From assembly GCA_913020435.1 (NCBI GenBank), contig CAJVZZ010000007.1, forward strand, positions 61,339 to 125,338: DNA of 64,000 nt. The letters run 5' to 3'. Position 1 is the first letter of the stretch, and every line of letters starts with the position of its first letter. Source of the DNA: an uncultured Flavobacteriales bacterium. Its GTDB lineage: Bacteria > Bacteroidota > Bacteroidia > Flavobacteriales_G > Salibacteraceae. Shown here piece after piece: positions 1 to 64,000 of this stretch. Below the pieces are notes generated by a model that was not told the DNA's origin, did no database searches, and was given only the letters and a program-made list of their open reading frames with translations. Made by a program: the position numbers and the translations under genes.

Positions 1-156
1 ATTTAATCGCTCATCTGGAACAGTAATAATGCCCACATTTGGTTCGATTGTACAAAACGGAAAGTTAGCAGACTGTGCCTTAGCACTGCTTAAACAGTTA
101 AATAGTGTAGATTTTCCAACGTTAGGTAACCCAACGATTCCGCATTTTAAAGCCAT
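1..156 (-). CDS. ychF: Ribosome-binding ATPase YchF, N-terminal part (runs off the window)
   Basis: The minus strand encodes 52 codons starting [20 protein letters not shown], which is the G1/P-loop start of the YchF/EngD family of OBG-like P-loop NTPases. The next stretch, [17 protein letters not shown], is also typical of YchF. Family knowledge: a cytosolic ATPase that binds the ribosome and is linked to oxidative stress. The ATG at 154-156 is the start and the gene leaves the window at base 1, so only the P-loop region can be checked. This ORF is too short for the track. Confidence 0.93.
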
Positions 157-173
157 GGTAAAATTTTAGGCCG

Positions 174-181
174 CAAATGTA
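174..181 (-). promoter_or_regulatory. Candidate -7 promoter box of ychF
   Basis: On the minus strand the bases read TACATTTG, a match to the Bacteroidota sigma-A -7 consensus TAnnTTTG, 17 bases upstream of the ychF ATG. No TTTG -33 box is seen at the usual spacing, so this is a half-site prediction. Confidence 0.45.
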
Positions 182-283
182 ATAAATAGAAGCCCCTAGT
201 AGACTCACTTTACTTTTCAAAGGTTTTCAACAATAGCAATGCCTCCCCTTCAAATCGTCTAATTTCGCAACAAAACCTATTGC

Positions 284-1120
284 ATGTCGGATATTAAACA
301 TCTAGAAAAAGTAGCTTCACAAACCAGAAGAGATATTGTTAGAATGGTTCACGCAGTTCAGTCTGGTCATCCAGGTGGTTCTTTAGGCTGTGCTGACTTG
401 TTTGTAGCGCTCTATCACTCAATTCTTAAACAAGACCCCAGTACTTGGACAATGGATGGTGAAGGAGAAGATTTGTTCTTTTTATCTAACGGTCATATTT
501 CTCCAGTATGGTATTCAACCTTAGCTAGAGCGGGATATTTTGAAATTTCAGAATTGGATAGTTTTAGAAAATTGAATACACGATTGCAAGGTCACCCAAC
601 AACACATGAAGGTTTGCCTGGTATTCGTATTGCTAGTGGTTCTCTAGGTCAAGGATTATCAGCAGCAATAGGTGCAACATTGAGCAAAAAATTGAACTCT
701 GACCTAGGCTACGTTTACGTTTTGATGGGTGACGGAGAACTGCAAGAAGGTCAAGTTTGGGAAGCAGCGATGTTTGCTGGAGCTAAAAAGGTAAATAATC
801 TTATCGCTTTTGTAGATTGGAACAAGCGTCAAATTGATGGAGATGTAAAAGACGTTTTGGATCTTGGCGACTTGAACGCTAAATGGGAATCTTTTGGTTG
901 GAAAACCATGGAAATGAATGGAAACGATATGAGCTCAATCCTTTCGACAGTAGAAAAGGCAAAATCTGAGGACGGTCCTGTCGTTATTCTAATGAAAACT
1001 GAAATGGGCGCAGGTGTAGATTTTATGATGGGAAGTCACAAGTGGCACGGAATTCCGCCGAGTAATGAACAATTGGCACAAGCATTGGAGCAGCTAGAGG
1101 AAACTTTAGGAGATTATTAA
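284..1120 (+). CDS. Transketolase, N-terminal (ThDP-binding) subunit
   Basis: This is the pyrophosphate-binding half of a split transketolase, a cytosolic enzyme of the non-oxidative pentose phosphate pathway that moves two-carbon units between sugar phosphates. SGHPGGSLG lies at residues 27-35. The thiamine diphosphate motif begins GDGELQEG at 149 and ends at the Asn of DWNKRQIDG near 180. At 278 aa the length fits the separate N-terminal subunits known in bacteria and archaea. The ATG at 284 gives a family-like N-terminus. The matching C-terminal half lies at 2504-3457, separated by a vWA gene that starts one base after this stop codon, so all three genes are probably co-transcribed. Confidence 0.93.
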   Translation: MSDIKHLEKVASQTRRDIVRMVHAVQSGHPGGSLGCADLFVALYHSILKQDPSTWTMDGEGEDLFFLSNGHISPVWYSTLARAGYFEISELDSFRKLNTRLQGHPTTHEGLPGIRIASGSLGQGLSAAIGATLSKKLNSDLGYVYVLMGDGELQEGQVWEAAMFAGAKKVNNLIAFVDWNKRQIDGDVKDVLDLGDLNAKWESFGWKTMEMNGNDMSSILSTVEKAKSEDGPVVILMKTEMGAGVDFMMGSHKWHGIPPSNEQLAQALEQLEETLGDY

Positions 1121-1121
1121 T

Positions 1122-2501
1122 ATGCACTGCACGATTCGATTATTTCTTTTTATCTTTATAAGTGCCATAGGAACTAGTATTCTGGCTCAAACTGGATTTA
1201 ACCGCGACGCTAAGACTCGAATCCTTTTTATATACGATGCTTCTAACTCAATGAACGGTTCTTGGCAGAAAGGAAAAAAACACACAATTGCTCAACGCTT
1301 GCTTTCTGAAACTATTGACGAAATGCAAAATATTCCAAATTTGGAAACTGCATTGCGCGTCTACGGTCACCAGAAATATTACAGAAATGGCCAAGATTGT
1401 AACGATACAAAATTAGAAGTGCCTTTCGCTGCTAAAAATGCCAAACAGATTAAAGCCAAATTAAAGTCAATTACACCAAAAGGAACGACTCCGATTGCCA
1501 TGACTTTAGAGAAATCGGCTGAAGATTTTTCAGATTGCTCAAATTGCAGAAACATTATCATTCTAATTACTGACGGTATTGAAGAATGTGGAGGCGATCC
1601 TTGCGCTATTTCGATGAAACTACAACGTCAAGGAATTGTATTGAAACCTTTCGTGATTGGAATCGGACTCGATGTAAATTTCAAAAAATCATTCGAATGT
1701 TTGGGCACCTTTTATGATGCCTCAGATGAAGCTACCTTTAAAAAGGTACTTGATATTGTTATTTCTCAAGCACTAAATGAAACATCAGCTCAAGTTAATT
1801 TAATCGATGCTGCCAAAAACCCTTCAGAAACTGATGTTGCGGTTAGTTTATACGACCATTTTAGTGGTCGATTACTTTATCATTTCATGCATACTATGGA
1901 TGCAAAAGGAAATCCAGATACCTTAGATTTAGAAGCCAATTACACCTACGATATGGTCGCACATACAGTCCCTCCCGTCAGGGCTGATAGTTTGACTATG
2001 ATTCCTGGAAAGCACAATATTTTGGGCGTTGATGCTCCTCAAGGCTTTATAAATATTGAAGTAAGCGGATTTAATTCTAGAACTCCTGTCCAAGCCATTG
2101 TGAGGCAGCATAAGAAAACAGAAACTGTTTTTGTGCAAGAACTAAACTCTACTGAAAAATATTTGGTAGGTTTTTACGATATTGAAATATTAACCCTTCC
2201 TCGTGTCATACTAGAAGATATAGTTGTTAGTCAAAGCCATACAACTACCGTTGACTTGCCTAATCCAGGGCTTTTAACTGTGACTAAAAAATCGAAAGGT
2301 TCTGGTGGAATATTTATTGACAGAAATGGTAAACTGGAAAAAGTAGTAAAGCTTGATGAAAATCAAGCAAGGGAAAGTTTCTATTTACAACCCGGAGAAT
2401 ATCTTCTTGTATATCGAGCAAATGGTGCACAGAGCACCTCATTTAATAAGCAACAAAAATTCACTATAAGAACAGGTAGCTCTGCTTCTATTAATCTATA
2501 A
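1122..2501 (+). CDS. Secreted von Willebrand factor A domain protein
   Basis: A signal peptide (hydrophobic residues 5-20, likely cleaved after LAQ at 23) leads into a vWA domain. The domain has a complete-looking metal-ion-dependent adhesion site: DASNSM at 39-44, PKGTTPIA for the Thr ligand, and [14 protein letters not shown]. Several paired cysteines (DCSNC, ECGGDPC) suggest an oxidising location outside the cytoplasm. The C-terminal half (about 230-459) is beta-rich with no domain I recognise. Function is unknown; vWA domains usually bind protein partners. It is unusual in sitting between the two transketolase halves, one base after the first and two bases before the second. Confidence 0.85.
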
Positions 2502-2503
2502 CA

Positions 2504-3457
2504 ATGGCTAAACACGAAAACACTGGTTCAAAGGACACTAGATCTGGATTTGGAGAAGGATTACATGAATTGGGAAAGGAAAACGAAAATGTAGTTGCCC
2601 TTTGTGCTGACCTTACAGGTTCATTAAAAATGAATGCCTTTGCAAATGATTTTCCTGAGCGGTTTGTTCAAGTTGGAATTGCAGAAGCCAACATGATGGG
2701 AATTGCAGCGGGTTTAACTATTGGCGGTAAGATACCTTTTACAGGAACTTTTGCAAATTTCTCAACGGGTAGAGTTTACGACCAAATTCGTCAAAGTATA
2801 GCTTATAGCGGCAAGAATGTAAAAATATGTGCATCGCATGCTGGTCTCACATTAGGTGAAGATGGAGCAACCCACCAAATTTTAGAAGATATTGGTTTGA
2901 TGAAAATGTTACCACATATGGTAGTTATCAATCCATGCGATTTTAATCAAACTAAAGCGGCTACCAAGGCAATTGCAGCATATGACGGTCCTGTATATTT
3001 AAGATTTGGCAGACCAAAAGTTCCAAATTTCACCCCTGCTGATCAGGATTTTGAGATAGGAAAAGCTGTTTTGTTAGAGTCTGGAAAAGACGTTACAATA
3101 ATCGCAACAGGTCATTTAGTATGGAAAGCACTTGAGGCAAGCGAACAATTAGCAGAAAAAGGCATTAACGCTGAAGTAATTAATATTCATACAATTAAAC
3201 CTTTGGATAAAGAAGCAATTCTGAAATCGGTAAAGAAAACACGCTGTGTGGTAACTGCTGAAGAACATCAAATGAATGGTGGACTTGGAGACGCTGTTGC
3301 ACAATTGCTTGGACGAGAATTACCCACTGCTCAAGAATATGTTGGGGTTGATGATTCTTTTGGGGAAAGTGGAAAACCCGAAGAATTACTTACTAAATAT
3401 AATTGTGATACTGCTGACATAATCAAAGCTGCGGAAAATGCAATAGCTAGAAAATAA
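2504..3457 (+). CDS. Transketolase, C-terminal (Pyr/transketolase_C) subunit
   Basis: This is the pyrimidine-binding and C-terminal half of the split transketolase. [15 protein letters not shown] carries the conserved catalytic Glu that activates the thiamine cofactor. [14 protein letters not shown] and the C-terminal transketolase_C domain (roughly residues 190-310, with [12 protein letters not shown]) follow in normal order. At 317 aa it matches separately encoded C-terminal subunits and should pair with the product of 284-1120. It starts at an ATG two bases after the vWA stop. A strong terminator follows directly, so it closes the operon. Confidence 0.93.
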
Positions 3458-3462
3458 GACAT

Positions 3463-3492
3463 AAAAAAAGGCGAGCATGGCTCGCCTTTTTT
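3463..3492 (+). terminator. Rho-independent terminator, probably bidirectional
   Basis: A-run, GGCGAGC, a three-base loop ATG, GCTCGCC, then a T-run. It lies 5 bases after the transketolase stop. The A-run on the other side lets it also end the minus-strand gene that stops at 3513. Confidence 0.92.
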
Positions 3493-3512
3493 ATTTAATA
3501 TTTTAATAGTTA

Positions 3513-4118
3513 TTATTCAGCAGAAGCAGATTCTTCTCCGTCTTCTTTCGTATCTTCTTTGTGAGAAACATAATCGGTTAGAATCACGCCACTTGCCATA
3601 AAAAGGTACTTAGTTTCTGGGTCAGTAATAGCTGCAATTTCTTCAGCTGATTGTCCGTCATCCTCTGCATAATGCTGCAATTCTTCTACACTAACTGTTT
3701 CTTTGTATGCATTTCCTTGAAGCACAGTATTACTTCCATCAGCATCTAGAGGTACGAAGAAAGCGTAATCTTTAAATTTCACAAATACTTCTTTTTCTTC
3801 TCCAACTTGAATATTCATCCAACAGCCTTTCTTTTTGCATACTGAAGCTATTTTACCTCCAATTACAATATCACGCAGTGTATCGTTAGTTTCTAAACCC
3901 ACTAATAAATCTTCAGCAGAGGTAACTTCTTCCACTGAAATCTCTTCACCAAAAATAGAAGGAGAAGCGTTTCCAGAAACATCTATTCCAACAGGCTTTT
4001 TCTTTTTTGATTCAATTGTTGGTGTTTCCGGATTAGGCTCTGTTTCAGAGTTACAACCAACTAGCGAGAATGCACCAAACGCACAACTCATTAAAATAAC
4101 TGATAGATTTTTATTCAT
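3513..4118 (-). CDS. DUF4920-family lipoprotein
   Basis: A lipoprotein signal peptide ends in the lipobox LVGC, with the lipidated Cys at residue 22. A Ser/Pro/Lys-rich linker and a DUF4920-type domain follow (about residues 55-185), with the characteristic KKKGCWMNI and a VFVKFKDYAFFVPLDADG stretch. The mature protein should be anchored in the outer or inner membrane facing the periplasm. The fold and the GCWM motif are conserved in the Bacteroidota, but no biochemical role is known to me. The tail is acidic (about 190-201). The start is the ATG at 4116-4118, with a good -7 box 20 bases upstream. It shares the terminator at 3463-3492 with the converging transketolase operon. Confidence 0.82.
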   Translation of the reverse strand: MNKNLSVILMSCAFGAFSLVGCNSETEPNPETPTIESKKKKPVGIDVSGNASPSIFGEEISVEEVTSAEDLLVGLETNDTLRDIVIGGKIASVCKKKGCWMNIQVGEEKEVFVKFKDYAFFVPLDADGSNTVLQGNAYKETVSVEELQHYAEDDGQSAEEIAAITDPETKYLFMASGVILTDYVSHKEDTKEDGEESASAE

Positions 4119-4137
4119 CTCTTAATTTTGTATGTAT

Positions 4138-4145
4138 CAAAGGTA
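4138..4145 (-). promoter_or_regulatory. Candidate -7 promoter box of the DUF4920 gene
   Basis: The minus strand reads TACCTTTG (consensus TAnnTTTG). A TTTG lies 25 bases further upstream, longer than the usual spacing. The predicted leader is only about 13 bases. Confidence 0.5.
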
Positions 4146-4153
4146 ATAATCTC

Positions 4154-6238
4154 CTATTTAGATAAAAGAACAAATTCAGTTCTTCTATTTTGAATTTTAC
4201 CCGCTTCTGTTGCATTACTGGCCATAGGTTTAGAGCTTCCAAAACCCTTGAATTGAAGTCTTTCTGAGCTTACTCCAATTGCTTCCAAATATGCTTTTAC
4301 TGAATATGCTCTATCTGTGGACAATACCAAGTTTTCTGTTTCAACACCAACGTTATCTGTATGTCCATGAATTGCTACCTTAATAGAAGTTTTTTGTTTA
4401 AGATACTTTCCAAAATCATCTAAAATCACTTTAGACCTATCAGAAATATCAGCTGAATTGGTTTCGTAGTGTATATCATCAAGCCGATATGATTCGCCTA
4501 ATTCTTCAGATTTTACTACTATATTTATTTGTTGGGCAATAGGTTCTAATTCCGTGGTTTCATCTTTTTCAACTATGGAATCAGGCACCTCTATCAATCG
4601 AGCGTTATAGGCAACATCTTCTCCTTCAACTTTCAAGATAACTTTATCTCCGGGCTTTACAGCAACTACTGCCGCAAATAAACCATCAGTTTGATCTATT
4701 TCAAATTCAGTAATTTTCTTTGAATTTAGATTTTCAATTAAAATCCGCTTTTCCAGCGCTGAAGATTCAGTTTGGTCCACCTTACCTTTTACAAAAACAA
4801 CATTTTCAGGTCGCGCTTCTTTGTATAAATCGAAAGAAAGAATATTTAATCGTGTTCTAACATTTCCAATTCTAGCAGAAGAGTAATAAACTTTTTTACC
4901 GTCTGTGCTCACTACAAAACCATGCTCATCTTCATCGGTATTAATTGGGTGACCAATATTTACAGGTTCACTCCAAGAACCATCATCGTTTTGCCGCGCA
5001 TAAAAAATATCAAAACCTCCAAAACCCAAATGCCCTTGAGATGAAAAATAAAGTGTTTTAGAATCGGTGTGAACAAAAGGTGATTTATCATTGAGTTCAG
5101 TGTTAATTGGCGCCCCTAAATTCTTTGCCATTCTCCAACCGTCTTCTGCTTTATCTGATCTATAAATATCAATATTCTGACTTCCTTCTCGAATTGAAGC
5201 AAAATACAAATGCTTTCCATCCGCACTTAACGAAGGTTGAGACTCCCAGCCAGTTGGAGTGTTAATATTTGGACCACAATTCTCAGGTTCAGACCAATAC
5301 CATTCCTCTTCTCCCTTTAACTTATTAAAACCGTAAATAAAGTCAGATTGATAGATATCACAGTTGAACAGATATGCTTGCTTTTGTTTGTCGAAATAAG
5401 GCTTACAAATTGTGACATATAAATGTCTGTTGTTTAATGAAATAGTTACTCCGCCATAATTAGACTTTTTATCCGCGTTGAAGGGTTCAGGCATCTCATT
5501 CCCAATCGTGAATTTTCCTAACGTTAGATCAGAAACACTAAATTTTTCGATGTATCGAACTTCGTTAGAATTGTTTATTACACTGTTTCTATTTGGAGTA
5601 ACATCTTCCCATCTTCTTGTAAAATATAATTTTTCATTATCTGGAGTTAAGAGAGGTAGATATTCATCACCTTCATTTGTAGAAACATCACGAACTACAG
5701 TTGGATCAAACGGAACTGGGTGAGCATATTGGTAAGCAAAGAATTTTGCATAAGACAAATCGCTTTCTGTTTCGTAAAGATATTGCTCATACTTCTTTGA
5801 GAACTTCTTTTCATCATCTGCTGTAAAATCCAAGAATAGCTGTTGATTTTCTACAGCAAGCGCATATTTCTTTTGACCTAAATAAATAGCACCTAGATAG
5901 TAGTAAACATCTGAGTGAAAATTGGGGCAATTTAATTTTACCCTTTCAAGATATTTTATGACTGTCGAATATCCTCCACCTTTTGACTTCTGGGTTTTAA
6001 TCTTTTCTATTGCTAACATAAAATTAGCCTCGGCATAATCTTCCTCTTCGTCTAGAGCGGCTCTTAAAAACACCAGTCTCTTAGCCTTGTCATATTTCTT
6101 ACGATCTTTTGCCTTATCAACCAGTTTAGTTGCTTTTTCAGAAATATCCTCATCGCACTCTTGCGCAATTATGTTTGCAGGTTTAAATGCAACCACAGTA
6201 ATTAGAATTAATGAGAGAATAAAATAGCTCCGACACAT
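4154..6238 (-). CDS. OmpA-family protein with TPR, PD40 and CRD domains (PorE-like)
   Basis: A signal peptide (MCRSYFILSLILITVV, cleaved near IIAQ) is followed by a TPR-like helical region (about 30-160). A WD40-like PD40 propeller comes next (about 190-480), with repeats such as LTPDNEKLYFTRR, SADGKHLYFASI and STDGKKVYYSSA. Then come a carboxypeptidase-regulatory-like segment (about 485-565) and an OmpA peptidoglycan-binding domain (about 580-694; HGHTDNVG, NRRTEF). This domain order matches PorE of the type IX secretion system, which ties the machine to peptidoglycan; related OmpA paralogues also occur, so the symbol is left blank. The track start at 6265 is a TTG; I use the ATG at 6236-6238, which gives a cleaner signal peptide and 694 aa. 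Confidence 0.82.
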   Translation of the reverse strand: MCRSYFILSLILITVVAFKPANIIAQECDEDISEKATKLVDKAKDRKKYDKAKRLVFLRAALDEEEDYAEANFMLAIEKIKTQKSKGGGYSTVIKYLERVKLNCPNFHSDVYYYLGAIYLGQKKYALAVENQQLFLDFTADDEKKFSKKYEQYLYETESDLSYAKFFAYQYAHPVPFDPTVVRDVSTNEGDEYLPLLTPDNEKLYFTRRWEDVTPNRNSVINNSNEVRYIEKFSVSDLTLGKFTIGNEMPEPFNADKKSNYGGVTISLNNRHLYVTICKPYFDKQKQAYLFNCDIYQSDFIYGFNKLKGEEEWYWSEPENCGPNINTPTGWESQPSLSADGKHLYFASIREGSQNIDIYRSDKAEDGWRMAKNLGAPINTELNDKSPFVHTDSKTLYFSSQGHLGFGGFDIFYARQNDDGSWSEPVNIGHPINTDEDEHGFVVSTDGKKVYYSSARIGNVRTRLNILSFDLYKEARPENVVFVKGKVDQTESSALEKRILIENLNSKKITEFEIDQTDGLFAAVVAVKPGDKVILKVEGEDVAYNARLIEVPDSIVEKDETTELEPIAQQINIVVKSEELGESYRLDDIHYETNSADISDRSKVILDDFGKYLKQKTSIKVAIHGHTDNVGVETENLVLSTDRAYSVKAYLEAIGVSSERLQFKGFGSSKPMASNATEAGKIQNRRTEFVLLSK

Positions 6239-6288
6239 AGCCGATATCTTTAAAAATCGTACCAATTTAATAGGAAAAAGAATTAAGC

Positions 6289-9084
6289 TTATCTTCCAAT
6301 TAGCTTCTTCAATTTATCTTCTCCTTTCTTTTTTAACTCCTCTGCAGCTTTCTTTTTTACTTTTTCAGCTTCGGCTTTTGCTTTTGCTTCTACTTCCTTT
6401 TTCAAGCGATCTCCTTCCGCTTTAGCCTTAGCCTCCGCTTCTTTCTTGATTTTATCAACCTCCTGCCTAGCTTGAGCCTCTACTTCTTTTTTCAGCCGAT
6501 CTGCTTCGGCTTTTGCCTTTGCTTCAGCTTCTTTTTTCAGCTTGTCAATTTCCTCTTTAGCTTTCTTTTTTAATTCGTCTTTAGCTTGGGCTTTTGCATC
6601 ACCTGAACCGCTTCCAAAAGAAGGCGTTATCCTTGGTTTATCATTTGTACCAGTAACTTTTACGTCAACCTTAACTTCATCACCTAACGAAGCATTTGTT
6701 CCAGCTTGCTGATTAAACTGATCCATTAGGCCTTTAGCCATCCCGGCTCCTGCTCCAAGAGCATCCATAGGAATAGCGGTTTTGATTAAATAATCCAGGG
6801 TCTGATCGAAACCATTTGAACCAGAAACATTGGCATTCAAGTCTCCTAACTTCATATCAAATGGTTCCACCCACACTCTACCTTCTCTGAATTCATAAGT
6901 AATGTTTACGTCATTTAAAACCAGTGTTCTTAGGTCATCTTTCTTTAGTGCATCTGCCACTTTATTTAAAGTTTCAGAGTCCGATATTTTTACCCTATGA
7001 GTTTGCAAATCTCCTCCTCCGTTCATTGATTCGTAAATCGGTTCCATATTACCATCTAAAACGCAAACCAATGTCATTGCAGTTGAAAATGACCCGGTTG
7101 CATTTTCCGCTATCGGAGCCATTTCTTTTACGGTATTAAACGTAGTATAGGTTTGAGGAACATCGAATTTTTTAATTGCCATTTTGAAATCAATGTTTGG
7201 CTTATCCAAATTGGTAGTTTCATAAAAACCATTCATATTCAAGCTTCCACCTAACATATTCATATCTAAGTTTTCCATTGCAACCTTCTGATCTCGAACA
7301 GTAATTTTTCCAATCATATCAGTCATCTCCATATTATCATAGAGCACTTTTTTGAAATTAGAAGTCAATACAAAATCTATATTCCCAGGCACCTCAACAG
7401 CACCTTCAGAAGAATCTACTGGAGCAGATTCATTTTCAGTTTCCTCAGTTTCTGATGATTCTTCGCCTTCACTAACTTCTGAACTTTCTTCTTCTGGCCC
7501 TGCTAATTCATTCAAGTCCATTAGGTTGGAGTTTATCGCCATTAGTCCTTTTAAAGTTCCATCACTAAACGCATAAGAAATGTAATTGGCAATTGTACCC
7601 GTTCCATTAATATCACTTTTTCCAAGTAAGCAATTCAATTCAGCCATTTCGATAGCTTGAGGTGTAAACTGAAAATCAGCCTTGTTTAATTGAACGGGAT
7701 AACCTAATGAAGGATCGTTGTAAACTATTCCTTCAAGAATCATGGACCCGCTTGCATCAAAATTTTCGTAATCTTCAGCTTCCAATGTCGAAACTTTTCC
7801 TTTCAAGTTTATATCAGCAGTAACCTTTCCCTTGTAATCCTCACCATTTTCAGAAGGCATAACATCAGCCAGTGAAGCAAGATCAATATCCATTTTTATG
7901 TTACCGTCAATGTCAGCATCCGAAACTGGAGTTTTAACCAGCATTCTCATATCAATTGGGTTATCAGCTAACTCAACATGGAAATTTTTAAGATTAACAA
8001 CAGTATTATCATCAGATCCTCCTGGGTTTTTTACATTTAAATCAATATTTATATTCTCTGCCGATTTAGGTAAGTCTGGATATTGAAACCTACCGTTATC
8101 TACTTTTAGATTAAGATTGAAGGCTGGTAAATCATTACCTATCATTTTGCCCTTAGCCATACCGTCTAATGAGAAGTTTCCGTCTGTTTTTATACTTTCA
8201 AAATCAGTCATATAAACAGCTGGAATAAGAGATAAAACACTTTTGAATGTTGTTTTTTCCGTATTGAAAGTCAAGTCTAGTTCAGTAGTTTTCTCATCTG
8301 GAAGTGCAACATAACCTTCGAAATGTAGCATAAGTTCATTGATTCCAAAATGATTCTCTTTAAAGGTATACTTTGAATTCACCATATCAATTTCAGTATC
8401 AAATTTGATATCGAATTTCGCTTTTTTCATATACCGCATACCTTCCATTTTGAAAGTCAGTTCTTCAATATTGGTTTGCGTTTCCAATAAGAAGTTATCT
8501 AAGGTAAAGTCTCCACTTCCTTCATGAGTAAAGTTTTTTATTTCTGCATACATGTCACCAACACGATCATCATAAATTACATTTATATTACGCAAATAGT
8601 AGCTGCTAACACTCATTGAAAATGGTGCTGATTCTTCTGCGGTAACCTCTTCGACCTCTTCCTCAACAGTCTCTCCTGAAGATTTTACAATATCATAATT
8701 AGCCAATGTATCTGCTTCAATAACATCAACTATTACATGGAAATTCGCGTCAGCAATACCCACTGATTTTATTTTCATTTGATCGCCATTGATAACTGAC
8801 ATTAAATCTAAATGAGTTTCAATCAGCCCTATGTCGGCTAAAACAATTCCCTCATATTGGGCTTTACCAGTAACCTTTACCCCTTTCAGCTCCAATTTAA
8901 AATCTGGAAAGGTACTAATCAGTGACAAGTCCAAGTCCGCTAATTCTACTCTTGCATTTAAGTGATCATCCATCTGCTGTTGAATCATTTCAGCAATCTT
9001 CCCTTTAAACAGAAATGGCATAGCTACAAGCAGCACTATTATGACTACAATGAGAATTCCGAGTGCTTTAAAAATCTTTTTCAT
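6289..9084 (-). CDS. AsmA-family protein with a Lys/Ala/Glu repeat tail
   Basis: An N-terminal transmembrane anchor (MKKIFKALGILIVVIIVLLVAMPFLF) leads into the AsmA start (KIAEMIQQQMDDHLNARVELADLDLSL). A very long beta-rich region then carries DUF3971/AsmA_2-like motifs up to about residue 820. Members of this family are inner-membrane-anchored proteins that span the periplasm and are linked to phospholipid transport to the outer membrane; that role here is inferred. An acidic Glu/Ser linker lies near residues 510-545. The last ~90 residues form a highly charged helix of 15-residue repeats. The track start is a GTG at 9108; the ATG at 9082-9084 places the basic residues right before the membrane segment, giving 931 aa. 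Confidence 0.78.
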   Translation of the reverse strand: MKKIFKALGILIVVIIVLLVAMPFLFKGKIAEMIQQQMDDHLNARVELADLDLSLISTFPDFKLELKGVKVTGKAQYEGIVLADIGLIETHLDLMSVINGDQMKIKSVGIADANFHVIVDVIEADTLANYDIVKSSGETVEEEVEEVTAEESAPFSMSVSSYYLRNINVIYDDRVGDMYAEIKNFTHEGSGDFTLDNFLLETQTNIEELTFKMEGMRYMKKAKFDIKFDTEIDMVNSKYTFKENHFGINELMLHFEGYVALPDEKTTELDLTFNTEKTTFKSVLSLIPAVYMTDFESIKTDGNFSLDGMAKGKMIGNDLPAFNLNLKVDNGRFQYPDLPKSAENINIDLNVKNPGGSDDNTVVNLKNFHVELADNPIDMRMLVKTPVSDADIDGNIKMDIDLASLADVMPSENGEDYKGKVTADINLKGKVSTLEAEDYENFDASGSMILEGIVYNDPSLGYPVQLNKADFQFTPQAIEMAELNCLLGKSDINGTGTIANYISYAFSDGTLKGLMAINSNLMDLNELAGPEEESSEVSEGEESSETEETENESAPVDSSEGAVEVPGNIDFVLTSNFKKVLYDNMEMTDMIGKITVRDQKVAMENLDMNMLGGSLNMNGFYETTNLDKPNIDFKMAIKKFDVPQTYTTFNTVKEMAPIAENATGSFSTAMTLVCVLDGNMEPIYESMNGGGDLQTHRVKISDSETLNKVADALKKDDLRTLVLNDVNITYEFREGRVWVEPFDMKLGDLNANVSGSNGFDQTLDYLIKTAIPMDALGAGAGMAKGLMDQFNQQAGTNASLGDEVKVDVKVTGTNDKPRITPSFGSGSGDAKAQAKDELKKKAKEEIDKLKKEAEAKAKAEADRLKKEVEAQARQEVDKIKKEAEAKAKAEGDRLKKEVEAKAKAEAEKVKKKAAEELKKKGEDKLKKLIGR
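6294..6556 (-). repeat. In-frame tandem repeat encoding a 15-residue charged helix
   Basis: The end of the AsmA-like gene encodes units such as EIDKLKKEAEAKAKA, EADRLKKEVEAQARQ, EVDKIKKEAEAKAKA and EGDRLKKEVEAKAKA, then degenerate copies. The unit is 15 codons (45 bp) with a stronger 30-codon (90 bp) super-repeat. The DNA copies are similar but not identical. Confidence 0.85.
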
Positions 9085-9179
9085 TATTGGCTTTTTGAAT
9101 TGATTCACAAATTTCTAAAAAACAATGACTTAAAAAAATGTGGGGTATTAATAAAATATAATCTTTTACCGTTAGAAAA

Positions 9180-10592
9180 CTAATCCTTTAAATTTAATTC
9201 TCCCTCTCCTTTTGCAATGATGGTACTAACAGTTGCATCGCCTGTTACATTTACCACTGTTCTGCACATGTCTAGTATTCTATCAACGGGGAAAATGATA
9301 GCAATCCATGCCGGATTTAATCCAACTGAAATAAGCACGATCATCAACATAACTAATCCGGCGCTTGGAACCGCAGCGGATCCTATAGAAGCTAAAGTTG
9401 CTGTTAATACTATTGTTAGTTGTTGCGCTAATGTTAAATCTACCATATGTAATTGAGCGAGAAACAAAACAGCAATAGTTTGATACATACTGGTACCATC
9501 CATATTAACTGTTGCTCCAATTGGTAACACGAAGCTCGAAACATTTTTTGATACTCCAATATTATCTTCTACACACTCCATAGTAACTGGCAAGGTTGCT
9601 GCACTTGAACTTGTTGAAAATGCCAAAAACTGAGCAGGACTTATCTTTCTAAAGAAGTCAGAATATCCAATTTTAGCCACGAACTTTACAATGAGTGGAT
9701 AGAAAACTGCTACCATAAATGCTAATCCCACGAAGACAGCAATGCTATATGCGCCCAGACTTTTAAAAATTTCGAATACCTCTGCTGGAGTATCTGCCAT
9801 CTTAGCTATTACTCCGGCCATTAATGCAAAAACGAAAATAGGAGCTGCCTTCATAATTAAATCAACCATTTTCAAAAACACCTCAGACATTCCCTCGAAA
9901 AATGAAATAATTGGTTGTGCCTTTTTACTAGGTATCATAATTAGAGTAATACCTAAAAATATTGCAAAGAATATAACTTGAAGCATAAGTTTATTGTCGG
10001 ATATAGAAAGTACTATATTCTCCGGAACCATATCTACCAAAAAGTATAGCGGCCCGCGAGTTTCATTTTTTGATACTACTTTTAATTTCTCCTCGATATT
10101 TTTTCGATCTTCAACACTAAGTTCATCGCCATTTTTTTGTTCAACTTCCTTTACTAAAGTAGCATACTTTGGATCTGAAGAATAGTATTTTCCATCCAGT
10201 ATTTCAACTCCATTATTAGTGGCCCAATACTCATAATTGATTCGGTTTTTAATCCGCTGTTCTGGATCAATAAAAGTTCCAGGCTTAACAACGTTACCAA
10301 TTAGCAGCCCTATGCTAACAGCGCAAACGGTAGTTATTAGATAAATCAAAAGCGTTTTACCTCCCATTCGCCCGAGTTTACTGACATCATTCAGGCTTGC
10401 TATTCCAGTTACTACTGAAAATAAAACTAGAGGCACCGCAATGAATTTTAAAAGCCGTATGAAAATTTGGCCAAAAGGATCTATCCAATCAATGGTAAAT
10501 TGATTCCATCCCATTGCACTAGAAATAAAAGACCAAATTGCTCCGAGAATCAATCCTATTAAAATCTTAACGTATAATGGCATTCCTTTCAT
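9180..10592 (-). CDS. Dicarboxylate/amino acid:cation symporter (DAACS family)
   Basis: An inner-membrane secondary transporter of the SDF/GltPh-type family, which takes up glutamate, aspartate or C4-dicarboxylates with Na+ or H+. Family landmarks are the serine-rich hairpin tip AFSTSSSAATLP (about residue 330), the NMDGTSMYQ motif of TM7 (about 367) and the C-terminal DRILDMCRTVVNVTGDA, which holds substrate-binding residues. The loop after TM3 (about residues 110-175) is longer than usual and highly charged. The ATG at 10592 lies 5 bases after the aroC stop, so the two are probably co-transcribed. The exact substrate cannot be told from the sequence. Confidence 0.9.
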   Translation of the reverse strand: MKGMPLYVKILIGLILGAIWSFISSAMGWNQFTIDWIDPFGQIFIRLLKFIAVPLVLFSVVTGIASLNDVSKLGRMGGKTLLIYLITTVCAVSIGLLIGNVVKPGTFIDPEQRIKNRINYEYWATNNGVEILDGKYYSSDPKYATLVKEVEQKNGDELSVEDRKNIEEKLKVVSKNETRGPLYFLVDMVPENIVLSISDNKLMLQVIFFAIFLGITLIMIPSKKAQPIISFFEGMSEVFLKMVDLIMKAAPIFVFALMAGVIAKMADTPAEVFEIFKSLGAYSIAVFVGLAFMVAVFYPLIVKFVAKIGYSDFFRKISPAQFLAFSTSSSAATLPVTMECVEDNIGVSKNVSSFVLPIGATVNMDGTSMYQTIAVLFLAQLHMVDLTLAQQLTIVLTATLASIGSAAVPSAGLVMLMIVLISVGLNPAWIAIIFPVDRILDMCRTVVNVTGDATVSTIIAKGEGELNLKD

Positions 10593-10597
10593 TTATT

Positions 10598-11677
10598 CTA
10601 GATTTTATCTGTTCGTTGTAATAAAATATGATCAGCCAAAACCATTGCACACATAGCTTTGACAATTGGGACCGCTCTCGGCAAAACACATGGGTCATGG
10701 CGTCCTACGGCTTCAAACTCTAAGTTCTCGCCTGTTTTAGAAACTGTCTTTTGTTTTTGAAGAATGGTGGCAGGTGGTTTAAACGAAATCGAAATGAGAA
10801 TATCGGATCCGTTAGAAATGCCACCTTGAATTCCACCGGAATTATTTGAGGTTGTTGTTACTTCTCCTTGCTCAAAAACAAATTCATCGTTTTGCTCAGA
10901 TCCTTTTTCGAACACCGTATTCGAGCCAATCCCTATTTCAACCGCTTTTACAGCATTTATAGAAAATAGAGCATGACTTAAATCTGCACTTAATTTGCTG
11001 AATATGGGACGGCCTAAACCTGCAACAACGTTTCGAATTACTACTGAAATTTTCCCACCTAAACTATCTCCAGCTTCTTTATACTTTTTAATGAGTTCTA
11101 CCATTTTTTCTGCACAATCCAAATCAGGACAACGAACTGCTGAAGCGTCAATTGCAGAATCATCATAAAAAACAGATGTATCAGGTATTACTAAAGTTCC
11201 TACTTGGGAAACATAACTCGAAATTTCAACTCCATTAAAACCAATAATTTTTTGCGCTACACTTCCGCCTACAACCCAATTCGCAGTTTCTCTTGCAGAA
11301 GCTCTCCCTCCTCCCTTATGATCTCTTACTCCATATTTAACTTGATAGGTATAGTCGGCATGAGAAGGGCGGAAGACATCTTTTATATTGGAATAATCTT
11401 TACTTTTTTGATCTTTATTTGGTATTAAGAATCCGATTGGTGTACCTGTAGTCTTTCCTTCAAAAACCCCAGAAAGTATTTCAACTATATCTGACTCTTT
11501 CCTGTCCGTAGTAATACTGGATTGCCCCGGTCGTCTTCTATCTAGTTGCTTTTGAATGTCCGATTCCTCTAATTCAATTCCAGCAGGACAACCATCGATT
11601 ATTCCTCCAATCGCCTTACCATGCGATTCTCCAAATGTCGTGAGACGAAAGATTTTTCCAAGGGAATTTCCTGACAT
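10598..11677 (-). CDS. aroC: Chorismate synthase
   Basis: Catalyses the last common step of aromatic synthesis, converting EPSP to chorismate with reduced FMN in the cytosol. Chorismate feeds the menaquinone operon found later in this window. Signature stretches are TTFGESHGKAIGGIIDGCPAG, HKGGGRASARETA, TTSNNSGGIQGGISNG and GRHDPCVLPRAVPIVKAM. The track start is an upstream TTG at 11716; the ATG at 11675-11677 (MSGNSLGKIFRLTTFG) is the normal family start and gives 359 aa. A -7-like box ends only 4 bases before this ATG, suggesting a nearly leaderless mRNA. Confidence 0.96.
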   Translation of the reverse strand: MSGNSLGKIFRLTTFGESHGKAIGGIIDGCPAGIELEESDIQKQLDRRRPGQSSITTDRKESDIVEILSGVFEGKTTGTPIGFLIPNKDQKSKDYSNIKDVFRPSHADYTYQVKYGVRDHKGGGRASARETANWVVGGSVAQKIIGFNGVEISSYVSQVGTLVIPDTSVFYDDSAIDASAVRCPDLDCAEKMVELIKKYKEAGDSLGGKISVVIRNVVAGLGRPIFSKLSADLSHALFSINAVKAVEIGIGSNTVFEKGSEQNDEFVFEQGEVTTTSNNSGGIQGGISNGSDILISISFKPPATILQKQKTVSKTGENLEFEAVGRHDPCVLPRAVPIVKAMCAMVLADHILLQRTDKI

Positions 11678-11681
11678 TCCG

Positions 11682-11689
11682 CAAATGTA
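11682..11689 (-). promoter_or_regulatory. Candidate -7 promoter box almost touching the aroC start
   Basis: The minus strand reads TACATTTG and then GGA between the box and the ATG region. If used, transcription would begin at or next to the start codon. Confidence 0.4.
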
Positions 11690-11750
11690 TTCAATATCGT
11701 TTGAGGTTTTGCCCAACTTTTACCCTAAACGCTGCGTCTTTACTGTTGAT

Positions 11751-12566
11751 ATGATATTTCCAAAAATAGATTTAGCGGCCTTACAAGGTGTTCTAAAAAC
11801 TATAGTGTTCTTCGATAGCATGAGTATTTCTATTTATAAACGCGAAATCGAGCGTTACTTATTGGAGAGCACTGCAAGTATTGAAGGAATTGAAATTAGT
11901 CTTTCTATCCTTGAAGATTTAGACATTATAAAGTCTGAAGCTGGAACTTACTCGCTACTTGCGAGAGATACCGCTATACTTAAAAGCAATTTCAAGAATA
12001 AGACTGTCAATCGTTTTCAAAAGCTTATCCTAAGAAGTTTCGCAACAATTTCATTTGTACGAGGAATTTATCAAATGGATGTTCCTGGAATTGATAGTGT
12101 TTTCGTGCTAGATGTTTCTGGATTAAACAATCCTATTCGCGCAAGAAAATACTGTCAAATAGCTTCGAAATTTTTAAAAAAAAGAGTGCTATTTGTTAGC
12201 CGATTTGCAAAAGTTGAAGGTGAAACCATCTTTCATTCTATCGCCTTAGCTGGAATGACCTCCGTATACAATCCATTCGGATTGGAGAAGTTGACTAGAC
12301 GTCATTCTGATTGTATCGCCAAATTCCCTAATCGCGTTGCTGAAAATGGTATGGATTTGAAACCTTTTTTTAACTCTCCCAAAAAGAATACTCAAAAGCC
12401 AGTTTTCAATGCCTCTGGCACAAATTATTCGGAGTTCTTTACATGGGTTACTGCATTTATTGAAAATCAATCTTTTGATGCTAACTGGGAAAAAAATCAA
12501 TCTGTATATCGTCAGTGGTTACTTCCAAAACTTTCTAGATTGAATAGAAAATACCAGCTGGTGTAA
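11751..12566 (+). CDS. Nucleotidyltransferase-like protein lacking the catalytic motif (uncertain)
   Basis: 271 aa from the ATG at 11751. The longer track ORF overlaps aroC antisense and its first 65 residues look like shadow. I see no signal peptide or membrane segment. The layout is an N-terminal winged-helix-like region (LKTIVFFDSMSISIYKREIERYLL, then LEDLDIIKSEAGTYSLL) followed by FVRGIYQMDVPGIDSVFVLDVSG. This resembles, from memory, a Bacteroidota family with a minimal nucleotidyltransferase domain whose equivalent stretch reads like FVRAVALSGSLSK..DSDIDFFI. Here the GS and DxD catalytic residues are absent, so the copy would be inactive. The assignment is tentative. It is divergent from aroC and followed by porQ. 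Confidence 0.6.
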   Translation: MIFPKIDLAALQGVLKTIVFFDSMSISIYKREIERYLLESTASIEGIEISLSILEDLDIIKSEAGTYSLLARDTAILKSNFKNKTVNRFQKLILRSFATISFVRGIYQMDVPGIDSVFVLDVSGLNNPIRARKYCQIASKFLKKRVLFVSRFAKVEGETIFHSIALAGMTSVYNPFGLEKLTRRHSDCIAKFPNRVAENGMDLKPFFNSPKKNTQKPVFNASGTNYSEFFTWVTAFIENQSFDANWEKNQSVYRQWLLPKLSRLNRKYQLV

Positions 12567-12623
12567 ATTTTTGCTCATTCTTTGTATAAAACAATAATTT
12601 TGGCTGTTAAGCGTATTTGTGCC

Positions 12624-13655
12624 GTGAAAGCCATTATAACTATTTTTTTTCTTGCTATTTCCACTATATCCTTCGGGCAATTAGGAGGAGAAAGGAGTTA
12701 TACGTTTTTAGAAATCCCTTCTTCTGCTCGTTCTGCTGCTATGGGAGGAAGTTCTGCTGGAATTAAAGATGCAGATATCAATTTGATAAATGATAACCCA
12801 GCCAACTTAGACACCTCCATTGATAATCACTTAAGTATTAATTATGTCAACTTCGTGAGTGATATAAACGCTGGAAATTTTGCCTATGCTAGAAAAGCTG
12901 GAAAAGGAACGATAGGAATAACTGCACAATTTTTAGGTTATGGAAAATTTGACGTTGTTGAGGCAAACGGAATAAAAACAGGAGAGGAATTTAATGCAGG
13001 AGATTTTGCATTAAATATTGGCTACGGACGAGCGCTTGACTCCCTCTTTTCAATTGGTGCTGCCATTAAAACTGTTTACTCCAATTACTATTACAATCAA
13101 AGTGTAGCTTTAGGAATAGATTTAGGAGCAGCATATATAAGTAAATCAAAATATTTCACTAGTACAATTGCTTTGAGAAACATAGGCCGTTCGATAAACA
13201 AGAGCAGTAATCAGTCTCGAAATAAGCTTCCTACAAACGTTGAAATTGGTGCGGCCATCAAAATCCCCAAAGCTCCACTTCGTTTTTTCACTCAATACAA
13301 TAATATTCAGAAATGGGATTTAGGCTCTAATGACCCAAATTATGTTGCAAAAGAAAAAATCGATGCAAAAACCGGAGTTACCAATGTAAGAAAATTCAGC
13401 TCTGATAATTTATTTCGTCATTTAGTGTTAGGTGCCGATATAGTTGCTTCAGATAATTTCTCACTCACTTTTGCGTATAATTTTAGAAGAAGAAAAGAAT
13501 TAGCCGCTATTTCTAGAGGAGGCCTAAGCGGTATCTCTTTTGGAGCGATGATAAAGGTGAAAAAAATGCAGTTTAATTATTCTTTAAGTAGTTATCATAC
13601 TGCAGGAGTTTCTCACCACATTGGCATTACAAGTAATTTGAACGCACTGTTTTAA
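12624..13655 (+). CDS. porQ: Type IX secretion system protein PorQ
   Basis: The mature protein starts QLGGERSYTFLEIPSSARSAAMGGSSAGIKDADINL and continues with NPANLD and LSINYVNFVSDINAGNFAYARK, the hallmark start of PorQ. The rest is an outer-membrane beta-barrel of the PorV/FadL type. PorQ acts with PorU, PorV and PorZ at the outer-membrane attachment complex that cleaves sorting domains from T9SS clients. No ATG precedes the signal peptide. The track uses TTG at 12582; I prefer GTG at 12624, which gives MKAIITIFFLAISTISFGQ, a clean signal peptide. The stop is directly followed by the cmk ATG, so the two are coupled. Confidence 0.88.
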   Translation: MKAIITIFFLAISTISFGQLGGERSYTFLEIPSSARSAAMGGSSAGIKDADINLINDNPANLDTSIDNHLSINYVNFVSDINAGNFAYARKAGKGTIGITAQFLGYGKFDVVEANGIKTGEEFNAGDFALNIGYGRALDSLFSIGAAIKTVYSNYYYNQSVALGIDLGAAYISKSKYFTSTIALRNIGRSINKSSNQSRNKLPTNVEIGAAIKIPKAPLRFFTQYNNIQKWDLGSNDPNYVAKEKIDAKTGVTNVRKFSSDNLFRHLVLGADIVASDNFSLTFAYNFRRRKELAAISRGGLSGISFGAMIKVKKMQFNYSLSSYHTAGVSHHIGITSNLNALF

Positions 13656-14354
13656 ATGAAAACACCTAAAATTAATATAGCAATTGATGGTTATTCCTCT
13701 TGCGGAAAAAGCACACTTGCCAAAGAGCTTGCACAAGAACTGGATTATGTTTTTATAGATTCAGGTGCTATGTATCGTGCCGTCACACTGTTTGCACTTC
13801 AAAATGGAATAGCAAACGGCGAACTCGATGAAAACAAACTGATTTCAAGATTAGCTGAAATCGAAATAAGATTTGAGTTTAACACTTCTAGTGGCGCTTC
13901 TGATGTATTTCTAAATGGGGATAATGTCGAAAGTGAAGTTCGAAAAATGCAGGTCTCTGATTATGTTAGTCCGGTTGCTGCTGTTAAAGAAGTGCGCTTG
14001 AAGTTGGTAGAACTTCAGCAAAAAATGGGCATTAATAAGGGAGTTGTGATGGACGGAAGAGATATTGGAACTGTAGTTTTCCCCAATGCCGAACTTAAAA
14101 TATTCATGACCGCAAATAATGAGATTCGTGCAAAACGAAGATTTGAAGAGCTACAATCTAAAGGCGAAAAACCATCTTTAGAGCGAGTAAAAGCAAATCT
14201 TGAAAAACGAGATTTCATCGATACTAACCGTAAAGCTGATCCTCTGAGACAAGCATCAGACGCGCGAGTATTAAATAACTCTAATTTATCTAGAGAAGAA
14301 CAATTGAGCTTAGTTCTTAAATGGATTGAAGAAGCAAAAAGTACTTTAGCCTAA
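13656..14354 (+). CDS. cmk: Cytidylate kinase
   Basis: Phosphorylates CMP and dCMP with ATP in the cytosol, part of pyrimidine nucleotide salvage. The P-loop GYSSCGKST lies near residues 12-20. The CMP-binding region SGAMYRAVTLFAL and the VMDGRDIGTVVFPNAELKIFMTA motif follow, then the LID region RRFEEL and the ending KRDFIDTNRKADPL. Length 232 aa is normal. The ATG is the base right after the porQ stop. The 3' end overlaps the converging ftsY stop by 9 bases. Confidence 0.95.
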   Translation: MKTPKINIAIDGYSSCGKSTLAKELAQELDYVFIDSGAMYRAVTLFALQNGIANGELDENKLISRLAEIEIRFEFNTSSGASDVFLNGDNVESEVRKMQVSDYVSPVAAVKEVRLKLVELQQKMGINKGVVMDGRDIGTVVFPNAELKIFMTANNEIRAKRRFEELQSKGEKPSLERVKANLEKRDFIDTNRKADPLRQASDARVLNNSNLSREEQLSLVLKWIEEAKSTLA

Positions 14355-15308
14355 ATCTCCACCAAACAAACTGTCGACATAGGCAGTTCGATTGAATAAT
14401 TGAAGGTCGTCCATTTTCTCACCTATCCCTATATACTTCACAGGAATTTGAAATTGATCTGAAATACCAATTGCAACTCCACCTTTAGCCGTACCATCCA
14501 ATTTAGTAAGTGCAAGCGCATTTACTTCGGTAGCTTTTGTGAATTGCTTAGCTTGTTCTATCGCGTTTTGCCCAGTTGAGCCATCTAAAACCAATAAGAT
14601 CTCATGAGGGGCACCTGGAATAATTTTGTCCATCACATTTTTTATTTTGGACAATTCATTCATTAAGTTAACCTTATTGTGCAAACGTCCAGCCGTATCG
14701 ATGATAACCACATCTGCATTACTAGATTTCGCACTTTGCAAAGTATCGAAAGCAACGGAAGCAGGATCCGCGCCCATTCCTTGGCTTATAACTGTGACGC
14801 CAACTCTGTCTCCCCAAATTTGAATTTGATCTACTGCAGCAGCTCTAAATGTATCAGCAGCACCAAGCACTACCTTTTTACCAGCTTGTTTGAATTGGTG
14901 GGCTAACTTTCCGATAGTTGTTGTTTTTCCTACTCCATTTACCCCAACTACCATAATTACATAGGGCTCATTGGATTCTGGAACCGAAAATTCACTTCCA
15001 TCTTCGTTGTTACTTTCTTTTAAAAGCTGTGCGATTTCGTCTCTAAGAATTGAATTCAATTCTTTAGTATCTAAATATTTATCTCTAGAAACTCTAGCTT
15101 CAATACGCTCAATTATCTTAATCGTAGTATTTACACCTACATCAGAAGTCACTAGAACTTCTTCAAGATTATCCAAAACCTCATCATCAACTTTAGTTTT
15201 CCCAACTACAGCTCGCGAAAGCTTAGAAAAAACAGATTGTTTAGTTTTTTCTAACCCTTTATCTAAGTCTTGTTTCTTCTTTTTTGAGAACAATCCAAGT
15301 AATGCCAT
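14346..15308 (-). CDS. ftsY: Signal recognition particle receptor FtsY
   Basis: GTPase that receives SRP-ribosome complexes at the inner membrane and hands them to SecYEG. A short N-domain with a basic start (LFSKKKKQDLDKGLEKTK) replaces the long acidic A-domain of E. coli FtsY. The G-domain shows GVNGVGKTTTIGKLA, DTFRAAAVDQIQIW, DTAGRL and TKLDGTAKGG in order. At 320 aa it is the compact form common in this phylum. It belongs to the rpmG-DUF4295-ftsY block, but a terminator sits upstream of it, so it may have its own promoter. Confidence 0.96.
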   Translation of the reverse strand: MALLGLFSKKKKQDLDKGLEKTKQSVFSKLSRAVVGKTKVDDEVLDNLEEVLVTSDVGVNTTIKIIERIEARVSRDKYLDTKELNSILRDEIAQLLKESNNEDGSEFSVPESNEPYVIMVVGVNGVGKTTTIGKLAHQFKQAGKKVVLGAADTFRAAAVDQIQIWGDRVGVTVISQGMGADPASVAFDTLQSAKSSNADVVIIDTAGRLHNKVNLMNELSKIKNVMDKIIPGAPHEILLVLDGSTGQNAIEQAKQFTKATEVNALALTKLDGTAKGGVAIGISDQFQIPVKYIGIGEKMDDLQLFNRTAYVDSLFGGDLG

Positions 15309-15350
15309 ACGTTCTGGTTTGCTACGAAATTAACAATCAATATTTAAAGC

Positions 15351-15377
15351 AAAAAAAATCCCGTATAATACGGGATT
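15351..15377 (-). terminator. Rho-independent terminator between the DUF4295 gene and ftsY
   Basis: A perfect 9-bp stem (AATCCCGTA / TACGGGATT) with a 3-base loop is followed on the minus strand by eight T. It lies downstream of the DUF4295 stop and upstream of the ftsY start. Confidence 0.9.
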
Positions 15378-15407
15378 CCTTTTAAACTCAAATTACAACT
15401 ACTTGGG

Positions 15408-15560
15408 TTATGATTTCAAGAAATCGTTAACCTTATCTTTTTGTAAAACTTCTTCCCTAAAAGTATAAGCACCTGATTTTTCTGACTTTACCATCTTAAT
15501 TACTTTGGTGTAATCTTTAGCACCTTTCTTTTGAACACTTGCAACTACTTTCTTAGCCAT
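15408..15560 (-). CDS. DUF4295 small basic protein
   Basis: A 50-codon ORF missed by the track: MAKKVVASVQKKGAKDYTKV, then a Lys-rich region ending in VNDFLKS. The size, basic start and position between rpmG and ftsY fit the DUF4295 family of Bacteroidota small proteins. These are thought to be ribosome-associated on the basis of gene order; that role is inference. The ATG is at 15558-15560, 21 bases after the rpmG stop, so the pair forms one operon ended by the terminator at 15351-15377. Confidence 0.88.
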   Translation of the reverse strand: MAKKVVASVQKKGAKDYTKVIKMVKSEKSGAYTFREEVLQKDKVNDFLKS

Positions 15561-15581
15561 GTCTAAATTTTTATCGAGTTA

Positions 15582-15764
15582 TTACTTGATTTCTTTATGT
15601 ACCGTGTACTTTTTCAGTACTGGGTTAAATTTTCTGATCTCGATACGATCCGGTGTGTTTTTCCTGTTTTTGGTTGTAATGTATCGAGATGTTCCAGCAA
15701 CACCTGAATTTTTATGCTCTGTGCATTCTAGAATAACTTGAACTCTGTTTCCTCTTTTTGCCAT
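15582..15764 (-). CDS. rpmG: 50S ribosomal protein L33
   Basis: 60 aa starting [18 protein letters not shown] and containing [23 protein letters not shown], the L33 signature. There is one Cys (ECTEH) and no full zinc ribbon, so this looks like a zinc-independent C- form. In many Bacteroidota rpmB (L28) lies just upstream; here a thioredoxin-like gene occupies that position instead. Confidence 0.96.
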
Positions 15765-15798
15765 CTTTGGTATATTAATCGTCTAAAAAAACGGTCTG

Positions 15799-15806
15799 CA
15801 AAAGTA
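15799..15806 (-). promoter_or_regulatory. Candidate -7 promoter box of rpmG
   Basis: The minus strand reads TACTTTTG (consensus TAnnTTTG), 34 bases upstream of the rpmG ATG. No clear -33 box is visible. Confidence 0.4.
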
Positions 15807-15828
15807 TTAATTATTTTCTGTTTTCAGC

Positions 15829-16362
15829 TTAATCATCAAGGATTAGTTTTTCAATTTCAAGCATTTTCTTTTTAGTATAAATACCAGCGGTTGAATAAAT
15901 GATTTTACCCTTTGAATCCAGCAGGAAAACATAAGCTTTACTCTTGTCTTCCAACTTCAATTTTTGCTTGTAAATATCTATTTCGCCTTTGTAAAATAAT
16001 ACATATGGGAATATATTTTCATCGCTTTTCGCCTTCATTCTTTTCATTACACCAGCCATAGCCGATTTTTTGGCGCCAGTAAAAAGCGCAATGAAGTAGG
16101 TATTAACGTCATATAAATCATCCAGCATTCCTGTTCTAGCAATAAACTTATTGTACACAGGATTCACCCAGGATTCAAATTGCTCCTGAGATTTTTTGCT
16201 AAAAGCAATACCAATAATCGTATACTTTTCTTGAACAGACTCTGGTAAGTCGATTACTTCACCATTTACAGTTTGTCCGATCAACATCGGAAACACTTCA
16301 CCAGTTTGAGCCTGAGCATTGACAAAAAAGCAAGTACCTAGAATTAAAATTAGAGCTTTCAT
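15829..16362 (-). CDS. Exported thioredoxin-fold-like protein without CXXC
   Basis: A signal peptide (MKALILILGTCFFVNAQA) leads into a ~155-residue domain. PMLIGQTVNGEVIDLPESVQEKYTIIGIAFS resembles the start of a TlpA/ATP10-like thioredoxin fold, and VFLLDSKGKIIYSTAG resembles its cis-Pro-side strand. The redox CXXC is missing, so a disulfide reductase role is unlikely. The function is unknown. Its ATG shares one base with the aminotransferase stop (TAATG), so the two are translationally coupled in one operon. Confidence 0.65.
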   Translation of the reverse strand: MKALILILGTCFFVNAQAQTGEVFPMLIGQTVNGEVIDLPESVQEKYTIIGIAFSKKSQEQFESWVNPVYNKFIARTGMLDDLYDVNTYFIALFTGAKKSAMAGVMKRMKAKSDENIFPYVLFYKGEIDIYKQKLKLEDKSKAYVFLLDSKGKIIYSTAGIYTKKKMLEIEKLILDD

Positions 16363-17585
16363 TATAAAGTTGGGATTTTTGCAGATTCTTCCATTGCATC
16401 AGGATATTTTTCCAATGCCTTTTCCAAGCATTCAGCTGCTTCTATCAATTGATTCTTTTCAAGAACATAAGCTAGACGTACTTGGTTTTCGCCCGCGTCT
16501 GGCATGGAATAAAAACCATTGGCAGGGGCCATCATTACTGTTTTACCGTTATAGTCAAAGTGCTCGAGTATCCATTCGCAAAACTTCTCGGCATCTTCAA
16601 CTGGTAACTCTGCTATCACATAAAATGCGCCACTTGGTTTGGGACAGCGAACTCCAGGAATAGCATTTAAAGCATCAACGAGTACATTGCGTCTTTCTAC
16701 ATATTCTGCAATTACTTCGTCGAAATATGATTGCGGAGTATTTAAGGCTTCTTCTCCTGCAATTTGACCTAAAGTTGGAGGACTTAATCTTGCTTGAGCA
16801 AATTTCAAAACGGTCTCCAACACATATTTGTTTCTTGTAACCAAGGCTCCGATACGAGCACCGCACATACTGTAGCGTTTGGATACGGAATCAATCATTA
16901 TGGCATGTTGAGCCAACCCCTCTAAATTCATAATTGAATGATGCTCCTTTCCATCATAGCAGAATTCGCGGTATACTTCATCTGCAAATAAATACAAATC
17001 GTATTTTAACACCAGGTCTCTAAGCTTTTCTAATTCTTCCTTTGTATATAAATATCCTGTCGGATTACCAGGATTACAGATCATAATACCTTTAGTACGT
17101 AAAGAAATTCTCTTTTCAAATTCCTCAATACTAGGTAAAGCAAAACCGTTTTCGATTTTTGAGGTCACTGAAACAACTTTTACTCCGGCACTAACAGAAA
17201 AACTATTGTAGTTTGCGTAAAAAGGTTCTGGAATAATAATCTCATCACCTTCATCAAAACAGGACATAAAGGCAAACTGAAGTGCTTCTGACCCGCCAGT
17301 TGTTACTAATATTTGCTCATAATCAACATCTACACCAACTCCTTTGTAATATTTAGCCAATCCTCTTCTGTAAGACTCAAAACCAGCCGAATGCGAATAC
17401 TCAATCACTTTCAGATTATGGTTCGCAATTTTATCTCGCACATTCTTTGGTGTTTCAATATCGGGCTGACCAATATTTAAAAAGAATACTTTCTTTCCTT
17501 GATTTATAGCTGTTTCCGCGTATGGAATCAGTTTTCGTATCGGTGAAGATGGCATTTGAATTGCCTTATTTGATATTCCTGGCAT
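16362..17585 (-). CDS. Pyridoxal-phosphate aminotransferase, class I/II (aspartate aminotransferase-like)
   Basis: A fold-type I PLP enzyme transferring an amino group between an amino acid and a keto acid in the cytosol. Recognised stretches are NIGQPDIETPKNV, TTGGSEALQFAF (phosphate cup), ICNPGNPTGYLY, DEVYREFCYDG and SVSKRYSMCGARIG, whose Lys should bind PLP, plus the C-terminal VRLAYVL with the substrate-binding Arg. Length 407 aa is normal. Family Igamma aspartate or aromatic substrates are possible, so no symbol is given. It has a -7 box about 30 bases upstream and heads a two-gene operon. Confidence 0.9.
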   Translation of the reverse strand: MPGISNKAIQMPSSPIRKLIPYAETAINQGKKVFFLNIGQPDIETPKNVRDKIANHNLKVIEYSHSAGFESYRRGLAKYYKGVGVDVDYEQILVTTGGSEALQFAFMSCFDEGDEIIIPEPFYANYNSFSVSAGVKVVSVTSKIENGFALPSIEEFEKRISLRTKGIMICNPGNPTGYLYTKEELEKLRDLVLKYDLYLFADEVYREFCYDGKEHHSIMNLEGLAQHAIMIDSVSKRYSMCGARIGALVTRNKYVLETVLKFAQARLSPPTLGQIAGEEALNTPQSYFDEVIAEYVERRNVLVDALNAIPGVRCPKPSGAFYVIAELPVEDAEKFCEWILEHFDYNGKTVMMAPANGFYSMPDAGENQVRLAYVLEKNQLIEAAECLEKALEKYPDAMEESAKIPTL

Positions 17586-17614
17586 ATCTGTATTTTTTCA
17601 TTTTACAAGAAAAA

Positions 17615-17622
17615 CAAATGTA
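17615..17622 (-). promoter_or_regulatory. Candidate -7 promoter box of the aminotransferase operon
   Basis: The minus strand reads TACATTTG, 29 bases upstream of the ATG, giving a leader of about 20-25 bases. Confidence 0.5.
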
Positions 17623-17720
17623 TTCGTTTTGTCATATGAGTAAATGGAGTTCTCAATACATTTTATATTTCTTCCTCATCAAAAAAACCCATCAGAATTC
17701 CCTAGAAAAATCAGGGTATA

Positions 17721-17756
17721 AAAAACCCTTCAACTCGATTGAGAAGAAGGGTTTTT
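17721..17756 (-). terminator. Rho-independent terminator after the DUF1573 gene
   Basis: Arms AAAAACCCTTC and GAAGGGTTTTT enclose a 14-base loop that can pair further (CTC/GAG). It lies 22 bases downstream of the minus-strand DUF1573 stop. Confidence 0.85.
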
Positions 17757-17777
17757 AAGTTTTATATTAATAATTTC

Positions 17778-18224
17778 TTAGTTTGCTTTTGGAGCCATCG
17801 GTGAATCGTTGTTAGTAGGGGCTGCATTAGCAGGTTTAGGAGCAATATTTCCTTTGATTCTAATAACCTTTGTCGGGTTATCCAATGCATTAGAAGTAAT
17901 AGTCACTGACTTGTTAATCGGACCTAATCGGTTTGAATCATATTTTACTTTTATAGAAGCTGACTTCCCTGGAGCAATAGGCTCTCTTGGCCAAGAAGGA
18001 ACAGTACAACCACAAGAACCTCTAGAGTTAGAAATAATTAGAGGTTCATTACCTGTGTTTGTGAATTTGAATTCATAAACAGCGGGTTCTCCTTGAATTA
18101 GACTACCATAATCGTGTACGTCTTTCTCGAATTCGACTTTAGCGCCACTCTCAATGTCTAGCTGAGCATTTGCGCCAAAAACACCCATAAGTGCAACAAA
18201 AGTTGCGATGATTGTATTTTTCAT
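17778..18224 (-). CDS. DUF1573 domain exported protein
   Basis: A signal peptide (MKNTIIATFVALMGVFGANAQ) is followed by a DUF1573 Ig-like domain: FEKDVHDYGSLIQGEPAVYEFKFTNTGNEPLII, then the family hallmark SCGCTVPSWPREPIAPGKSASIKVKYD. The tail is Pro/Ala/Asn-rich. Expected location is the periplasm or cell surface. DUF1573 proteins are abundant in the Bacteroidota and their role is unknown; the fold resembles chaperone-like or adhesive beta-sandwich domains. It is transcribed alone, with a -7 box upstream and its own terminator. Confidence 0.88.
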   Translation of the reverse strand: MKNTIIATFVALMGVFGANAQLDIESGAKVEFEKDVHDYGSLIQGEPAVYEFKFTNTGNEPLIISNSRGSCGCTVPSWPREPIAPGKSASIKVKYDSNRLGPINKSVTITSNALDNPTKVIRIKGNIAPKPANAAPTNNDSPMAPKAN

Positions 18225-18250
18225 AATTTGTTATTTTTAAGATTAATTTA

Positions 18251-18258
18251 CAAATGTA
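18251..18258 (-). promoter_or_regulatory. Candidate -7 promoter box of the DUF1573 gene
   Basis: The minus strand reads TACATTTG, 26 bases upstream of the ATG. No clear -33 box at 17-23 bases. Confidence 0.48.
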
Positions 18259-18928
18259 GACTGATTTAAAAAGGGTAAATAGTCTTTAACAAATCATTAA
18301 CTGACATTATCTAATTCCTACTCGCTTGCAAATACATTGATTGTTGAATCATGCGAAACTACTCGCGAATACCCGCAATGATGAATATAAATCTCACCGA
18401 ATCAATTACTCTTTTAGGTTTTTCGAAACCTTGTTGTTCAAAATTTTAGACGTTTTGATTAAAGATTATAATCATTTGGCTTTTGAAAAAGATAAAAACC
18501 TTTTTTAGAATTAAACCAGCTTTGTAAACAAAAATCTCAGATTGAATTATTTACTAAAGAATATTTAAGCATTCATTTTAAGTCTTCACCAATTTTATTA
18601 TTGAGTCTTTTGAGGCGTTTAAAGAAATACTAAAATATCACCAGTGATTTCCTCTTATTATTTCAACCCTAATCTTTGGATCGTAAGGACTGAAACCAAC
18701 AGAAGTGTTATGAACTAACGTTCATCAAACAGAGTTGTTTTCCTTTCACATTAGATTAAGCCGTACATTTTGTTTTATTAGATAGAATTTCGTTTCAGCA
18801 ATTACGTTGAAAATCTATTTATTTCTGAGAAGTATATAGATTTACGGATTTTCAAAATCTGCATTAGAAATACCTTGAAACCTTCATTTTCAGCTACTTT
18901 TGCAGGTCAAAATTTAAGCAATACTTTC
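18259..18928. other. About 670 bp without a recognisable gene
   Basis: AT-rich DNA between the divergent DUF1573 and valS genes. The ORF track lists nothing wholly inside it, and I find no tRNA cloverleaf, no strong terminator and no repeat array. One minus-strand frame around 18590-18720 reads SVGFSPYDPKIRVEIIRGNHW, stop, YFSISLNASKDSIIKLVKT, stop, which may be a remnant of a dead gene or chance. The valS promoter must lie here but I cannot place it. Confidence 0.5.
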
Positions 18929-21547
18929 ATGGAAATTTCAAGTAAATATTCCCCAAATTCAGTTGAGTCTAAGTGGTATGAACACTGGATGGAGCAGAAA
19001 TTTTTCGCCTCCACACCAGACGCACGCGAGCCATATAGTATTGTGATTCCACCACCAAATGTTACTGGAGTCCTGCATATGGGACACATGCTGAATAATA
19101 CGATCCAAGATGTATTGATTCGCCGCGCTCGAATGCAAGGCAAGAATGCTTGCTGGGTTCCTGGAACTGATCATGCATCTATAGCTACTGAAGCTAAAGT
19201 TGTGAACCTACTTGCAGAACAAGGCATCAAAAAAGAAGATATTGGAAGAGAAAAATTCTTGAAGCATGCTTTTGAATGGAAAGAAAAGTACGGCGGAATA
19301 ATTCTGGACCAACTAAAAAAACTTGGAGCCTCATGCGATTGGGATAGAACCCATTTCACAATGGATCCGAAAATGAATGATGCGGTTCAGAAAGTTTTTG
19401 TGGACTTGCACAACAAAGGATTGGTATATCGAGGCGTTAGAATGGTGAACTGGGATCCAGTTGGATTGACAGCTGTTTCAGATGAAGAAGTAATTCATAC
19501 CGAAGAAAACTCAAAACTATATTACTGTAAATACAAAGTTGTTGACTCCGATGAATTTGTAACCATAGCCACTACTCGACCTGAAACAATTTTGGCGGAT
19601 ACTGCTGTTTGTGTCCACCCAGAAGACAAACGCTTTGCGCACCTTCATGGGAAAAAGGTAATTATTCCAATGGTGAATCGTGAGGTTCCAATTATACTAG
19701 ACGATTACGTTGACATGGAATTTGGTACTGGATGTTTAAAAGTAACTCCAGCGCATGATATTAATGACTACAACTTAGGCCTTAAACATGGACTTGAATC
19801 AATTGAAATTATTGATGATAAAGGTTGTTTGAATGAAAAGGCTAAATTCTATGTTGGTGAAGATCGATTTGATGTTCGAAAGAGAATCATTGAAGACTTA
19901 GACAAATTAGGTCAAGTTGAAAAAGTTGAAATCATTCAAAATAAGGTTGGACGTTCAGAAAGAACAAGTTCGGTTATTGAACCAAAGCTTTCGACTCAAT
20001 GGTTTGTAAAAATGGAGTCTATTGCAAAACCTGCTTTAGAAGCCGTTACAAGTGGTGAAATCAATTTTCACCCAAAGAAGTTTGAGAACGTTTATCGTCA
20101 TTGGTTAGAGAACGTAAAGGATTGGTGTATTTCTCGTCAGCTTTGGTGGGGACAGCAAATCCCAGCTTGGTATGCACCAAATGGGAAATATGCAGTTGCT
20201 AATTCTATTGAAGAAGCTCTTGCTATTCTTCAAAAAGAGCAGGCTGACCTTACGATTTCGGATTTAAAACAAGATGAAGATGTTGTGGATACCTGGTTTT
20301 CGAGCTGGTTATGGCCAATATCAGTTTTTGATGGTTTTAATGAAAATGGAAGTAAAGAATACGATTACTACTACCCTACAGCTACATTAGTTACAGGTCA
20401 CGATATTATTTTCTTTTGGGTGGCTCGTATGATTATGGCGGGTGTTGAATTCAAGGAGAAAATACCATTTAAGGATGTCTATTTCACTGGAATGGTGCGT
20501 GACAAACAACGCCGAAAAATGTCAAAATCATTGGGTAATTCGCCTGATGCTTTAAAACTGATTGAAGATTTTGGCGCCGATGGTGTTCGCGTTGGTTTGT
20601 TGCTTTCATCTCCTGCAGGTGGTGACCTAATGTTCGACGAAGCGCTTTGCGAGCAAGGAAGAAACTTTGCAAACAAAATCTGGAATTCATTGCGTTTGAT
20701 AAAAGGTTGGGAAGTTTCTGATACAATCGAACAGCCAGCGCATTCTAAAATGGCAATTTCGTGGTTTGAAAACCGATTTAATGCTGAACTAGTAGAAATT
20801 GAAAAGCAATTTGCTGAATTTCGTATTTCTGAAGCTTTAATGTCAATTTACCGATTGATTTGGGATAGCTACTGTTCATGGTATTTAGAAATCGTAAAGC
20901 CTGCTTATCAGCAACCAATTGACAAAGAAACGTACACTGCTAGTATTCGGTTATTAGAAAACTTAATGACCGTTTTACATCCGTTTATGCCTTTCTTAAC
21001 TGAAGAAGTTTGGCATTCGATAAAAGAACGCGATGCTAAAGATTGCATTATGGTAAACGATTATCCAAAAATGGGATCGGTTAACAGTGAATTACTGAAT
21101 GATTTTCATACTATGACTGAGGTAATGGTAGAAATTAGAACTTTCAGAAAAAAGCAAAACTTGGCTCAGAAGATTCCGATAAATCTTTCTATGAAATTGA
21201 ATGAACAGCACAATGAACAATTGAATGCGATTATTCAGAAATTGGGTAATATTGAAGCATTAAATACTGTTTCGGAGAAAGTAGAAGGTGCATTTTCGTT
21301 CATTATTAAGAGTAACGAGTTCTACATTCCACTTGCTGGAACAGTTGACATAGAGGAACAAAAGAAGAAATTAGAAGAAGAATTAAAATATACAAAAGGA
21401 TTTTTGAATTCAGTTGCTAAGAAACTGAGTAACGAAAGATTTGTAAATAACGCACCAGAAGCGGTAGTAGCTTCAGAACAAAAGAAACAGACAGACGCAG
21501 AACAAAAGATTCGCGTTATAGAAGAACAATTAGCAGGATTGAGTTAA
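18929..21547 (+). CDS. valS: Valine--tRNA ligase
   Basis: Class I aminoacyl-tRNA synthetase charging tRNA-Val. PPPNVTGVLHMGHMLNN contains the HIGH-type motif (HMGH). PGTDHASIATEAKV, the CP1 editing domain (ATTRPETILADTAVCVHP) and RRKMSKSLGNSPD (KMSKS) follow in order. An anticodon-binding domain and the C-terminal coiled coil typical of ValRS (IEEQKKKLEEELKYTKGFLNSVAKKLSNERFV) complete it. The track start at 18875 is a TTG; the ATG at 18929 (MEISSKYSPNSVESKWYEHW) gives the usual N-terminus and 872 aa. Confidence 0.97.
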   Translation: MEISSKYSPNSVESKWYEHWMEQKFFASTPDAREPYSIVIPPPNVTGVLHMGHMLNNTIQDVLIRRARMQGKNACWVPGTDHASIATEAKVVNLLAEQGIKKEDIGREKFLKHAFEWKEKYGGIILDQLKKLGASCDWDRTHFTMDPKMNDAVQKVFVDLHNKGLVYRGVRMVNWDPVGLTAVSDEEVIHTEENSKLYYCKYKVVDSDEFVTIATTRPETILADTAVCVHPEDKRFAHLHGKKVIIPMVNREVPIILDDYVDMEFGTGCLKVTPAHDINDYNLGLKHGLESIEIIDDKGCLNEKAKFYVGEDRFDVRKRIIEDLDKLGQVEKVEIIQNKVGRSERTSSVIEPKLSTQWFVKMESIAKPALEAVTSGEINFHPKKFENVYRHWLENVKDWCISRQLWWGQQIPAWYAPNGKYAVANSIEEALAILQKEQADLTISDLKQDEDVVDTWFSSWLWPISVFDGFNENGSKEYDYYYPTATLVTGHDIIFFWVARMIMAGVEFKEKIPFKDVYFTGMVRDKQRRKMSKSLGNSPDALKLIEDFGADGVRVGLLLSSPAGGDLMFDEALCEQGRNFANKIWNSLRLIKGWEVSDTIEQPAHSKMAISWFENRFNAELVEIEKQFAEFRISEALMSIYRLIWDSYCSWYLEIVKPAYQQPIDKETYTASIRLLENLMTVLHPFMPFLTEEVWHSIKERDAKDCIMVNDYPKMGSVNSELLNDFHTMTEVMVEIRTFRKKQNLAQKIPINLSMKLNEQHNEQLNAIIQKLGNIEALNTVSEKVEGAFSFIIKSNEFYIPLAGTVDIEEQKKKLEEELKYTKGFLNSVAKKLSNERFVNNAPEAVVASEQKKQTDAEQKIRVIEEQLAGLS

Positions 21548-21553
21548 CCGTGC

Positions 21554-21608
21554 AAAGTCTAACGTACTAAGTAAAACGTTTCATTTGAGACGTTTTACGT
21601 TAGACTTT
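21554..21608. repeat. Long imperfect hairpin between valS and the phosphohexomutase gene
   Basis: AAAGTCTAACGT, a 7-base bulge, AAAACGTTTC, loop ATTT, then GAGACGTTTTACGTTAGACTTT. The stem has about 22 pairs with one G-T pair. It is not followed by a clear T-run, so it may be a weak terminator, an RNA-stability element or a small palindromic repeat. Confidence 0.75.
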
Positions 21609-21629
21609 TGACGTAACACAACAAAAAGA

Positions 21630-23357
21630 ATGAATAACCAAGAAATTATAAAACGAGCAAAACAATGGTTACACCCAAGTTTTGACGAAAAAACAAGATC
21701 AGAAGCTCAACGACTCATTGACGAAAACGGTCAGGACTTATTAGAGGCTTTTCATAAAGATTTAGATTTCGGAACTGGTGGTTTACGCGGCATAATGGGT
21801 GTTGGAACTAATCGTGTAAATATTTACACGATAGGAATGGCAACACAGGGTTTAGCTAATTATCTGAAAAAGTCTTTTACAGATGAAACGAACCAACCTA
21901 TTGGAGTTGCAATTGCTCACGATAGTCGCAACAATTCTGCTGTATTTGCACGGAAATGTGCTGAAATTTTAGCCGCTAATGGTTTTGAAGCTTACTTATT
22001 CGAATCATTAAGACCTACTCCAGAATTATCTTATGCAGTTCGAAAAAAGAATTGTAAAGCTGGCATTGTTATAACTGCATCGCACAACCCTAGTGAATAT
22101 AATGGTTATAAAGTTTACTGGGAAGATGGTGCACAATTGATTCCGCCTCATGACAATAACGTAATTGCTGAAGTTCGAAAAATAACAACTCCTGACCAAG
22201 TAAAAACAGATTACAGAAGTTGGAATATCATTCCATTAGGAATTGAAACTGACAGAAACTACTGGGATAGTATAGCTAGCGTTGCATCCGAGCAGCACGA
22301 ATCTAATTTGAAAGTCGTTTACACGCCAATTCATGGGACAGGGGTGAAATCCATTCCTCAAGTATTGGATTTATTGGGTTATCAGCACGTTGAAGTATTG
22401 GCAGATCAAGCAATACCAGATGGAAATTTCCCGACTGTAGATTCTCCAAACCCAGAAGAAGCTGCGGCATTAAAGTTAGCTATTTGTAGAGCTCAAAACG
22501 TTAATGCGGACTTAGTATTGGGAACTGATCCAGATGCCGACCGTGTTGGAATTGCGGTGAAAGATAATGAAGGCAAATTTGTATTACTAAATGGCAACCA
22601 AACAGCAGCTATATTAGTAAATTACATGCTCAAGAAATGGAAAACTTCCGGTGGTATTGATGGAAATCAATACATATGTAAAACCATCGTAACTACCGAA
22701 TTACTTACGGAAATAGCTGATCATTTTGGCGTAAAAACCTACAATACACTTACTGGGTTTAAGTGGATAGCAGAACTCATTCGAAAAAAAGAAGGTCGCG
22801 AAAAATTTATCGTTGGCGGTGAAGAAAGCTACGGATACCTGATTGATGATTTTGTAAGAGATAAGGACGCTGTGCTTTCTTCTGTAATGATTTGTGAGGC
22901 TGCAGCTGAAGCAAAGAAAGCTGGAAGTACTCTATACAATGAATTACTTGGGATTTACAGAGACATCGCTTTTTACAAAGAGCGATTGATTTCCATTACC
23001 AAAAAAGGAATTGAAGGAAGTTCAGAAATTCAGAAAATGATGTCGGAATTGCGTTCTAATCCACCTAAAACTGTCGCTGGAATAGAGGTTGAATTATTAC
23101 GTGATTATCAATCACAAGAGGAATTGAATTTTTTCAATCATTCGATTAAAGGAATTGAATTGCCAAAATCAAATGTGATTCAATTGGTCTTAAGAGATGG
23201 AAGTATTATTACAGCGCGACCATCTGGGACTGAGCCTAAAATCAAATTTTATTTGAGTGTAAAAGGTGATAAATTGAAATCGATTGAAGCATTTGAAGCT
23301 TCTAATGCATTATTGGAATCTAAGATGGATGCATTGTTAAAAGATTTGAATTTGTAA
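21630..23357 (+). CDS. Phosphoglucomutase/phosphomannomutase (alpha-D-phosphohexomutase)
   Basis: Interconverts hexose 1- and 6-phosphates, which would feed sugar nucleotides for the glycan cluster later in the window. All four phosphohexomutase motifs are present: the active-site serine loop TASHNPSEYNGYKVYW, the metal site DPDADRVG, the sugar-binding GGEESYGYL and the phosphate-binding RPSGTEPKIKFY. At 575 aa it is of the longer PGM2-like class common in the Bacteroidota. The ATG at 21630 lies 82 bases after valS, past a hairpin. A terminator follows immediately. Confidence 0.93.
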   Translation: MNNQEIIKRAKQWLHPSFDEKTRSEAQRLIDENGQDLLEAFHKDLDFGTGGLRGIMGVGTNRVNIYTIGMATQGLANYLKKSFTDETNQPIGVAIAHDSRNNSAVFARKCAEILAANGFEAYLFESLRPTPELSYAVRKKNCKAGIVITASHNPSEYNGYKVYWEDGAQLIPPHDNNVIAEVRKITTPDQVKTDYRSWNIIPLGIETDRNYWDSIASVASEQHESNLKVVYTPIHGTGVKSIPQVLDLLGYQHVEVLADQAIPDGNFPTVDSPNPEEAAALKLAICRAQNVNADLVLGTDPDADRVGIAVKDNEGKFVLLNGNQTAAILVNYMLKKWKTSGGIDGNQYICKTIVTTELLTEIADHFGVKTYNTLTGFKWIAELIRKKEGREKFIVGGEESYGYLIDDFVRDKDAVLSSVMICEAAAEAKKAGSTLYNELLGIYRDIAFYKERLISITKKGIEGSSEIQKMMSELRSNPPKTVAGIEVELLRDYQSQEELNFFNHSIKGIELPKSNVIQLVLRDGSIITARPSGTEPKIKFYLSVKGDKLKSIEAFEASNALLESKMDALLKDLNL

Positions 23358-23360
23358 AAC

Positions 23361-23389
23361 AAAAAAGTCCGAAAAATCGGGCCTTTTTA
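23361..23389 (+). terminator. Rho-independent terminator after the phosphohexomutase gene
   Basis: AAAAAAGTCCGA, loop AAAA, TCGGGCCTTTTT, with one G-T pair in the stem, starting 3 bases after the stop codon. Confidence 0.82.
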
Positions 23390-23410
23390 TACCGAAATTT
23401 TAAGTTCAAC

Positions 23411-23851
23411 TTACTGTTTAACAACTTGAAAACTTACTGATTCTTGTTTAGTATTAATGAATTTGAAGTGATAAACCCCACTTTCTCAATCCTGAACTTG
23501 AACGGTTTGTTCGGTTTCAGCTTGTTCAGTATACTCGGTTGAAGGAACTAGTTTACCTGCCGTATCAAATACATTTAACACCAAATTTTCATTCGTTTTA
23601 ATAATGAAATTTACTGATGAGTGAGCAGGGTTAGGATATAAAGATATGATAATGAATTCACTCATTTCTAATATCGAAGTAGTATCATCTCCTGCACCAG
23701 CTGAATCAGATTCCGAAGTTTACTGAAATCCTTATGTAATAATTAAACTCAAGAACCAGCTCTAGTAACAACCTAATAATCTACTCTTACTGGAGTTTGA
23801 ACAAAAACAAGCGTTAAAAAAAGAACATGCCTTTGTAACTATGGGTTTCAT
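23411..23851 (-). pseudogene. Decayed T9SS client: signal peptide remnant and sorting domain
   Basis: The minus strand keeps a start-like MKPIVTKACSFF, with a shifted frame continuing LTLVFVQTPV, consistent with a frameshift inside a signal peptide. After several stops one frame reads SILEMSEFIIISLYPNPAHSSVNFIIKTNE, then NVFDTAGKLV, a TGA stop, and ESGVYHFKFINTK to VVKQ. The YPNP start and GVY motif are diagnostic of the type A T9SS C-terminal sorting domain. The internal TGA and frameshifts make it non-functional, and almost nothing lies between the two ends, so the passenger domain appears to have been deleted. The track shows no ORF here. Confidence 0.8.
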
Positions 23852-23888
23852 TAGTTTAGATTTAGTTACAAATCTAATGACGAAAGAT

Positions 23889-24872
23889 TTATTTTTTGAT
23901 CAAATCAGATATTTCTTCATCCAATAATTCCGATAAACTCATTCCAGCATAGTCAAGCATTTGTGGCAATAAACTGGCTTCAGACATACCAGGAACGGTA
24001 TTGACTTCAATGAGGTAAAGCTTTTCTTCATGAAGTATATAATCCGCTCTAAAGAAGCCGCTACAACCTAATTTCTTATAGATCTGAACTGACAAATCCA
24101 TACATTCATCGTAAGTTTTTTTATCAATTCTTGCAGGTGTTATCTCTTGTGTTGTTGTTGAATTATACTTTGCCTCATAATCGAAAAATTCAGCTTCAAA
24201 TTGAATTTCAGTAACTGCGACTGGAACAGGAATACCGTTTCGCCTAACTACTCCGCAAGTTAATTCTAAACCTTGAACTGAACTTTCAACTAAAACACGC
24301 TCTCCAATCGAAAACGCCAATTCAACTGCTGGCTTTAATTCTTCTTTAGTTTTAACTTTAGAAACTCCAAGACTAGAACCAGCGTCGTTTGGTTTTACAA
24401 AACACGGAAGACCCAATTCAGCAATAAGGGATTCTGCATCAAGCTCAGCCATTTCATACACCAACTTAGAGTTAGGAATTAGAATTCCTTGTTTCTCCAA
24501 AAAATGGTTACAAAATCCTTTATTAAATGATAGTGAACTAGAAAGTACGTTGCAGCCCATATATTTCAATCTAAGTACATCAAAATACCCTTGTAGCTTT
24601 CCGTCTTCGCCAGGAGTTCCGTGTATTACATTAACAACTACATCAATCTTTAGCGACTGACCATTATGATTTAATGTAAAATTACTTTCGTTAATTTTTG
24701 TAGCTTCACTTTTACTGTCAAATGCAGTCCACCCGTTATTGTCCAAAACCAATTTAAATATCTCATATTTCTCATTTGAAAGATGATTCAGATATAAATC
24801 AGCACTTTTCATTGAAATGGCATACTCATCAGTAAATCCGCCACAAACGAGGGCAATAATAGGCTTTGACAT
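23889..24872 (-). CDS. ddl: D-alanine--D-alanine ligase
   Basis: ATP-grasp ligase making D-Ala-D-Ala for peptidoglycan in the cytosol. Landmarks are the N-terminal ALVCGGFTDEYAISMKSA, VIHGTPGEDGKLQGYFD, PCFVKPNDAGSSLGVSKV, FFRADYILHEEKLYLIEVNTVPGMSEASLLPQM. At 327 aa it is of normal size. It is divergent from the PASTA gene, the ddl/PASTA pairing commonly seen in this phylum. A -7 box lies 17 bases upstream of the ATG. Confidence 0.95.
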   Translation of the reverse strand: MSKPIIALVCGGFTDEYAISMKSADLYLNHLSNEKYEIFKLVLDNNGWTAFDSKSEATKINESNFTLNHNGQSLKIDVVVNVIHGTPGEDGKLQGYFDVLRLKYMGCNVLSSSLSFNKGFCNHFLEKQGILIPNSKLVYEMAELDAESLIAELGLPCFVKPNDAGSSLGVSKVKTKEELKPAVELAFSIGERVLVESSVQGLELTCGVVRRNGIPVPVAVTEIQFEAEFFDYEAKYNSTTTQEITPARIDKKTYDECMDLSVQIYKKLGCSGFFRADYILHEEKLYLIEVNTVPGMSEASLLPQMLDYAGMSLSELLDEEISDLIKK

Positions 24873-24888
24873 AGCTACTTATTTTTAT

Positions 24889-24896
24889 CAAAGTTA
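24889..24896 (-). promoter_or_regulatory. Candidate -7 promoter box of ddl
   Basis: The minus strand reads TAACTTTG, 16 bases upstream of the ddl ATG, with a predicted leader near 10 bases. Confidence 0.5.
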
Positions 24897-24977
24897 TTTT
24901 TGAAGAATTCATTAATCACTATTGATTTCATTACTTATTAAAAGAATTACTAACAGGCAACGAGCATCCAATAATCT

Positions 24978-24985
24978 TATCTTTG
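24978..24985 (+). promoter_or_regulatory. Candidate -7 promoter box of the PASTA operon
   Basis: TATCTTTG ends 10 bases before the ATG at 24996, predicting a leader of only about 5 bases. It is on the opposite strand to the ddl box in the same 123-bp intergenic region. Confidence 0.48.
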
Positions 24986-24995
24986 ACGTTAGATT

Positions 24996-25826
24996 ATGGC
25001 AATAGTAAAAATTATAAAATTCTTTTTCTCGAAAGCCTTTTGGGTAAGTATTGGGGTATATATAGTTCTGTTATTCATTGGAATTTGGTGCCTTCTTATT
25101 TACTTAGATGCAGTTACGCTGCATGCTCAAACAATTAAAGTTCCTGATTTGAGGTCCTATCACGAAACAGAATTAGAAAACCTGCTAAAGGTTGAAAAAT
25201 TAGATTATGAAATAATGGATTCTGTATTTGTACAAAATCAACAAGGCGGAATAGTGATCGAGCAAACTCCTGATTCAGGAGCATTTGTGAAAAAAGGGCG
25301 GAAAATTTATGTTACAATAAGTGCTTATGATGCTCCTAAAGTTACTATTCCAAATTTACAATACGATGACAAACGAAATGTTATTGCTCAATTACAATCT
25401 ATTGGATTAAGAATTGGAAATATTTTATATGTACCAGCAGCATGCACGGATTGCCTTGAAAGAATTGAAATTAATGGTGTTCCTCTAGAACCAGGAAACA
25501 GATTAGATCAAGGAACAACGGTTGACTTAGTTTTTGGAGGAGGCCAAAGCAATCAATTTATCCCAATGCCATCGCTAATTGGATTAACCTTAGAAGACGT
25601 TCGAGAAAAATTACTTCAAGCAGGATTGTTAATTGGATCTGCTGTTCCAGACGAAGAGTTTTCTGGAGAAGACAGCTTAAAGGCAAGGGTCTTTAAGCAA
25701 GTTCCTGATTTTAATAACGATGCAGTTTTATTCTTAGGTTCTACGGTACAAGTTTTCTTAACCACTGACAGCAATAAAATTCCAATAATTCCGATTGATA
25801 GGTTAGAAACAATCCTTCCTGAATGA
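24996..25826 (+). CDS. Membrane-anchored PASTA domain protein
   Basis: A short cytoplasmic start and one transmembrane segment (about residues 15-38) are followed by three PASTA repeats (about 45-112, 113-187, 190-265): VPDLRSYHETELENLL, IPNLQYDDKRNVIAQL and MPSLIGLTLEDVREKLLQAG, each ending near VYVTIS/VDLVFG/VQVFLTT. PASTA domains bind peptidoglycan fragments or penicillin-binding proteins. Here there is no attached kinase or transpeptidase. Its position next to ddl fits a cell-wall role. The last four bases (ATGA) overlap the next gene's start. Confidence 0.9.
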   Translation: MAIVKIIKFFFSKAFWVSIGVYIVLLFIGIWCLLIYLDAVTLHAQTIKVPDLRSYHETELENLLKVEKLDYEIMDSVFVQNQQGGIVIEQTPDSGAFVKKGRKIYVTISAYDAPKVTIPNLQYDDKRNVIAQLQSIGLRIGNILYVPAACTDCLERIEINGVPLEPGNRLDQGTTVDLVFGGGQSNQFIPMPSLIGLTLEDVREKLLQAGLLIGSAVPDEEFSGEDSLKARVFKQVPDFNNDAVLFLGSTVQVFLTTDSNKIPIIPIDRLETILPE

Positions 25827-28027
25827 ATTTTAAAATTACACTCTTCCTCTCTCTATTAATTAGCCAAATTTTCTGTGCAAGAGCCCAAGAGGAATTAGGG
25901 GTATTACCCTATAGAGCCGAACAATATTCAGAGCCAACTTTCGTGACAAACAATTTTGGGTCAAGAGCTGATCAGGACAGCTCTATTACTTATTTGCTTA
26001 ATACTTTAGACCTTCCTATTATAGATGACTTTTCAAAAAACCGCATAAAATATTTCCCTACTACAGTTGATAATCCAGCTGTTTTTGATTCCTTAAGTTT
26101 TCGTTTTGTTGTCAATAACCAACCGTTGGATTCTGTTGAATTCATGATAGATTCCGTTTTTAATGTTATCGTCGACCCGGTAACTGGTGATTTAGATTCG
26201 ACCTTGGCAGAACCATACAATATTGTCTTCTTTGACACAGGGTTCGTCTTTTTTCGAATTGATTCTTTTCTTGCTTACCCAAATTTCAGCTATTACATAC
26301 AGAATGGTGTAACTCGAATAATTAATTATCAAAGAGATAGTGTATTAGTTAACAAGCAACAATCACACTTTTTTGCAAGAGATGATCATTACAGTTATTG
26401 GATCGCCCCAGGGCCATTTTTAAACTATACAATGGCTATCGATCAGCCAACTCTGGGCGTTTTAACCTTTGATGGACTAGATAGTTTAGGCAATCCATAT
26501 GACAATTCATCGAAATTAACCTATGGTATTTCTGATTTTATGACATCAAAACCGATCAATTTATATGACTATAAGGACGGAAATAATAGAAAAAACTACG
26601 TAGTTAATGATTCTATTTATTTGAGCTTTTTCTATCAGGCTGAAGGAAATGGAGATCGTCCTGAAGAGGAAGATTCTTTAATTCTAGAATTTTACAATGT
26701 CAGAACCACACAGTGGAACAGAGTTTGGGGAGCTTCTGGTGATACCTCTAAGGAATTCGAAAGGGTTTCAGTTTTAATTAATGATACAAACTATATGCAA
26801 AACGGGTTCCGTTTTAGATTTAAAAACTACGCTACTCAATCTGGTAATTTTGATCACTGGCACTTGGATTACGTTCGGTTAATTGCAAATGGGGGGAAAG
26901 CTGATGAAATAAAAGATTTTGCAATTGTGAATCCTGTAAGATCATTTCTTAGAGATTATACCGCTATGCCCTGGGAACATTACAAAACAGATCCTAATAA
27001 ATTTATGGTAGACACTATATTTTTAGATCACATCAATTTAAGTAATAAATCAGATATTTTAAAAGCACGTTACACCATTTACAAATCCAATAGCGTCAAT
27101 TACTTGTACACATCACCAGAGGAACTGCGAACCTCAGTTATTGACAAAACAAGGCTTTCTTTTGAAGTAAAATCTTCAAATCGTTTTCAGTTTCCTAGTG
27201 ATAATGAAGAGCGACAGTGGTTTAGGTGTGAGTTAGAGACGTTCTCTTCTGATGATAGGTATAGTCCAAATGACACTTTGATTCACAACCAATTTTTTGA
27301 TCGATTTTACAGCTATGATGACCAATCTGCCGAAAAGACATATCAACTAAATCTAATAGGAACACACATCGCAGTAAAATTTAATACTCCGGTTCTGGAC
27401 ACTCTCAAAGGAGTACTAATTAACTTTGTTCAAACATTTGAAAGAGTTAAAAATCAAAAAGTGAACATCGTTATTTACAATAGTTTAGACACTGATCCAA
27501 TATTTGAATCTGGACCCGTTGAAATACAAAAAATGCCTCCTGGGAATTTTCAACGGTTCAATTTGCCTGAAAACGTGATTGTTGAAGGAGACTTCCATGT
27601 GGGATATGAACAGTTAAGTCAAGAAAAAACTTTCGTGGGCTATGATGTAAACTACAATAATCAAAAAAATACTTATATATCTGAGATTGAAGGGATTTGG
27701 TATAACTCAGGATTTACTGGTACTGTAATGTTACGAGCAGATTTTGGTGACGGAACAGAGAAACCATTAATAAAGCCTGAAGTAGAACTTGACAATATTC
27801 CAATTACCATTTTCCCAAATCCAACAAATGGCTTATTCTCAATTAAAGGAGCATCTGAATTAAACCCGGTTTATCTATATAGTTTGCAAGGACGTTTAGT
27901 AAAAAAATGGGTTCATAATGGAGGAAAAACATACGACGCAAGTGAATTACAAAACGGAATTTACATATTGATTGCGAATGACAATTCTGGAAATCCTATT
28001 TCATCCAAAGTAATAATTGCCAAATAG
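25823..28027 (+). CDS. Secreted protein with a T9SS type A sorting domain
   Basis: A signal peptide (MNFKITLFLSLLISQIFCARAQ) leads into ~630 residues of beta-rich sequence in which I recognise no catalytic domain. A C-terminal sorting domain of about 75 residues begins ITIFPNPTNGLFSIKG and has the GRLVKKW and LQNGIYILIAN motifs. The product should cross the outer membrane by T9SS and be released or anchored at the surface. The start overlaps the PASTA stop by 4 bases and rluD follows, so it sits in a conserved cell-wall/ribosome operon. Confidence 0.85.
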   Translation: MNFKITLFLSLLISQIFCARAQEELGVLPYRAEQYSEPTFVTNNFGSRADQDSSITYLLNTLDLPIIDDFSKNRIKYFPTTVDNPAVFDSLSFRFVVNNQPLDSVEFMIDSVFNVIVDPVTGDLDSTLAEPYNIVFFDTGFVFFRIDSFLAYPNFSYYIQNGVTRIINYQRDSVLVNKQQSHFFARDDHYSYWIAPGPFLNYTMAIDQPTLGVLTFDGLDSLGNPYDNSSKLTYGISDFMTSKPINLYDYKDGNNRKNYVVNDSIYLSFFYQAEGNGDRPEEEDSLILEFYNVRTTQWNRVWGASGDTSKEFERVSVLINDTNYMQNGFRFRFKNYATQSGNFDHWHLDYVRLIANGGKADEIKDFAIVNPVRSFLRDYTAMPWEHYKTDPNKFMVDTIFLDHINLSNKSDILKARYTIYKSNSVNYLYTSPEELRTSVIDKTRLSFEVKSSNRFQFPSDNEERQWFRCELETFSSDDRYSPNDTLIHNQFFDRFYSYDDQSAEKTYQLNLIGTHIAVKFNTPVLDTLKGVLINFVQTFERVKNQKVNIVIYNSLDTDPIFESGPVEIQKMPPGNFQRFNLPENVIVEGDFHVGYEQLSQEKTFVGYDVNYNNQKNTYISEIEGIWYNSGFTGTVMLRADFGDGTEKPLIKPEVELDNIPITIFPNPTNGLFSIKGASELNPVYLYSLQGRLVKKWVHNGGKTYDASELQNGIYILIANDNSGNPISSKVIIAK

Positions 28028-28034
28028 GCACTTA

Positions 28035-29081
28035 ATGGAAAACTCTGACATATTATCTGAAAACGAAGAAACAGAAAATCTTTTCGTTTATAAAACAATT
28101 ACAGTAGACCAAGGCCAGCAGCTCTTGCGAGTCGATAAATTTTTAATGGATCGGATTCCACAAATATCTAGAAATAAAATACAGATATCCTGCAAGGCAA
28201 ACTGTCTACTTATTAATGATTCTCCTGTAAAACCGAACTATAAGGTGAAACCTGGAGATGAAATTGTGCTCTTACTACCAGAAGAAAAAGAAGAACTAGA
28301 AATTGTTCCTGAAGATATTCCATTAGAGATCGTTTACGAAGATGATCAGCTTTTGGTAATCAATAAAAATGCAGGCTTAGTGGTACACCCTGGATTCGGC
28401 AATAAACGAGGAACCTTAGTCAACGCATTGGCGTTTCATTTCAAAAATCTTCCTACCAGCAATGGAAAAGACAGACCAGGAATTGTGCATAGATTAGACA
28501 AAGCAACTTCGGGATTGATGGTTATTGCAAAAACTGAATTCGCTCACAGCCATTTAGCGAAACAATTTTTTCTTCGAACATCTGAACGAACCTATCATGC
28601 TTTAATTTGGGGAGATCCTAAAGAGCCAGAGGGAACAATTGAAGGACACATTGGAAGAAGCCTTAAAAACCGGAAAGTTATGAGTGTTTTTGAAGATGGA
28701 GAATTCGGAAAATCTGCAATTACAACTTATAGAACATTACGTTCATACGGATATGTCACATTGGTAGAGTGCAAGCTTAAAACTGGCAGAACACACCAAA
28801 TTCGTGCTCATTTTAAGCATATAGGGCATTCTCTATTTGGCGATCCTGAATATGGAGGTAATAGAATATTGAAAGGAACCACATTTACCAAGTACAAACA
28901 GTTTGTCGATAATAACTTTAAGATTCTTCCTAGACAGGCTCTTCATGCAAAGACACTTGGTTTTGAGCACCCTACTTCTGGAAAATTTATGCAATTTGAT
29001 TCTGAATTACCAACGGATATGACCACGGTATTAGAACGTTGGGAGAACTATTCGAAACATTCAGATTTGGATATCAACTAA
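28035..29081 (+). CDS. rluD: 23S rRNA pseudouridine synthase, RluD type
   Basis: An N-terminal S4 RNA-binding domain (RVDKFLMDRIPQISRNKIQ, about residues 30-85) precedes a RluA/RluD catalytic domain. The conserved catalytic Asp is in GIVHRLDKATSGLMVIAKT, followed by RTYHALIWG and GRTHQIRAHFKHIGHSLFGDPEYGG. The enzyme makes pseudouridines in helix 69 of 23S rRNA if it is a true RluD. The track start is a TTG at 28017; the ATG at 28035 gives 348 aa. The 3' end overlaps the converging menE gene by 21 bases. Confidence 0.9.
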   Translation: MENSDILSENEETENLFVYKTITVDQGQQLLRVDKFLMDRIPQISRNKIQISCKANCLLINDSPVKPNYKVKPGDEIVLLLPEEKEELEIVPEDIPLEIVYEDDQLLVINKNAGLVVHPGFGNKRGTLVNALAFHFKNLPTSNGKDRPGIVHRLDKATSGLMVIAKTEFAHSHLAKQFFLRTSERTYHALIWGDPKEPEGTIEGHIGRSLKNRKVMSVFEDGEFGKSAITTYRTLRSYGYVTLVECKLKTGRTHQIRAHFKHIGHSLFGDPEYGGNRILKGTTFTKYKQFVDNNFKILPRQALHAKTLGFEHPTSGKFMQFDSELPTDMTTVLERWENYSKHSDLDIN

Positions 29082-30101
29082 GCATTTCTTTCTTAGAATT
29101 TTCCCAGACTTTGTTCGATAGAATTTTGGTAAGAAATAGACTTTCTTAGGAGTTTCATATTTTCCCAAAGCACTATTTGAAAAATCGATTTCGTAATTTG
29201 TCGATGATTCAATTACCAAAATAACTTGTTGTCCTAAGAATTCAGAAGGCTCAGAAGCTATAAAAAACGGATTGTTAATTAGTGTCGAAATTTTCAGCTC
29301 TAGCTGTTCAGGAATAATCTTAATTCCACCGGAATTTATGACATTGTCGGATCTACCCTTCCATTTAAAGGTTTTACTAGAAATTAAATCAACTAAATCA
29401 TTGGTCACAATGGGATAATCATTAACATGCGGAGCATGAATAACTAGACAGTTTTTTTGTTCAGAAAAATGGACCCCTTCAATTGCCTTAAAATCGCTAT
29501 CTAATTTAGATATTTCTTTAACTGCAATATGGGTAAGCGTTTCAGTGCTTCCAAATGACTCATAGAATTTTGTTCGAACATCTAAATCCAAAATGTTGCT
29601 CCGCAAATCAGAAGAAACACTTGCTCCACCTATTAGAACTTTATGAATCAATTTAAACGGACTATTTTTAAAACTCAATAATCTTTCAACCTGAACAGGA
29701 ACTAGAGGCACAAAGTCGACTACATCTGGCAAATCATCAAAAACACCTTCGTCAAAACTCACATCCAATACATACAATGAATAGCCACAAATTAATGACC
29801 GGTAAAGCATCATCTTACTCGCAACATATTGCAAAGGAAGAGCATTTAATACAACAGCTCCTTCAAATAAACCGAAAATAGCATGGGTACCTTTAGCCGA
29901 TACTTTAACTTTATCGATAGAAAAAAAAATTTCCTTCGAACTGCCCGTTGTTCCTGATGTCTGAAAAAAAAATTTATTAGCTGTCTTAAAATTCAGCAAC
30001 TCCTTTTGGAATTCTTTTAATCTCTCGTTTTCAAATCTTTGGTTCAGAAATTCAGCATAACTAAATCCATTAATTTTAAAAGATTGATGAATTTCAGGCA
30101 T
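29061..30101 (-). CDS. menE: o-Succinylbenzoate--CoA ligase (AMP-binding)
   Basis: Activates o-succinylbenzoate with ATP and CoA in menaquinone synthesis. It is a short (346 aa) adenylate-forming enzyme with FFQTSGTTGSSKEIFF (P-loop), ESFGSTETLTHIA, KWKGRSDNVINSGGIKIIPEQLE and the C-terminal catalytic Lys region RTKSGKILRKK. The short length and its place as the last gene of the men operon fit MenE. Its start overlaps the menC stop by 8 bases, indicating coupling. Confidence 0.9.
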   Translation of the reverse strand: MPEIHQSFKINGFSYAEFLNQRFENERLKEFQKELLNFKTANKFFFQTSGTTGSSKEIFFSIDKVKVSAKGTHAIFGLFEGAVVLNALPLQYVASKMMLYRSLICGYSLYVLDVSFDEGVFDDLPDVVDFVPLVPVQVERLLSFKNSPFKLIHKVLIGGASVSSDLRSNILDLDVRTKFYESFGSTETLTHIAVKEISKLDSDFKAIEGVHFSEQKNCLVIHAPHVNDYPIVTNDLVDLISSKTFKWKGRSDNVINSGGIKIIPEQLELKISTLINNPFFIASEPSEFLGQQVILVIESSTNYEIDFSNSALGKYETPKKVYFLPKFYRTKSGKILRKKCLVDIQI

Positions 30102-31146
30102 TTACAAGTGTCTTTAAGTTCCAATTAGAATTAGAATTGTAATACAATGATCCATTCTTTACTTCTAATGGAGAAGTGATATTATTAGTAAATAGTTCTC
30201 CTGTTCCCAATCCTTGTGGCATTTTTGAGTGTTTAGTTGCTACATATTGTGCTATGGCATTCAACCCAATATTGGATTCCAAAGCAGACGTTATCCACCA
30301 ACCAATATTTAAACTTTCAGCTATATCTATCCATTCATCACAACTCTTCCACCCTCCTAATAATGACGGTTTTAGAATGATAAATTGAGGTTTTATATTA
30401 ACCAACAAATCAACTTTATCTTGGTAATAATTGATACCAATCAATTCTTCATCTAATGCTATTGGTAGTTGAGTTTCACTGCAAAGCTTTCTCATCTCTT
30501 CAATTTGCCCATGCTTTATGGGCTGTTCAATTGAATGGATTTTAAAATCGAGCAATCGTTTCAGTTTTAACTTAGCATCGATTAAACTGAATGCTCCATT
30601 TGCATCAACTCTAATTTCCACCTCTTTTTCAGAAAAAGACTTTCGAATGCTTTCAATTAATTCAATTTCTCTTTCAAAATTTATAGCTCCAATTTTAAGC
30701 TTAATACAATGAAACCCTTTACGTAATTTTTCATCAATTTGAGACTTCATAAAGCTAACATCTCCCATCCAAACTAACCCATTGATAGCTATTGGTTCAG
30801 AATTTCCCAGAAAAGCAGAACTTATAAGCGAAAACGGATTTTCACTCGCTAAAGAAGTAAATGCCTGTTCAACTCCAAATCGAATTGCGGGCCAATCGAT
30901 AAACGACATCAATAACTGGGATAATCCTGTCCCCGTTTCAATAGACAGTTTTAGCTCTAATAATTTCGAATCGAATTCTGGCTTATCATCATAACTCAAA
31001 CCTCTAAAAAGTCCAATTTCACCCCATCCTATTCTTCCATTTTCTTCAAGTTTTAATATCCACGTATCCTTAGTTTTTAGAATACCTCTAGACGTACCTC
31101 CAGGAGACTTGAAAATCAAAGTATATGGTATTATTTCAACTTTCAT
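30094..31146 (-). CDS. menC: o-Succinylbenzoate synthase
   Basis: An enolase-superfamily dehydratase in menaquinone synthesis. Expected residues are visible: GFHCIKLKIGAI (catalytic Lys pair), EIRVDANGAF (metal Asp), IEQPI (metal Glu), ALDEEL (metal ligand) and FIILKPSLLGGW (second catalytic Lys). The track start is a TTG at 31191 inside menA; the ATG at 31144-31146 (MKVEIIPYTLIFKSPGGTSRG) is the family-like start, one base after the menA stop, giving 350 aa. Confidence 0.92.
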   Translation of the reverse strand: MKVEIIPYTLIFKSPGGTSRGILKTKDTWILKLEENGRIGWGEIGLFRGLSYDDKPEFDSKLLELKLSIETGTGLSQLLMSFIDWPAIRFGVEQAFTSLASENPFSLISSAFLGNSEPIAINGLVWMGDVSFMKSQIDEKLRKGFHCIKLKIGAINFEREIELIESIRKSFSEKEVEIRVDANGAFSLIDAKLKLKRLLDFKIHSIEQPIKHGQIEEMRKLCSETQLPIALDEELIGINYYQDKVDLLVNIKPQFIILKPSLLGGWKSCDEWIDIAESLNIGWWITSALESNIGLNAIAQYVATKHSKMPQGLGTGELFTNNITSPLEVKNGSLYYNSNSNWNLKTLVNA

Positions 31147-31147
31147 T

Positions 31148-32041
31148 TTAAGATAGTACTGCGGAAGTGAAGTATAGCATTGCAAACCCAAAGGTCCCTA
31201 GAGCAAGTTGTTTTAACTTATCTATCAGCTCTTTTGGATCATTATGCTTTTTTACAGCAATCAGATTAGCAATAAAAACCGGAAATAAAACAAACGGCAA
31301 ATAATTAATAAGCGCTGAGGATGTATAGGTCAAAAAACAAATAAATATTACCCACCCCAAGGTTATCAATAAATAGTGATAATTCTTTCCCCATGACTTA
31401 CCGAACTGCACAACTAAGGTGTTTTTACCGTGTCTAGCATCATTATCAATGTCACGAAGGTTATTAAGGTTTAATACTCCAACAGCAAAAAATCCAATCG
31501 ATATTGCTGGTAAAATATTTACGAACTGAACAGTATGACTGAACAAATAAGACGATCCCATAACACCTACTATTCCAAAGAAAATGAAAACTGAAATATC
31601 TCCTAAGCCAGAATAACCATATGCATTTTTGCCAACAGTGTATTTAATTGCGGCTGCGATAGCGAGCAATCCTACAAGTAAAAATAACATAAACAATCCT
31701 GAGAAACTAGAAAAACTTACTATTAACAAAGCTATTCCACTCAATAGACTTAATAATGAAAAAAGAATAACCGCCATTCTCATTTCTTTAATTGAAACTT
31801 CACCACTTTGAATTGCTCTAGTAGGCCCCAATCTGTTTTCATCATCTACACCCGAAAGTGCATCTCCATAATCATTAGCTAAATTGCTCAAAATTTGGAG
31901 AAAAGTTGCAGTTACAAGTGCTAGCAAAAGGATTTTCCAATTAAAATATTCTTGATCATAGGAAATAGCTGCTCCCATTAAGATGCTGGCAAACGCCAAT
32001 GGAAGCGTTTTTAGCCGAAATGCACTAATCCATTTCTTCAT
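31148..32041 (-). CDS. menA: 1,4-dihydroxy-2-naphthoate polyprenyltransferase
   Basis: An integral membrane UbiA-family prenyltransferase that attaches the isoprenoid tail to DHNA. The first Asp-rich motif is NLANDYGDALSGVDD, followed by LGPTRAIQSG; the second is NNLRDIDNDARHGKNTL. Eight or nine hydrophobic segments are evident. The track start is a GTG at 32047; the ATG two codons later gives MKKWISAFRLKTLPLAF and 297 aa, overlapping the menD 3' end by 17 bases. Confidence 0.93.
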   Translation of the reverse strand: MKKWISAFRLKTLPLAFASILMGAAISYDQEYFNWKILLLALVTATFLQILSNLANDYGDALSGVDDENRLGPTRAIQSGEVSIKEMRMAVILFSLLSLLSGIALLIVSFSSFSGLFMLFLLVGLLAIAAAIKYTVGKNAYGYSGLGDISVFIFFGIVGVMGSSYLFSHTVQFVNILPAISIGFFAVGVLNLNNLRDIDNDARHGKNTLVVQFGKSWGKNYHYLLITLGWVIFICFLTYTSSALINYLPFVLFPVFIANLIAVKKHNDPKELIDKLKQLALGTFGFAMLYFTSAVLS

Positions 32042-33707
32042 GTGCACCCGTTTTAATGAAATTAAAATAGCGCTTCAAAACTTGATCGTTTAATTCTGTT
32101 GGGGTTTTTATTTCTAAAACCTTAGCTACAGATGACACTTCAAAAAACGAATCCAATTCATTTTCTAATTCCCGAAAATTTTCTGCAAACTGGTACTCAA
32201 GACCAAAGTTTGAGACTATGCCTTGGTAATTCATTGAATGTTTACCTTCGAAATAAGTTTCAAAATTTTCCATAGACTTTGGACCAGGAATAATCCTAAA
32301 AATTCCGCCACCTCCATTGTTTATGATTATAATTCGAAGATTTGGCGACAATAGCTCATTCCATAACCCATTTGAATCGTACATAAAGCTCAAATCTCCA
32401 GTAACCAAAAGTGTAGACTCACTTATAGCTAATGAATAGCCCACAGCTGTGGAAGTACTGCCATCTATCCCTGATGTGCCTCGATTAGCATGGAAATTCT
32501 TGAAAGGAATATCTTTAAAGAGCTGAAAATACCTTACAACACTGCTATTACCCGATTGAATATGATAATCAAAGGGAAGCTTTTGAATTATTCTATTAAA
32601 CACACCTAAATCAGAATAGGAACAAGAACTTATAAATTGTTGATGTCTTTTCTCTCCCATTGCATCAATAGCTATCCAGTCTAATGAATATGGGCTTTTT
32701 TGCAGTCTACCTTTTATCTCAACAACAGAAAGGAGAAATGAATTTATATCGGACTCAATTGATTGATCCAGTTTCCCAAAAGTATTTCTTGAAGCTCCAA
32801 CAGGAGAAATGTGCCAATGCGAACAATTAGAACCTGAGATAAATGACTTAATCTTTTTAGAAATGACATTTTCGCCTAAAGTAATTACTAGCTCAGGCTT
32901 TAATTCATCACTAACCAACTCTAATACCCTATCAATAGTTTGAATTGCATTTAAATTGGATAGATTACTTGTATGCTCGGTTACAATAATATTCGAGGAA
33001 ATATTCGAAAGAGCACGCAAATAATCGTTAGTAATCTGATTCTCTTTTAACATTCCACACAGAATCAATGTTTTATGAGAATTACATAATTGCACTTTTT
33101 GATAGTTAGAGAGAATAAACCCCTTTACTTGTTCAATATTAGAACTTACTAATAAAGCGTCAAATTGAACATCTGATAATTCATATAATGGCTCCTCAAA
33201 AGGAATATTAATATGTACAGGCCCTGTATCTTTATCTGTTGCAGTGTACAAACACTCCAAAATCTTTTGGCTCCATGCAGTAAATTCATTCTGGTTATAT
33301 AGTTGTACAGGTAATTGCAAAAAGAATTTCTGAAAATTAGCAAAGACGTTTTGTTGATTTATTGTTTGGCCAATCCCTTGATTTATGGCCTCTTCTGGTC
33401 GGTCTGCAGAAAATACGATTAATGAAACTCCCAAATAATAAGCTTCAGCTATAGCGGGTGCGTAATTTAATAGAGCAGTACCAGATGTGCAGATTAATCC
33501 TACAGGCATATTAGACGCAATAGCGATACCCAAAGCAATAAAGCCTGCAGAGCGTTCATCAACAACTGAATGTAATTCCAAGTTCTCCTTTTGGAAACTA
33601 GCTATTAAAGGTGCGTTTCTGCTACCAGGAGAAACAACAACTTCCCTTCCGCCAATTTGCGCGAAGGAATGTGCTATGAGAATAGCTGTTTGTTTATTTG
33701 TATTCAA
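32025..33707 (-). CDS. menD: SEPHCHC synthase
   Basis: A ThDP-dependent enzyme condensing isochorismate with 2-oxoglutarate. Visible features are VVVSPGSRNAPLI near the N-terminus, VVDERSAGFIALGIA (catalytic Glu region), CTSGTALLNYAPAIAEAYY, NRGTSGIDGSTSTAVG and the C-terminal ThDP motif TGDLSFMYDSNGLW. The N-terminus aligns naturally with MenD only from the TTG at 33707; an in-frame TAG lies two codons upstream and no ATG is available, so a TTG start is well supported. It overlaps menF by 14 bases. Length 560 aa is normal. Confidence 0.93.
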   Translation of the reverse strand: MNTNKQTAILIAHSFAQIGGREVVVSPGSRNAPLIASFQKENLELHSVVDERSAGFIALGIAIASNMPVGLICTSGTALLNYAPAIAEAYYLGVSLIVFSADRPEEAINQGIGQTINQQNVFANFQKFFLQLPVQLYNQNEFTAWSQKILECLYTATDKDTGPVHINIPFEEPLYELSDVQFDALLVSSNIEQVKGFILSNYQKVQLCNSHKTLILCGMLKENQITNDYLRALSNISSNIIVTEHTSNLSNLNAIQTIDRVLELVSDELKPELVITLGENVISKKIKSFISGSNCSHWHISPVGASRNTFGKLDQSIESDINSFLLSVVEIKGRLQKSPYSLDWIAIDAMGEKRHQQFISSCSYSDLGVFNRIIQKLPFDYHIQSGNSSVVRYFQLFKDIPFKNFHANRGTSGIDGSTSTAVGYSLAISESTLLVTGDLSFMYDSNGLWNELLSPNLRIIIINNGGGGIFRIIPGPKSMENFETYFEGKHSMNYQGIVSNFGLEYQFAENFRELENELDSFFEVSSVAKVLEIKTPTELNDQVLKRYFNFIKTGAHEEMD

Positions 33708-34701
33708 ATTCTATATTGTGAAACTTCCGTATTGAAGACAATAATGTCTCAGCTTTGTGCTCAGTTTCCTCAAATTCTGACTCAAATGTAGAACCTTCTA
33801 CTATTCCACCTCCAACGTATATAGTAGTAATTTCATTTTGATATTTCAAACACCGAAGATTAACGTACAGCTCAGCTCTTGCAGATGAATATAGCCCGAG
33901 GTAACCTGTATAATATTCTCGATTTTTTGTTTCATTTTTATTTATCCATAGGATAGCTTGATCTGTAGGTAATCCCGCAATTGCAGGAGTGGGATGCAAT
34001 TCATCAAGAATATCTATAAGATTGCAGTCTTCCTTTAGCTCACCTGAGATATTCTGATATAAGTGTTTTACTGAACTGGCTATCAAATCTACCCTCTCAC
34101 TTGCACTCACCTCGTTACAGTATTTTCTATAAATAGTAACGATAGTTTCTGTAACTAACTTATGCTCATGATACTCTTTTTCTGTCCATGGACTAAAATA
34201 TCCAAGAATACCCTGCGAAACAGTTCCTGCTAATGATGCAGTATTGATTGAATTTTCTGTCTTACGGATTAATAACTCTGGGGTTGCACCTATGTAAGTA
34301 ATATCATTGATAACAAACAGGTAAACAAATGCATTATTGTGTTTACTTACCAAATCCAGAAAGACCTCCATAGAATTCAACTTTCCTTCCAATTGTATTT
34401 GTCTAGATACGACAACTTTTTGAAGCCCATTATCCTTAATACTTTTGATTGCATTTCCAAGTGTATCTTTATACTCAGAGCCTTCCTTAATTCTACTTAT
34501 AGACGATCTTTCTACCGTTTGAATTTGCACAACTAGTTCCGATTCATCTCCTATAAAGTATAAAGTTTCATCATTGTCATTAAAAGGAGCTATCATAAAG
34601 CCACCAGACTTTAAAAACTCTTCTTTAACTACTTCCTTATGTATATTAAACTGGATTATATAAGATTCATTAGGCTTACGATATGCAATAAAATTATTCA
34701 T
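33694..34701 (-). CDS. menF: Isochorismate synthase
   Basis: A chorismate-binding enzyme (anthranilate synthase component I / MST family) making isochorismate for menaquinone. The C-terminal catalytic core shows VVSRQIQLEG, GATPELLIRK, ETIVTIYRKYC, DELHPTPAIAGLPTDQAI and REYYTGYLGL with a downstream YVGGGIVEGS. At 335 aa it has a short N-terminal region, as usual in the Bacteroidota. A siderophore EntC role is less likely because menD, menA, menC and menE follow directly in an overlapping operon. The aroC gene at 10598 supplies its substrate. Confidence 0.92.
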   Translation of the reverse strand: MNNFIAYRKPNESYIIQFNIHKEVVKEEFLKSGGFMIAPFNDNDETLYFIGDESELVVQIQTVERSSISRIKEGSEYKDTLGNAIKSIKDNGLQKVVVSRQIQLEGKLNSMEVFLDLVSKHNNAFVYLFVINDITYIGATPELLIRKTENSINTASLAGTVSQGILGYFSPWTEKEYHEHKLVTETIVTIYRKYCNEVSASERVDLIASSVKHLYQNISGELKEDCNLIDILDELHPTPAIAGLPTDQAILWINKNETKNREYYTGYLGLYSSARAELYVNLRCLKYQNEITTIYVGGGIVEGSTFESEFEETEHKAETLLSSIRKFHNIEFEYK

Positions 34702-34726
34702 TGAAATAAATTAAAAAAAAAGCAAA

Positions 34727-34756
34727 AAAAAACCCTGACCGAAGTCAGGGTTTTTT
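34727..34756 (-). terminator. Terminator after the giant beta-helix gene, with a UUCG loop
   Basis: On the minus strand the stem ACCCTGAC/GTCAGGGT is closed by the stable tetraloop TTCG and followed by a long T-run. It lies 17 bases after the stop at 34773 and just upstream of menF. Confidence 0.93.
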
Positions 34757-34772
34757 GAGATTTAAACTCTAA

Positions 34773-37700
34773 TTATTTAGATAACTGAATTCTGCTAACA
34801 ACTTTCTCAGTTCCTACTGTAGTCTCTACAAAGTAGATACCTGATGCATAACCAGTAATGTCTAGCGTTAGATTGTCTTGAGTAAGCCTAGTTTTCTCAG
34901 TAGTTTCAATTACTTGACCAACCGCGTTCATTACTCTTACAGTAACATCTTCTTCACTTGTTAAGTTGAACTCTAAGTTAATTACACCAGCTGTTGGATT
35001 AGGATAAATTCTGAATGCGTCAGTATTTACCAATACTCCAACTCCTGTAAACTCACTGAAGACATCAATCTGAGCTTTGAAAGAACAACCATTTGCATCA
35101 ACCACCGTTACCGTATTTACACCGTTTGGTAAGTTAGTAGCTGCAGAATCTGTCTCATTATTTGACCATAAGTAAGAAGAGTAAGGCTTTGTTCCACCAA
35201 TTGCACTTGCAGTTGCTTTCACATTATTCTCTCCACCATCAACAACATTAATGAATGAAACATTAATTGGATCTGGAGCATTAATCACAACTACTGTATC
35301 ATGATCACAACCAGCTGCATCTTCAACTCTTACTTGATAAATCCCTTTTGTCAATCCATTCAACTGTGTTGCTGAACTTCCAGTACTCCAAGAGTATTTG
35401 AAGGGACCCGTTCCGCCATTGATAGTCACTTCAGCAGTTGCCGTATCATAACTACAATCTACTGAAAGATCAGAAGGAACAGCAATTGGTGAATTAGGAT
35501 CGATAACTTTTACTTTACCAGTTTTAACACATCCTAATGAATCCGTAATGGTTACATCATAAAGACCTTCAGTCAAACCAACTGCTTTAGCAGTAGTTTG
35601 TGAATTACTCCAGAAATACGTGAATGGAGCAATACCACCTGCAACTGCTGCTTCAGCAGATCCATTTGCTAACTTACAAGCACTTGGAGTATTATCTTTC
35701 ATAATTACCTGAATTACAGGAGGATCTACAACTGTTATAGAAACAACTTCAGCACAATTACTCTTATCTGTTACAGTAACAGTGTAAGCTCCAGCTGACA
35801 AATTAGATTCTTTAGCACTTGTTCCGCCAGAATTCCAGTTGTAAGTATATCCAGGGATACCTTTAGTTACTGCAACTTCAGCAGATCCGTCATTATCACC
35901 ATTACAAGTAGGGTATGAATTAGCTGAAGAAACAAGTGGTCTTGCACCTAATACTTCGACTTCTAATTCCTCAGTACAACCTACACTATCGATGGCAGTA
36001 ACGTTATAAATATCACCAGGTATACCTGCAAGAGTATTTCCTATGTATCCGTTATCCCACTCATAAGTGTAAGGTCCATAAACACCAGTTGCCAATGCAA
36101 CAGCGACACCATCAGAACTATCACAAGTAGCATTAGTAACAGTCTCACTCAACACAATTTGCTGAGTTCTTACAACATTCGTTGTATCCATATAGATACA
36201 ACCAATATCATCTTCTACAGTTACTGAAATAATGCCTGGCTTGGTTACTTTAATAGAATCAAAGAACTCACCAGTTGACCAAGTACTGAATTTATACTCC
36301 TTATTAGATTTTACTTGAGCCGTTGAACCGAAACATAATAAAGTAGTATCCGCTAATACTTGTTTATCACCGATTTCACCAAAGTTTGCTCTTAAAATAA
36401 GTGTTGCGTTTCCAACTAAACCACCTTGAGCATTCATATCGGTCCAACTACCACCTGTACCTCTACCATACATAATACCTGGTCGCCCAGTTCTAATACT
36501 AGAGAATGCAAGTTCCATTCTTACTGGATTTATTTGTTGAATAGCAATCAAGTACTTTCCAGGCTGCAGGGTAACTCCACCACAACCAAATTCAAGAGTG
36601 TACCAACCAGTACCATTTGCACTAATTTGAAATGCTCTTGTAGAATCAATCACTTGCTGAACTGCTGGACTTGCTGTATCATTCACAGCATACAATTTAA
36701 GTTTAACATTAGCTCCTCTAACGGGATTCTGCAAATAGAATGTTCCTGATGTCAATTTATCTGTATTGAAAACTTCATAAACATTACCAAACTCACCAGT
36801 AGTTCCTGTAGCATAACCAAGTCCACCATTAGGATAAATACCTTGCAATGAATCATCCAATGCGTAAATAGAATCACTAACGTTGATAATATAATTCAAT
36901 GTATCATTTGTGCTATCACAATCTGACTCATTTATAGTTGTAAAAAAGTTAGCCGAAATCTGACCAGCAACACTTCCTACAGCTGCTAACACCGCAACCA
37001 TTGAATCTTGGTCTGGTACTAACGTATCAATTAAAGAATTTGATGTAACTCCAGCTACCAGAGCATTCACTCTAGTTCCTGTAATTGTATCGAGACCTCT
37101 GTTTCCTGCTTTTCCAAATACATATACACTTTGTCCGGTTGGAACCGAAGCGTATATTGAAGATACGTCAATCATTCCTCCATCAAAATAACAAGGAGTA
37201 AACTCATGTGCTCCTACATCATGAAAAGGAATGTTTCTAGGAGAATGGAAATAATCTGTTGCAACACCTACATTAAACGCTGTACTATCGTACTCGACAG
37301 CATTAACACGTAAATCAGCCTTTGAAGGAATCTTGAATCTAGGATCTGCATTTATAGCAGAAGCATCTCTTGTGAAACCGGTAGTTCCCCAACTTCCTGC
37401 TGTACCAGTCCAATAACCATTGCTTTTACGAGTATTATTTACCACACTTGGTCCCCACCTACTATTATATCTATTATACAATGTTGAATTTCCTCTTTCT
37501 GAAGTGAAAATATTATTGGATACATTAGTATTAACAGGATTGGCCTCATAAGCGCCATAAGAAGTTCCTGAAGTATTCATACGAACATTATTATGCTGAA
37601 TAGTAACCTGATTTCCATAATAAGTATAAATACCATACTGACCACTTGATGCTAAATCATTAGAAAAAGAAATAAAGTTATTTATGATTTCAGTAGTATC

Positions 37701-40700
37701 CGAAGCAAGTCTATTATAGTAATTTGTATAATAATCATAAATAACATACTGAAAACCAGTACTTCTCATATTGAAACGATTGTTCTTGTACTGCATGTCA
37801 TTATTATACCGACCAAAGAATACATACTGAGAACCTGTAGTAGTAGATTCGATAGAGTTGTCATTATAATGACAACTCGCTCCATAATTCGTATATACAT
37901 AATAGACACCTATATCATGGAACGCGTTTCCTTCTATTGTGATAAACTCCTCTCTCTGATTTCTTGCATTAGATCCACCTTGGATATAAATACCATAGTA
38001 ACCACCGAATATCTCATTATTAGTTATGAATAAACTTGAAGTATTCTTACCCCTCTTATCATAGATACAAGCATTTGCCGGTGTAGGACTACCTGCTTCT
38101 ACAATACAGCTGTCAATTGTTAAGCTATCATTTAATCCATCCAAATTGACAGTGTACCCTGAAGTACTTTTTATATGCATCTTATGAAACTTTACATGAG
38201 CGATATCGCCAAGTTCCAGATTCCCCTCAAGAATAGGCATCGTTGTGTTAGCAGGATCAGAAGTAAACGTCAAAGGATTAGTTCTTGAGACACCAACAAT
38301 ATTACTCAATGTAATACTTTCAACGAATGTCGAATCATCTACATGGAATGTAACTGGTCCGCAAATACCTAAATCATCTAAATCTTTTACAGCAGCAGCG
38401 AAACTTCCGAAGTCTCCATTAGTTCCAATAGTAAAAGTTCCATTTAGAGCAGGACGAACATCAAATTTAAAAGTATCATTCGCTATTCTTTGATCTGTTT
38501 GACCACTAGGTGAAACCGTATAAGCAACTATGCTATATGTTGAACCAGCATTAAGCGTAAGGTTACCTAAGGTTACGACTGTATCAAGACCTTTATCTAT
38601 ATTGGAACCACTAACGCTTAATGTAGCACCTGCAGTTGCAGCAGCGCCATTTACGCTATATGTCCAATGAACATCAAACGAAGTTAAATTCAAATATCCT
38701 AAATTAGCCACAGTAACATCAATCGCCTGAGCCCCAGTACATAATGCACCACTCGGAAAGCTTGTAACACCAGCATCATAATCTGGAACTACATATTCAT
38801 CTGCTCCCATTGTAGGGAACGTTGTGCTTCTAACTTCTCCATCAATATCATCAGTAATTCCAACAATAGGAGAACCTTCTCTGTACATAAGAGCACTAGC
38901 AGCATGCAAATCGCCTTTTGAGACATCAGTAAAAAGAGGGTCAGTATTTACCGAGTTTGCACCCTGATTGGTTCCGGCTATATTTTGACCATTTGGACAA
39001 TACCAGTTATTATAGTCTCTAGCTCCTGAACCCGATTGTTGGTAAAAACCATAACCTGCTTCAGCAAAACCGACATTGTTTCTAACATCAGTATTGTTTG
39101 CTGAACTTAAGTATAAAGATCTACTGTTTCCGCCAGTGCTTGCAGTATAAAATGAATTGTACTGAACATCCCACCATTGTGATCTACTTATTTGAAGACC
39201 GTAACTTGTTCCAGTATAATTACCATCTGTAACTGAGAACATGTTATTATTAATCTTACCATGATTTGTAGAAGATCCGTCACTCCATTGACAATCAAAA
39301 GCATAACCCTGAGCAATATTTACAGTGTTGTAAGTAACATCACCTAAAAAGTAATATCCATAAATACCTCTTACAAATCTACTATCATTACCAACAATTT
39401 TGTTTTTAGTAACTTTTACGTTTTCAGTATAAAACATATATACTCCATAAGTCATAAAGTTATACATCTCATTATTTTCAATCGTCCAACGTTGCTGTCT
39501 GCTAGCTCCATTACCTGATCCATAAATGTACATACTGTAGGCACCATTCATAATAACACAATTCTTTATTGTAATATCATTTGCCTGATTACCGCCAGTA
39601 TAGTCATAAATGACTCTGTCATAACTAAAGTTTGTTCCATTTTCACGACCAATAATAGAGTCACCGTTTAAGGTAATAAACTGATTGCTTCCTTTAAATT
39701 CAACAACACCACCATAATTTGTACCTAATGATTGTAACACGACTGTATCAATACTTACGTATTGTACACCATTAAAAAGAACCACATAATTGGCTGAAGT
39801 AACCGCGGTATTAAACTCCCATTTTGCCATATTAGCATTTGCAGGATCCGATTTAATTATAACCGTGTTTGTTGCGCTTCCGCCAGGAATAGCTCCAATT
39901 TCAACTTGTTCATTAAAAGTTTCATCTTGCAGGTGCAACTCAACCGCTCCACAAACTCCTTTGGAGGAAAGTTGTGCAACAGCAGCTGTTATGCTAGCAT
40001 AATCATCTGAAGCACCAGTCCCTACAGTATAAATACCAGACAATGCGGGAGAAATTGCAATCACTAATGTATCATTATTTCCTGCAGAATCAGTAACAGC
40101 ATTTGGAGCTGAAGACCACGCTTTAATAGTATAAGTAGTTCCAGATGCTAGAGTGTAATTTCCTAAAGTTACAGCAGTATCAACACCAATTGCTACAGCA
40201 GAACTTGCAACAACCAATTGAGTTTGAGCAACTGGAGTTCCTGCATTAACAGCAACAGACCAATCAACTTTAAACGAACTCATTGCAGTAGTACCAAAGT
40301 TTTTAACATTAACCTCAACAGACTGAGAACCAGAACAAAGAGAAGCATTAACCATACTTGTAACACCAGCATCGCTTGCAAACAATACATACTCATCAGC
40401 ACCAATACATGGAGCTATTGTATTTCTTGTTTCGCCATCATAATCGATAGTAATAGTTGATAAAGGAATTCCTGCAGCAAATAAATCTGTACTGTAGGTA
40501 TGTAAATCCGTAGGTGAATTATATTGGGGATCAACAGCTAATGCTTGAGTCTGGTTTGAATTTGACCCAGATACCGAATAAGCATTGTTATTGGAATTGG
40601 TGTAAGTTGAACTTTGTTGATAATATCCATAACCGCTAGCGTTGTTAAATGCACTGTTATTTCTAACAACAACTGAAGTACCTGAACTAACGTACAAAGC

Positions 40701-41726
40701 AGCATATGCTGTTGAAGAAGAAGTAGAATGCCAGTTAATTGAATTGTGAACAATATCCATATAATCTGGATCGTATACATACATACCTCGTCCCCTAGAA
40801 GAACCGCCGTCTGAGTATGTAACCATATTATTAGAGATTGTTCTTCTTGTAGTGTTTCCACTAGCACCACAACGGTAAAGATACATGGCATAAGCGCTAT
40901 TAGAACCACCTACCAATTCGATATAGTTTCCATTATAGGACGCATCATAACAGTAATAAGCATAAATACCGCTGGGAGAAGTGTATGCCTTTCTGTTTGT
41001 AACAGAATTATTATTAAACTTAAGCCCTTTGGTATAATATCCATAAAAACCTCTATACCAAAAATTCTTAATGGTATTATTTTCGATAGTCCAATTAGTC
41101 TGAAAACCTGAGGTACTATTACCATAAACATAAAAACCGTAAGAACCACCAGTTATTGTATTGTTCTTAAAAGTAATATCATCTGCATAATGAGTGGCAC
41201 CTCTTTCATCATAAACAACAGCATCCCATGTTGATGATGTCGCATTAGACCTTCCGACTAAATCGTTACCGTCAAAGGAAATAAATGAGTTTGAACCTCT
41301 AAAATCGACTACCCTACCATATCTAGTGCTAGTTGCTTTAATTTCGCATGAATCAATAGAAATATAAGATGAACCATTAAATCCAACTGTCCAATTCGTA
41401 CTAGACCCGTTACTAGAATACTGAATAACAACAGGAGTTGTGTTAGCAGGATCAGGCCGAAATCGAATCGTGTTTGTGGCCGAAGCGCCAGAAACACTTC
41501 TAAAACTTAACTGACCAGTATATGTACCTGAGCGGATGTCAAAAGTTACAGCGCCATTAACACCATTTGAGTTAAGCGCACTTACTGCGGAAGTAACCGT
41601 TGAGTAACTTGGACTTGTACCACCAATGGTATATGTACCAGACAACTGCCCGAAAGTGACCAATGAAACAAAAACCATCGACATAAGCGCCGCTGACTTT
41701 TTTAACCATGAATAACAATTTTTCAT
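34773..41726 (-). CDS. Giant secreted beta-helix protein with SprB-like repeats and T9SS sorting domain
   Basis: 2317 aa. The signal peptide ends near VTFGQ (residue 26). Three homologous modules follow, each opening with a GTYTIGG..YSTVTSAVSALNSNGVNGAVTFDI-like strand and running through Asn/Tyr-rich parallel beta-helix repeats: about 28-445, 562-975 and 1095-1510. Each closes with GADEY-like text and a CARDB-like beta domain (DAGVTSM..LCSG..). A jelly-roll-like region (about 1620-1780) precedes several SprB-like repeats (about 1810-2230, for example GGTGPFKYSWSTGSSATQLNGLTKGIYQVRVEDAAGC). The type A sorting domain (FRIYPNPTAGVINLEF to the end) closes it. Expected on the cell surface or released, as an adhesin or glycan-binding protein. 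It has a promoter with both boxes and its own strong terminator. Confidence 0.9.
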   Translation of the reverse strand: MKNCYSWLKKSAALMSMVFVSLVTFGQLSGTYTIGGTSPSYSTVTSAVSALNSNGVNGAVTFDIRSGTYTGQLSFRSVSGASATNTIRFRPDPANTTPVVIQYSSNGSSTNWTVGFNGSSYISIDSCEIKATSTRYGRVVDFRGSNSFISFDGNDLVGRSNATSSTWDAVVYDERGATHYADDITFKNNTITGGSYGFYVYGNSTSGFQTNWTIENNTIKNFWYRGFYGYYTKGLKFNNNSVTNRKAYTSPSGIYAYYCYDASYNGNYIELVGGSNSAYAMYLYRCGASGNTTRRTISNNMVTYSDGGSSRGRGMYVYDPDYMDIVHNSINWHSTSSSTAYAALYVSSGTSVVVRNNSAFNNASGYGYYQQSSTYTNSNNNAYSVSGSNSNQTQALAVDPQYNSPTDLHTYSTDLFAAGIPLSTITIDYDGETRNTIAPCIGADEYVLFASDAGVTSMVNASLCSGSQSVEVNVKNFGTTAMSSFKVDWSVAVNAGTPVAQTQLVVASSAVAIGVDTAVTLGNYTLASGTTYTIKAWSSAPNAVTDSAGNNDTLVIAISPALSGIYTVGTGASDDYASITAAVAQLSSKGVCGAVELHLQDETFNEQVEIGAIPGGSATNTVIIKSDPANANMAKWEFNTAVTSANYVVLFNGVQYVSIDTVVLQSLGTNYGGVVEFKGSNQFITLNGDSIIGRENGTNFSYDRVIYDYTGGNQANDITIKNCVIMNGAYSMYIYGSGNGASRQQRWTIENNEMYNFMTYGVYMFYTENVKVTKNKIVGNDSRFVRGIYGYYFLGDVTYNTVNIAQGYAFDCQWSDGSSTNHGKINNNMFSVTDGNYTGTSYGLQISRSQWWDVQYNSFYTASTGGNSRSLYLSSANNTDVRNNVGFAEAGYGFYQQSGSGARDYNNWYCPNGQNIAGTNQGANSVNTDPLFTDVSKGDLHAASALMYREGSPIVGITDDIDGEVRSTTFPTMGADEYVVPDYDAGVTSFPSGALCTGAQAIDVTVANLGYLNLTSFDVHWTYSVNGAAATAGATLSVSGSNIDKGLDTVVTLGNLTLNAGSTYSIVAYTVSPSGQTDQRIANDTFKFDVRPALNGTFTIGTNGDFGSFAAAVKDLDDLGICGPVTFHVDDSTFVESITLSNIVGVSRTNPLTFTSDPANTTMPILEGNLELGDIAHVKFHKMHIKSTSGYTVNLDGLNDSLTIDSCIVEAGSPTPANACIYDKRGKNTSSLFITNNEIFGGYYGIYIQGGSNARNQREEFITIEGNAFHDIGVYYVYTNYGASCHYNDNSIESTTTGSQYVFFGRYNNDMQYKNNRFNMRSTGFQYVIYDYYTNYYNRLASDTTEIINNFISFSNDLASSGQYGIYTYYGNQVTIQHNNVRMNTSGTSYGAYEANPVNTNVSNNIFTSERGNSTLYNRYNSRWGPSVVNNTRKSNGYWTGTAGSWGTTGFTRDASAINADPRFKIPSKADLRVNAVEYDSTAFNVGVATDYFHSPRNIPFHDVGAHEFTPCYFDGGMIDVSSIYASVPTGQSVYVFGKAGNRGLDTITGTRVNALVAGVTSNSLIDTLVPDQDSMVAVLAAVGSVAGQISANFFTTINESDCDSTNDTLNYIINVSDSIYALDDSLQGIYPNGGLGYATGTTGEFGNVYEVFNTDKLTSGTFYLQNPVRGANVKLKLYAVNDTASPAVQQVIDSTRAFQISANGTGWYTLEFGCGGVTLQPGKYLIAIQQINPVRMELAFSSIRTGRPGIMYGRGTGGSWTDMNAQGGLVGNATLILRANFGEIGDKQVLADTTLLCFGSTAQVKSNKEYKFSTWSTGEFFDSIKVTKPGIISVTVEDDIGCIYMDTTNVVRTQQIVLSETVTNATCDSSDGVAVALATGVYGPYTYEWDNGYIGNTLAGIPGDIYNVTAIDSVGCTEELEVEVLGARPLVSSANSYPTCNGDNDGSAEVAVTKGIPGYTYNWNSGGTSAKESNLSAGAYTVTVTDKSNCAEVVSITVVDPPVIQVIMKDNTPSACKLANGSAEAAVAGGIAPFTYFWSNSQTTAKAVGLTEGLYDVTITDSLGCVKTGKVKVIDPNSPIAVPSDLSVDCSYDTATAEVTINGGTGPFKYSWSTGSSATQLNGLTKGIYQVRVEDAAGCDHDTVVVINAPDPINVSFINVVDGGENNVKATASAIGGTKPYSSYLWSNNETDSAATNLPNGVNTVTVVDANGCSFKAQIDVFSEFTGVGVLVNTDAFRIYPNPTAGVINLEFNLTSEEDVTVRVMNAVGQVIETTEKTRLTQDNLTLDITGYASGIYFVETTVGTEKVVSRIQLSK

Positions 41727-41769
41727 ATTTCTACTATTTAATAATTAGTGAACCTTTTTACAAACGCAC

Positions 41770-41799
41770 CAAATTTAACTTAATTTTTAACCTAACAAA
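41770..41799 (-). promoter_or_regulatory. Promoter of the giant beta-helix gene (-33 and -7 boxes)
   Basis: The minus strand has TTTG, 18 bases, then TAAATTTG, fitting the Bacteroidota consensus TTTG-N(17-23)-TAnnTTTG. The predicted leader is about 37 bases. It is the only promoter in the window where I see both boxes at proper spacing. Confidence 0.6.
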
Positions 41800-41842
41800 A
41801 TTTTACTTTACACTCTTTATTTTATTTCTAATATCGCATTTA

Positions 41843-42526
41843 ATGAAACAAATTTTACTTGTTGAAGACGAAGCTCAATTAGCGGAAGCAATTATCCTTA
41901 ACCTTAAACTGGAAGGCTACGACCCTACGTGGGTTAGGAACGGTAACATTGCTATACAAACTGCCTTGAATCCTCATAACAGCTTCGAGCTTATTATATT
42001 AGACGTTATGATTCCTGAGAAGGATGGGTTAGAAGTGTGTTTATCAATCAGAAAAGTGGATTTAAAGACTCCAATACTCTTTTTATCGGCTAGAAATTCG
42101 ACCACTGACAAAATTTTAGGATTAAAATCAGGCGGTAATGATTATTTGGGGAAGCCTTTTCACTTAGAAGAATTTCTGCTAAGAGTGAAAAATTTAGCTG
42201 TATCAAAAAAAGAAATTACCAATTCTCCTTCTTTTGCTTTCTCAGGCAATACAATTTCGTTTGACAGTTTCTCTGCCACGAACGTCTCCGGTGAAAGCAT
42301 TGCGTTTAGCAAACGGGAGGTTGCATTTTTGAAGTTATTTATAGAACACCCCAATCAAGTTATCTCACGCGAGGAATTAGCTGATACAACCCCAGAAGCG
42401 GTCCAGTTAAATTTTCGAGTTATTGATAATGCAATTGTAAAATTCAGAAAAAGCTTTGAGATAGATCTTAAACAACCCACTCACTTTATTTCAGTAAGAG
42501 GAGTTGGCTACCTTTTTAAACCATAA
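41843..42526 (+). CDS. OmpR-family response regulator, orphan
   Basis: A receiver domain starts MKQILLVEDEAQLAEA. The likely phosphoacceptor is Asp54 (LIILDVMIPEKDG), with the conserved Ser in FLSARN and Lys in YLGKPFHLEE. The C-terminal winged helix (FSKREVAFLKLFIEHPNQVISREEL to HFISVRGVGYLFKP) is the OmpR/PhoB DNA-binding domain. The track ORF has 45 extra N-terminal residues, but the receiver domain starts at the ATG at 41843, giving 227 aa. No histidine kinase gene lies in this window. It is divergent from the giant beta-helix gene and its 3' end overlaps the next minus gene by 11 bases. Confidence 0.92.
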   Translation: MKQILLVEDEAQLAEAIILNLKLEGYDPTWVRNGNIAIQTALNPHNSFELIILDVMIPEKDGLEVCLSIRKVDLKTPILFLSARNSTTDKILGLKSGGNDYLGKPFHLEEFLLRVKNLAVSKKEITNSPSFAFSGNTISFDSFSATNVSGESIAFSKREVAFLKLFIEHPNQVISREELADTTPEAVQLNFRVIDNAIVKFRKSFEIDLKQPTHFISVRGVGYLFKP

Positions 42527-45128
42527 GGTCAGTAAACTTGGATTTAAACTCAGTTGATTCTTCAAACTGAAAATCAGATTTCAAAATTGACTCCAATTTT
42601 ATTTTCACCGCATCATTATATGCAATGAGATCATCATTGTCTACAAAAGATTTTCCTTGAATCATTAGCGGTAGAATTCCAGACAGATTATTCCGACAAG
42701 AATATATCGCCGACTCGATTTTTTTAAACTTATTTATATGACTGTATAATAATGAATAGTAAAGCAGCTGATTAGCCTTGGAGAAATCTAAATTATCCAT
42801 TACTACAGAAAAATCATCAATTCGCAAATCTTTTTGTTCCACCTTCCCTGTTTTATAATCGATGAGTCTGATTACTCCATTCTCTTCTTCTACCCTATCA
42901 ATTGAACCAACAAGTTTTATAGTAGCACAATTTTCCTCTAGTTGCAGTTTAAGTTCAATTTCGCACCTTTCTTCCAAATCCTTTAGCACAATATGTCTCC
43001 CTGCCTTTATTCGAGACAAATCAAATTGTAAAAATTTATCAATCCAAACTGAACAGATATTTTTATACAACTTCAGAATACTCTTAGAGGGGCTTAATTT
43101 TTTGTTTAGTTCTTCAATTCTATTCTCAATTGCATCGTATCGTCTCTTTTCAATTTCTTTAAACGTATCCCTAGTTAATTTGGTGGATACAAAAGGCTTG
43201 TATAAATCTTCTAATACATTATGAAATAGAGTCCCTAGTTCAGCATGTGAAACTTCATCCAAAATAGTTTCGGATTCTTTAAGCCCGAGAACATATTGAT
43301 TGTAAAAATCAATTGGATTTCGAATTAGTAGATTAAGCGCAGAAACAGAGCATCCTTTTTGGGAAAGGTAATTTATGATTTTTAATTTAATTTTTGGATT
43401 TTGAGGAATCACAATTGTTTCTCCATTGATTTCGTCATCATACATAAAGCTGGTTCGTTTTTGCACAAACACATCCTCAAAGCCAGGAAAACTATTCTTA
43501 AGCTGGTTTAAATATCGAGAAGGTTCTGAGCTATTAAACCCCGAATCGCTTTGAATGGATAACAGACTAATTGACTCTGCCCTTTGAATACTTTGAAAGA
43601 AATAATACGACAGAAGTCCTTCAGAATCATTTGGCATTTGTAAACCGAACCTACTTCTTACGTCGTTTGGTATTATGCTATTTGAAATTATACTTCCAGG
43701 AAAAACTGAGTCGTTAAATGATACTATAATGACATTATCAAAATCTATGTTACGCGTTTCTAACAGCCCCAAAAATTGAATATTGGATGTTTTATCGCTT
43801 ATTGTATCAATTGTATTGGTTTTAAGTTCACTCAAAAAAGCTTTTTTCACAAACTCTTCTGGTAGTTTCTCAAAGCGGAGCTTATTTTTCAAGTAGCGAT
43901 CTAAACAAGAAATACACTTTGAAATTACTGCAGAACTAAACGTGTGTTGTAGAGTATCAGAATTATCAAATTCAAGTTGTTTCAAAAAACTTTGTAGATT
44001 ATTAAAGCTACTCCAAATTGATCTAGAATTTCGTTGATTTTCATAGGTAGTTTGCACTGACTTAAAACGTCGAATAGACAACTGTTTTAACACCTCAAAA
44101 AGACTGTTTTTATTCCAGTCCAAGAAGTTAGCAACTAGAGAATAACCAAACGTAAATTGCAGCTGAATTCCAGACCCAATATTCACTTGATTTAATGCTT
44201 TAGGTAAACTAAAAACAGCAGTCTGAAGAAGGCTCTGATCAAGGAACACAACTGCCGTTTTTTTGGATCTAGCCTCAGAAATCAGCTTCCTGAAAACCGA
44301 TGTCAACATTGCAATATTACCAGCAGAAACACTATGAATAAATCGTTGATTACGAAACCGCCAATTGGCATCCAAAAAAGTTTTATTAAAGCTTATTTTA
44401 CTGCCCGATTTAATCAAAAATTTGCCAGCAGAATCAAGGTTATTATCGAGATAATAATGGTCAATATCAAAAACAGATTCTATCTCATTAGTTTTTCCTA
44501 ATTCAGCAATAAAATGAAGCTCTGATGCATTGAAATTATTGAACCCAACAAACCAAAATTTAGACTTGGTTTTTACAAATTCGCGAAAGGATTCTACTTC
44601 ATTTATCAAGCCTAATACTTGACTTTGCGATTGGAAATTTGATTGCTGAAGGTTTTCTTGATATTTCGAGAATATACTAACTAGTTTCTCCCAGAATAAG
44701 AGATTATTTTTACCTAGGTCTCCTAAAGTATCAACTTCAATTTCCCACTTTTCGAGAAGCTTTATGTAAGAGACCTTTGAAAAAATATCTTTAGGATCTA
44801 TTTTCTCGCGTTGCACCTCGTCAAAATCCTCAATGAGTTTAGCGACAAAATCAAAGTTATTTAGATCCCCTTTTTTTTCTTCTAACGCATTCGATAAGGC
44901 CTCATTTAAGGCCAATACTTTCTCTAAAAATTCGGGTGAATTTGTCGGGAATTCTCGATTTAATAAATCATTTAGCGTCGTAATCTCAGGAAACCATGAG
45001 TTTTCAGGAACAATTGAATGGAGAAGATTCCGGAACTCTATGATGGGCCTATTGTTAGGAAACACTATTACATCATTTTCATTGAATTTTATTGAATAAT
45101 GCTTTAGAAATTGTTCTAGGAAAGTCAT
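42516..45128 (-). CDS. PD-(D/E)XK nuclease family protein, AddB-like
   Basis: 870 aa with an inactive-helicase-like body (DVIVFPNNRPIIEFRNLL near the N-terminus, IQFLGLLETRNIDFDNVIIVSFNDSVFPG near residue 460) and a C-terminal RecB-type nuclease. The nuclease shows HAELGTLFHNVLEDLY and later VIRLIDYKTGKVEQKDL, with the Asp and Lys of the active site. This layout matches the AddB/RexB-like partner of double-strand-break resection helicase-nucleases. The usual partner, a UvrD/AddA-like helicase, is not in the window. The site where AddB carries a cluster cysteine (CP.DFY) reads NPIDFY, so an iron-sulfur cluster is doubtful. The ATG is at 45126-45128. Confidence 0.8.
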   Translation of the reverse strand: MTFLEQFLKHYSIKFNENDVIVFPNNRPIIEFRNLLHSIVPENSWFPEITTLNDLLNREFPTNSPEFLEKVLALNEALSNALEEKKGDLNNFDFVAKLIEDFDEVQREKIDPKDIFSKVSYIKLLEKWEIEVDTLGDLGKNNLLFWEKLVSIFSKYQENLQQSNFQSQSQVLGLINEVESFREFVKTKSKFWFVGFNNFNASELHFIAELGKTNEIESVFDIDHYYLDNNLDSAGKFLIKSGSKISFNKTFLDANWRFRNQRFIHSVSAGNIAMLTSVFRKLISEARSKKTAVVFLDQSLLQTAVFSLPKALNQVNIGSGIQLQFTFGYSLVANFLDWNKNSLFEVLKQLSIRRFKSVQTTYENQRNSRSIWSSFNNLQSFLKQLEFDNSDTLQHTFSSAVISKCISCLDRYLKNKLRFEKLPEEFVKKAFLSELKTNTIDTISDKTSNIQFLGLLETRNIDFDNVIIVSFNDSVFPGSIISNSIIPNDVRSRFGLQMPNDSEGLLSYYFFQSIQRAESISLLSIQSDSGFNSSEPSRYLNQLKNSFPGFEDVFVQKRTSFMYDDEINGETIVIPQNPKIKLKIINYLSQKGCSVSALNLLIRNPIDFYNQYVLGLKESETILDEVSHAELGTLFHNVLEDLYKPFVSTKLTRDTFKEIEKRRYDAIENRIEELNKKLSPSKSILKLYKNICSVWIDKFLQFDLSRIKAGRHIVLKDLEERCEIELKLQLEENCATIKLVGSIDRVEEENGVIRLIDYKTGKVEQKDLRIDDFSVVMDNLDFSKANQLLYYSLLYSHINKFKKIESAIYSCRNNLSGILPLMIQGKSFVDNDDLIAYNDAVKIKLESILKSDFQFEESTEFKSKFTDLMV

Positions 45129-45132
45129 TGAT

Positions 45133-45699
45133 CTATTTAGTTAGTTTAAAGCCATTTCTTAAGTAGTTAAGAAACTCTTTAAGGAATTTAAATTTTGTAA
45201 CATTATTCAAAGCATACTGAATTGCTGAATTCTTTTTCACAGAACTCTCCACTTCGTTTTTTATCACTTCAGATTCTGGTTTTATATTAACAGCTAATTC
45301 ATCCGCTTTTACGAAATTGCGTTTAGCCTTGCTGTTATAGCCTTTACTTTCTAGCGCTAAACCAAGGTTATTATATGCAATAGCATCTTCTGGATCTAAG
45401 TGAACGGCTTTTTGATAATCTTCGATCGCTCCATCAAAATCACCAATTCTATTTTTCACATATGCTCTTGACGAGTATCTAAATGGATTATTAGGTTGAA
45501 GATTTTGTGCAGCATTCATATCTGCTAGGCAGCTTTCATAATCCCCTAAATGGTAGTATGACATTGCACGATTTTCGTACAAATCTGGATCTGTATTTAT
45601 TGTTTTTATCTCCTCAGTGAACAACTCAACAGCTCCCTTAAACTCTTGATTTTCATATAATTGCTTAGCTTTCGACTTAAAGGTTTTCTGATTTTCCAC
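45133..45699 (-). CDS. Tetratricopeptide repeat protein
   Basis: Cytoplasmic helical protein with about four TPR units: KAKQLYENQEFKGAVELFTEEI, LYENRAMSYYHLGDYESCLADMNAAQNLQPNN, FRYSSRAYVKNRIGDFDGAIEDYQKAVHLDPED and AYNNLGLALESKGYNSKAKRNFVKADEL. TPRs mediate protein contacts; no enzymatic domain is present. No ATG is available near the N-terminus. The track uses TTG at 45708; I prefer GTG at 45699 (MENQKTFKSK), which drops three residues. It lies 4 bases upstream of the AddB-like gene, so the pair is likely one operon. Confidence 0.8.
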   Translation of the reverse strand: MENQKTFKSKAKQLYENQEFKGAVELFTEEIKTINTDPDLYENRAMSYYHLGDYESCLADMNAAQNLQPNNPFRYSSRAYVKNRIGDFDGAIEDYQKAVHLDPEDAIAYNNLGLALESKGYNSKAKRNFVKADELAVNIKPESEVIKNEVESSVKKNSAIQYALNNVTKFKFLKEFLNYLRNGFKLTK

Positions 45700-45807
45700 A
45701 ATGCACAACTTTAATATTAATAAACGTAATCTGCTACTAATAAAGTAGCTTTATCTATAGCTCTAATAACTACAACTATAAAATTTCAAAAAGTACTCCA
45801 AAGGAAT

Positions 45808-45840
45808 AAAGATTATTAATAATAATTATTAATAATCTTT
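45808..45840. repeat. Perfect AT-rich palindrome
   Basis: AAAGATTATTAATAAT, one central base, then ATTATTAATAATCTTT: a 16-bp perfect inverted repeat. It lies 62 bases upstream of the membrane-protein gene starting at 45903 and about 110 bases upstream of the divergent TPR gene, a position suited to a shared operator. Confidence 0.8.
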
Positions 45841-45902
45841 GTAGTGATACGCTGATGCTTATTCAAATAATTGTCATTTCTTAGAGCCTTGAAATTAATC
45901 AA

Positions 45903-47252
45903 ATGTATGAAATAGGAATTTTCGACTATATAATGGCCGGGTTATGGCTAGTTATACTAGGCATGGGAGGCTTTCTATATGCAAGTTTGAAGTCCTCAAG
46001 GAACTCCGCTTACCGGTTTTATAATTATGCTTTATGGGCAAAAATGTTAGGAGGGCTTGGCTTTGCATTAACCTATAGCTATTATTACGATTATCAAGGC
46101 GATACGTTTGCATATTTCGCCGATATTCGATACTTATCTAATATGTTCATTGAAGAACCGTCTTCTATTTTACAAATCCTAACACAACCTTCAGGAACTT
46201 TTAACTCAGAAACCTATCATATAACATCAAAGCTAAACTTTTACCGTGGAGAGGATACTTTCATTGTTATTCGCGTAATTACACTTCTAAATCTTTTAGG
46301 TGGAAATACTTATTTAGGAACTACCATAATCGTATCATTTATTTCCTTTCATGGGGTTTGGAAAATGTTTTTATTATTCAGAGAATATTATGCGAAAATT
46401 GAAACTGAACTAGCATTTTCTATTCTATTCTTTCCTTCAGTCGTTTTTTGGGGATCTGGCATTCTTAAAGATTCAATCGTTATTGCGGGGGTTGGATTTA
46501 TGCTTTACTACTTAAATGAATTAATTGTAAAAGGTCGACTTTCTATTTTTAAATCATTTTTCTTAATCTTCGTAATATATGTTACTGCCACCGCCAAATC
46601 ATATGTTGTGATTTCACTGCTACCTGCAACCGCACTTTGGTTAATTCCAAGAGTTCAACAAAACATTGAAAATAAAGCCATAAAGGTTTTCATTTCACCT
46701 ATAATTTTCGTTGTCGGATTAGGCATTTCTGTATACCTTTTTACACTTTTCGAAAAATCATTTGAACGGTTTTCGTTAGATGAAGTGGTTGCAACAGCTC
46801 AATCTTACCAAGATTGGCACTACTACGGCGGTGACTTTGAACGTTCTGGTAGAGGTTCCTCCTACACATTGGGAGAATACGATGCAACTCTGCCTGGAAT
46901 TATATCAATGATTCCGAGCGGAATATCAGTTACTCTTTTTAGGCCCTATTTGTGGGAGATCCGAAATACGGTTATGGGAATTTCGGCTATTGAAAGTTTC
47001 TTTGTAATTTTACTCACTTTATATACCTTCTGGAAAGTCAGAATTACCAGAATGTTATATCAATTTAGAACGGATTCTTTTCTTGCAATGTGTCTTGTCT
47101 TTTCTTTAATATTCGCTTTTGCAGTAGGGTTTTCATCGTATAATTTCGGGGCATTAGTAAGATACAAAATCCCTTGTATACCGATGTATTTGAGCGTGCT
47201 TTTTGTGCTCCTTAACTGCGACAAATTATCATTTAAAAAAAGAGCAGCCTAA
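45903..47252 (+). CDS. Multi-pass membrane protein, candidate polysaccharide polymerase
   Basis: 449 aa with about ten hydrophobic segments and a large extracytoplasmic loop near residues 295-325 (YQDWHYYGGDFERSGRGSSYTLGEYD). The stretch FFPSVVFWGSGILKDSIVIAG recurs in uncharacterised Bacteroidota membrane proteins, as I recall. The topology resembles Wzy/EpsG O-antigen polymerases, but no diagnostic motif is certain. The main glycan cluster lacks another polymerase within this window. It faces that cluster from the opposite strand and its 3' end overlaps the tandem glycosyltransferase by 4 bases. Confidence 0.6.
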   Translation: MYEIGIFDYIMAGLWLVILGMGGFLYASLKSSRNSAYRFYNYALWAKMLGGLGFALTYSYYYDYQGDTFAYFADIRYLSNMFIEEPSSILQILTQPSGTFNSETYHITSKLNFYRGEDTFIVIRVITLLNLLGGNTYLGTTIIVSFISFHGVWKMFLLFREYYAKIETELAFSILFFPSVVFWGSGILKDSIVIAGVGFMLYYLNELIVKGRLSIFKSFFLIFVIYVTATAKSYVVISLLPATALWLIPRVQQNIENKAIKVFISPIIFVVGLGISVYLFTLFEKSFERFSLDEVVATAQSYQDWHYYGGDFERSGRGSSYTLGEYDATLPGIISMIPSGISVTLFRPYLWEIRNTVMGISAIESFFVILLTLYTFWKVRITRMLYQFRTDSFLAMCLVFSLIFAFAVGFSSYNFGALVRYKIPCIPMYLSVLFVLLNCDKLSFKKRAA

Positions 47253-49468
47253 TTACTAAAATCAACGTTATAAATATTCTGAGCCTGAGACTTTTTTAGT
47301 GCTTTAATTCTTTCAAAACCAGAAACGCAGAGAGAGTTATAGTATTCTGGAGAACCTAATAAGTTTGTAATTGCTGAAACCATTTCAACCTCATCATTAA
47401 CTGGAGTAATTACTCCATATTTTGAACAAAACATTTTATCAATTACAATATTGTCATCAATATTTAGAATTTCTCGAGGGCCACTTTTACAGTCTGTAGA
47501 TATAATTGGAACTCCATTGGACATCGCCTCAATTATTACGTTTGGAAACCCTTCAAAAAATGAACTTAAGATAAATACGTCCGCAGCTTTATAATAGGGA
47601 GTCGTATCATATACCTGATCATGGAAAATCACTTTAGATTGTAAGTGCAATTTATCTCGAAGTTGCATAAGCGACTTTCGCTCACTTCCCTTGCCCAAAA
47701 TATGTAACTCAACATCTAAGTTTTCAATTCTACTCAATGCATTAATCAAAAGTTTATGATTTTTATTCTTATCCAATCTACCAACTGCTAAAATTTTAAA
47801 AGGAGACTTCTTAGAATAAATACGAGGTTTTATTGCAATATCTTCAATTATAATTGGGTTTTGCCAAACTCTAATTTTATCCAAAACCTTTTCATTAAAT
47901 CGATCTTTGAAGTACTGTGAAGTTAATTGTGAATTACAAATAATTGCATTTGCTTTTGGATACAGCAAGTCAATTAACATCTTAGTGCTCCAATTAACGA
48001 AATTTTTAATTTTGTAAGCTTCTGGAGGATAGCTCCTTTCATTAATTATAGTTTCAATAGAGCTGTTGTTTGCACTTGCCAAAACGTTAATGAAATTGGG
48101 TCTATTTAGAAAACTAATCGATGTTTTAATTTTATTCTTTTCGAGATAACTTTTATATCTAACTGCTGCAATGCACACCCCTATAACCTTGAATTTAAGC
48201 CAATTCAAGTTATTAGGCATTATATACTTTACAGAAATATTACTACTTAGTTTTTGATTAATTATGTTGCTTAACAGAACAATTTCAACATTTTTGGTTT
48301 TGGACAATTGTTCTGCTAAAATTGATAACACTTTTTCCGCACCACCTCGCTCAAGAGAGTGTATTAGCATTGAAACATCAATTGGCCTCCAGATTGCTTT
48401 CAAATATTTTCCGAAATTTGCATCTAAAGAATAATAGGACTCCACTCTTTTTCTTCCTTCAACAGAAAACTGATTGTATAAATCGCGATCTTCTATGATT
48501 TTTTTAATCGACTGATACCAGCCTTCTTCGTCAAGTGGATCGACTAAAATTCCCGAAACATTATTTTCAACTACTCTGAAATTCGCGCCGAGTGCAGTTG
48601 CAACAGTAGGAATTCCTAATGACATATATTGAAGTGCTTTTAATCCACTTTTACCCATTACCCATTCTTCATCTGGTAATGGATATAATCCAATATCAAT
48701 TTTATGAAGTTCAACCACTTCATCTTGTTCCATCCAACTAATAGCATTTACATTCACTCCTGGAATTTTGAAGGAATCATCTCCAATTACTTTTAGTTCA
48801 ATGTTAAACTCTTTTGAAAGTCTAATAATAACGTTGTCCAATAAATGCAAATACTTTGAGGTACTATGACTGCCACTCCATCCTAATACAATTTTCGCAG
48901 GATTAATTGACTTGCTTTTAAACTTGTAAACGTTTGTATTTATACTAGAGCTGATATCGGTAGTATTTAAGTTATGCTTTCTAACAACCTTATCTAGTAT
49001 GGGCGTACAGGTAATAACGTGATCGCTAGATTTCATTAATTCGATCATTTTGTTTCTTCCCTTAAGAAATTTAAAAAACTTATTTGCAGAACTCGAATGT
49101 CCTAGAAATACCATATCATCGATATCATAAATCAACCTTTTCGCAAGCATCCGAACAATTCGTTCAAATATTGGAGTCCCAATTGGAGTTACCCATAAAT
49201 GAACATAAACAATGTCATACTGTCTAATTCTGATTAAATCATTAATCCTTCTGAAATAACCTAAAAACAAATGCCAAGCTTTAGTTATAAACTTACCTTC
49301 TTGATATAGAATCGACCATAATTCCTTTGAAACAAATGCACTAGTTTCTACTTCAAATCCATTTTCTTCAAATCGTGAAAAGTACTGTTCGTATTTTAGA
49401 CGCTGACTGGGAGCAGAATGCTCAGGATAAGGGGACAGGAATAATATCTTTTTTTTTGTTTTTGACAT
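47249..49468 (-). CDS. Tandem fusion of two GT4 glycosyltransferases
   Basis: 739 aa containing two GT-B fold units. Unit 1 (about 1-365) has ILFLSPYPEHSAPSQRLKYEQYFSRFEENG, LIYDIDDMVFLGHS, VLGWSGSHSTSKYL and GLKALQYMSLGIPTVATALG. Unit 2 (about 366-739) restarts at VSMLIHSLERGGAEKVLSILAEQL and has ILAVGRLDKNKNHKLLINAL, HILGKGSERKSL and SSFFEGFPNVIIEAMSNGVPIISTDCKSGPREI with the EX7E motif. Both keep donor-binding motifs, so the protein may add two sugars in sequence. The TTG at 49471 is one codon before the ATG used here. It is the last minus gene of the glycan cluster. Confidence 0.88.
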   Translation of the reverse strand: MSKTKKKILFLSPYPEHSAPSQRLKYEQYFSRFEENGFEVETSAFVSKELWSILYQEGKFITKAWHLFLGYFRRINDLIRIRQYDIVYVHLWVTPIGTPIFERIVRMLAKRLIYDIDDMVFLGHSSSANKFFKFLKGRNKMIELMKSSDHVITCTPILDKVVRKHNLNTTDISSSINTNVYKFKSKSINPAKIVLGWSGSHSTSKYLHLLDNVIIRLSKEFNIELKVIGDDSFKIPGVNVNAISWMEQDEVVELHKIDIGLYPLPDEEWVMGKSGLKALQYMSLGIPTVATALGANFRVVENNVSGILVDPLDEEGWYQSIKKIIEDRDLYNQFSVEGRKRVESYYSLDANFGKYLKAIWRPIDVSMLIHSLERGGAEKVLSILAEQLSKTKNVEIVLLSNIINQKLSSNISVKYIMPNNLNWLKFKVIGVCIAAVRYKSYLEKNKIKTSISFLNRPNFINVLASANNSSIETIINERSYPPEAYKIKNFVNWSTKMLIDLLYPKANAIICNSQLTSQYFKDRFNEKVLDKIRVWQNPIIIEDIAIKPRIYSKKSPFKILAVGRLDKNKNHKLLINALSRIENLDVELHILGKGSERKSLMQLRDKLHLQSKVIFHDQVYDTTPYYKAADVFILSSFFEGFPNVIIEAMSNGVPIISTDCKSGPREILNIDDNIVIDKMFCSKYGVITPVNDEVEMVSAITNLLGSPEYYNSLCVSGFERIKALKKSQAQNIYNVDFSN

Positions 49469-49514
49469 CAATTGAAAACGCTTCTATTCTTTTTAAATAT
49501 TGATTTGTCTAGTA

Positions 49515-50726
49515 TTACTTCCTGAGTGTTTGCTCGTATACATTAGCGTAAGATGCTACTGCGGTTTTGAGGTCGAATAACTGTATTGCACTTTTTCGAA
49601 TAAGTGACTTTTCATAATTCATTTGAACCATCTTTTCAACACCCTCATTCATCAAGCTCACATCTACAATAACACCAGCATTATTACCTTCTACAATTTC
49701 TGCCACATCTCCTACGCCTGAATTAGTAACAATAGGAATTCCCATACTCATCAGCTCTCCCTGCTTAGTAGGCGACGAAGAAATTTTAGAATAATCCGGT
49801 CTAATAAAAAAAATACCCCAATCAGTTAAACTGAGATATTTTGGTACCTCAGTTCGTTGTGCTTGAAAAATAAAAAAGTCATTTTTATCCAAATTCTTTG
49901 TCTTGATAGCACTTAGCACCAATTCCTTTTCTCGGGTTAAAAATAAAAACTTCCAACTACTATCTCGCGACTTTAATTCGCTATAAAAATCAAGCATTTC
50001 ATCAAGCATATACCAAGTGCCTATTGAGCCTAAGTAAGTTAAAACTTTATGAGACTTATCTATCCCTGTTCTTACCCTATACTCGTCAAGCGTTGTTTGG
50101 TCAATCTTATCTGGAGAAAATAAATCTGTATCTACGCTGCATGGAATAATAGACACAGGACTAAACCTTTCCGAACTGCGCCAATTGAGCATTTCTTTTG
50201 CACCTGCATTTGTAAGGCTGATTGTATAATCCGCATTTATTAAAAAGTCTACTTCCTTTCGTTTAAAGTATCTATACACCCAATCAAATAGAGGGTTACT
50301 TAGATTCCATAATTTACCATCCACCCTTTCGTCTGCCCAAAACCCTCGCATATCAAAAATAAATTTTGTACCCAACTTATTTTTCAATTTCAAACCTGCA
50401 AGAGCAGATATATAACTGCGCGCATGAATGGTGTCTATGCTTGCATCGATTACTACCTTTTCGGCTAGCCTCAACATTCTATAAACGTCAAAAATTGTCG
50501 AAATAACTGGCGGACTTTTAGTGTAGGATAAAGGATACCATGAAATATTATTTGCAGCAGCTATTTCTTGAATTTCAGATTGAGAATACAAAGCATCCTC
50601 TTTTTCAAAAGAGATAATTGAAAACGAATAACCTTGAGCAGTTAAACTGATTATATAAGGAAGAATTTGAGATTGCCCAAGCTGATCCGTCAATCCGTCG
50701 TAAGAAACAAAAAGGATGTTTTTCAT
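49515..50726 (-). CDS. Glycosyltransferase family 4 protein
   Basis: 403 aa GT-B fold enzyme: the N-terminal MKNILFVSYDGLTDQLGQSQILPYIISL, then VLTYLGSIGTWYMLDEMLDFY at the start of the second Rossmann domain and TKQGELMSMGIPIVTNSGVGDVAEIVEGNNAGVIVD near the donor site. The first Glu of the EX7E motif is kept in GELMSMG. It probably adds a sugar to a lipid-linked glycan on the cytoplasmic face. The ATG lies one base after the upstream GT2 stop. Confidence 0.87.
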   Translation of the reverse strand: MKNILFVSYDGLTDQLGQSQILPYIISLTAQGYSFSIISFEKEDALYSQSEIQEIAAANNISWYPLSYTKSPPVISTIFDVYRMLRLAEKVVIDASIDTIHARSYISALAGLKLKNKLGTKFIFDMRGFWADERVDGKLWNLSNPLFDWVYRYFKRKEVDFLINADYTISLTNAGAKEMLNWRSSERFSPVSIIPCSVDTDLFSPDKIDQTTLDEYRVRTGIDKSHKVLTYLGSIGTWYMLDEMLDFYSELKSRDSSWKFLFLTREKELVLSAIKTKNLDKNDFFIFQAQRTEVPKYLSLTDWGIFFIRPDYSKISSSPTKQGELMSMGIPIVTNSGVGDVAEIVEGNNAGVIVDVSLMNEGVEKMVQMNYEKSLIRKSAIQLFDLKTAVASYANVYEQTLRK

Positions 50727-50727
50727 A

Positions 50728-51627
50728 TTAAGATCCTTTTATACCAGTAAATTTTGCAAGGAATAAATTTTTAATTGTCACAAATACCCGTTTGGTAAAT
50801 AGAATGCGCAAGTCACAATCTATGGCTTTTAAAAGCCAGCTCCAGGCAGTATTATCACTCTGCAATGATAAGTGCAATGCTATGTAAGAATATGCACCAG
50901 AAGAAATTACCCTAAATTCTGGTTTGCTATATCCGTGAGCCAGCGTATATTTTAGGAATAACTCTTTCCGTAAAATAAGCAAACTCGTATCTCTGTAATG
51001 TTGACTTCGTCCCTGATGATCTATAAGAATTGAAGAATAGACTGGATTGTATTCAATTTTAAATTTCCGGCTGATCCTTAACCAAAGCTCATAATCTTCA
51101 GAACCACTTAAAAGTCTGTCTTCATTAAAACTATTGTTTCTGGCTACTTCATTTTTCAAAAACACGCCCTGACACGCCATGAAATTACCTTTTTTGATCA
51201 GAGACTTAGCAATTGGAATAATTTTTTGTGGAATTTTATTTTTTCGTTGACCTTCTAGCAAAAGATAATAAGGTTGAAAGAAAATTTCTAAATCGCTAAT
51301 GTGTGCCTTAATAAAACTAACCGCTTCAGCTAAATGGAAATCGAGAAAGACATCATCAGAATCTAAAAAAGTTATAAAATCTCCTTTCGCTTTTTCGGTT
51401 CCATAGTTTCTAGCAACCGCTCTTTCTTCATTTTGCTTTTTGAAATAGCTAATTCTTGAATCCGCAAAAGATCTTACAACTTCTTTAGTATTATCAGTAC
51501 TGCCATCATCAACGATGATTATTTCAAAATTTGAATACGTTTGGTTAAGAACAGATTTTATGGTTTCCCCAATGAAATCGGCCCTATTATATGTTGGGAT
51601 AACTATGGATACAAGGATTTGTTTCAT
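50728..51627 (-). CDS. Glycosyltransferase family 2 protein
   Basis: A GT-A fold enzyme with VSIVIPTYNRADFIGETIKSVLNQTYSNFEIIIVDDGSTDNTKEVV at the N-terminus, and FLDSDDVFLDFHL, the metal-binding DXD-type site, near residue 90. The middle SGSEDYELWLRISRKF holds the ED acceptor-side motif. 299 aa. Acts on a nucleotide-sugar donor with inversion. It is in a tight operon with the glycosyltransferases on either side. Confidence 0.9.
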   Translation of the reverse strand: MKQILVSIVIPTYNRADFIGETIKSVLNQTYSNFEIIIVDDGSTDNTKEVVRSFADSRISYFKKQNEERAVARNYGTEKAKGDFITFLDSDDVFLDFHLAEAVSFIKAHISDLEIFFQPYYLLLEGQRKNKIPQKIIPIAKSLIKKGNFMACQGVFLKNEVARNNSFNEDRLLSGSEDYELWLRISRKFKIEYNPVYSSILIDHQGRSQHYRDTSLLILRKELFLKYTLAHGYSKPEFRVISSGAYSYIALHLSLQSDNTAWSWLLKAIDCDLRILFTKRVFVTIKNLFLAKFTGIKGS

Positions 51628-51642
51628 CTCAAAACTGTCTGA

Positions 51643-52950
51643 CTAACTCTTTTTTAATATTGCTTCGAGATTCCCAATCTGAGCTTCAAAACTATACTTA
51701 TTAATCTCTTTAAGATTGATTTCTTCTGACGAGATCGATCCTGTTTTCCAATTTTCATAATGTGTTTTAATACAATCAGAAATTTCAACACTTGAGGAAC
51801 AAACCTTTCCAGCATTGGCCGATTCTACTAACTTTTCAGAAAATGAAAACGTATCTGAAATAAATAAAATAGTACGGCCTACTCCTAAATACTGAAATAA
51901 CTTACTGCTTAAAATTCCATTTTTTTCAGAATAATTTAAGTGAAGAAGCATGTGACTAGAATTTTGATACCTAGCAACATCATCGCGATCTAGGAATCCC
52001 GTAAGGAATACATTATGAGGATACTTATTTTTAAACTCGTAAAAAGGCTTTAAAATCGGTTTCACAGAAGACGATACCTCTACTCCAATAAAATTCACTT
52101 TTATAGTTGACCGATACTCTGAGTTTTCGAATAATGTCTCAAGTGCGTCAAACAAACGTTCTATTTTTTGTTCCTTTCTATAAGTACCCGTGTATGAGAT
52201 ATTAAAACCATCAAGATTAATTTTCTCAGTCATTAACTGCTCTATTGAAGAGAACCCATTGTATATGATTGAAACATTTGCTTTGTTTCCAACTCGTTTA
52301 ATGTTTTCAGCAATTGGTTGGGAAACCGTGGTTACTAAATCAGCATTATTTAATATTTCTTTTTCAAGTCTTAAATTTCTTTTCTGAATATATCTACTAA
52401 TAAAATTACTGTTATATCGTCCAAGGCTATCCAATACAATATCTTCATTAATAGCGTTCCAAGGGTCTCTGTAATCCAATGCTATTTTAATGTTGCTGAT
52501 TGTTTTTATTCGCACAGCAAGGTCAAAAAGTGACCATGGAGCACCACTTGCGATTATCCAGTCTAAACTTCCGAAAAGGCCAGTAAATTCATCCTCAGAA
52601 ATCTTTAAATTTAGATCACGACGAAAAGGGAAAAACAATCTTAAGCTCAGGTCTTTTAGTCTTTTACCAACTCCAAACGGCAATGTGCCAAAAAATCGAA
52701 TGCACAGAAGCAATACTTTTTCTAAAACACCAGAACTTTCATCGATTTCGAGAGGAACATGCTTCAAGGTAACTATCTTCAATCCTTCTGTATTTGGATT
52801 CCATTTGGCGTTACTAGCAAACCTTAAGTCACTAGTAAAAACAGTAACATCATGCCCTAAATCTTTAAGTATACGAGCAGTAAAATATGGCCTTCTAGAA
52901 CTTACATGTCCATGCGGAGGAAAATGAGCTGCGAGGACACCTATTTTCAT
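51643..52950 (-). CDS. Glycosyltransferase, GT4-like
   Basis: 435 aa with the GT-B start MKIGVLAAHFPPHGHVSSRRPYFTARILKDLGHDVTVFTSDL, an internal VSIIYNGFSS, the second-domain start FNISYTGTYRKEQKIERLFDAL and KLFQYLGVGRTILFISD near the donor site. It resembles WbuB-type glycosyltransferases, but the acceptor is unknown. Its ATG overlaps the upstream asparagine synthase stop as ATGA. Confidence 0.83.
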   Translation of the reverse strand: MKIGVLAAHFPPHGHVSSRRPYFTARILKDLGHDVTVFTSDLRFASNAKWNPNTEGLKIVTLKHVPLEIDESSGVLEKVLLLCIRFFGTLPFGVGKRLKDLSLRLFFPFRRDLNLKISEDEFTGLFGSLDWIIASGAPWSLFDLAVRIKTISNIKIALDYRDPWNAINEDIVLDSLGRYNSNFISRYIQKRNLRLEKEILNNADLVTTVSQPIAENIKRVGNKANVSIIYNGFSSIEQLMTEKINLDGFNISYTGTYRKEQKIERLFDALETLFENSEYRSTIKVNFIGVEVSSSVKPILKPFYEFKNKYPHNVFLTGFLDRDDVARYQNSSHMLLHLNYSEKNGILSSKLFQYLGVGRTILFISDTFSFSEKLVESANAGKVCSSSVEISDCIKTHYENWKTGSISSEEINLKEINKYSFEAQIGNLEAILKKS

Positions 52951-54734
52951 AAGCCCATAAAATTAGAAATCATTAGTGTCCGCCATTTATCTGTTGACTT
53001 TTTATCAGAAATGAAACCTTCTTTTTGTAGATTCAAATAAGACCTTTCAATCTCTTCTTTCACCAGATTTTGAGCTAACCACTCTTCTTGAGGTGCAACA
53101 TATCCAACCTTTTCCTTCCTCCAAGCGATCTGCGATGGTATTATATTTTCAAAGGCTTTTCGTTGTATATATTTTGTCCAACCATCTTTTAAAAAATACT
53201 CAACTGGTAAAGAACAATTGTATTCAACTAACTTATGATCAAGGTATGGAAGTCTTACCTCTCTACTGTGAGCCATTGAGTTTCGGTCAGCATAACGCAA
53301 TAATTCCTGTAAAAATCCATCATTTATATGTGAATGTCGGCAATCTTGAAACGAACTAAAGTCTCTTTTTGGATTAGGATCCGATTTAAATTGATCATAA
53401 AATTCTTTTGATACGCCTCTATTTTGTAGCTTGTTGGTTCGAGCTTTTTCAAGAATTTTGAGCATCTTAGGTATTCCAGTGAATTTTTTTTCTAAAAACC
53501 CAAATTCAAAGGATTGATTTAAACTTGACTCAAATTCTCGTTTAACCTTTTTGAATTTTAGATTTTTATTTCTTTTGAGCTCCCGCAGATAGGACCTTAC
53601 AAAACTATAATACCCTCCTAAATGTTCGTCGGCACCTTGACCATCTAGGAGCACAGTCACATTATGCTTTTTTGCTAATTCCATCACGGAATATTGGAGA
53701 AAAACTGATGCTGAATTTATTGGTTCATCTTGATGGTACAATAAGTTTTCTAGTGAATTTAGAAAATTTTCACTCGTGGGGGAAACTCGTTGAGCATCTA
53801 TATCCTTTTTCTCTAAAACTGCGTCTATATAAGCTCCTTCATCAAACTTAAAACCATCAAATCGAGCAGAAAAAGTTGATTGTCTGTCCTTGGAATGATT
53901 GGGTAATAACGATACCAATATCGAGCTATCCAAACCACCGCTTAAGCTGCTTCCAACAGGAACATCTGAACGTAATCTCCTCATAACAGATTGATCTAAT
54001 AAATGAAACTGTTTTTCAGTAGCCTGAGCAAAAGTATCTTGTGAAGGTTTAATGGACGAAACATTCCAGTACTCCTGTTCAACTGAACTTAAATCAAGTT
54101 TAACTTTTAGAAAATGGCCTGGCTTTAGTTCATTTATTTCATTAAAAAATGTACTTCCTTTTAAATAATACGGATTAACCGATCCTGAATTTAAAAAATG
54201 AAAAATCCGCTGATTATTATAGTTTTTTTGAATTCCAACAGACCAAAATGATTTTATTTCAGATGCAAAATATAGCGCTCCATTTTGACGAGTAAAAAAA
54301 AATGGTTTCTCTCCAAATCGATCTCTTGCGCAAAACATTTCCTGCTTGTACTCATCCCAAATTGCAAATGCAAACATTCCATCAAGTTTTGACAAGCAGT
54401 CTTCACCCCAGAGTTTGTAAGCCTTTATTAATACTTCTGTATCAGTTCCGGTTGTGCAGACAATGCCTAAACTTTCTAATTCTTTTCTTAACTCTATGTA
54501 GTTATATATTTCTCCATTGAATGTAATTACATAGTTGTTATTATCAATCTGCATGGGTTGAGAGCCCTTATCTGATAATTCAATTATGGATAATCTCCTA
54601 TGACCAAAACCTACATCTGAATTATCATTTATCCAAAATCCATCACCATCGGGACCGCGATGCTCGAGCGTGTCAGTCATCGTTTTCAGGTCACCTTTAT
54701 CAACTCTTCCAATTATTCCCGTGATACCGCACAT
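52947..54734 (-). CDS. asnB: Asparagine synthase (glutamine-hydrolysing), first copy
   Basis: 595 aa. Cys2 of MCGITGIIGRV is the class II glutamine amidotransferase nucleophile, followed by HRGPDGDG, GHRRLSIIELSDKGSQPM and FNGEIYNY. The synthetase half has the PP-loop SSLSGGLDSSILVSLL and LLDGQGADEHLGGYY. Inside a glycan cluster such proteins often amidate a sugar acid or amino-acid side group rather than make free asparagine. A second homologue lies at the right edge of the window, which supports a specialised role for at least one. It overlaps the next glycosyltransferase gene by 4 bases. Confidence 0.9.
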   Translation of the reverse strand: MCGITGIIGRVDKGDLKTMTDTLEHRGPDGDGFWINDNSDVGFGHRRLSIIELSDKGSQPMQIDNNNYVITFNGEIYNYIELRKELESLGIVCTTGTDTEVLIKAYKLWGEDCLSKLDGMFAFAIWDEYKQEMFCARDRFGEKPFFFTRQNGALYFASEIKSFWSVGIQKNYNNQRIFHFLNSGSVNPYYLKGSTFFNEINELKPGHFLKVKLDLSSVEQEYWNVSSIKPSQDTFAQATEKQFHLLDQSVMRRLRSDVPVGSSLSGGLDSSILVSLLPNHSKDRQSTFSARFDGFKFDEGAYIDAVLEKKDIDAQRVSPTSENFLNSLENLLYHQDEPINSASVFLQYSVMELAKKHNVTVLLDGQGADEHLGGYYSFVRSYLRELKRNKNLKFKKVKREFESSLNQSFEFGFLEKKFTGIPKMLKILEKARTNKLQNRGVSKEFYDQFKSDPNPKRDFSSFQDCRHSHINDGFLQELLRYADRNSMAHSREVRLPYLDHKLVEYNCSLPVEYFLKDGWTKYIQRKAFENIIPSQIAWRKEKVGYVAPQEEWLAQNLVKEEIERSYLNLQKEGFISDKKSTDKWRTLMISNFMGL

Positions 54735-54740
54735 AGTTTA

Positions 54741-55853
54741 TTAAGCTCCTTTTGAAAGATTATAAAAATCTGCTGTGCTACCATTAAAAGCATTTCGATG
54801 CTTTGCTTCTTCTAAAATATTACTATAAAGTGCAAAGTAATGAGGCAGGGCAATATGTTCTGGATGAAAATTCAGAGTCAAGCACCCTCCAACTTTTTCT
54901 ACTTGATCCATTGTCCTAATACAACGCTCAATTGCTAAGTCTAAATTAAGCTCCAAACCATTATTAGAAAAAAGTGATAAGTCCATTATGATTTGAGGAA
55001 TTTGCCAAACACCAGTAGCTTCATATTTCTCATTTAAAATTTGGTAAGGAAAACAAGTCCCAGCTCTAAACCCAATGGATTTATTGAAACCTAGAGTTGA
55101 ATCAATTTTTAATCCTACTTCCTTATGGACATTTGGAGTATAATTAATGTCATAATGCAGGTAATGTTGACGAGAACTAACCACCTCTTTACCCACAATT
55201 TGTTCCAGTCTGTCTTTTTGAGACTTAAGGATCTTAATATTATTGAAAGAATTATAACTGCCATGCAAACCGATTTCACAACCGGTTTTATCTATTTCCT
55301 TTATTAAATCTATGCCCGTCATTTCTATACCTCTGAAGCGGGTTATGTCATCTGGAAAATAGTCACAATCAAATTCACTTAACGCTTCATTACTTGGCCG
55401 TATGAATGAAAAAAAAGTCGATTTAAAGCCATGTTTTTGTTCTACTTCTATCCATTTTTCAAACTGCCAAAACTGATCAGTCTTTTCCGTTACAAACGTT
55501 TTTTTTATTTGCTGCTTTAAAATTGAATATTGAAGCATCAATTTACTTGAACCAGTTTTCAAATACTTTTTTTTGGATAAATTGTTCAAAGCAATTTTTG
55601 GATGATTGGAAGAGGTAATACTGTCAATATCGTGAGTAAGACATATCGCAAATGGCGCATCGTTGGGCCAAACAGACCTTTTCTTTCCCTCCTCTAGTAA
55701 GCGAAGGTTATCCAAAAACGGAAAATCATAAGGTAAATCGCCAAAAGAAGCCTCCCAATTACCCCATTGATCTCTCCAATTTATGCTTCGTTCAATCTCA
55801 TGCGAATGGCACTTATTTTTTAATTCATCATAATTCAAATTATCCCACTTCAT
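54741..55853 (-). CDS. NodB-like polysaccharide deacetylase family protein
   Basis: 370 aa. The NodB-type core has ICLTHDIDSI (first metal and catalytic Asp region, about residue 73), STFFSFIRPS, CEIGLHGSYNS (about 195) and a late LTLNFHPEHI. In classical NodB enzymes the second motif is HXXXH; here it is HGSYN, so the metal site differs. No signal peptide is evident, so it may act in the cytoplasm on a lipid-linked precursor. It lies 6 bases before the asnB start, in the glycan operon. Confidence 0.78.
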   Translation of the reverse strand: MKWDNLNYDELKNKCHSHEIERSINWRDQWGNWEASFGDLPYDFPFLDNLRLLEEGKKRSVWPNDAPFAICLTHDIDSITSSNHPKIALNNLSKKKYLKTGSSKLMLQYSILKQQIKKTFVTEKTDQFWQFEKWIEVEQKHGFKSTFFSFIRPSNEALSEFDCDYFPDDITRFRGIEMTGIDLIKEIDKTGCEIGLHGSYNSFNNIKILKSQKDRLEQIVGKEVVSSRQHYLHYDINYTPNVHKEVGLKIDSTLGFNKSIGFRAGTCFPYQILNEKYEATGVWQIPQIIMDLSLFSNNGLELNLDLAIERCIRTMDQVEKVGGCLTLNFHPEHIALPHYFALYSNILEEAKHRNAFNGSTADFYNLSKGA

Positions 55854-55859
55854 GCCTAT

Positions 55860-56819
55860 CTAATTATGAAATAATTTATCAATTTTTTTAGCTATTCTAA
55901 ACGAACTTTTTTCTTTTTTAAAAAGACCAGCATAAGTTTTTAGTTCTCCTCCAAAATTGGAGAAAAACTTGGCAATTGAAGGTATCATAGAACCCTCAAA
56001 ATCAAAGGAAAATCCAGATTTCATGGCCTTTGCGATAGTATAATTTAGAAGATAAGATTGTGCGCCACTATTTCTAAATTCCGGATCACCAGCACCAATT
56101 AGATAATAGTAATTCTGTGAATCACTTACAAATAAACCTCCAGAATGAATGTTTCCTGCTTCATCTTTTGTAACTAATATTTCACCACAATTCGACGAGG
56201 TTACTTCATCTAAAATAGCTGTGATAATTCCCAACGAATAGGGGCACTCTTTTCCCTGTCTACTGAATGTTTTTACCGATAAATCAAATAATTCTTTTGG
56301 TGTACCACTCAATATTGACAAGGTTTTTTCGCCTTTCTTTATTTGGCGTATTAAACTACCCCTAAACCCTTTCTTTACTTCGTCATGACTCTGATTACTG
56401 ATAACATACGTAATAAAAAAGTCTAAGGACAACCTACCTTTAGATAACTGATCAAGCAAACCTATTTCAGGTGAAAACCTATGGATAAGTGTATCACAAT
56501 TTGGAAGTTCTTGGATTAAACCTAAACATAGATTTAAGTTATTTGACAGCTCATTTGGTAACTGAATTCGCTGCGTTTCGCAAAAAACTGGTGATAAATA
56601 TGGAGTGAGTTTAGGCATTGTAATTTGATCGAAAACTTTATAGCGTTTCGAAAAACAAAAAGGCAAAAAAGCTCTAATCTCATCGTTTTCTTTTACACCA
56701 ACAACATCCCAGTCTAATCCGCTGTCTTTAGCTAATAAGTCCAACCACCAAGGCTGAGAAAACAAAGGAATACTATCCGACTCAGAACAAAAAACTCGAT
56801 ATGCTTCTTTAATACTCAA
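55860..56819 (-). CDS. GNAT/FemAB-like acyl- or aminoacyltransferase
   Basis: 319 aa with two GNAT-like lobes: PLFSQPWWLDLLAKDSGLDWDVVGV at the start, ITMPKLTPYLSPVF, then RGSLIRQIKKGEKTLSI, GGLFVSDSQNYYYLIGAGDPEFRNSGAQSYLLNYTIAKAM and FDFEGSM near the end. This pattern fits the FemAB-related GNAT family that attaches acyl or amino-acid groups to sugars or cell-wall intermediates. The start is TTG, overlapping the previous stop as TTGA, and no ATG is near. A transferred amino acid could be the target of the adjacent amidotransferases, but this is speculative. Confidence 0.75.
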   Translation of the reverse strand: MSIKEAYRVFCSESDSIPLFSQPWWLDLLAKDSGLDWDVVGVKENDEIRAFLPFCFSKRYKVFDQITMPKLTPYLSPVFCETQRIQLPNELSNNLNLCLGLIQELPNCDTLIHRFSPEIGLLDQLSKGRLSLDFFITYVISNQSHDEVKKGFRGSLIRQIKKGEKTLSILSGTPKELFDLSVKTFSRQGKECPYSLGIITAILDEVTSSNCGEILVTKDEAGNIHSGGLFVSDSQNYYYLIGAGDPEFRNSGAQSYLLNYTIAKAMKSGFSFDFEGSMIPSIAKFFSNFGGELKTYAGLFKKEKSSFRIAKKIDKLFHN

Positions 56820-57748
56820 AACTTTAATAGTAACTTTTTTACCTTCTCCTTTACTGGAAGGAATTCTTCACAATATACAATACCATCATTGCATGTAATT
56901 TTCCCATATCGCCCGTTAAAATCTATGCTTCCAACAGCCGAATCTCTTGCCTTACCCATTTCATATGATGCAATTTCCCAGTAGGGTGAATTAAAGACTC
57001 TAATATAAGGCTTAACAGTCCTTAAGAAGTGCCAAACATCCTTAACCGACCACTTGTCCCATTCAATTAAATCCCAAGCATCATGAACATTTCTAGCGTA
57101 ATCTGTAGGCGACTCTTTTGGCTGTTTCATTCTTTCTACTGAACTAGATTCTAACATTATCATGACCTCAAGTAAAGCCTTAACTCCAATATTGTCAATT
57201 AATTGAGTGTATATATAAGCAAACTTTTCACCCTTTTTTATAATCAGTTTTTTGGAGAGAATAATATCTCCCGTATCTGCACCCTTATCTACAAAATGCA
57301 CGGTCACCCCGTATTCAAGGTCATGATTGTATGCTGTCCAAATAAAGGGGTTTCCTCCCCGATATTTTGGCAATAAAGAAGGATGTAAATTAATCGTCCC
57401 GTACTTAGGAATTGAAAATGCCTCTTCTTTTATCAATTGTGACATGCTAAAAACAACCATAAGATCTGGTTTCAACTGTTCTAAAAATAACTTCAAATCA
57501 GAACTATTCTTGTGGTTTAATAAAAAACTGGGTATGTTTTCTTTCTGTGCAAGCTCAGATACAGTATCTACTCGATTAGTTAACCACTTCTTTAAACGAA
57601 AAAAAATGGATTGTTTTTTAACTAAAACTTTGTTCTTTCCATTTGAATTTTGAAACAACGATTCAACAATTCCAATTACCTGATGTTCAGAATTTAGGAG
57701 CGCATATAATATAGGGTTTAAACCTTGAGTTATTAGGACTATATTCAC
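56816..57748 (-). CDS. Formyltransferase family protein, probably a sugar N-formyltransferase
   Basis: 310 aa with the 10-formyl-THF-dependent transferase core. TINLHPSLLPKYRGGNPFIWTAYNHD carries the catalytic Asn and His, and VDKGADTGDIILSKK the catalytic Asp. It differs from methionyl-tRNA formyltransferase in its N- and C-terminal regions, and its place in a glycan operon suggests N-formylation of an amino sugar. The C-terminal domain is a short beta region (GSIDFNGRYGKITCNDGIVYCEEF) that could bind the sugar nucleotide. The GTG start overlaps the flippase stop as GTGA. Confidence 0.83.
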   Translation of the reverse strand: MNIVLITQGLNPILYALLNSEHQVIGIVESLFQNSNGKNKVLVKKQSIFFRLKKWLTNRVDTVSELAQKENIPSFLLNHKNSSDLKLFLEQLKPDLMVVFSMSQLIKEEAFSIPKYGTINLHPSLLPKYRGGNPFIWTAYNHDLEYGVTVHFVDKGADTGDIILSKKLIIKKGEKFAYIYTQLIDNIGVKALLEVMIMLESSSVERMKQPKESPTDYARNVHDAWDLIEWDKWSVKDVWHFLRTVKPYIRVFNSPYWEIASYEMGKARDSAVGSIDFNGRYGKITCNDGIVYCEEFLPVKEKVKKLLLKF

Positions 57749-59187
57749 TTGAAAAGCTTTTTAATTACAGGTATTCTTGAGCCTACCACTTTCAATTCAT
57801 CTACTGAAACAATTTTCATTTTCAAACCCAAAGTCAAAATAATTAGGTAGCCTACAAATAATTCTATTGGTAAAAACCAAAAACTAATATCAAAGGAATG
57901 TAGGATTCCAAAAATCAAGACGCAAACAAGAAAAACAGATCCTACTAAGTAAAGATTCCAATACTCGATCAGCCCTACTTTAAGTATTTTACTTGAGATC
58001 AAACTCATGTTTATAAAGCCAACGCTATTGGCAATCAAAGTAGCCAATGCTGCTCCTTCCATACCTATTAACGGTATTAACAAGAAATTCAATCCAAGGT
58101 TGATTAGAATAATTAGGATTCCATTCTTGATTAATTTATTACCGTTTTCAGAAACAATAATTACATCTTGAAAATCATTTATTCTCCAAAACATTAGACA
58201 AGAATAAATCATAAAAACAAAAACACTTTCTTTATATTTATCAGAAAGATACATAGGGATTAATGAATCGGCATTGAAAATACAAAAAACGACTAAAGGA
58301 TAAATCAATATGGCTAGAATGCGGATTACTCTTTTTTTCAATTCTATAATTTTAGAAATATCTCGTTTTTCATAGAGTTTGGATATTTCAGAGAAGACAG
58401 AGCTAGAAACAGAAAGATATATCGTTGATAGCACGGGGATTTCAATTGCACCATTTCTGTAAAGTGCATATACATCTGTACCTAATATTTTCATAATCAT
58501 TATGGAATCGATTAAAACAAAGCCGATTCCTAAAACATTAGCGAATCCTATATTACTAGCTTGTTTAAGAATATATCTATAATGTTCACTTACATTATCA
58601 TGAAAATCAATACGCAAAGGTTGGTTGAAATACATTAATACTGACTGAAACACAGGTATTATGGTTAATACTGCAATAACCGACAATATACTTCCTTCAT
58701 TATAGACGGCTATTAAGATGAGTATGACTTTAATAAAATTAGTGGATGCTTGAATCATGATAAGTTGTTTTGTTCTATTCAAATAAACATAACAACTTGA
58801 CAAACATGTATTTACAACTGAAAATACTACTGAAATCGAAAACACCTTTAATGCAATTGACAAATCCGGCTCACCTAACCAATTTGCTATAATTGTGCTA
58901 AAACCTGCCATCAGTAACGCCAAAACGATTCCAAATACAGACGCTAATTTCAAAGTATGAGAAAAATATTGACTGCCTTTTTCTTTTTCAAGAACCACAT
59001 ACAAAAACTGGCCAAACCCCCAAGCTGAAATTGCTAAAAAAAACGAGTGAACCACCAAGGATTGACCATAAATCCCATAGTCTGTAACAGAGAATTCACG
59101 ACTCAAAATTGGTAGCATTAAAAAAGATATCACCAGATTTATGGTCTTGGAAAAAATCAGGAATATGGAATTTTTTAATACTCTCAT
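57745..59187 (-). CDS. Wzx-type polysaccharide flippase
   Basis: 480 aa integral membrane protein with about 12-14 hydrophobic segments. The N-terminal SIFLIFSKTINLVISFLMLPILSREFSVTDYGIYGQ is typical of the MATE-like MOP/PST polysaccharide transporters. It probably flips a lipid-linked repeat unit across the inner membrane. This makes the cluster a likely Wzx/Wzy pathway, with the gene at 45903 as a candidate polymerase. ATG start at 59185-59187; its TGA overlaps the next GTG start. Confidence 0.88.
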   Translation of the reverse strand: MRVLKNSIFLIFSKTINLVISFLMLPILSREFSVTDYGIYGQSLVVHSFFLAISAWGFGQFLYVVLEKEKGSQYFSHTLKLASVFGIVLALLMAGFSTIIANWLGEPDLSIALKVFSISVVFSVVNTCLSSCYVYLNRTKQLIMIQASTNFIKVILILIAVYNEGSILSVIAVLTIIPVFQSVLMYFNQPLRIDFHDNVSEHYRYILKQASNIGFANVLGIGFVLIDSIMIMKILGTDVYALYRNGAIEIPVLSTIYLSVSSSVFSEISKLYEKRDISKIIELKKRVIRILAILIYPLVVFCIFNADSLIPMYLSDKYKESVFVFMIYSCLMFWRINDFQDVIIVSENGNKLIKNGILIILINLGLNFLLIPLIGMEGAALATLIANSVGFINMSLISSKILKVGLIEYWNLYLVGSVFLVCVLIFGILHSFDISFWFLPIELFVGYLIILTLGLKMKIVSVDELKVVGSRIPVIKKLFK

Positions 59188-59248
59188 CTAGAATAAGAAA
59201 CTTGGCTATTTCTGTTTTATTAACTACCTGAAAAACCCAGAGAAAAAA

Positions 59249-60364
59249 TCATTTAATTTTATATAATAGTTCTAATTCATTTATGAATCGCAACACAGAA
59301 AACTGTTTAACGCTCTCAACACCATTATTAATTAGTGTCTGCCGTAAAGTTTCATTTTCTAAAAGCAACTTTATTGCATTTGCAATTTCTAAGGTTTTCT
59401 GATGTGGCACCACTAATCCATTTTCTCCATTAACAATAAATTCGTTTGCTATACCTGAAAGTGTGAATACTGATGGAATCTTTGCAGCGAGCGCCTCGAC
59501 ATAAACTTGTCCAAATGCTTCTATACTTTCATCAATGGGACAGTGCACAAAAACATCAAATAATTTATATAATGCAAATAAATCTTTTTCAAATGATATT
59601 TCCAAAATATTTTCTTTTGGAATATCAGCTAGAATTTCTTTAATCTCATTTCGATAGGAGCCACTTGCGTTTGCTATGATCAAAAGTGCGTTAGGATACA
59701 CTCTTAATACCTCTTTGAAAGCAGGTAACATATATTGATGACCTTTCCAATTAATGTATCGTGATATCACTCCAATTATTGGATAAACCCCTTCTCGTAT
59801 AGCATATTTCTTTCTCAGCCCCCTAATTCTGCTGTCAGTGACATTTCCGAAGTCACTAAAATCAAAACCATAATATGCTTTAGTGATTTTTTTAGGATCC
59901 CCTCCTTCGTTTAATATCGCCTGTTGAACCACTCCAGAAATTGCAACAATATTTGTAGCTAAATAATTATTTAACCTATCCAACCATACTGCTTTTGGAA
60001 AATACTTTTGATGGAATGTGCTGTGATGACGAGTATAAATTCGTTTTTCTATCCTTGTGATCCAAGCCGCTATTTGACCAATTAAAGAAGCATCTCTTAG
60101 ATGTGTATGCACAATCTGGGGCCTTATTTTCAACAGTATAAATACCACTTTCAAAATTGATATTGGAATCTCCCATTTAGCCTTAAACCTTAACGATTGA
60201 GTCTTAATACCCTCTTCCTTTAAAAATTTCTCTATATGAGAATTAGTACAATTTATTAGAATAAAAGATAACGTAATCTTTTGCTGATCCAGATTTTTAA
60301 CAACCCACTCAAAAGCCACGGATCGATTTATTTCAGAAAGTATGTAGACTATTTTTTTAGGCAC
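59249..60364 (-). CDS. Glycosyltransferase family 4 protein
   Basis: 371 aa GT-B enzyme: PKKIVYILSEINRSVAFEWVVKNLDQQK, IVHTHLRDASLIGQIAAWIT, RIYTRHHST, VAISGVVQQAIL, PIIGVISRYINWKGHQYMLPAFKEV and DESIEAFGQVYVEALAAKIPSVFTLSGIANEFIVNGENGLVVP with the EX7E-type donor motif. The start codon is GTG; an ATG upstream is in another frame. It lies 9 bases after the methyltransferase gene. Confidence 0.88.
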   Translation of the reverse strand: MPKKIVYILSEINRSVAFEWVVKNLDQQKITLSFILINCTNSHIEKFLKEEGIKTQSLRFKAKWEIPISILKVVFILLKIRPQIVHTHLRDASLIGQIAAWITRIEKRIYTRHHSTFHQKYFPKAVWLDRLNNYLATNIVAISGVVQQAILNEGGDPKKITKAYYGFDFSDFGNVTDSRIRGLRKKYAIREGVYPIIGVISRYINWKGHQYMLPAFKEVLRVYPNALLIIANASGSYRNEIKEILADIPKENILEISFEKDLFALYKLFDVFVHCPIDESIEAFGQVYVEALAAKIPSVFTLSGIANEFIVNGENGLVVPHQKTLEIANAIKLLLENETLRQTLINNGVESVKQFSVLRFINELELLYKIK

Positions 60365-60373
60365 ATTTTAGAT

Positions 60374-61129
60374 TTAAACATTCTTGCGAAACGCTCCCAC
60401 AAACCTACCATTTTCGACAATTACCTCAGGTTCAATTCCTTTGGCTTTGCAAAAATCTTTAAACGCTATATTATCACCAATATCATCTGAAATAAACCAA
60501 CAACCGTCATTTAAAGCTTCGTATAACAAGGGATATGCGAACATTCTTCCATGATATGATTTATCACTATCATAGTGACACAAATCGATTTTTCCATCAA
60601 ACAATTCCAGTGCTTTCGGCAAACCACGTTTATCTTCGTCCCTTATCAACTGCCATTGATTTTTTAGCCCTTCTGGCACTACGACTCCAACTGCATCGTC
60701 ATTCCCCATTCCAACATAAGGCATATCTGTACTTACTAACCTTTGTTCAAGAGAGCTAAACCCCTCTAAAATAGCTAAACTTGACCAACCGTAAGATACT
60801 CCCGTTTCAAGAGTTTTCTGTGGTTTCAGCTGCATTACTATTGAATATAATAAATCGATATTTCCTGCTCCTCCCATTCCAAAATCCACGGCATCTGCTA
60901 GTGACTTTGATGACTCGTATCTTGAAGATTTATCTTCTTTAAAAACTCGTAATTCAATTTGATGTTTTTTACAAAATTCCGAATTTGATATTGAAATACT
61001 ACTGGCCCAATCAACAGCCTCTATTCTAGAATGCTCAATTTTACTCACCTTAGATTTTAGCACCCGAAGAGCATGCCCTAGATATTTGGGATTATTTAAA
61101 TACCATATTAGAGATTTGATTTTCGGCAT
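60374..61129 (-). CDS. Class I SAM-dependent methyltransferase-like protein
   Basis: 251 aa. TLETGVSYGWSSLAILEGF is the glycine-rich SAM-binding motif I. LVSTDMPYVGMG follows at the second strand, and GKIDLCHYDSDKSYHGRMFAYPLLYEAL and GCWFISDDIGDN resemble the metal-assisted Methyltransf_24-type group. It may methylate a sugar in the glycan made by this cluster. ATG start at 61127-61129. A gap of about 175 bp without a gene separates it from the truncated glycosyltransferase upstream. Confidence 0.8.
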   Translation of the reverse strand: MPKIKSLIWYLNNPKYLGHALRVLKSKVSKIEHSRIEAVDWASSISISNSEFCKKHQIELRVFKEDKSSRYESSKSLADAVDFGMGGAGNIDLLYSIVMQLKPQKTLETGVSYGWSSLAILEGFSSLEQRLVSTDMPYVGMGNDDAVGVVVPEGLKNQWQLIRDEDKRGLPKALELFDGKIDLCHYDSDKSYHGRMFAYPLLYEALNDGCWFISDDIGDNIAFKDFCKAKGIEPEVIVENGRFVGAFRKNV

Positions 61130-61303
61130 TTTACTTCATTTGTAAATTGAACATTTTATATCCATGTTAGCTCACTATGGTCAGCCAAAATTGGACAATA
61201 AAAATATTAGTTTCAAGATTAATTATACCCAACGTATTTGAAATTAAAAGTATTTAGGAGTGTGCATATATAAGACGATTTTGTAACAATTAATAATACA
61301 ACT

Positions 61304-62206
61304 TTAGGTCTTAATCGTTCCCCACTCTTTAAGAGCATTACTATTTCCTTCCCAATGACTTTTCTGCCAAAACTGATCGGCTTTTGCCATGTATTTCCAC
61401 GGATTTTTTTGATGCCCAAGCAGAATCACTTTCCCTTCTAAACCTTTATCAGATATCAAAGCTTCTAGATTACACCGTTCATCTCCTTCCCCAATTATCC
61501 AATATTTAGTGTTGGAGTCACTCGAGGCTGCTTCTTCAATCAGTAATTTGTAATTCTTCACTTTCTTCAAAGAACCTACTGCCACAATATTACTTTTTTC
61601 AGCATCTAATTCTAAACACTCTTCCTTTGATTTTCTTCGAATATATTCTGCGTCGACCGGGTTATCGATAATCACCATTTGTTGATTTGGAATACCGTAC
61701 TCAAGGCTTAAATCGTCAAACATTTCGTTAGACTGACAAACAATTGTATCGAAACGCTTCATGTATCGTTTATAAATCCAATTATGAAGTTTGCTGTGCA
61801 AGTCTGCCTGGTTTCTTAAAGAAGGAACACTTGACTCCCTTGCAATAAAATGAATGCTTTTAGGTAAGAATGGAAGCATTACGCTAAGCATTTCATTTAG
61901 ATATCCTAAAGTAGAAATTACAGAATCAGGATCTGCTTTTTTTATAGCAGTGATCAAAGCTAATGGAGAATAACGTACTCTTTTCACCTTTAAATCTATC
62001 ACCTCAACTTTACAGCCTATTTCCTCTAAATCCAATAAATTTTCGCCTCGATTGAGCAGCATAAGCATAGGAGTATAATTTGCTCTATCCAAGTACTTGA
62101 TTATTGTAACCATAACCCTTTCTGCACCACCAGTAGAAAGCTCGGGCATAATAAAAAGGATTTTACGACCCTTGAACAAGTTTTCGTATTGTTTTATTTC
62201 ATCCAT
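61304..62206 (-). pseudogene. Glycosyltransferase family 4, C-terminally truncated
   Basis: 300 codons from the ATG at 62204-62206 (the track's 62242 start is upstream of it). ILFIMPELSTGGAERVMVTIIKYL, FIARESSVPS, VIIDNPVDAEYI, IVAVGSLKKVKNYKLLIEEA and KVILLGHQKNPWKYMAKAD are all normal for GT4. The reading then departs as QFWQKSHWEGNSNALKEWGTIKT and stops, where relatives read like VFVLSSHWEGFPNALLEAMACG and continue for ~90 residues. The EX7E donor site and last helices are missing, and neither other frame downstream restores them. It is probably a dying gene, although a shortened protein may still be made. Confidence 0.72.
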
Positions 62207-64000
62207 TGACCATACCATTGATGAAATATAAATAGAAACCAAACAGGATTAAAGTCTTCATTTTTACCCATTAAATAGTTATTCTTAAGACGTTCAACTT
62301 CATTGTAATTAAAAATCCCTGCAGATATAACGCGTTCTTCACTCAACTCTGATTCTAACAAATCGCGCAGCTCATTTTTCATCCATTTGACTACAGGAAT
62401 TGCAAATCCCATTTTTGGTCGATCCATTATTTCTTTGGGCACATATTTATGCAGAATTTCTTTTAGGAGGTATTTTGGAACCCCATTCTTTGTTTTTAAA
62501 GAATAAGAAACGCTTGCTAAATATTCAGCTAATCGATAATCCAACAAAGGTTCGCGCCCCTCAAGACCAACAGACATAGTTGCTCTATCAACTTTGGTTA
62601 AAATATCGTCCACCATATAAGTTTTGTAATCACCAATGAGCATCGTATTGAATACATCTCCAGAACTATAATCGTCAAGAACCGACTCAAAATTACAAAA
62701 CGGAATTTCAATCTCAGCAACAAACAGTTTATTGAGTTCTTTCGACATCAAATTTTGACTACTCAGCTGCATCGATCTCAAAGGACTCACTCCAGAATTA
62801 ATCAATTCTTTTACTCTAGAATATCTTCGATCAAAATTGAACCCCATTTTACTTTTTGGCAGCAATGGATCCATAACATTCATAAGAGCTACAATTGCAT
62901 TAGAACCTGAGAATTTGGAAAGTTGCTCAACATATTTTTTTGAAGTCAAGTATTTACCATACCCTGAAAACAATTCATCACCACCATCTGAGCTTAATGC
63001 CACTTTCACCTCTTTTGCTGCTATTTGACTTACCAGAGTTGTTGGAATAGCGGAACTATCTGCAAAGGGCTCATCATAAATAGTTGATAATTTTGGAATA
63101 ATAGCCATCGCATCTTTAAACGAGCAATAGCTTTCAGTATGATTTGTCCCTAAATATTCTGCAACTTTTTTGGCGTAATGAGCCTCATTATATGCGTCTT
63201 CCTCAAACCCAATAGTAAATGTATTAATGGTTTGATTTGTAGACCTCTGAAGCAACGCAGTAACAGCTGTACTATCGTAACCACCACTTAAAAACACACC
63301 AACAGGAACATCCGAAACCATGCGATATTCAAAAGAACTTTTCATTAAAGTTTCTAATTCTTCAAGGATTTCATTTTCGCTTTTGTTTCTGTTTTCGTTA
63401 GAATGAAACTTTTCTGTTAGACTCCAATATTCGCTTATTGATGAATGCCGGTTTTTAAGGTCAATTTCGAGCGTATGCGCTGCCTTTAGTTTAGTACAGT
63501 TTTTAAATACGGTATAAGGTTCTGGGTAATAACCATATTGCATAAATAAGCCCGTAGCATCAATATTTATTTCCTTTTCGAATTGTGGATGTAACAACAA
63601 TGACTTTAACTCTGAGCCAAATAAAATGATGTCGTCTTTCTGATAAACGTATAAAGGCTTAACCCCTGCTCTATCTCGAACTAAAGTCACTTTTTGATTG
63701 AGACTATCAAAAACTGCAAAAGCAAACATTCCATTAAGATGAACTAAACATTCTTTACCCCATTTTTTCCATGCTTGAAGAACCACCTCGGTATCTGACT
63801 GAGTATTAAATTCTACCCCAGAATGTTGAAGTGTTTTTCTTACCTCTTTGTAATTATAAATTTCTCCGTTAAAAACAATAGTTAAAGAATTGTCAAACAG
63901 CGACATGGGCTGATGTCCATCTTTAGACAAATCAATAATTGAAAGCCGCTGATGTGCAAATCCAATTTGATAATCAGCGTTTGCTTCGAAAAAACTACCA
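62194..64000 (-). CDS. Asparagine synthase (glutamine-hydrolysing), second copy, N-terminus beyond the window
   Basis: The track starts this ORF at an internal TTG (63930), but the frame stays open to the window edge and the extra codons read GSFFEANADYQIGFAHQRLSIIDLSKDGHQPM, the usual amidotransferase sequence. The N-terminal Cys2 region is therefore outside the window. FNGEIYNYKEV, LNGMFAFAVFD, the PP-loop GVFLSGGYDSTAVTALL and ALSSDGGDELFSGYGKY are present, and the C-terminus (FLFIFHQWYGQWMK) is complete. It is related to but clearly diverged from the copy at 52947. Such enzymes in O-antigen clusters can amidate uronic-acid sugars, as known for WbpS-type proteins; that role here is inference. 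Confidence 0.9.
   Translation of the reverse strand, partial: GSFFEANADYQIGFAHQRLSIIDLSKDGHQPMSLFDNSLTIVFNGEIYNYKEVRKTLQHSGVEFNTQSDTEVVLQAWKKWGKECLVHLNGMFAFAVFDSLNQKVTLVRDRAGVKPLYVYQKDDIILFGSELKSLLLHPQFEKEINIDATGLFMQYGYYPEPYTVFKNCTKLKAAHTLEIDLKNRHSSISEYWSLTEKFHSNENRNKSENEILEELETLMKSSFEYRMVSDVPVGVFLSGGYDSTAVTALLQRSTNQTINTFTIGFEEDAYNEAHYAKKVAEYLGTNHTESYCSFKDAMAIIPKLSTIYDEPFADSSAIPTTLVSQIAAKEVKVALSSDGGDELFSGYGKYLTSKKYVEQLSKFSGSNAIVALMNVMDPLLPKSKMGFNFDRRYSRVKELINSGVSPLRSMQLSSQNLMSKELNKLFVAEIEIPFCNFESVLDDYSSGDVFNTMLIGDYKTYMVDDILTKVDRATMSVGLEGREPLLDYRLAEYLASVSYSLKTKNGVPKYLLKEILHKYVPKEIMDRPKMGFAIPVVKWMKNELRDLLESELSEERVISAGIFNYNEVERLKNNYLMGKNEDFNPVWFLFIFHQWYGQWMK

Follow-up and report, generated by a model that had tools for sequence, protein, structure and literature searches.

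The 64,000-nucleotide stretch of DNA that we analyzed (the window) carries on its minus strand an open reading frame at 34773-41726 that encodes a predicted surface protein of 2,317 residues; these coordinates agree exactly with those of the initial annotation, and the gene sits on contig C7 of a 2.95-Mb draft genome. Read from the N terminus, with all features on the minus strand, the protein begins with a putative signal peptide (41646-41726, residues 1 to 27), recognized by sequence pattern only (a basic start, a hydrophobic core, and an FGQ end). Three full modules follow (residues 28 to 560, 561 to 1094, and 1095 to 1625), each composed of a beta-helix and a CARDB-like domain. Module 1 has its right-handed beta-helix at 40386-41645 (residues 28 to 447; AlphaFold and Pfam Beta_helix) and CARDB-like domain 1 at 40047-40385 (residues 448 to 560); module 2 has its helix at 38781-40046 (residues 561 to 982) and CARDB-like domain 2, placed by alignment to domain 1, at 38445-38780 (residues 983 to 1094); and the stalk-proximal module 3 has its helix at 37197-38444 (residues 1095 to 1510; AlphaFold and homology to modules 1 and 2) and CARDB-like domain 3 at 36852-37196 (residues 1511 to 1625). 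Beyond the modules we placed two domains absent from the initial annotation, a jelly-roll-like beta-sandwich (36363-36851, residues 1626 to 1788; AlphaFold, pLDDT mostly about 72 to 84; 71% identity in G002) and an Ig/PKD-like domain (36156-36362, residues 1789 to 1857), the latter proposed from its sequence pattern alone, with low model confidence. Five SprB-like repeats (35052-36155, residues 1858 to 2225) and a T9SS type A C-terminal sorting domain (34776-35021, residues 2236 to 2317) complete the protein; SprB-like repeats and a T9SS sorting domain had been proposed at the outset. The Pfam scan returned Beta_helix, NosD, Por_Secre_tail, and four SprB stretches (PF13573, E 3.6e-16); the count of five repeats was made by eye and by repeat alignment.

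The neighboring genes are menF-menD-menA-menC-menE, a response regulator, and an AddB-like gene. In the 115-base gap to the divergent response regulator, 44 bases upstream of the start codon, lies a candidate Bacteroidota-type promoter, TTTG-N18-TAAATTTG (41770-41799, minus strand), which matches TTTGN{17,20}TANNTTTG exactly; this pattern is expected 3.2 times by chance in the window, so its placement is the whole of the case for it. At the other end, an intrinsic terminator with a 13-pair stem, a 4-base loop, and a T tract (34727-34756, minus strand; 1 found, 0.0 expected) lies between the module gene and menF. An operon with the menaquinone genes was rejected because of this strong terminator, despite the conserved gene order, and the module gene is predicted to form a separate transcription unit.

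The three modules, each about 532 residues long, are homologous copies. Their opening motif, described initially as recurring at intervals of about 530 residues, is found at residues 30 (GTYTIGG), 564 (GIYTVGTG), and 1096 (GTFTIGTNG), with spacings of 534 and 532. Modules 1 and 2 are 38% identical along the whole module (BLAST E 6e-107; alignment score 917 versus a shuffle maximum of 96), modules 1 and 3 are 27% identical (E 2e-22; 341 versus 101), and modules 2 and 3 are 28% identical (E 2e-28; 349 versus 91). These scores exceed the best of 100 shuffles 3.4- to 9.6-fold, and the triplication is therefore real and old; self-alignment, suggested at the outset as a way to study the duplications, thus bears out homology in all three pairs. 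In a tree of 64 modules, which is unrooted and has some long branches, seven positional orthologues have their stalk-proximal modules together in one clade (100/99), and modules 1 and 2 fall in a second clade and were already separate before the split from G001. The same tree indicates that two modules of G002 duplicated independently (100/99).

AlphaFold predicts for module 1 (67 module sequences; pLDDT 94.1, pTM 0.90) an N-terminal helix cap, a right-handed beta-helix, and a beta-sandwich. The second model, like the first a prediction, covers residues 1095 to 1865 and shows the same fold in module 3 with another beta-sandwich after it; its mean pLDDT is 79.1, with values mostly over 90 in the first 300 residues, few sequences behind the jelly-roll-like and Ig-like parts, and an unreliable Ig-like part. 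Given also the identity of module 2 to module 1, the beta-helix originally suspected in every module holds up, and the outcome named in advance as refuting it, a missing helix or unrelated folds, did not appear in the two models. The opening motif corresponds in the models to the cap and first coil of each helix, a cap that presumably resembles those of other beta-helix enzymes. For the sandwich, Foldseek finds the CARDB structure of Pyrococcus PF1109 (3idu; TMt 0.65 to 0.80), domain 1 at TMt 0.65 to 0.70 and domain 3 at TMt 0.75 to 0.80 with an rmsd of 2.1. Pfam CARDB was matched by sequence in 8 of 67 module relatives and had no sequence match in this protein; the earlier guess at the domain was apt, and we call it CARDB-like because the fold agrees but the sequence match is absent. 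Foldseek matches of the helix include the alginate epimerases AlgE4 and AlgG, the pectate lyase Pel9A, LnbX, and phage tailspikes, none of which superposes more than modestly; a viral structure library added nothing beyond generic beta-helices and tailspikes of phages and giant viruses. Phage tailspikes and depolymerases share the right-handed beta-helix fold but superpose poorly over the whole chain, and they belong to virions, whereas this protein is predicted to be T9SS cargo of the cell surface. The second model also overlapped in Foldseek with sialidases, a galactose-binding module among them, but too weakly for use.

In the predicted structure, the asparagine richness of the helices resolves into an eight-step asparagine ladder with one Asn per turn. 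The eight residues (Asn 189, 217, 240, 267, 300, 328, 357, and 380) are conserved at 82 to 100% across 67 modules; seven of them end a two-residue inter-strand turn in successive coils, and the eighth lies at a turn edge. The asparagine ladder is a structural device described in PL6, and conserved ladders have reportedly been seen only in alginate-acting helices (PMC6879350). By analogy, we regard the ladder here as a lead toward polyanionic glycans, not as evidence of activity. It would suit a polysaccharide lyase, hydrolase, or epimerase in which each helix acts on a repeated glycan and triplication makes the enzyme processive, as would the PDB matches, which are mostly glycan enzymes (AlgE4, AlgG, Pel9A, the lacto-N-biosidase LnbX, and phage depolymerases), yet whole-module TM-scores to enzymes are only about 0.25 to 0.5, and the pattern of conservation speaks against catalysis. 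From residue 93 to residue 391, every charged or His column stays below 60% across the 67 modules. D324 is the only invariant charged residue in the helix body of the clade of modules 1 and 2, and D1205, D1343, and H1378 of the module 3 clade lie far apart in sequence. Conserved charged residues do occur after the helix (D428, D430, R434, D444, and E445) and in the CARDB-like domain (D452, D546, and D552). The alginate enzymes PL6, AlgG, and AlgE4 share with this protein the right-handed beta-helix, the N-terminal cap, and the asparagine ladder, whereas the tandem copies joined by CARDB domains are particular to this protein and the PL6-type catalytic Lys/Arg/His set was not seen in it, as judged by conservation rather than by residue-level structural superposition. 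With no lyase or epimerase catalytic set conserved, glycan processing is not supported, and we consider such an enzyme improbable. Of the initial reading as a modular adhesin or glycan-processing protein, the modular surface protein built of homologous beta-helices therefore survives and the glycan processing does not.

The module occurs commonly as a tandem unit across Bacteroidota: of 198 genomes sampled from the phylum, 49 had a match at E 1e-10 or better. A scan of genome contigs, queried with six closer modules, gave 220 confirmed coding stretches, from which we retained 77 loci. Among 83 fetched open reading frames with near-complete modules, some of them cut by contig or locus ends, 20 carried one copy, 27 two, 13 three, 14 four, 6 five, 1 six, and 2 seven, so that at least three copies were present in 36. 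One to seven copies are usual and three are thus ordinary; the triplication cannot be counted as a special feature, and because modular beta-helix proteins are common across the phylum, we judge the find to be solid though rather unremarkable. The scans run here turned up no curated family model spanning the full beta-helix and CARDB unit, nor did the literature terms tried retrieve any paper naming this architecture; a definition of the unit would supply names for portions of many T9SS proteins now called "hypothetical." A further observation is a 5,038-residue open reading frame with seven modules (L037 3353-18466), in which the tree pairs modules 2/5, 3/6, and 4/7, a pattern that fits block duplication of three modules. 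Modules were also present on a 104-kb contig labeled Azovibrio restrictus, a proteobacterium (L105 9917-15481), for which binning contamination is more likely than transfer.

Export by the T9SS with a type A tail is predicted from the sorting domain, which exceeds both cut-offs (TIGR04183, 41.3 bits versus 23, E 1.1e-10; PF18962, 55.4 bits versus 27, E 7.9e-15), and from SprA (2371 bits) and PorV (395 bits) in the same genome, both over cut-off. In these respects, and in its signal peptide and repeat-rich body, the protein differs in nothing essential from other T9SS type A multidomain surface proteins of Bacteroidota; its own mark is the three beta-helix and CARDB modules. With about 123 type A tail matches over cut-off in 2.95 Mb, the genome is densely supplied with T9SS cargo; it also has 12 type B matches over cut-off. 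SprB of Flavobacterium johnsoniae is likewise a large T9SS-exported surface protein with SprB repeats, and it has a type B tail and needs SprF, while RemA has a type A tail and uses PorV (PMC10202324). The SprB repeats, the T9SS genes, a GldJ-like protein in the genome (443 bits, just below the 458 cut-off), and the type A tail of RemA, a minor gliding adhesin, would all be compatible with a gliding adhesin like SprB or RemA, moved over the surface by the T9SS motor. However, in F. johnsoniae the tail decides the destination: the type B tail of SprB gives helical movement, and SprB given a type A tail becomes static or is released (PMC12618676). The type B tail (TIGR04131) is absent from this protein, whose tail answers to TIGR04183 only, and none of the genome's TIGR04131 places falls at the gene; the twelve type B tails over cut-off all lie at other loci. 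No adjacent PorP/SprF-like gene was found among the neighbors examined, and the protein is much shorter than SprB and has a beta-helix tip. RemA shares the type A tail, the likely PorV route, and a proposed surface-binding role, but a Pfam scan at E up to 1 found no lectin family in this protein, which has beta-helix modules instead. The type A tail together with the tail-swap result therefore makes an SprB-like gliding role unlikely, which weakens the motility suggested initially, and we rate a motor-driven gliding adhesin of either kind as very improbable.

Three further places in the window touch on the T9SS. A second PorV-family protein (12582-13655; 162 bits to NF033709 at the corresponding place in the genome), directly before cytidylate kinase, is possibly a dedicated T9SS shuttle. 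At 24996-28027, a type A T9SS cargo of 734 residues, with no Pfam match in its body, comes after a PASTA-domain protein. A type A tail match with an in-frame TGA (23414-23641, minus strand) is probably the remnant of a broken surface-protein gene.

At least six relatives have a positional orthologue of the module gene, flanked like it by an AddB-like gene and menF. The order AddB-like gene, module gene, menF-menD-menA is found in G000 (the genome that carries the window) to G003, G005, and G008; the G014 locus is similar, with menF not appearing in the comparison. The nearest named relative found, "Flavobacteriales bacterium UBA6770 isolate FRAM18_bin114" (L030), is 91.9% identical over 16 kb around the gene, and other close relatives are MAGs labeled Crocinitomicaceae or Flavobacteriales (G002 to G014 are single genomes, several of them drafts). 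Among the positional orthologues the stalk is conserved, and the distal half holds none to three beta-helices or other domains: three modules in the window, G001, and G008; a GEVED domain (tested by Pfam here only), a CARDB-like domain, and three modules in G002; a GEVED-like domain and two modules in G005 and G014; and an unassigned domain and one module in G003. Compared with G002, the modules are 39 to 40% identical, against 82% for the SprB repeats, 89% for the tail, and 60 to 75% for neighboring genes. Identity to G001 is about 88% over the whole protein, except for CARDB-like domain 1, which is 63% identical with a dS of 1.4 against about 0.3 in the surrounding modules. The divergence has sharp edges near residues 440 and 570, at the domain boundaries (window 40047-40385 versus L030 11261-11599, from a sister species), and looks like replacement by a divergent allele; in the four genus genomes no donor was found, and the two alleles are each other's best match. 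Module dN/dS against G001 is 0.19 to 0.26 and therefore gives no sign of positive selection.

Since a type A tail leads to static anchoring or release in F. johnsoniae, the most likely reading, and one that we hold to be probable, is a T9SS-exported fibre, statically anchored on the surface, with a variable tip that would bind glycans or surfaces multivalently; the anchoring, the type of ligand, and adhesion itself we infer. The analysis itself shows the predicted fold, the homology, the type of tail, SprA and PorV in the genome, the synteny, and the variability of the tip. The signal peptide and type A tail would direct the protein through SprA and PorV and so out onto the cell surface; there the tail would probably be cleaved off and the C-terminal end attached. 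The five SprB-like repeats, the Ig-like domain, and the jelly-roll-like domain would form a conserved stalk, from which the three beta-helix and CARDB modules would extend outward. A repetitive ligand, for instance polysaccharide carried by algae, particles, or neighboring cells, is the likeliest partner of their long exposed helix faces; the repeated substrate suggested at the outset is plausible, and several modules per fibre would give avidity. Across relatives, the distal modules are gained, lost, or exchanged for other domains and diverge fast while the stalk is kept, so that the ligand range would change and the anchor stay. This reading draws on the high-confidence helix and CARDB folds, the type A tail with SprA and PorV, the conserved stalk, the Asn ladder at a short turn of eight coils, and the lack of a conserved catalytic set. 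Against it, cargo with a type A tail can instead end up wholly in the medium, relaxed constraint would likewise account for modules that diverge quickly or are lost, and the about 120 other type A-tailed places in the genome likely serve many functions. The same variability could instead belong to a structural or shielding fibre (a spacer, coat, or phage-facing decoy) that has no specific ligand and whose tip varies to escape phages or grazers; the invariant residues are structural (the Asn ladder and caps), the outer modules change quickly and are subject to replacement, and sister species differ sharply in one CARDB domain. We consider a shield of this kind unlikely, as dN/dS is well under 1, the stalk constraint fits an adhesin too, and contact with phages or grazers is conjecture.

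Tentatively, and with more doubt than belief, we suggest that the addB-like/menF locus encodes a family-wide protein of fixed stalk and exchangeable tip, whose beta-helix/CARDB modules and other domains are each swapped whole by recombination and so change what marine Crocinitomicaceae-related bacteria bind or evade; the marine habitat is our reading of isolate names. Whatever the ligand, syntenic relatives whose proteins carry from zero to three modules form a ready-made series in which to ask which ligand is bound and whether avidity follows from module number. At the menF-adjacent place of G011 (L028 9960-16179) lie two tandem module-free versions of the gene.
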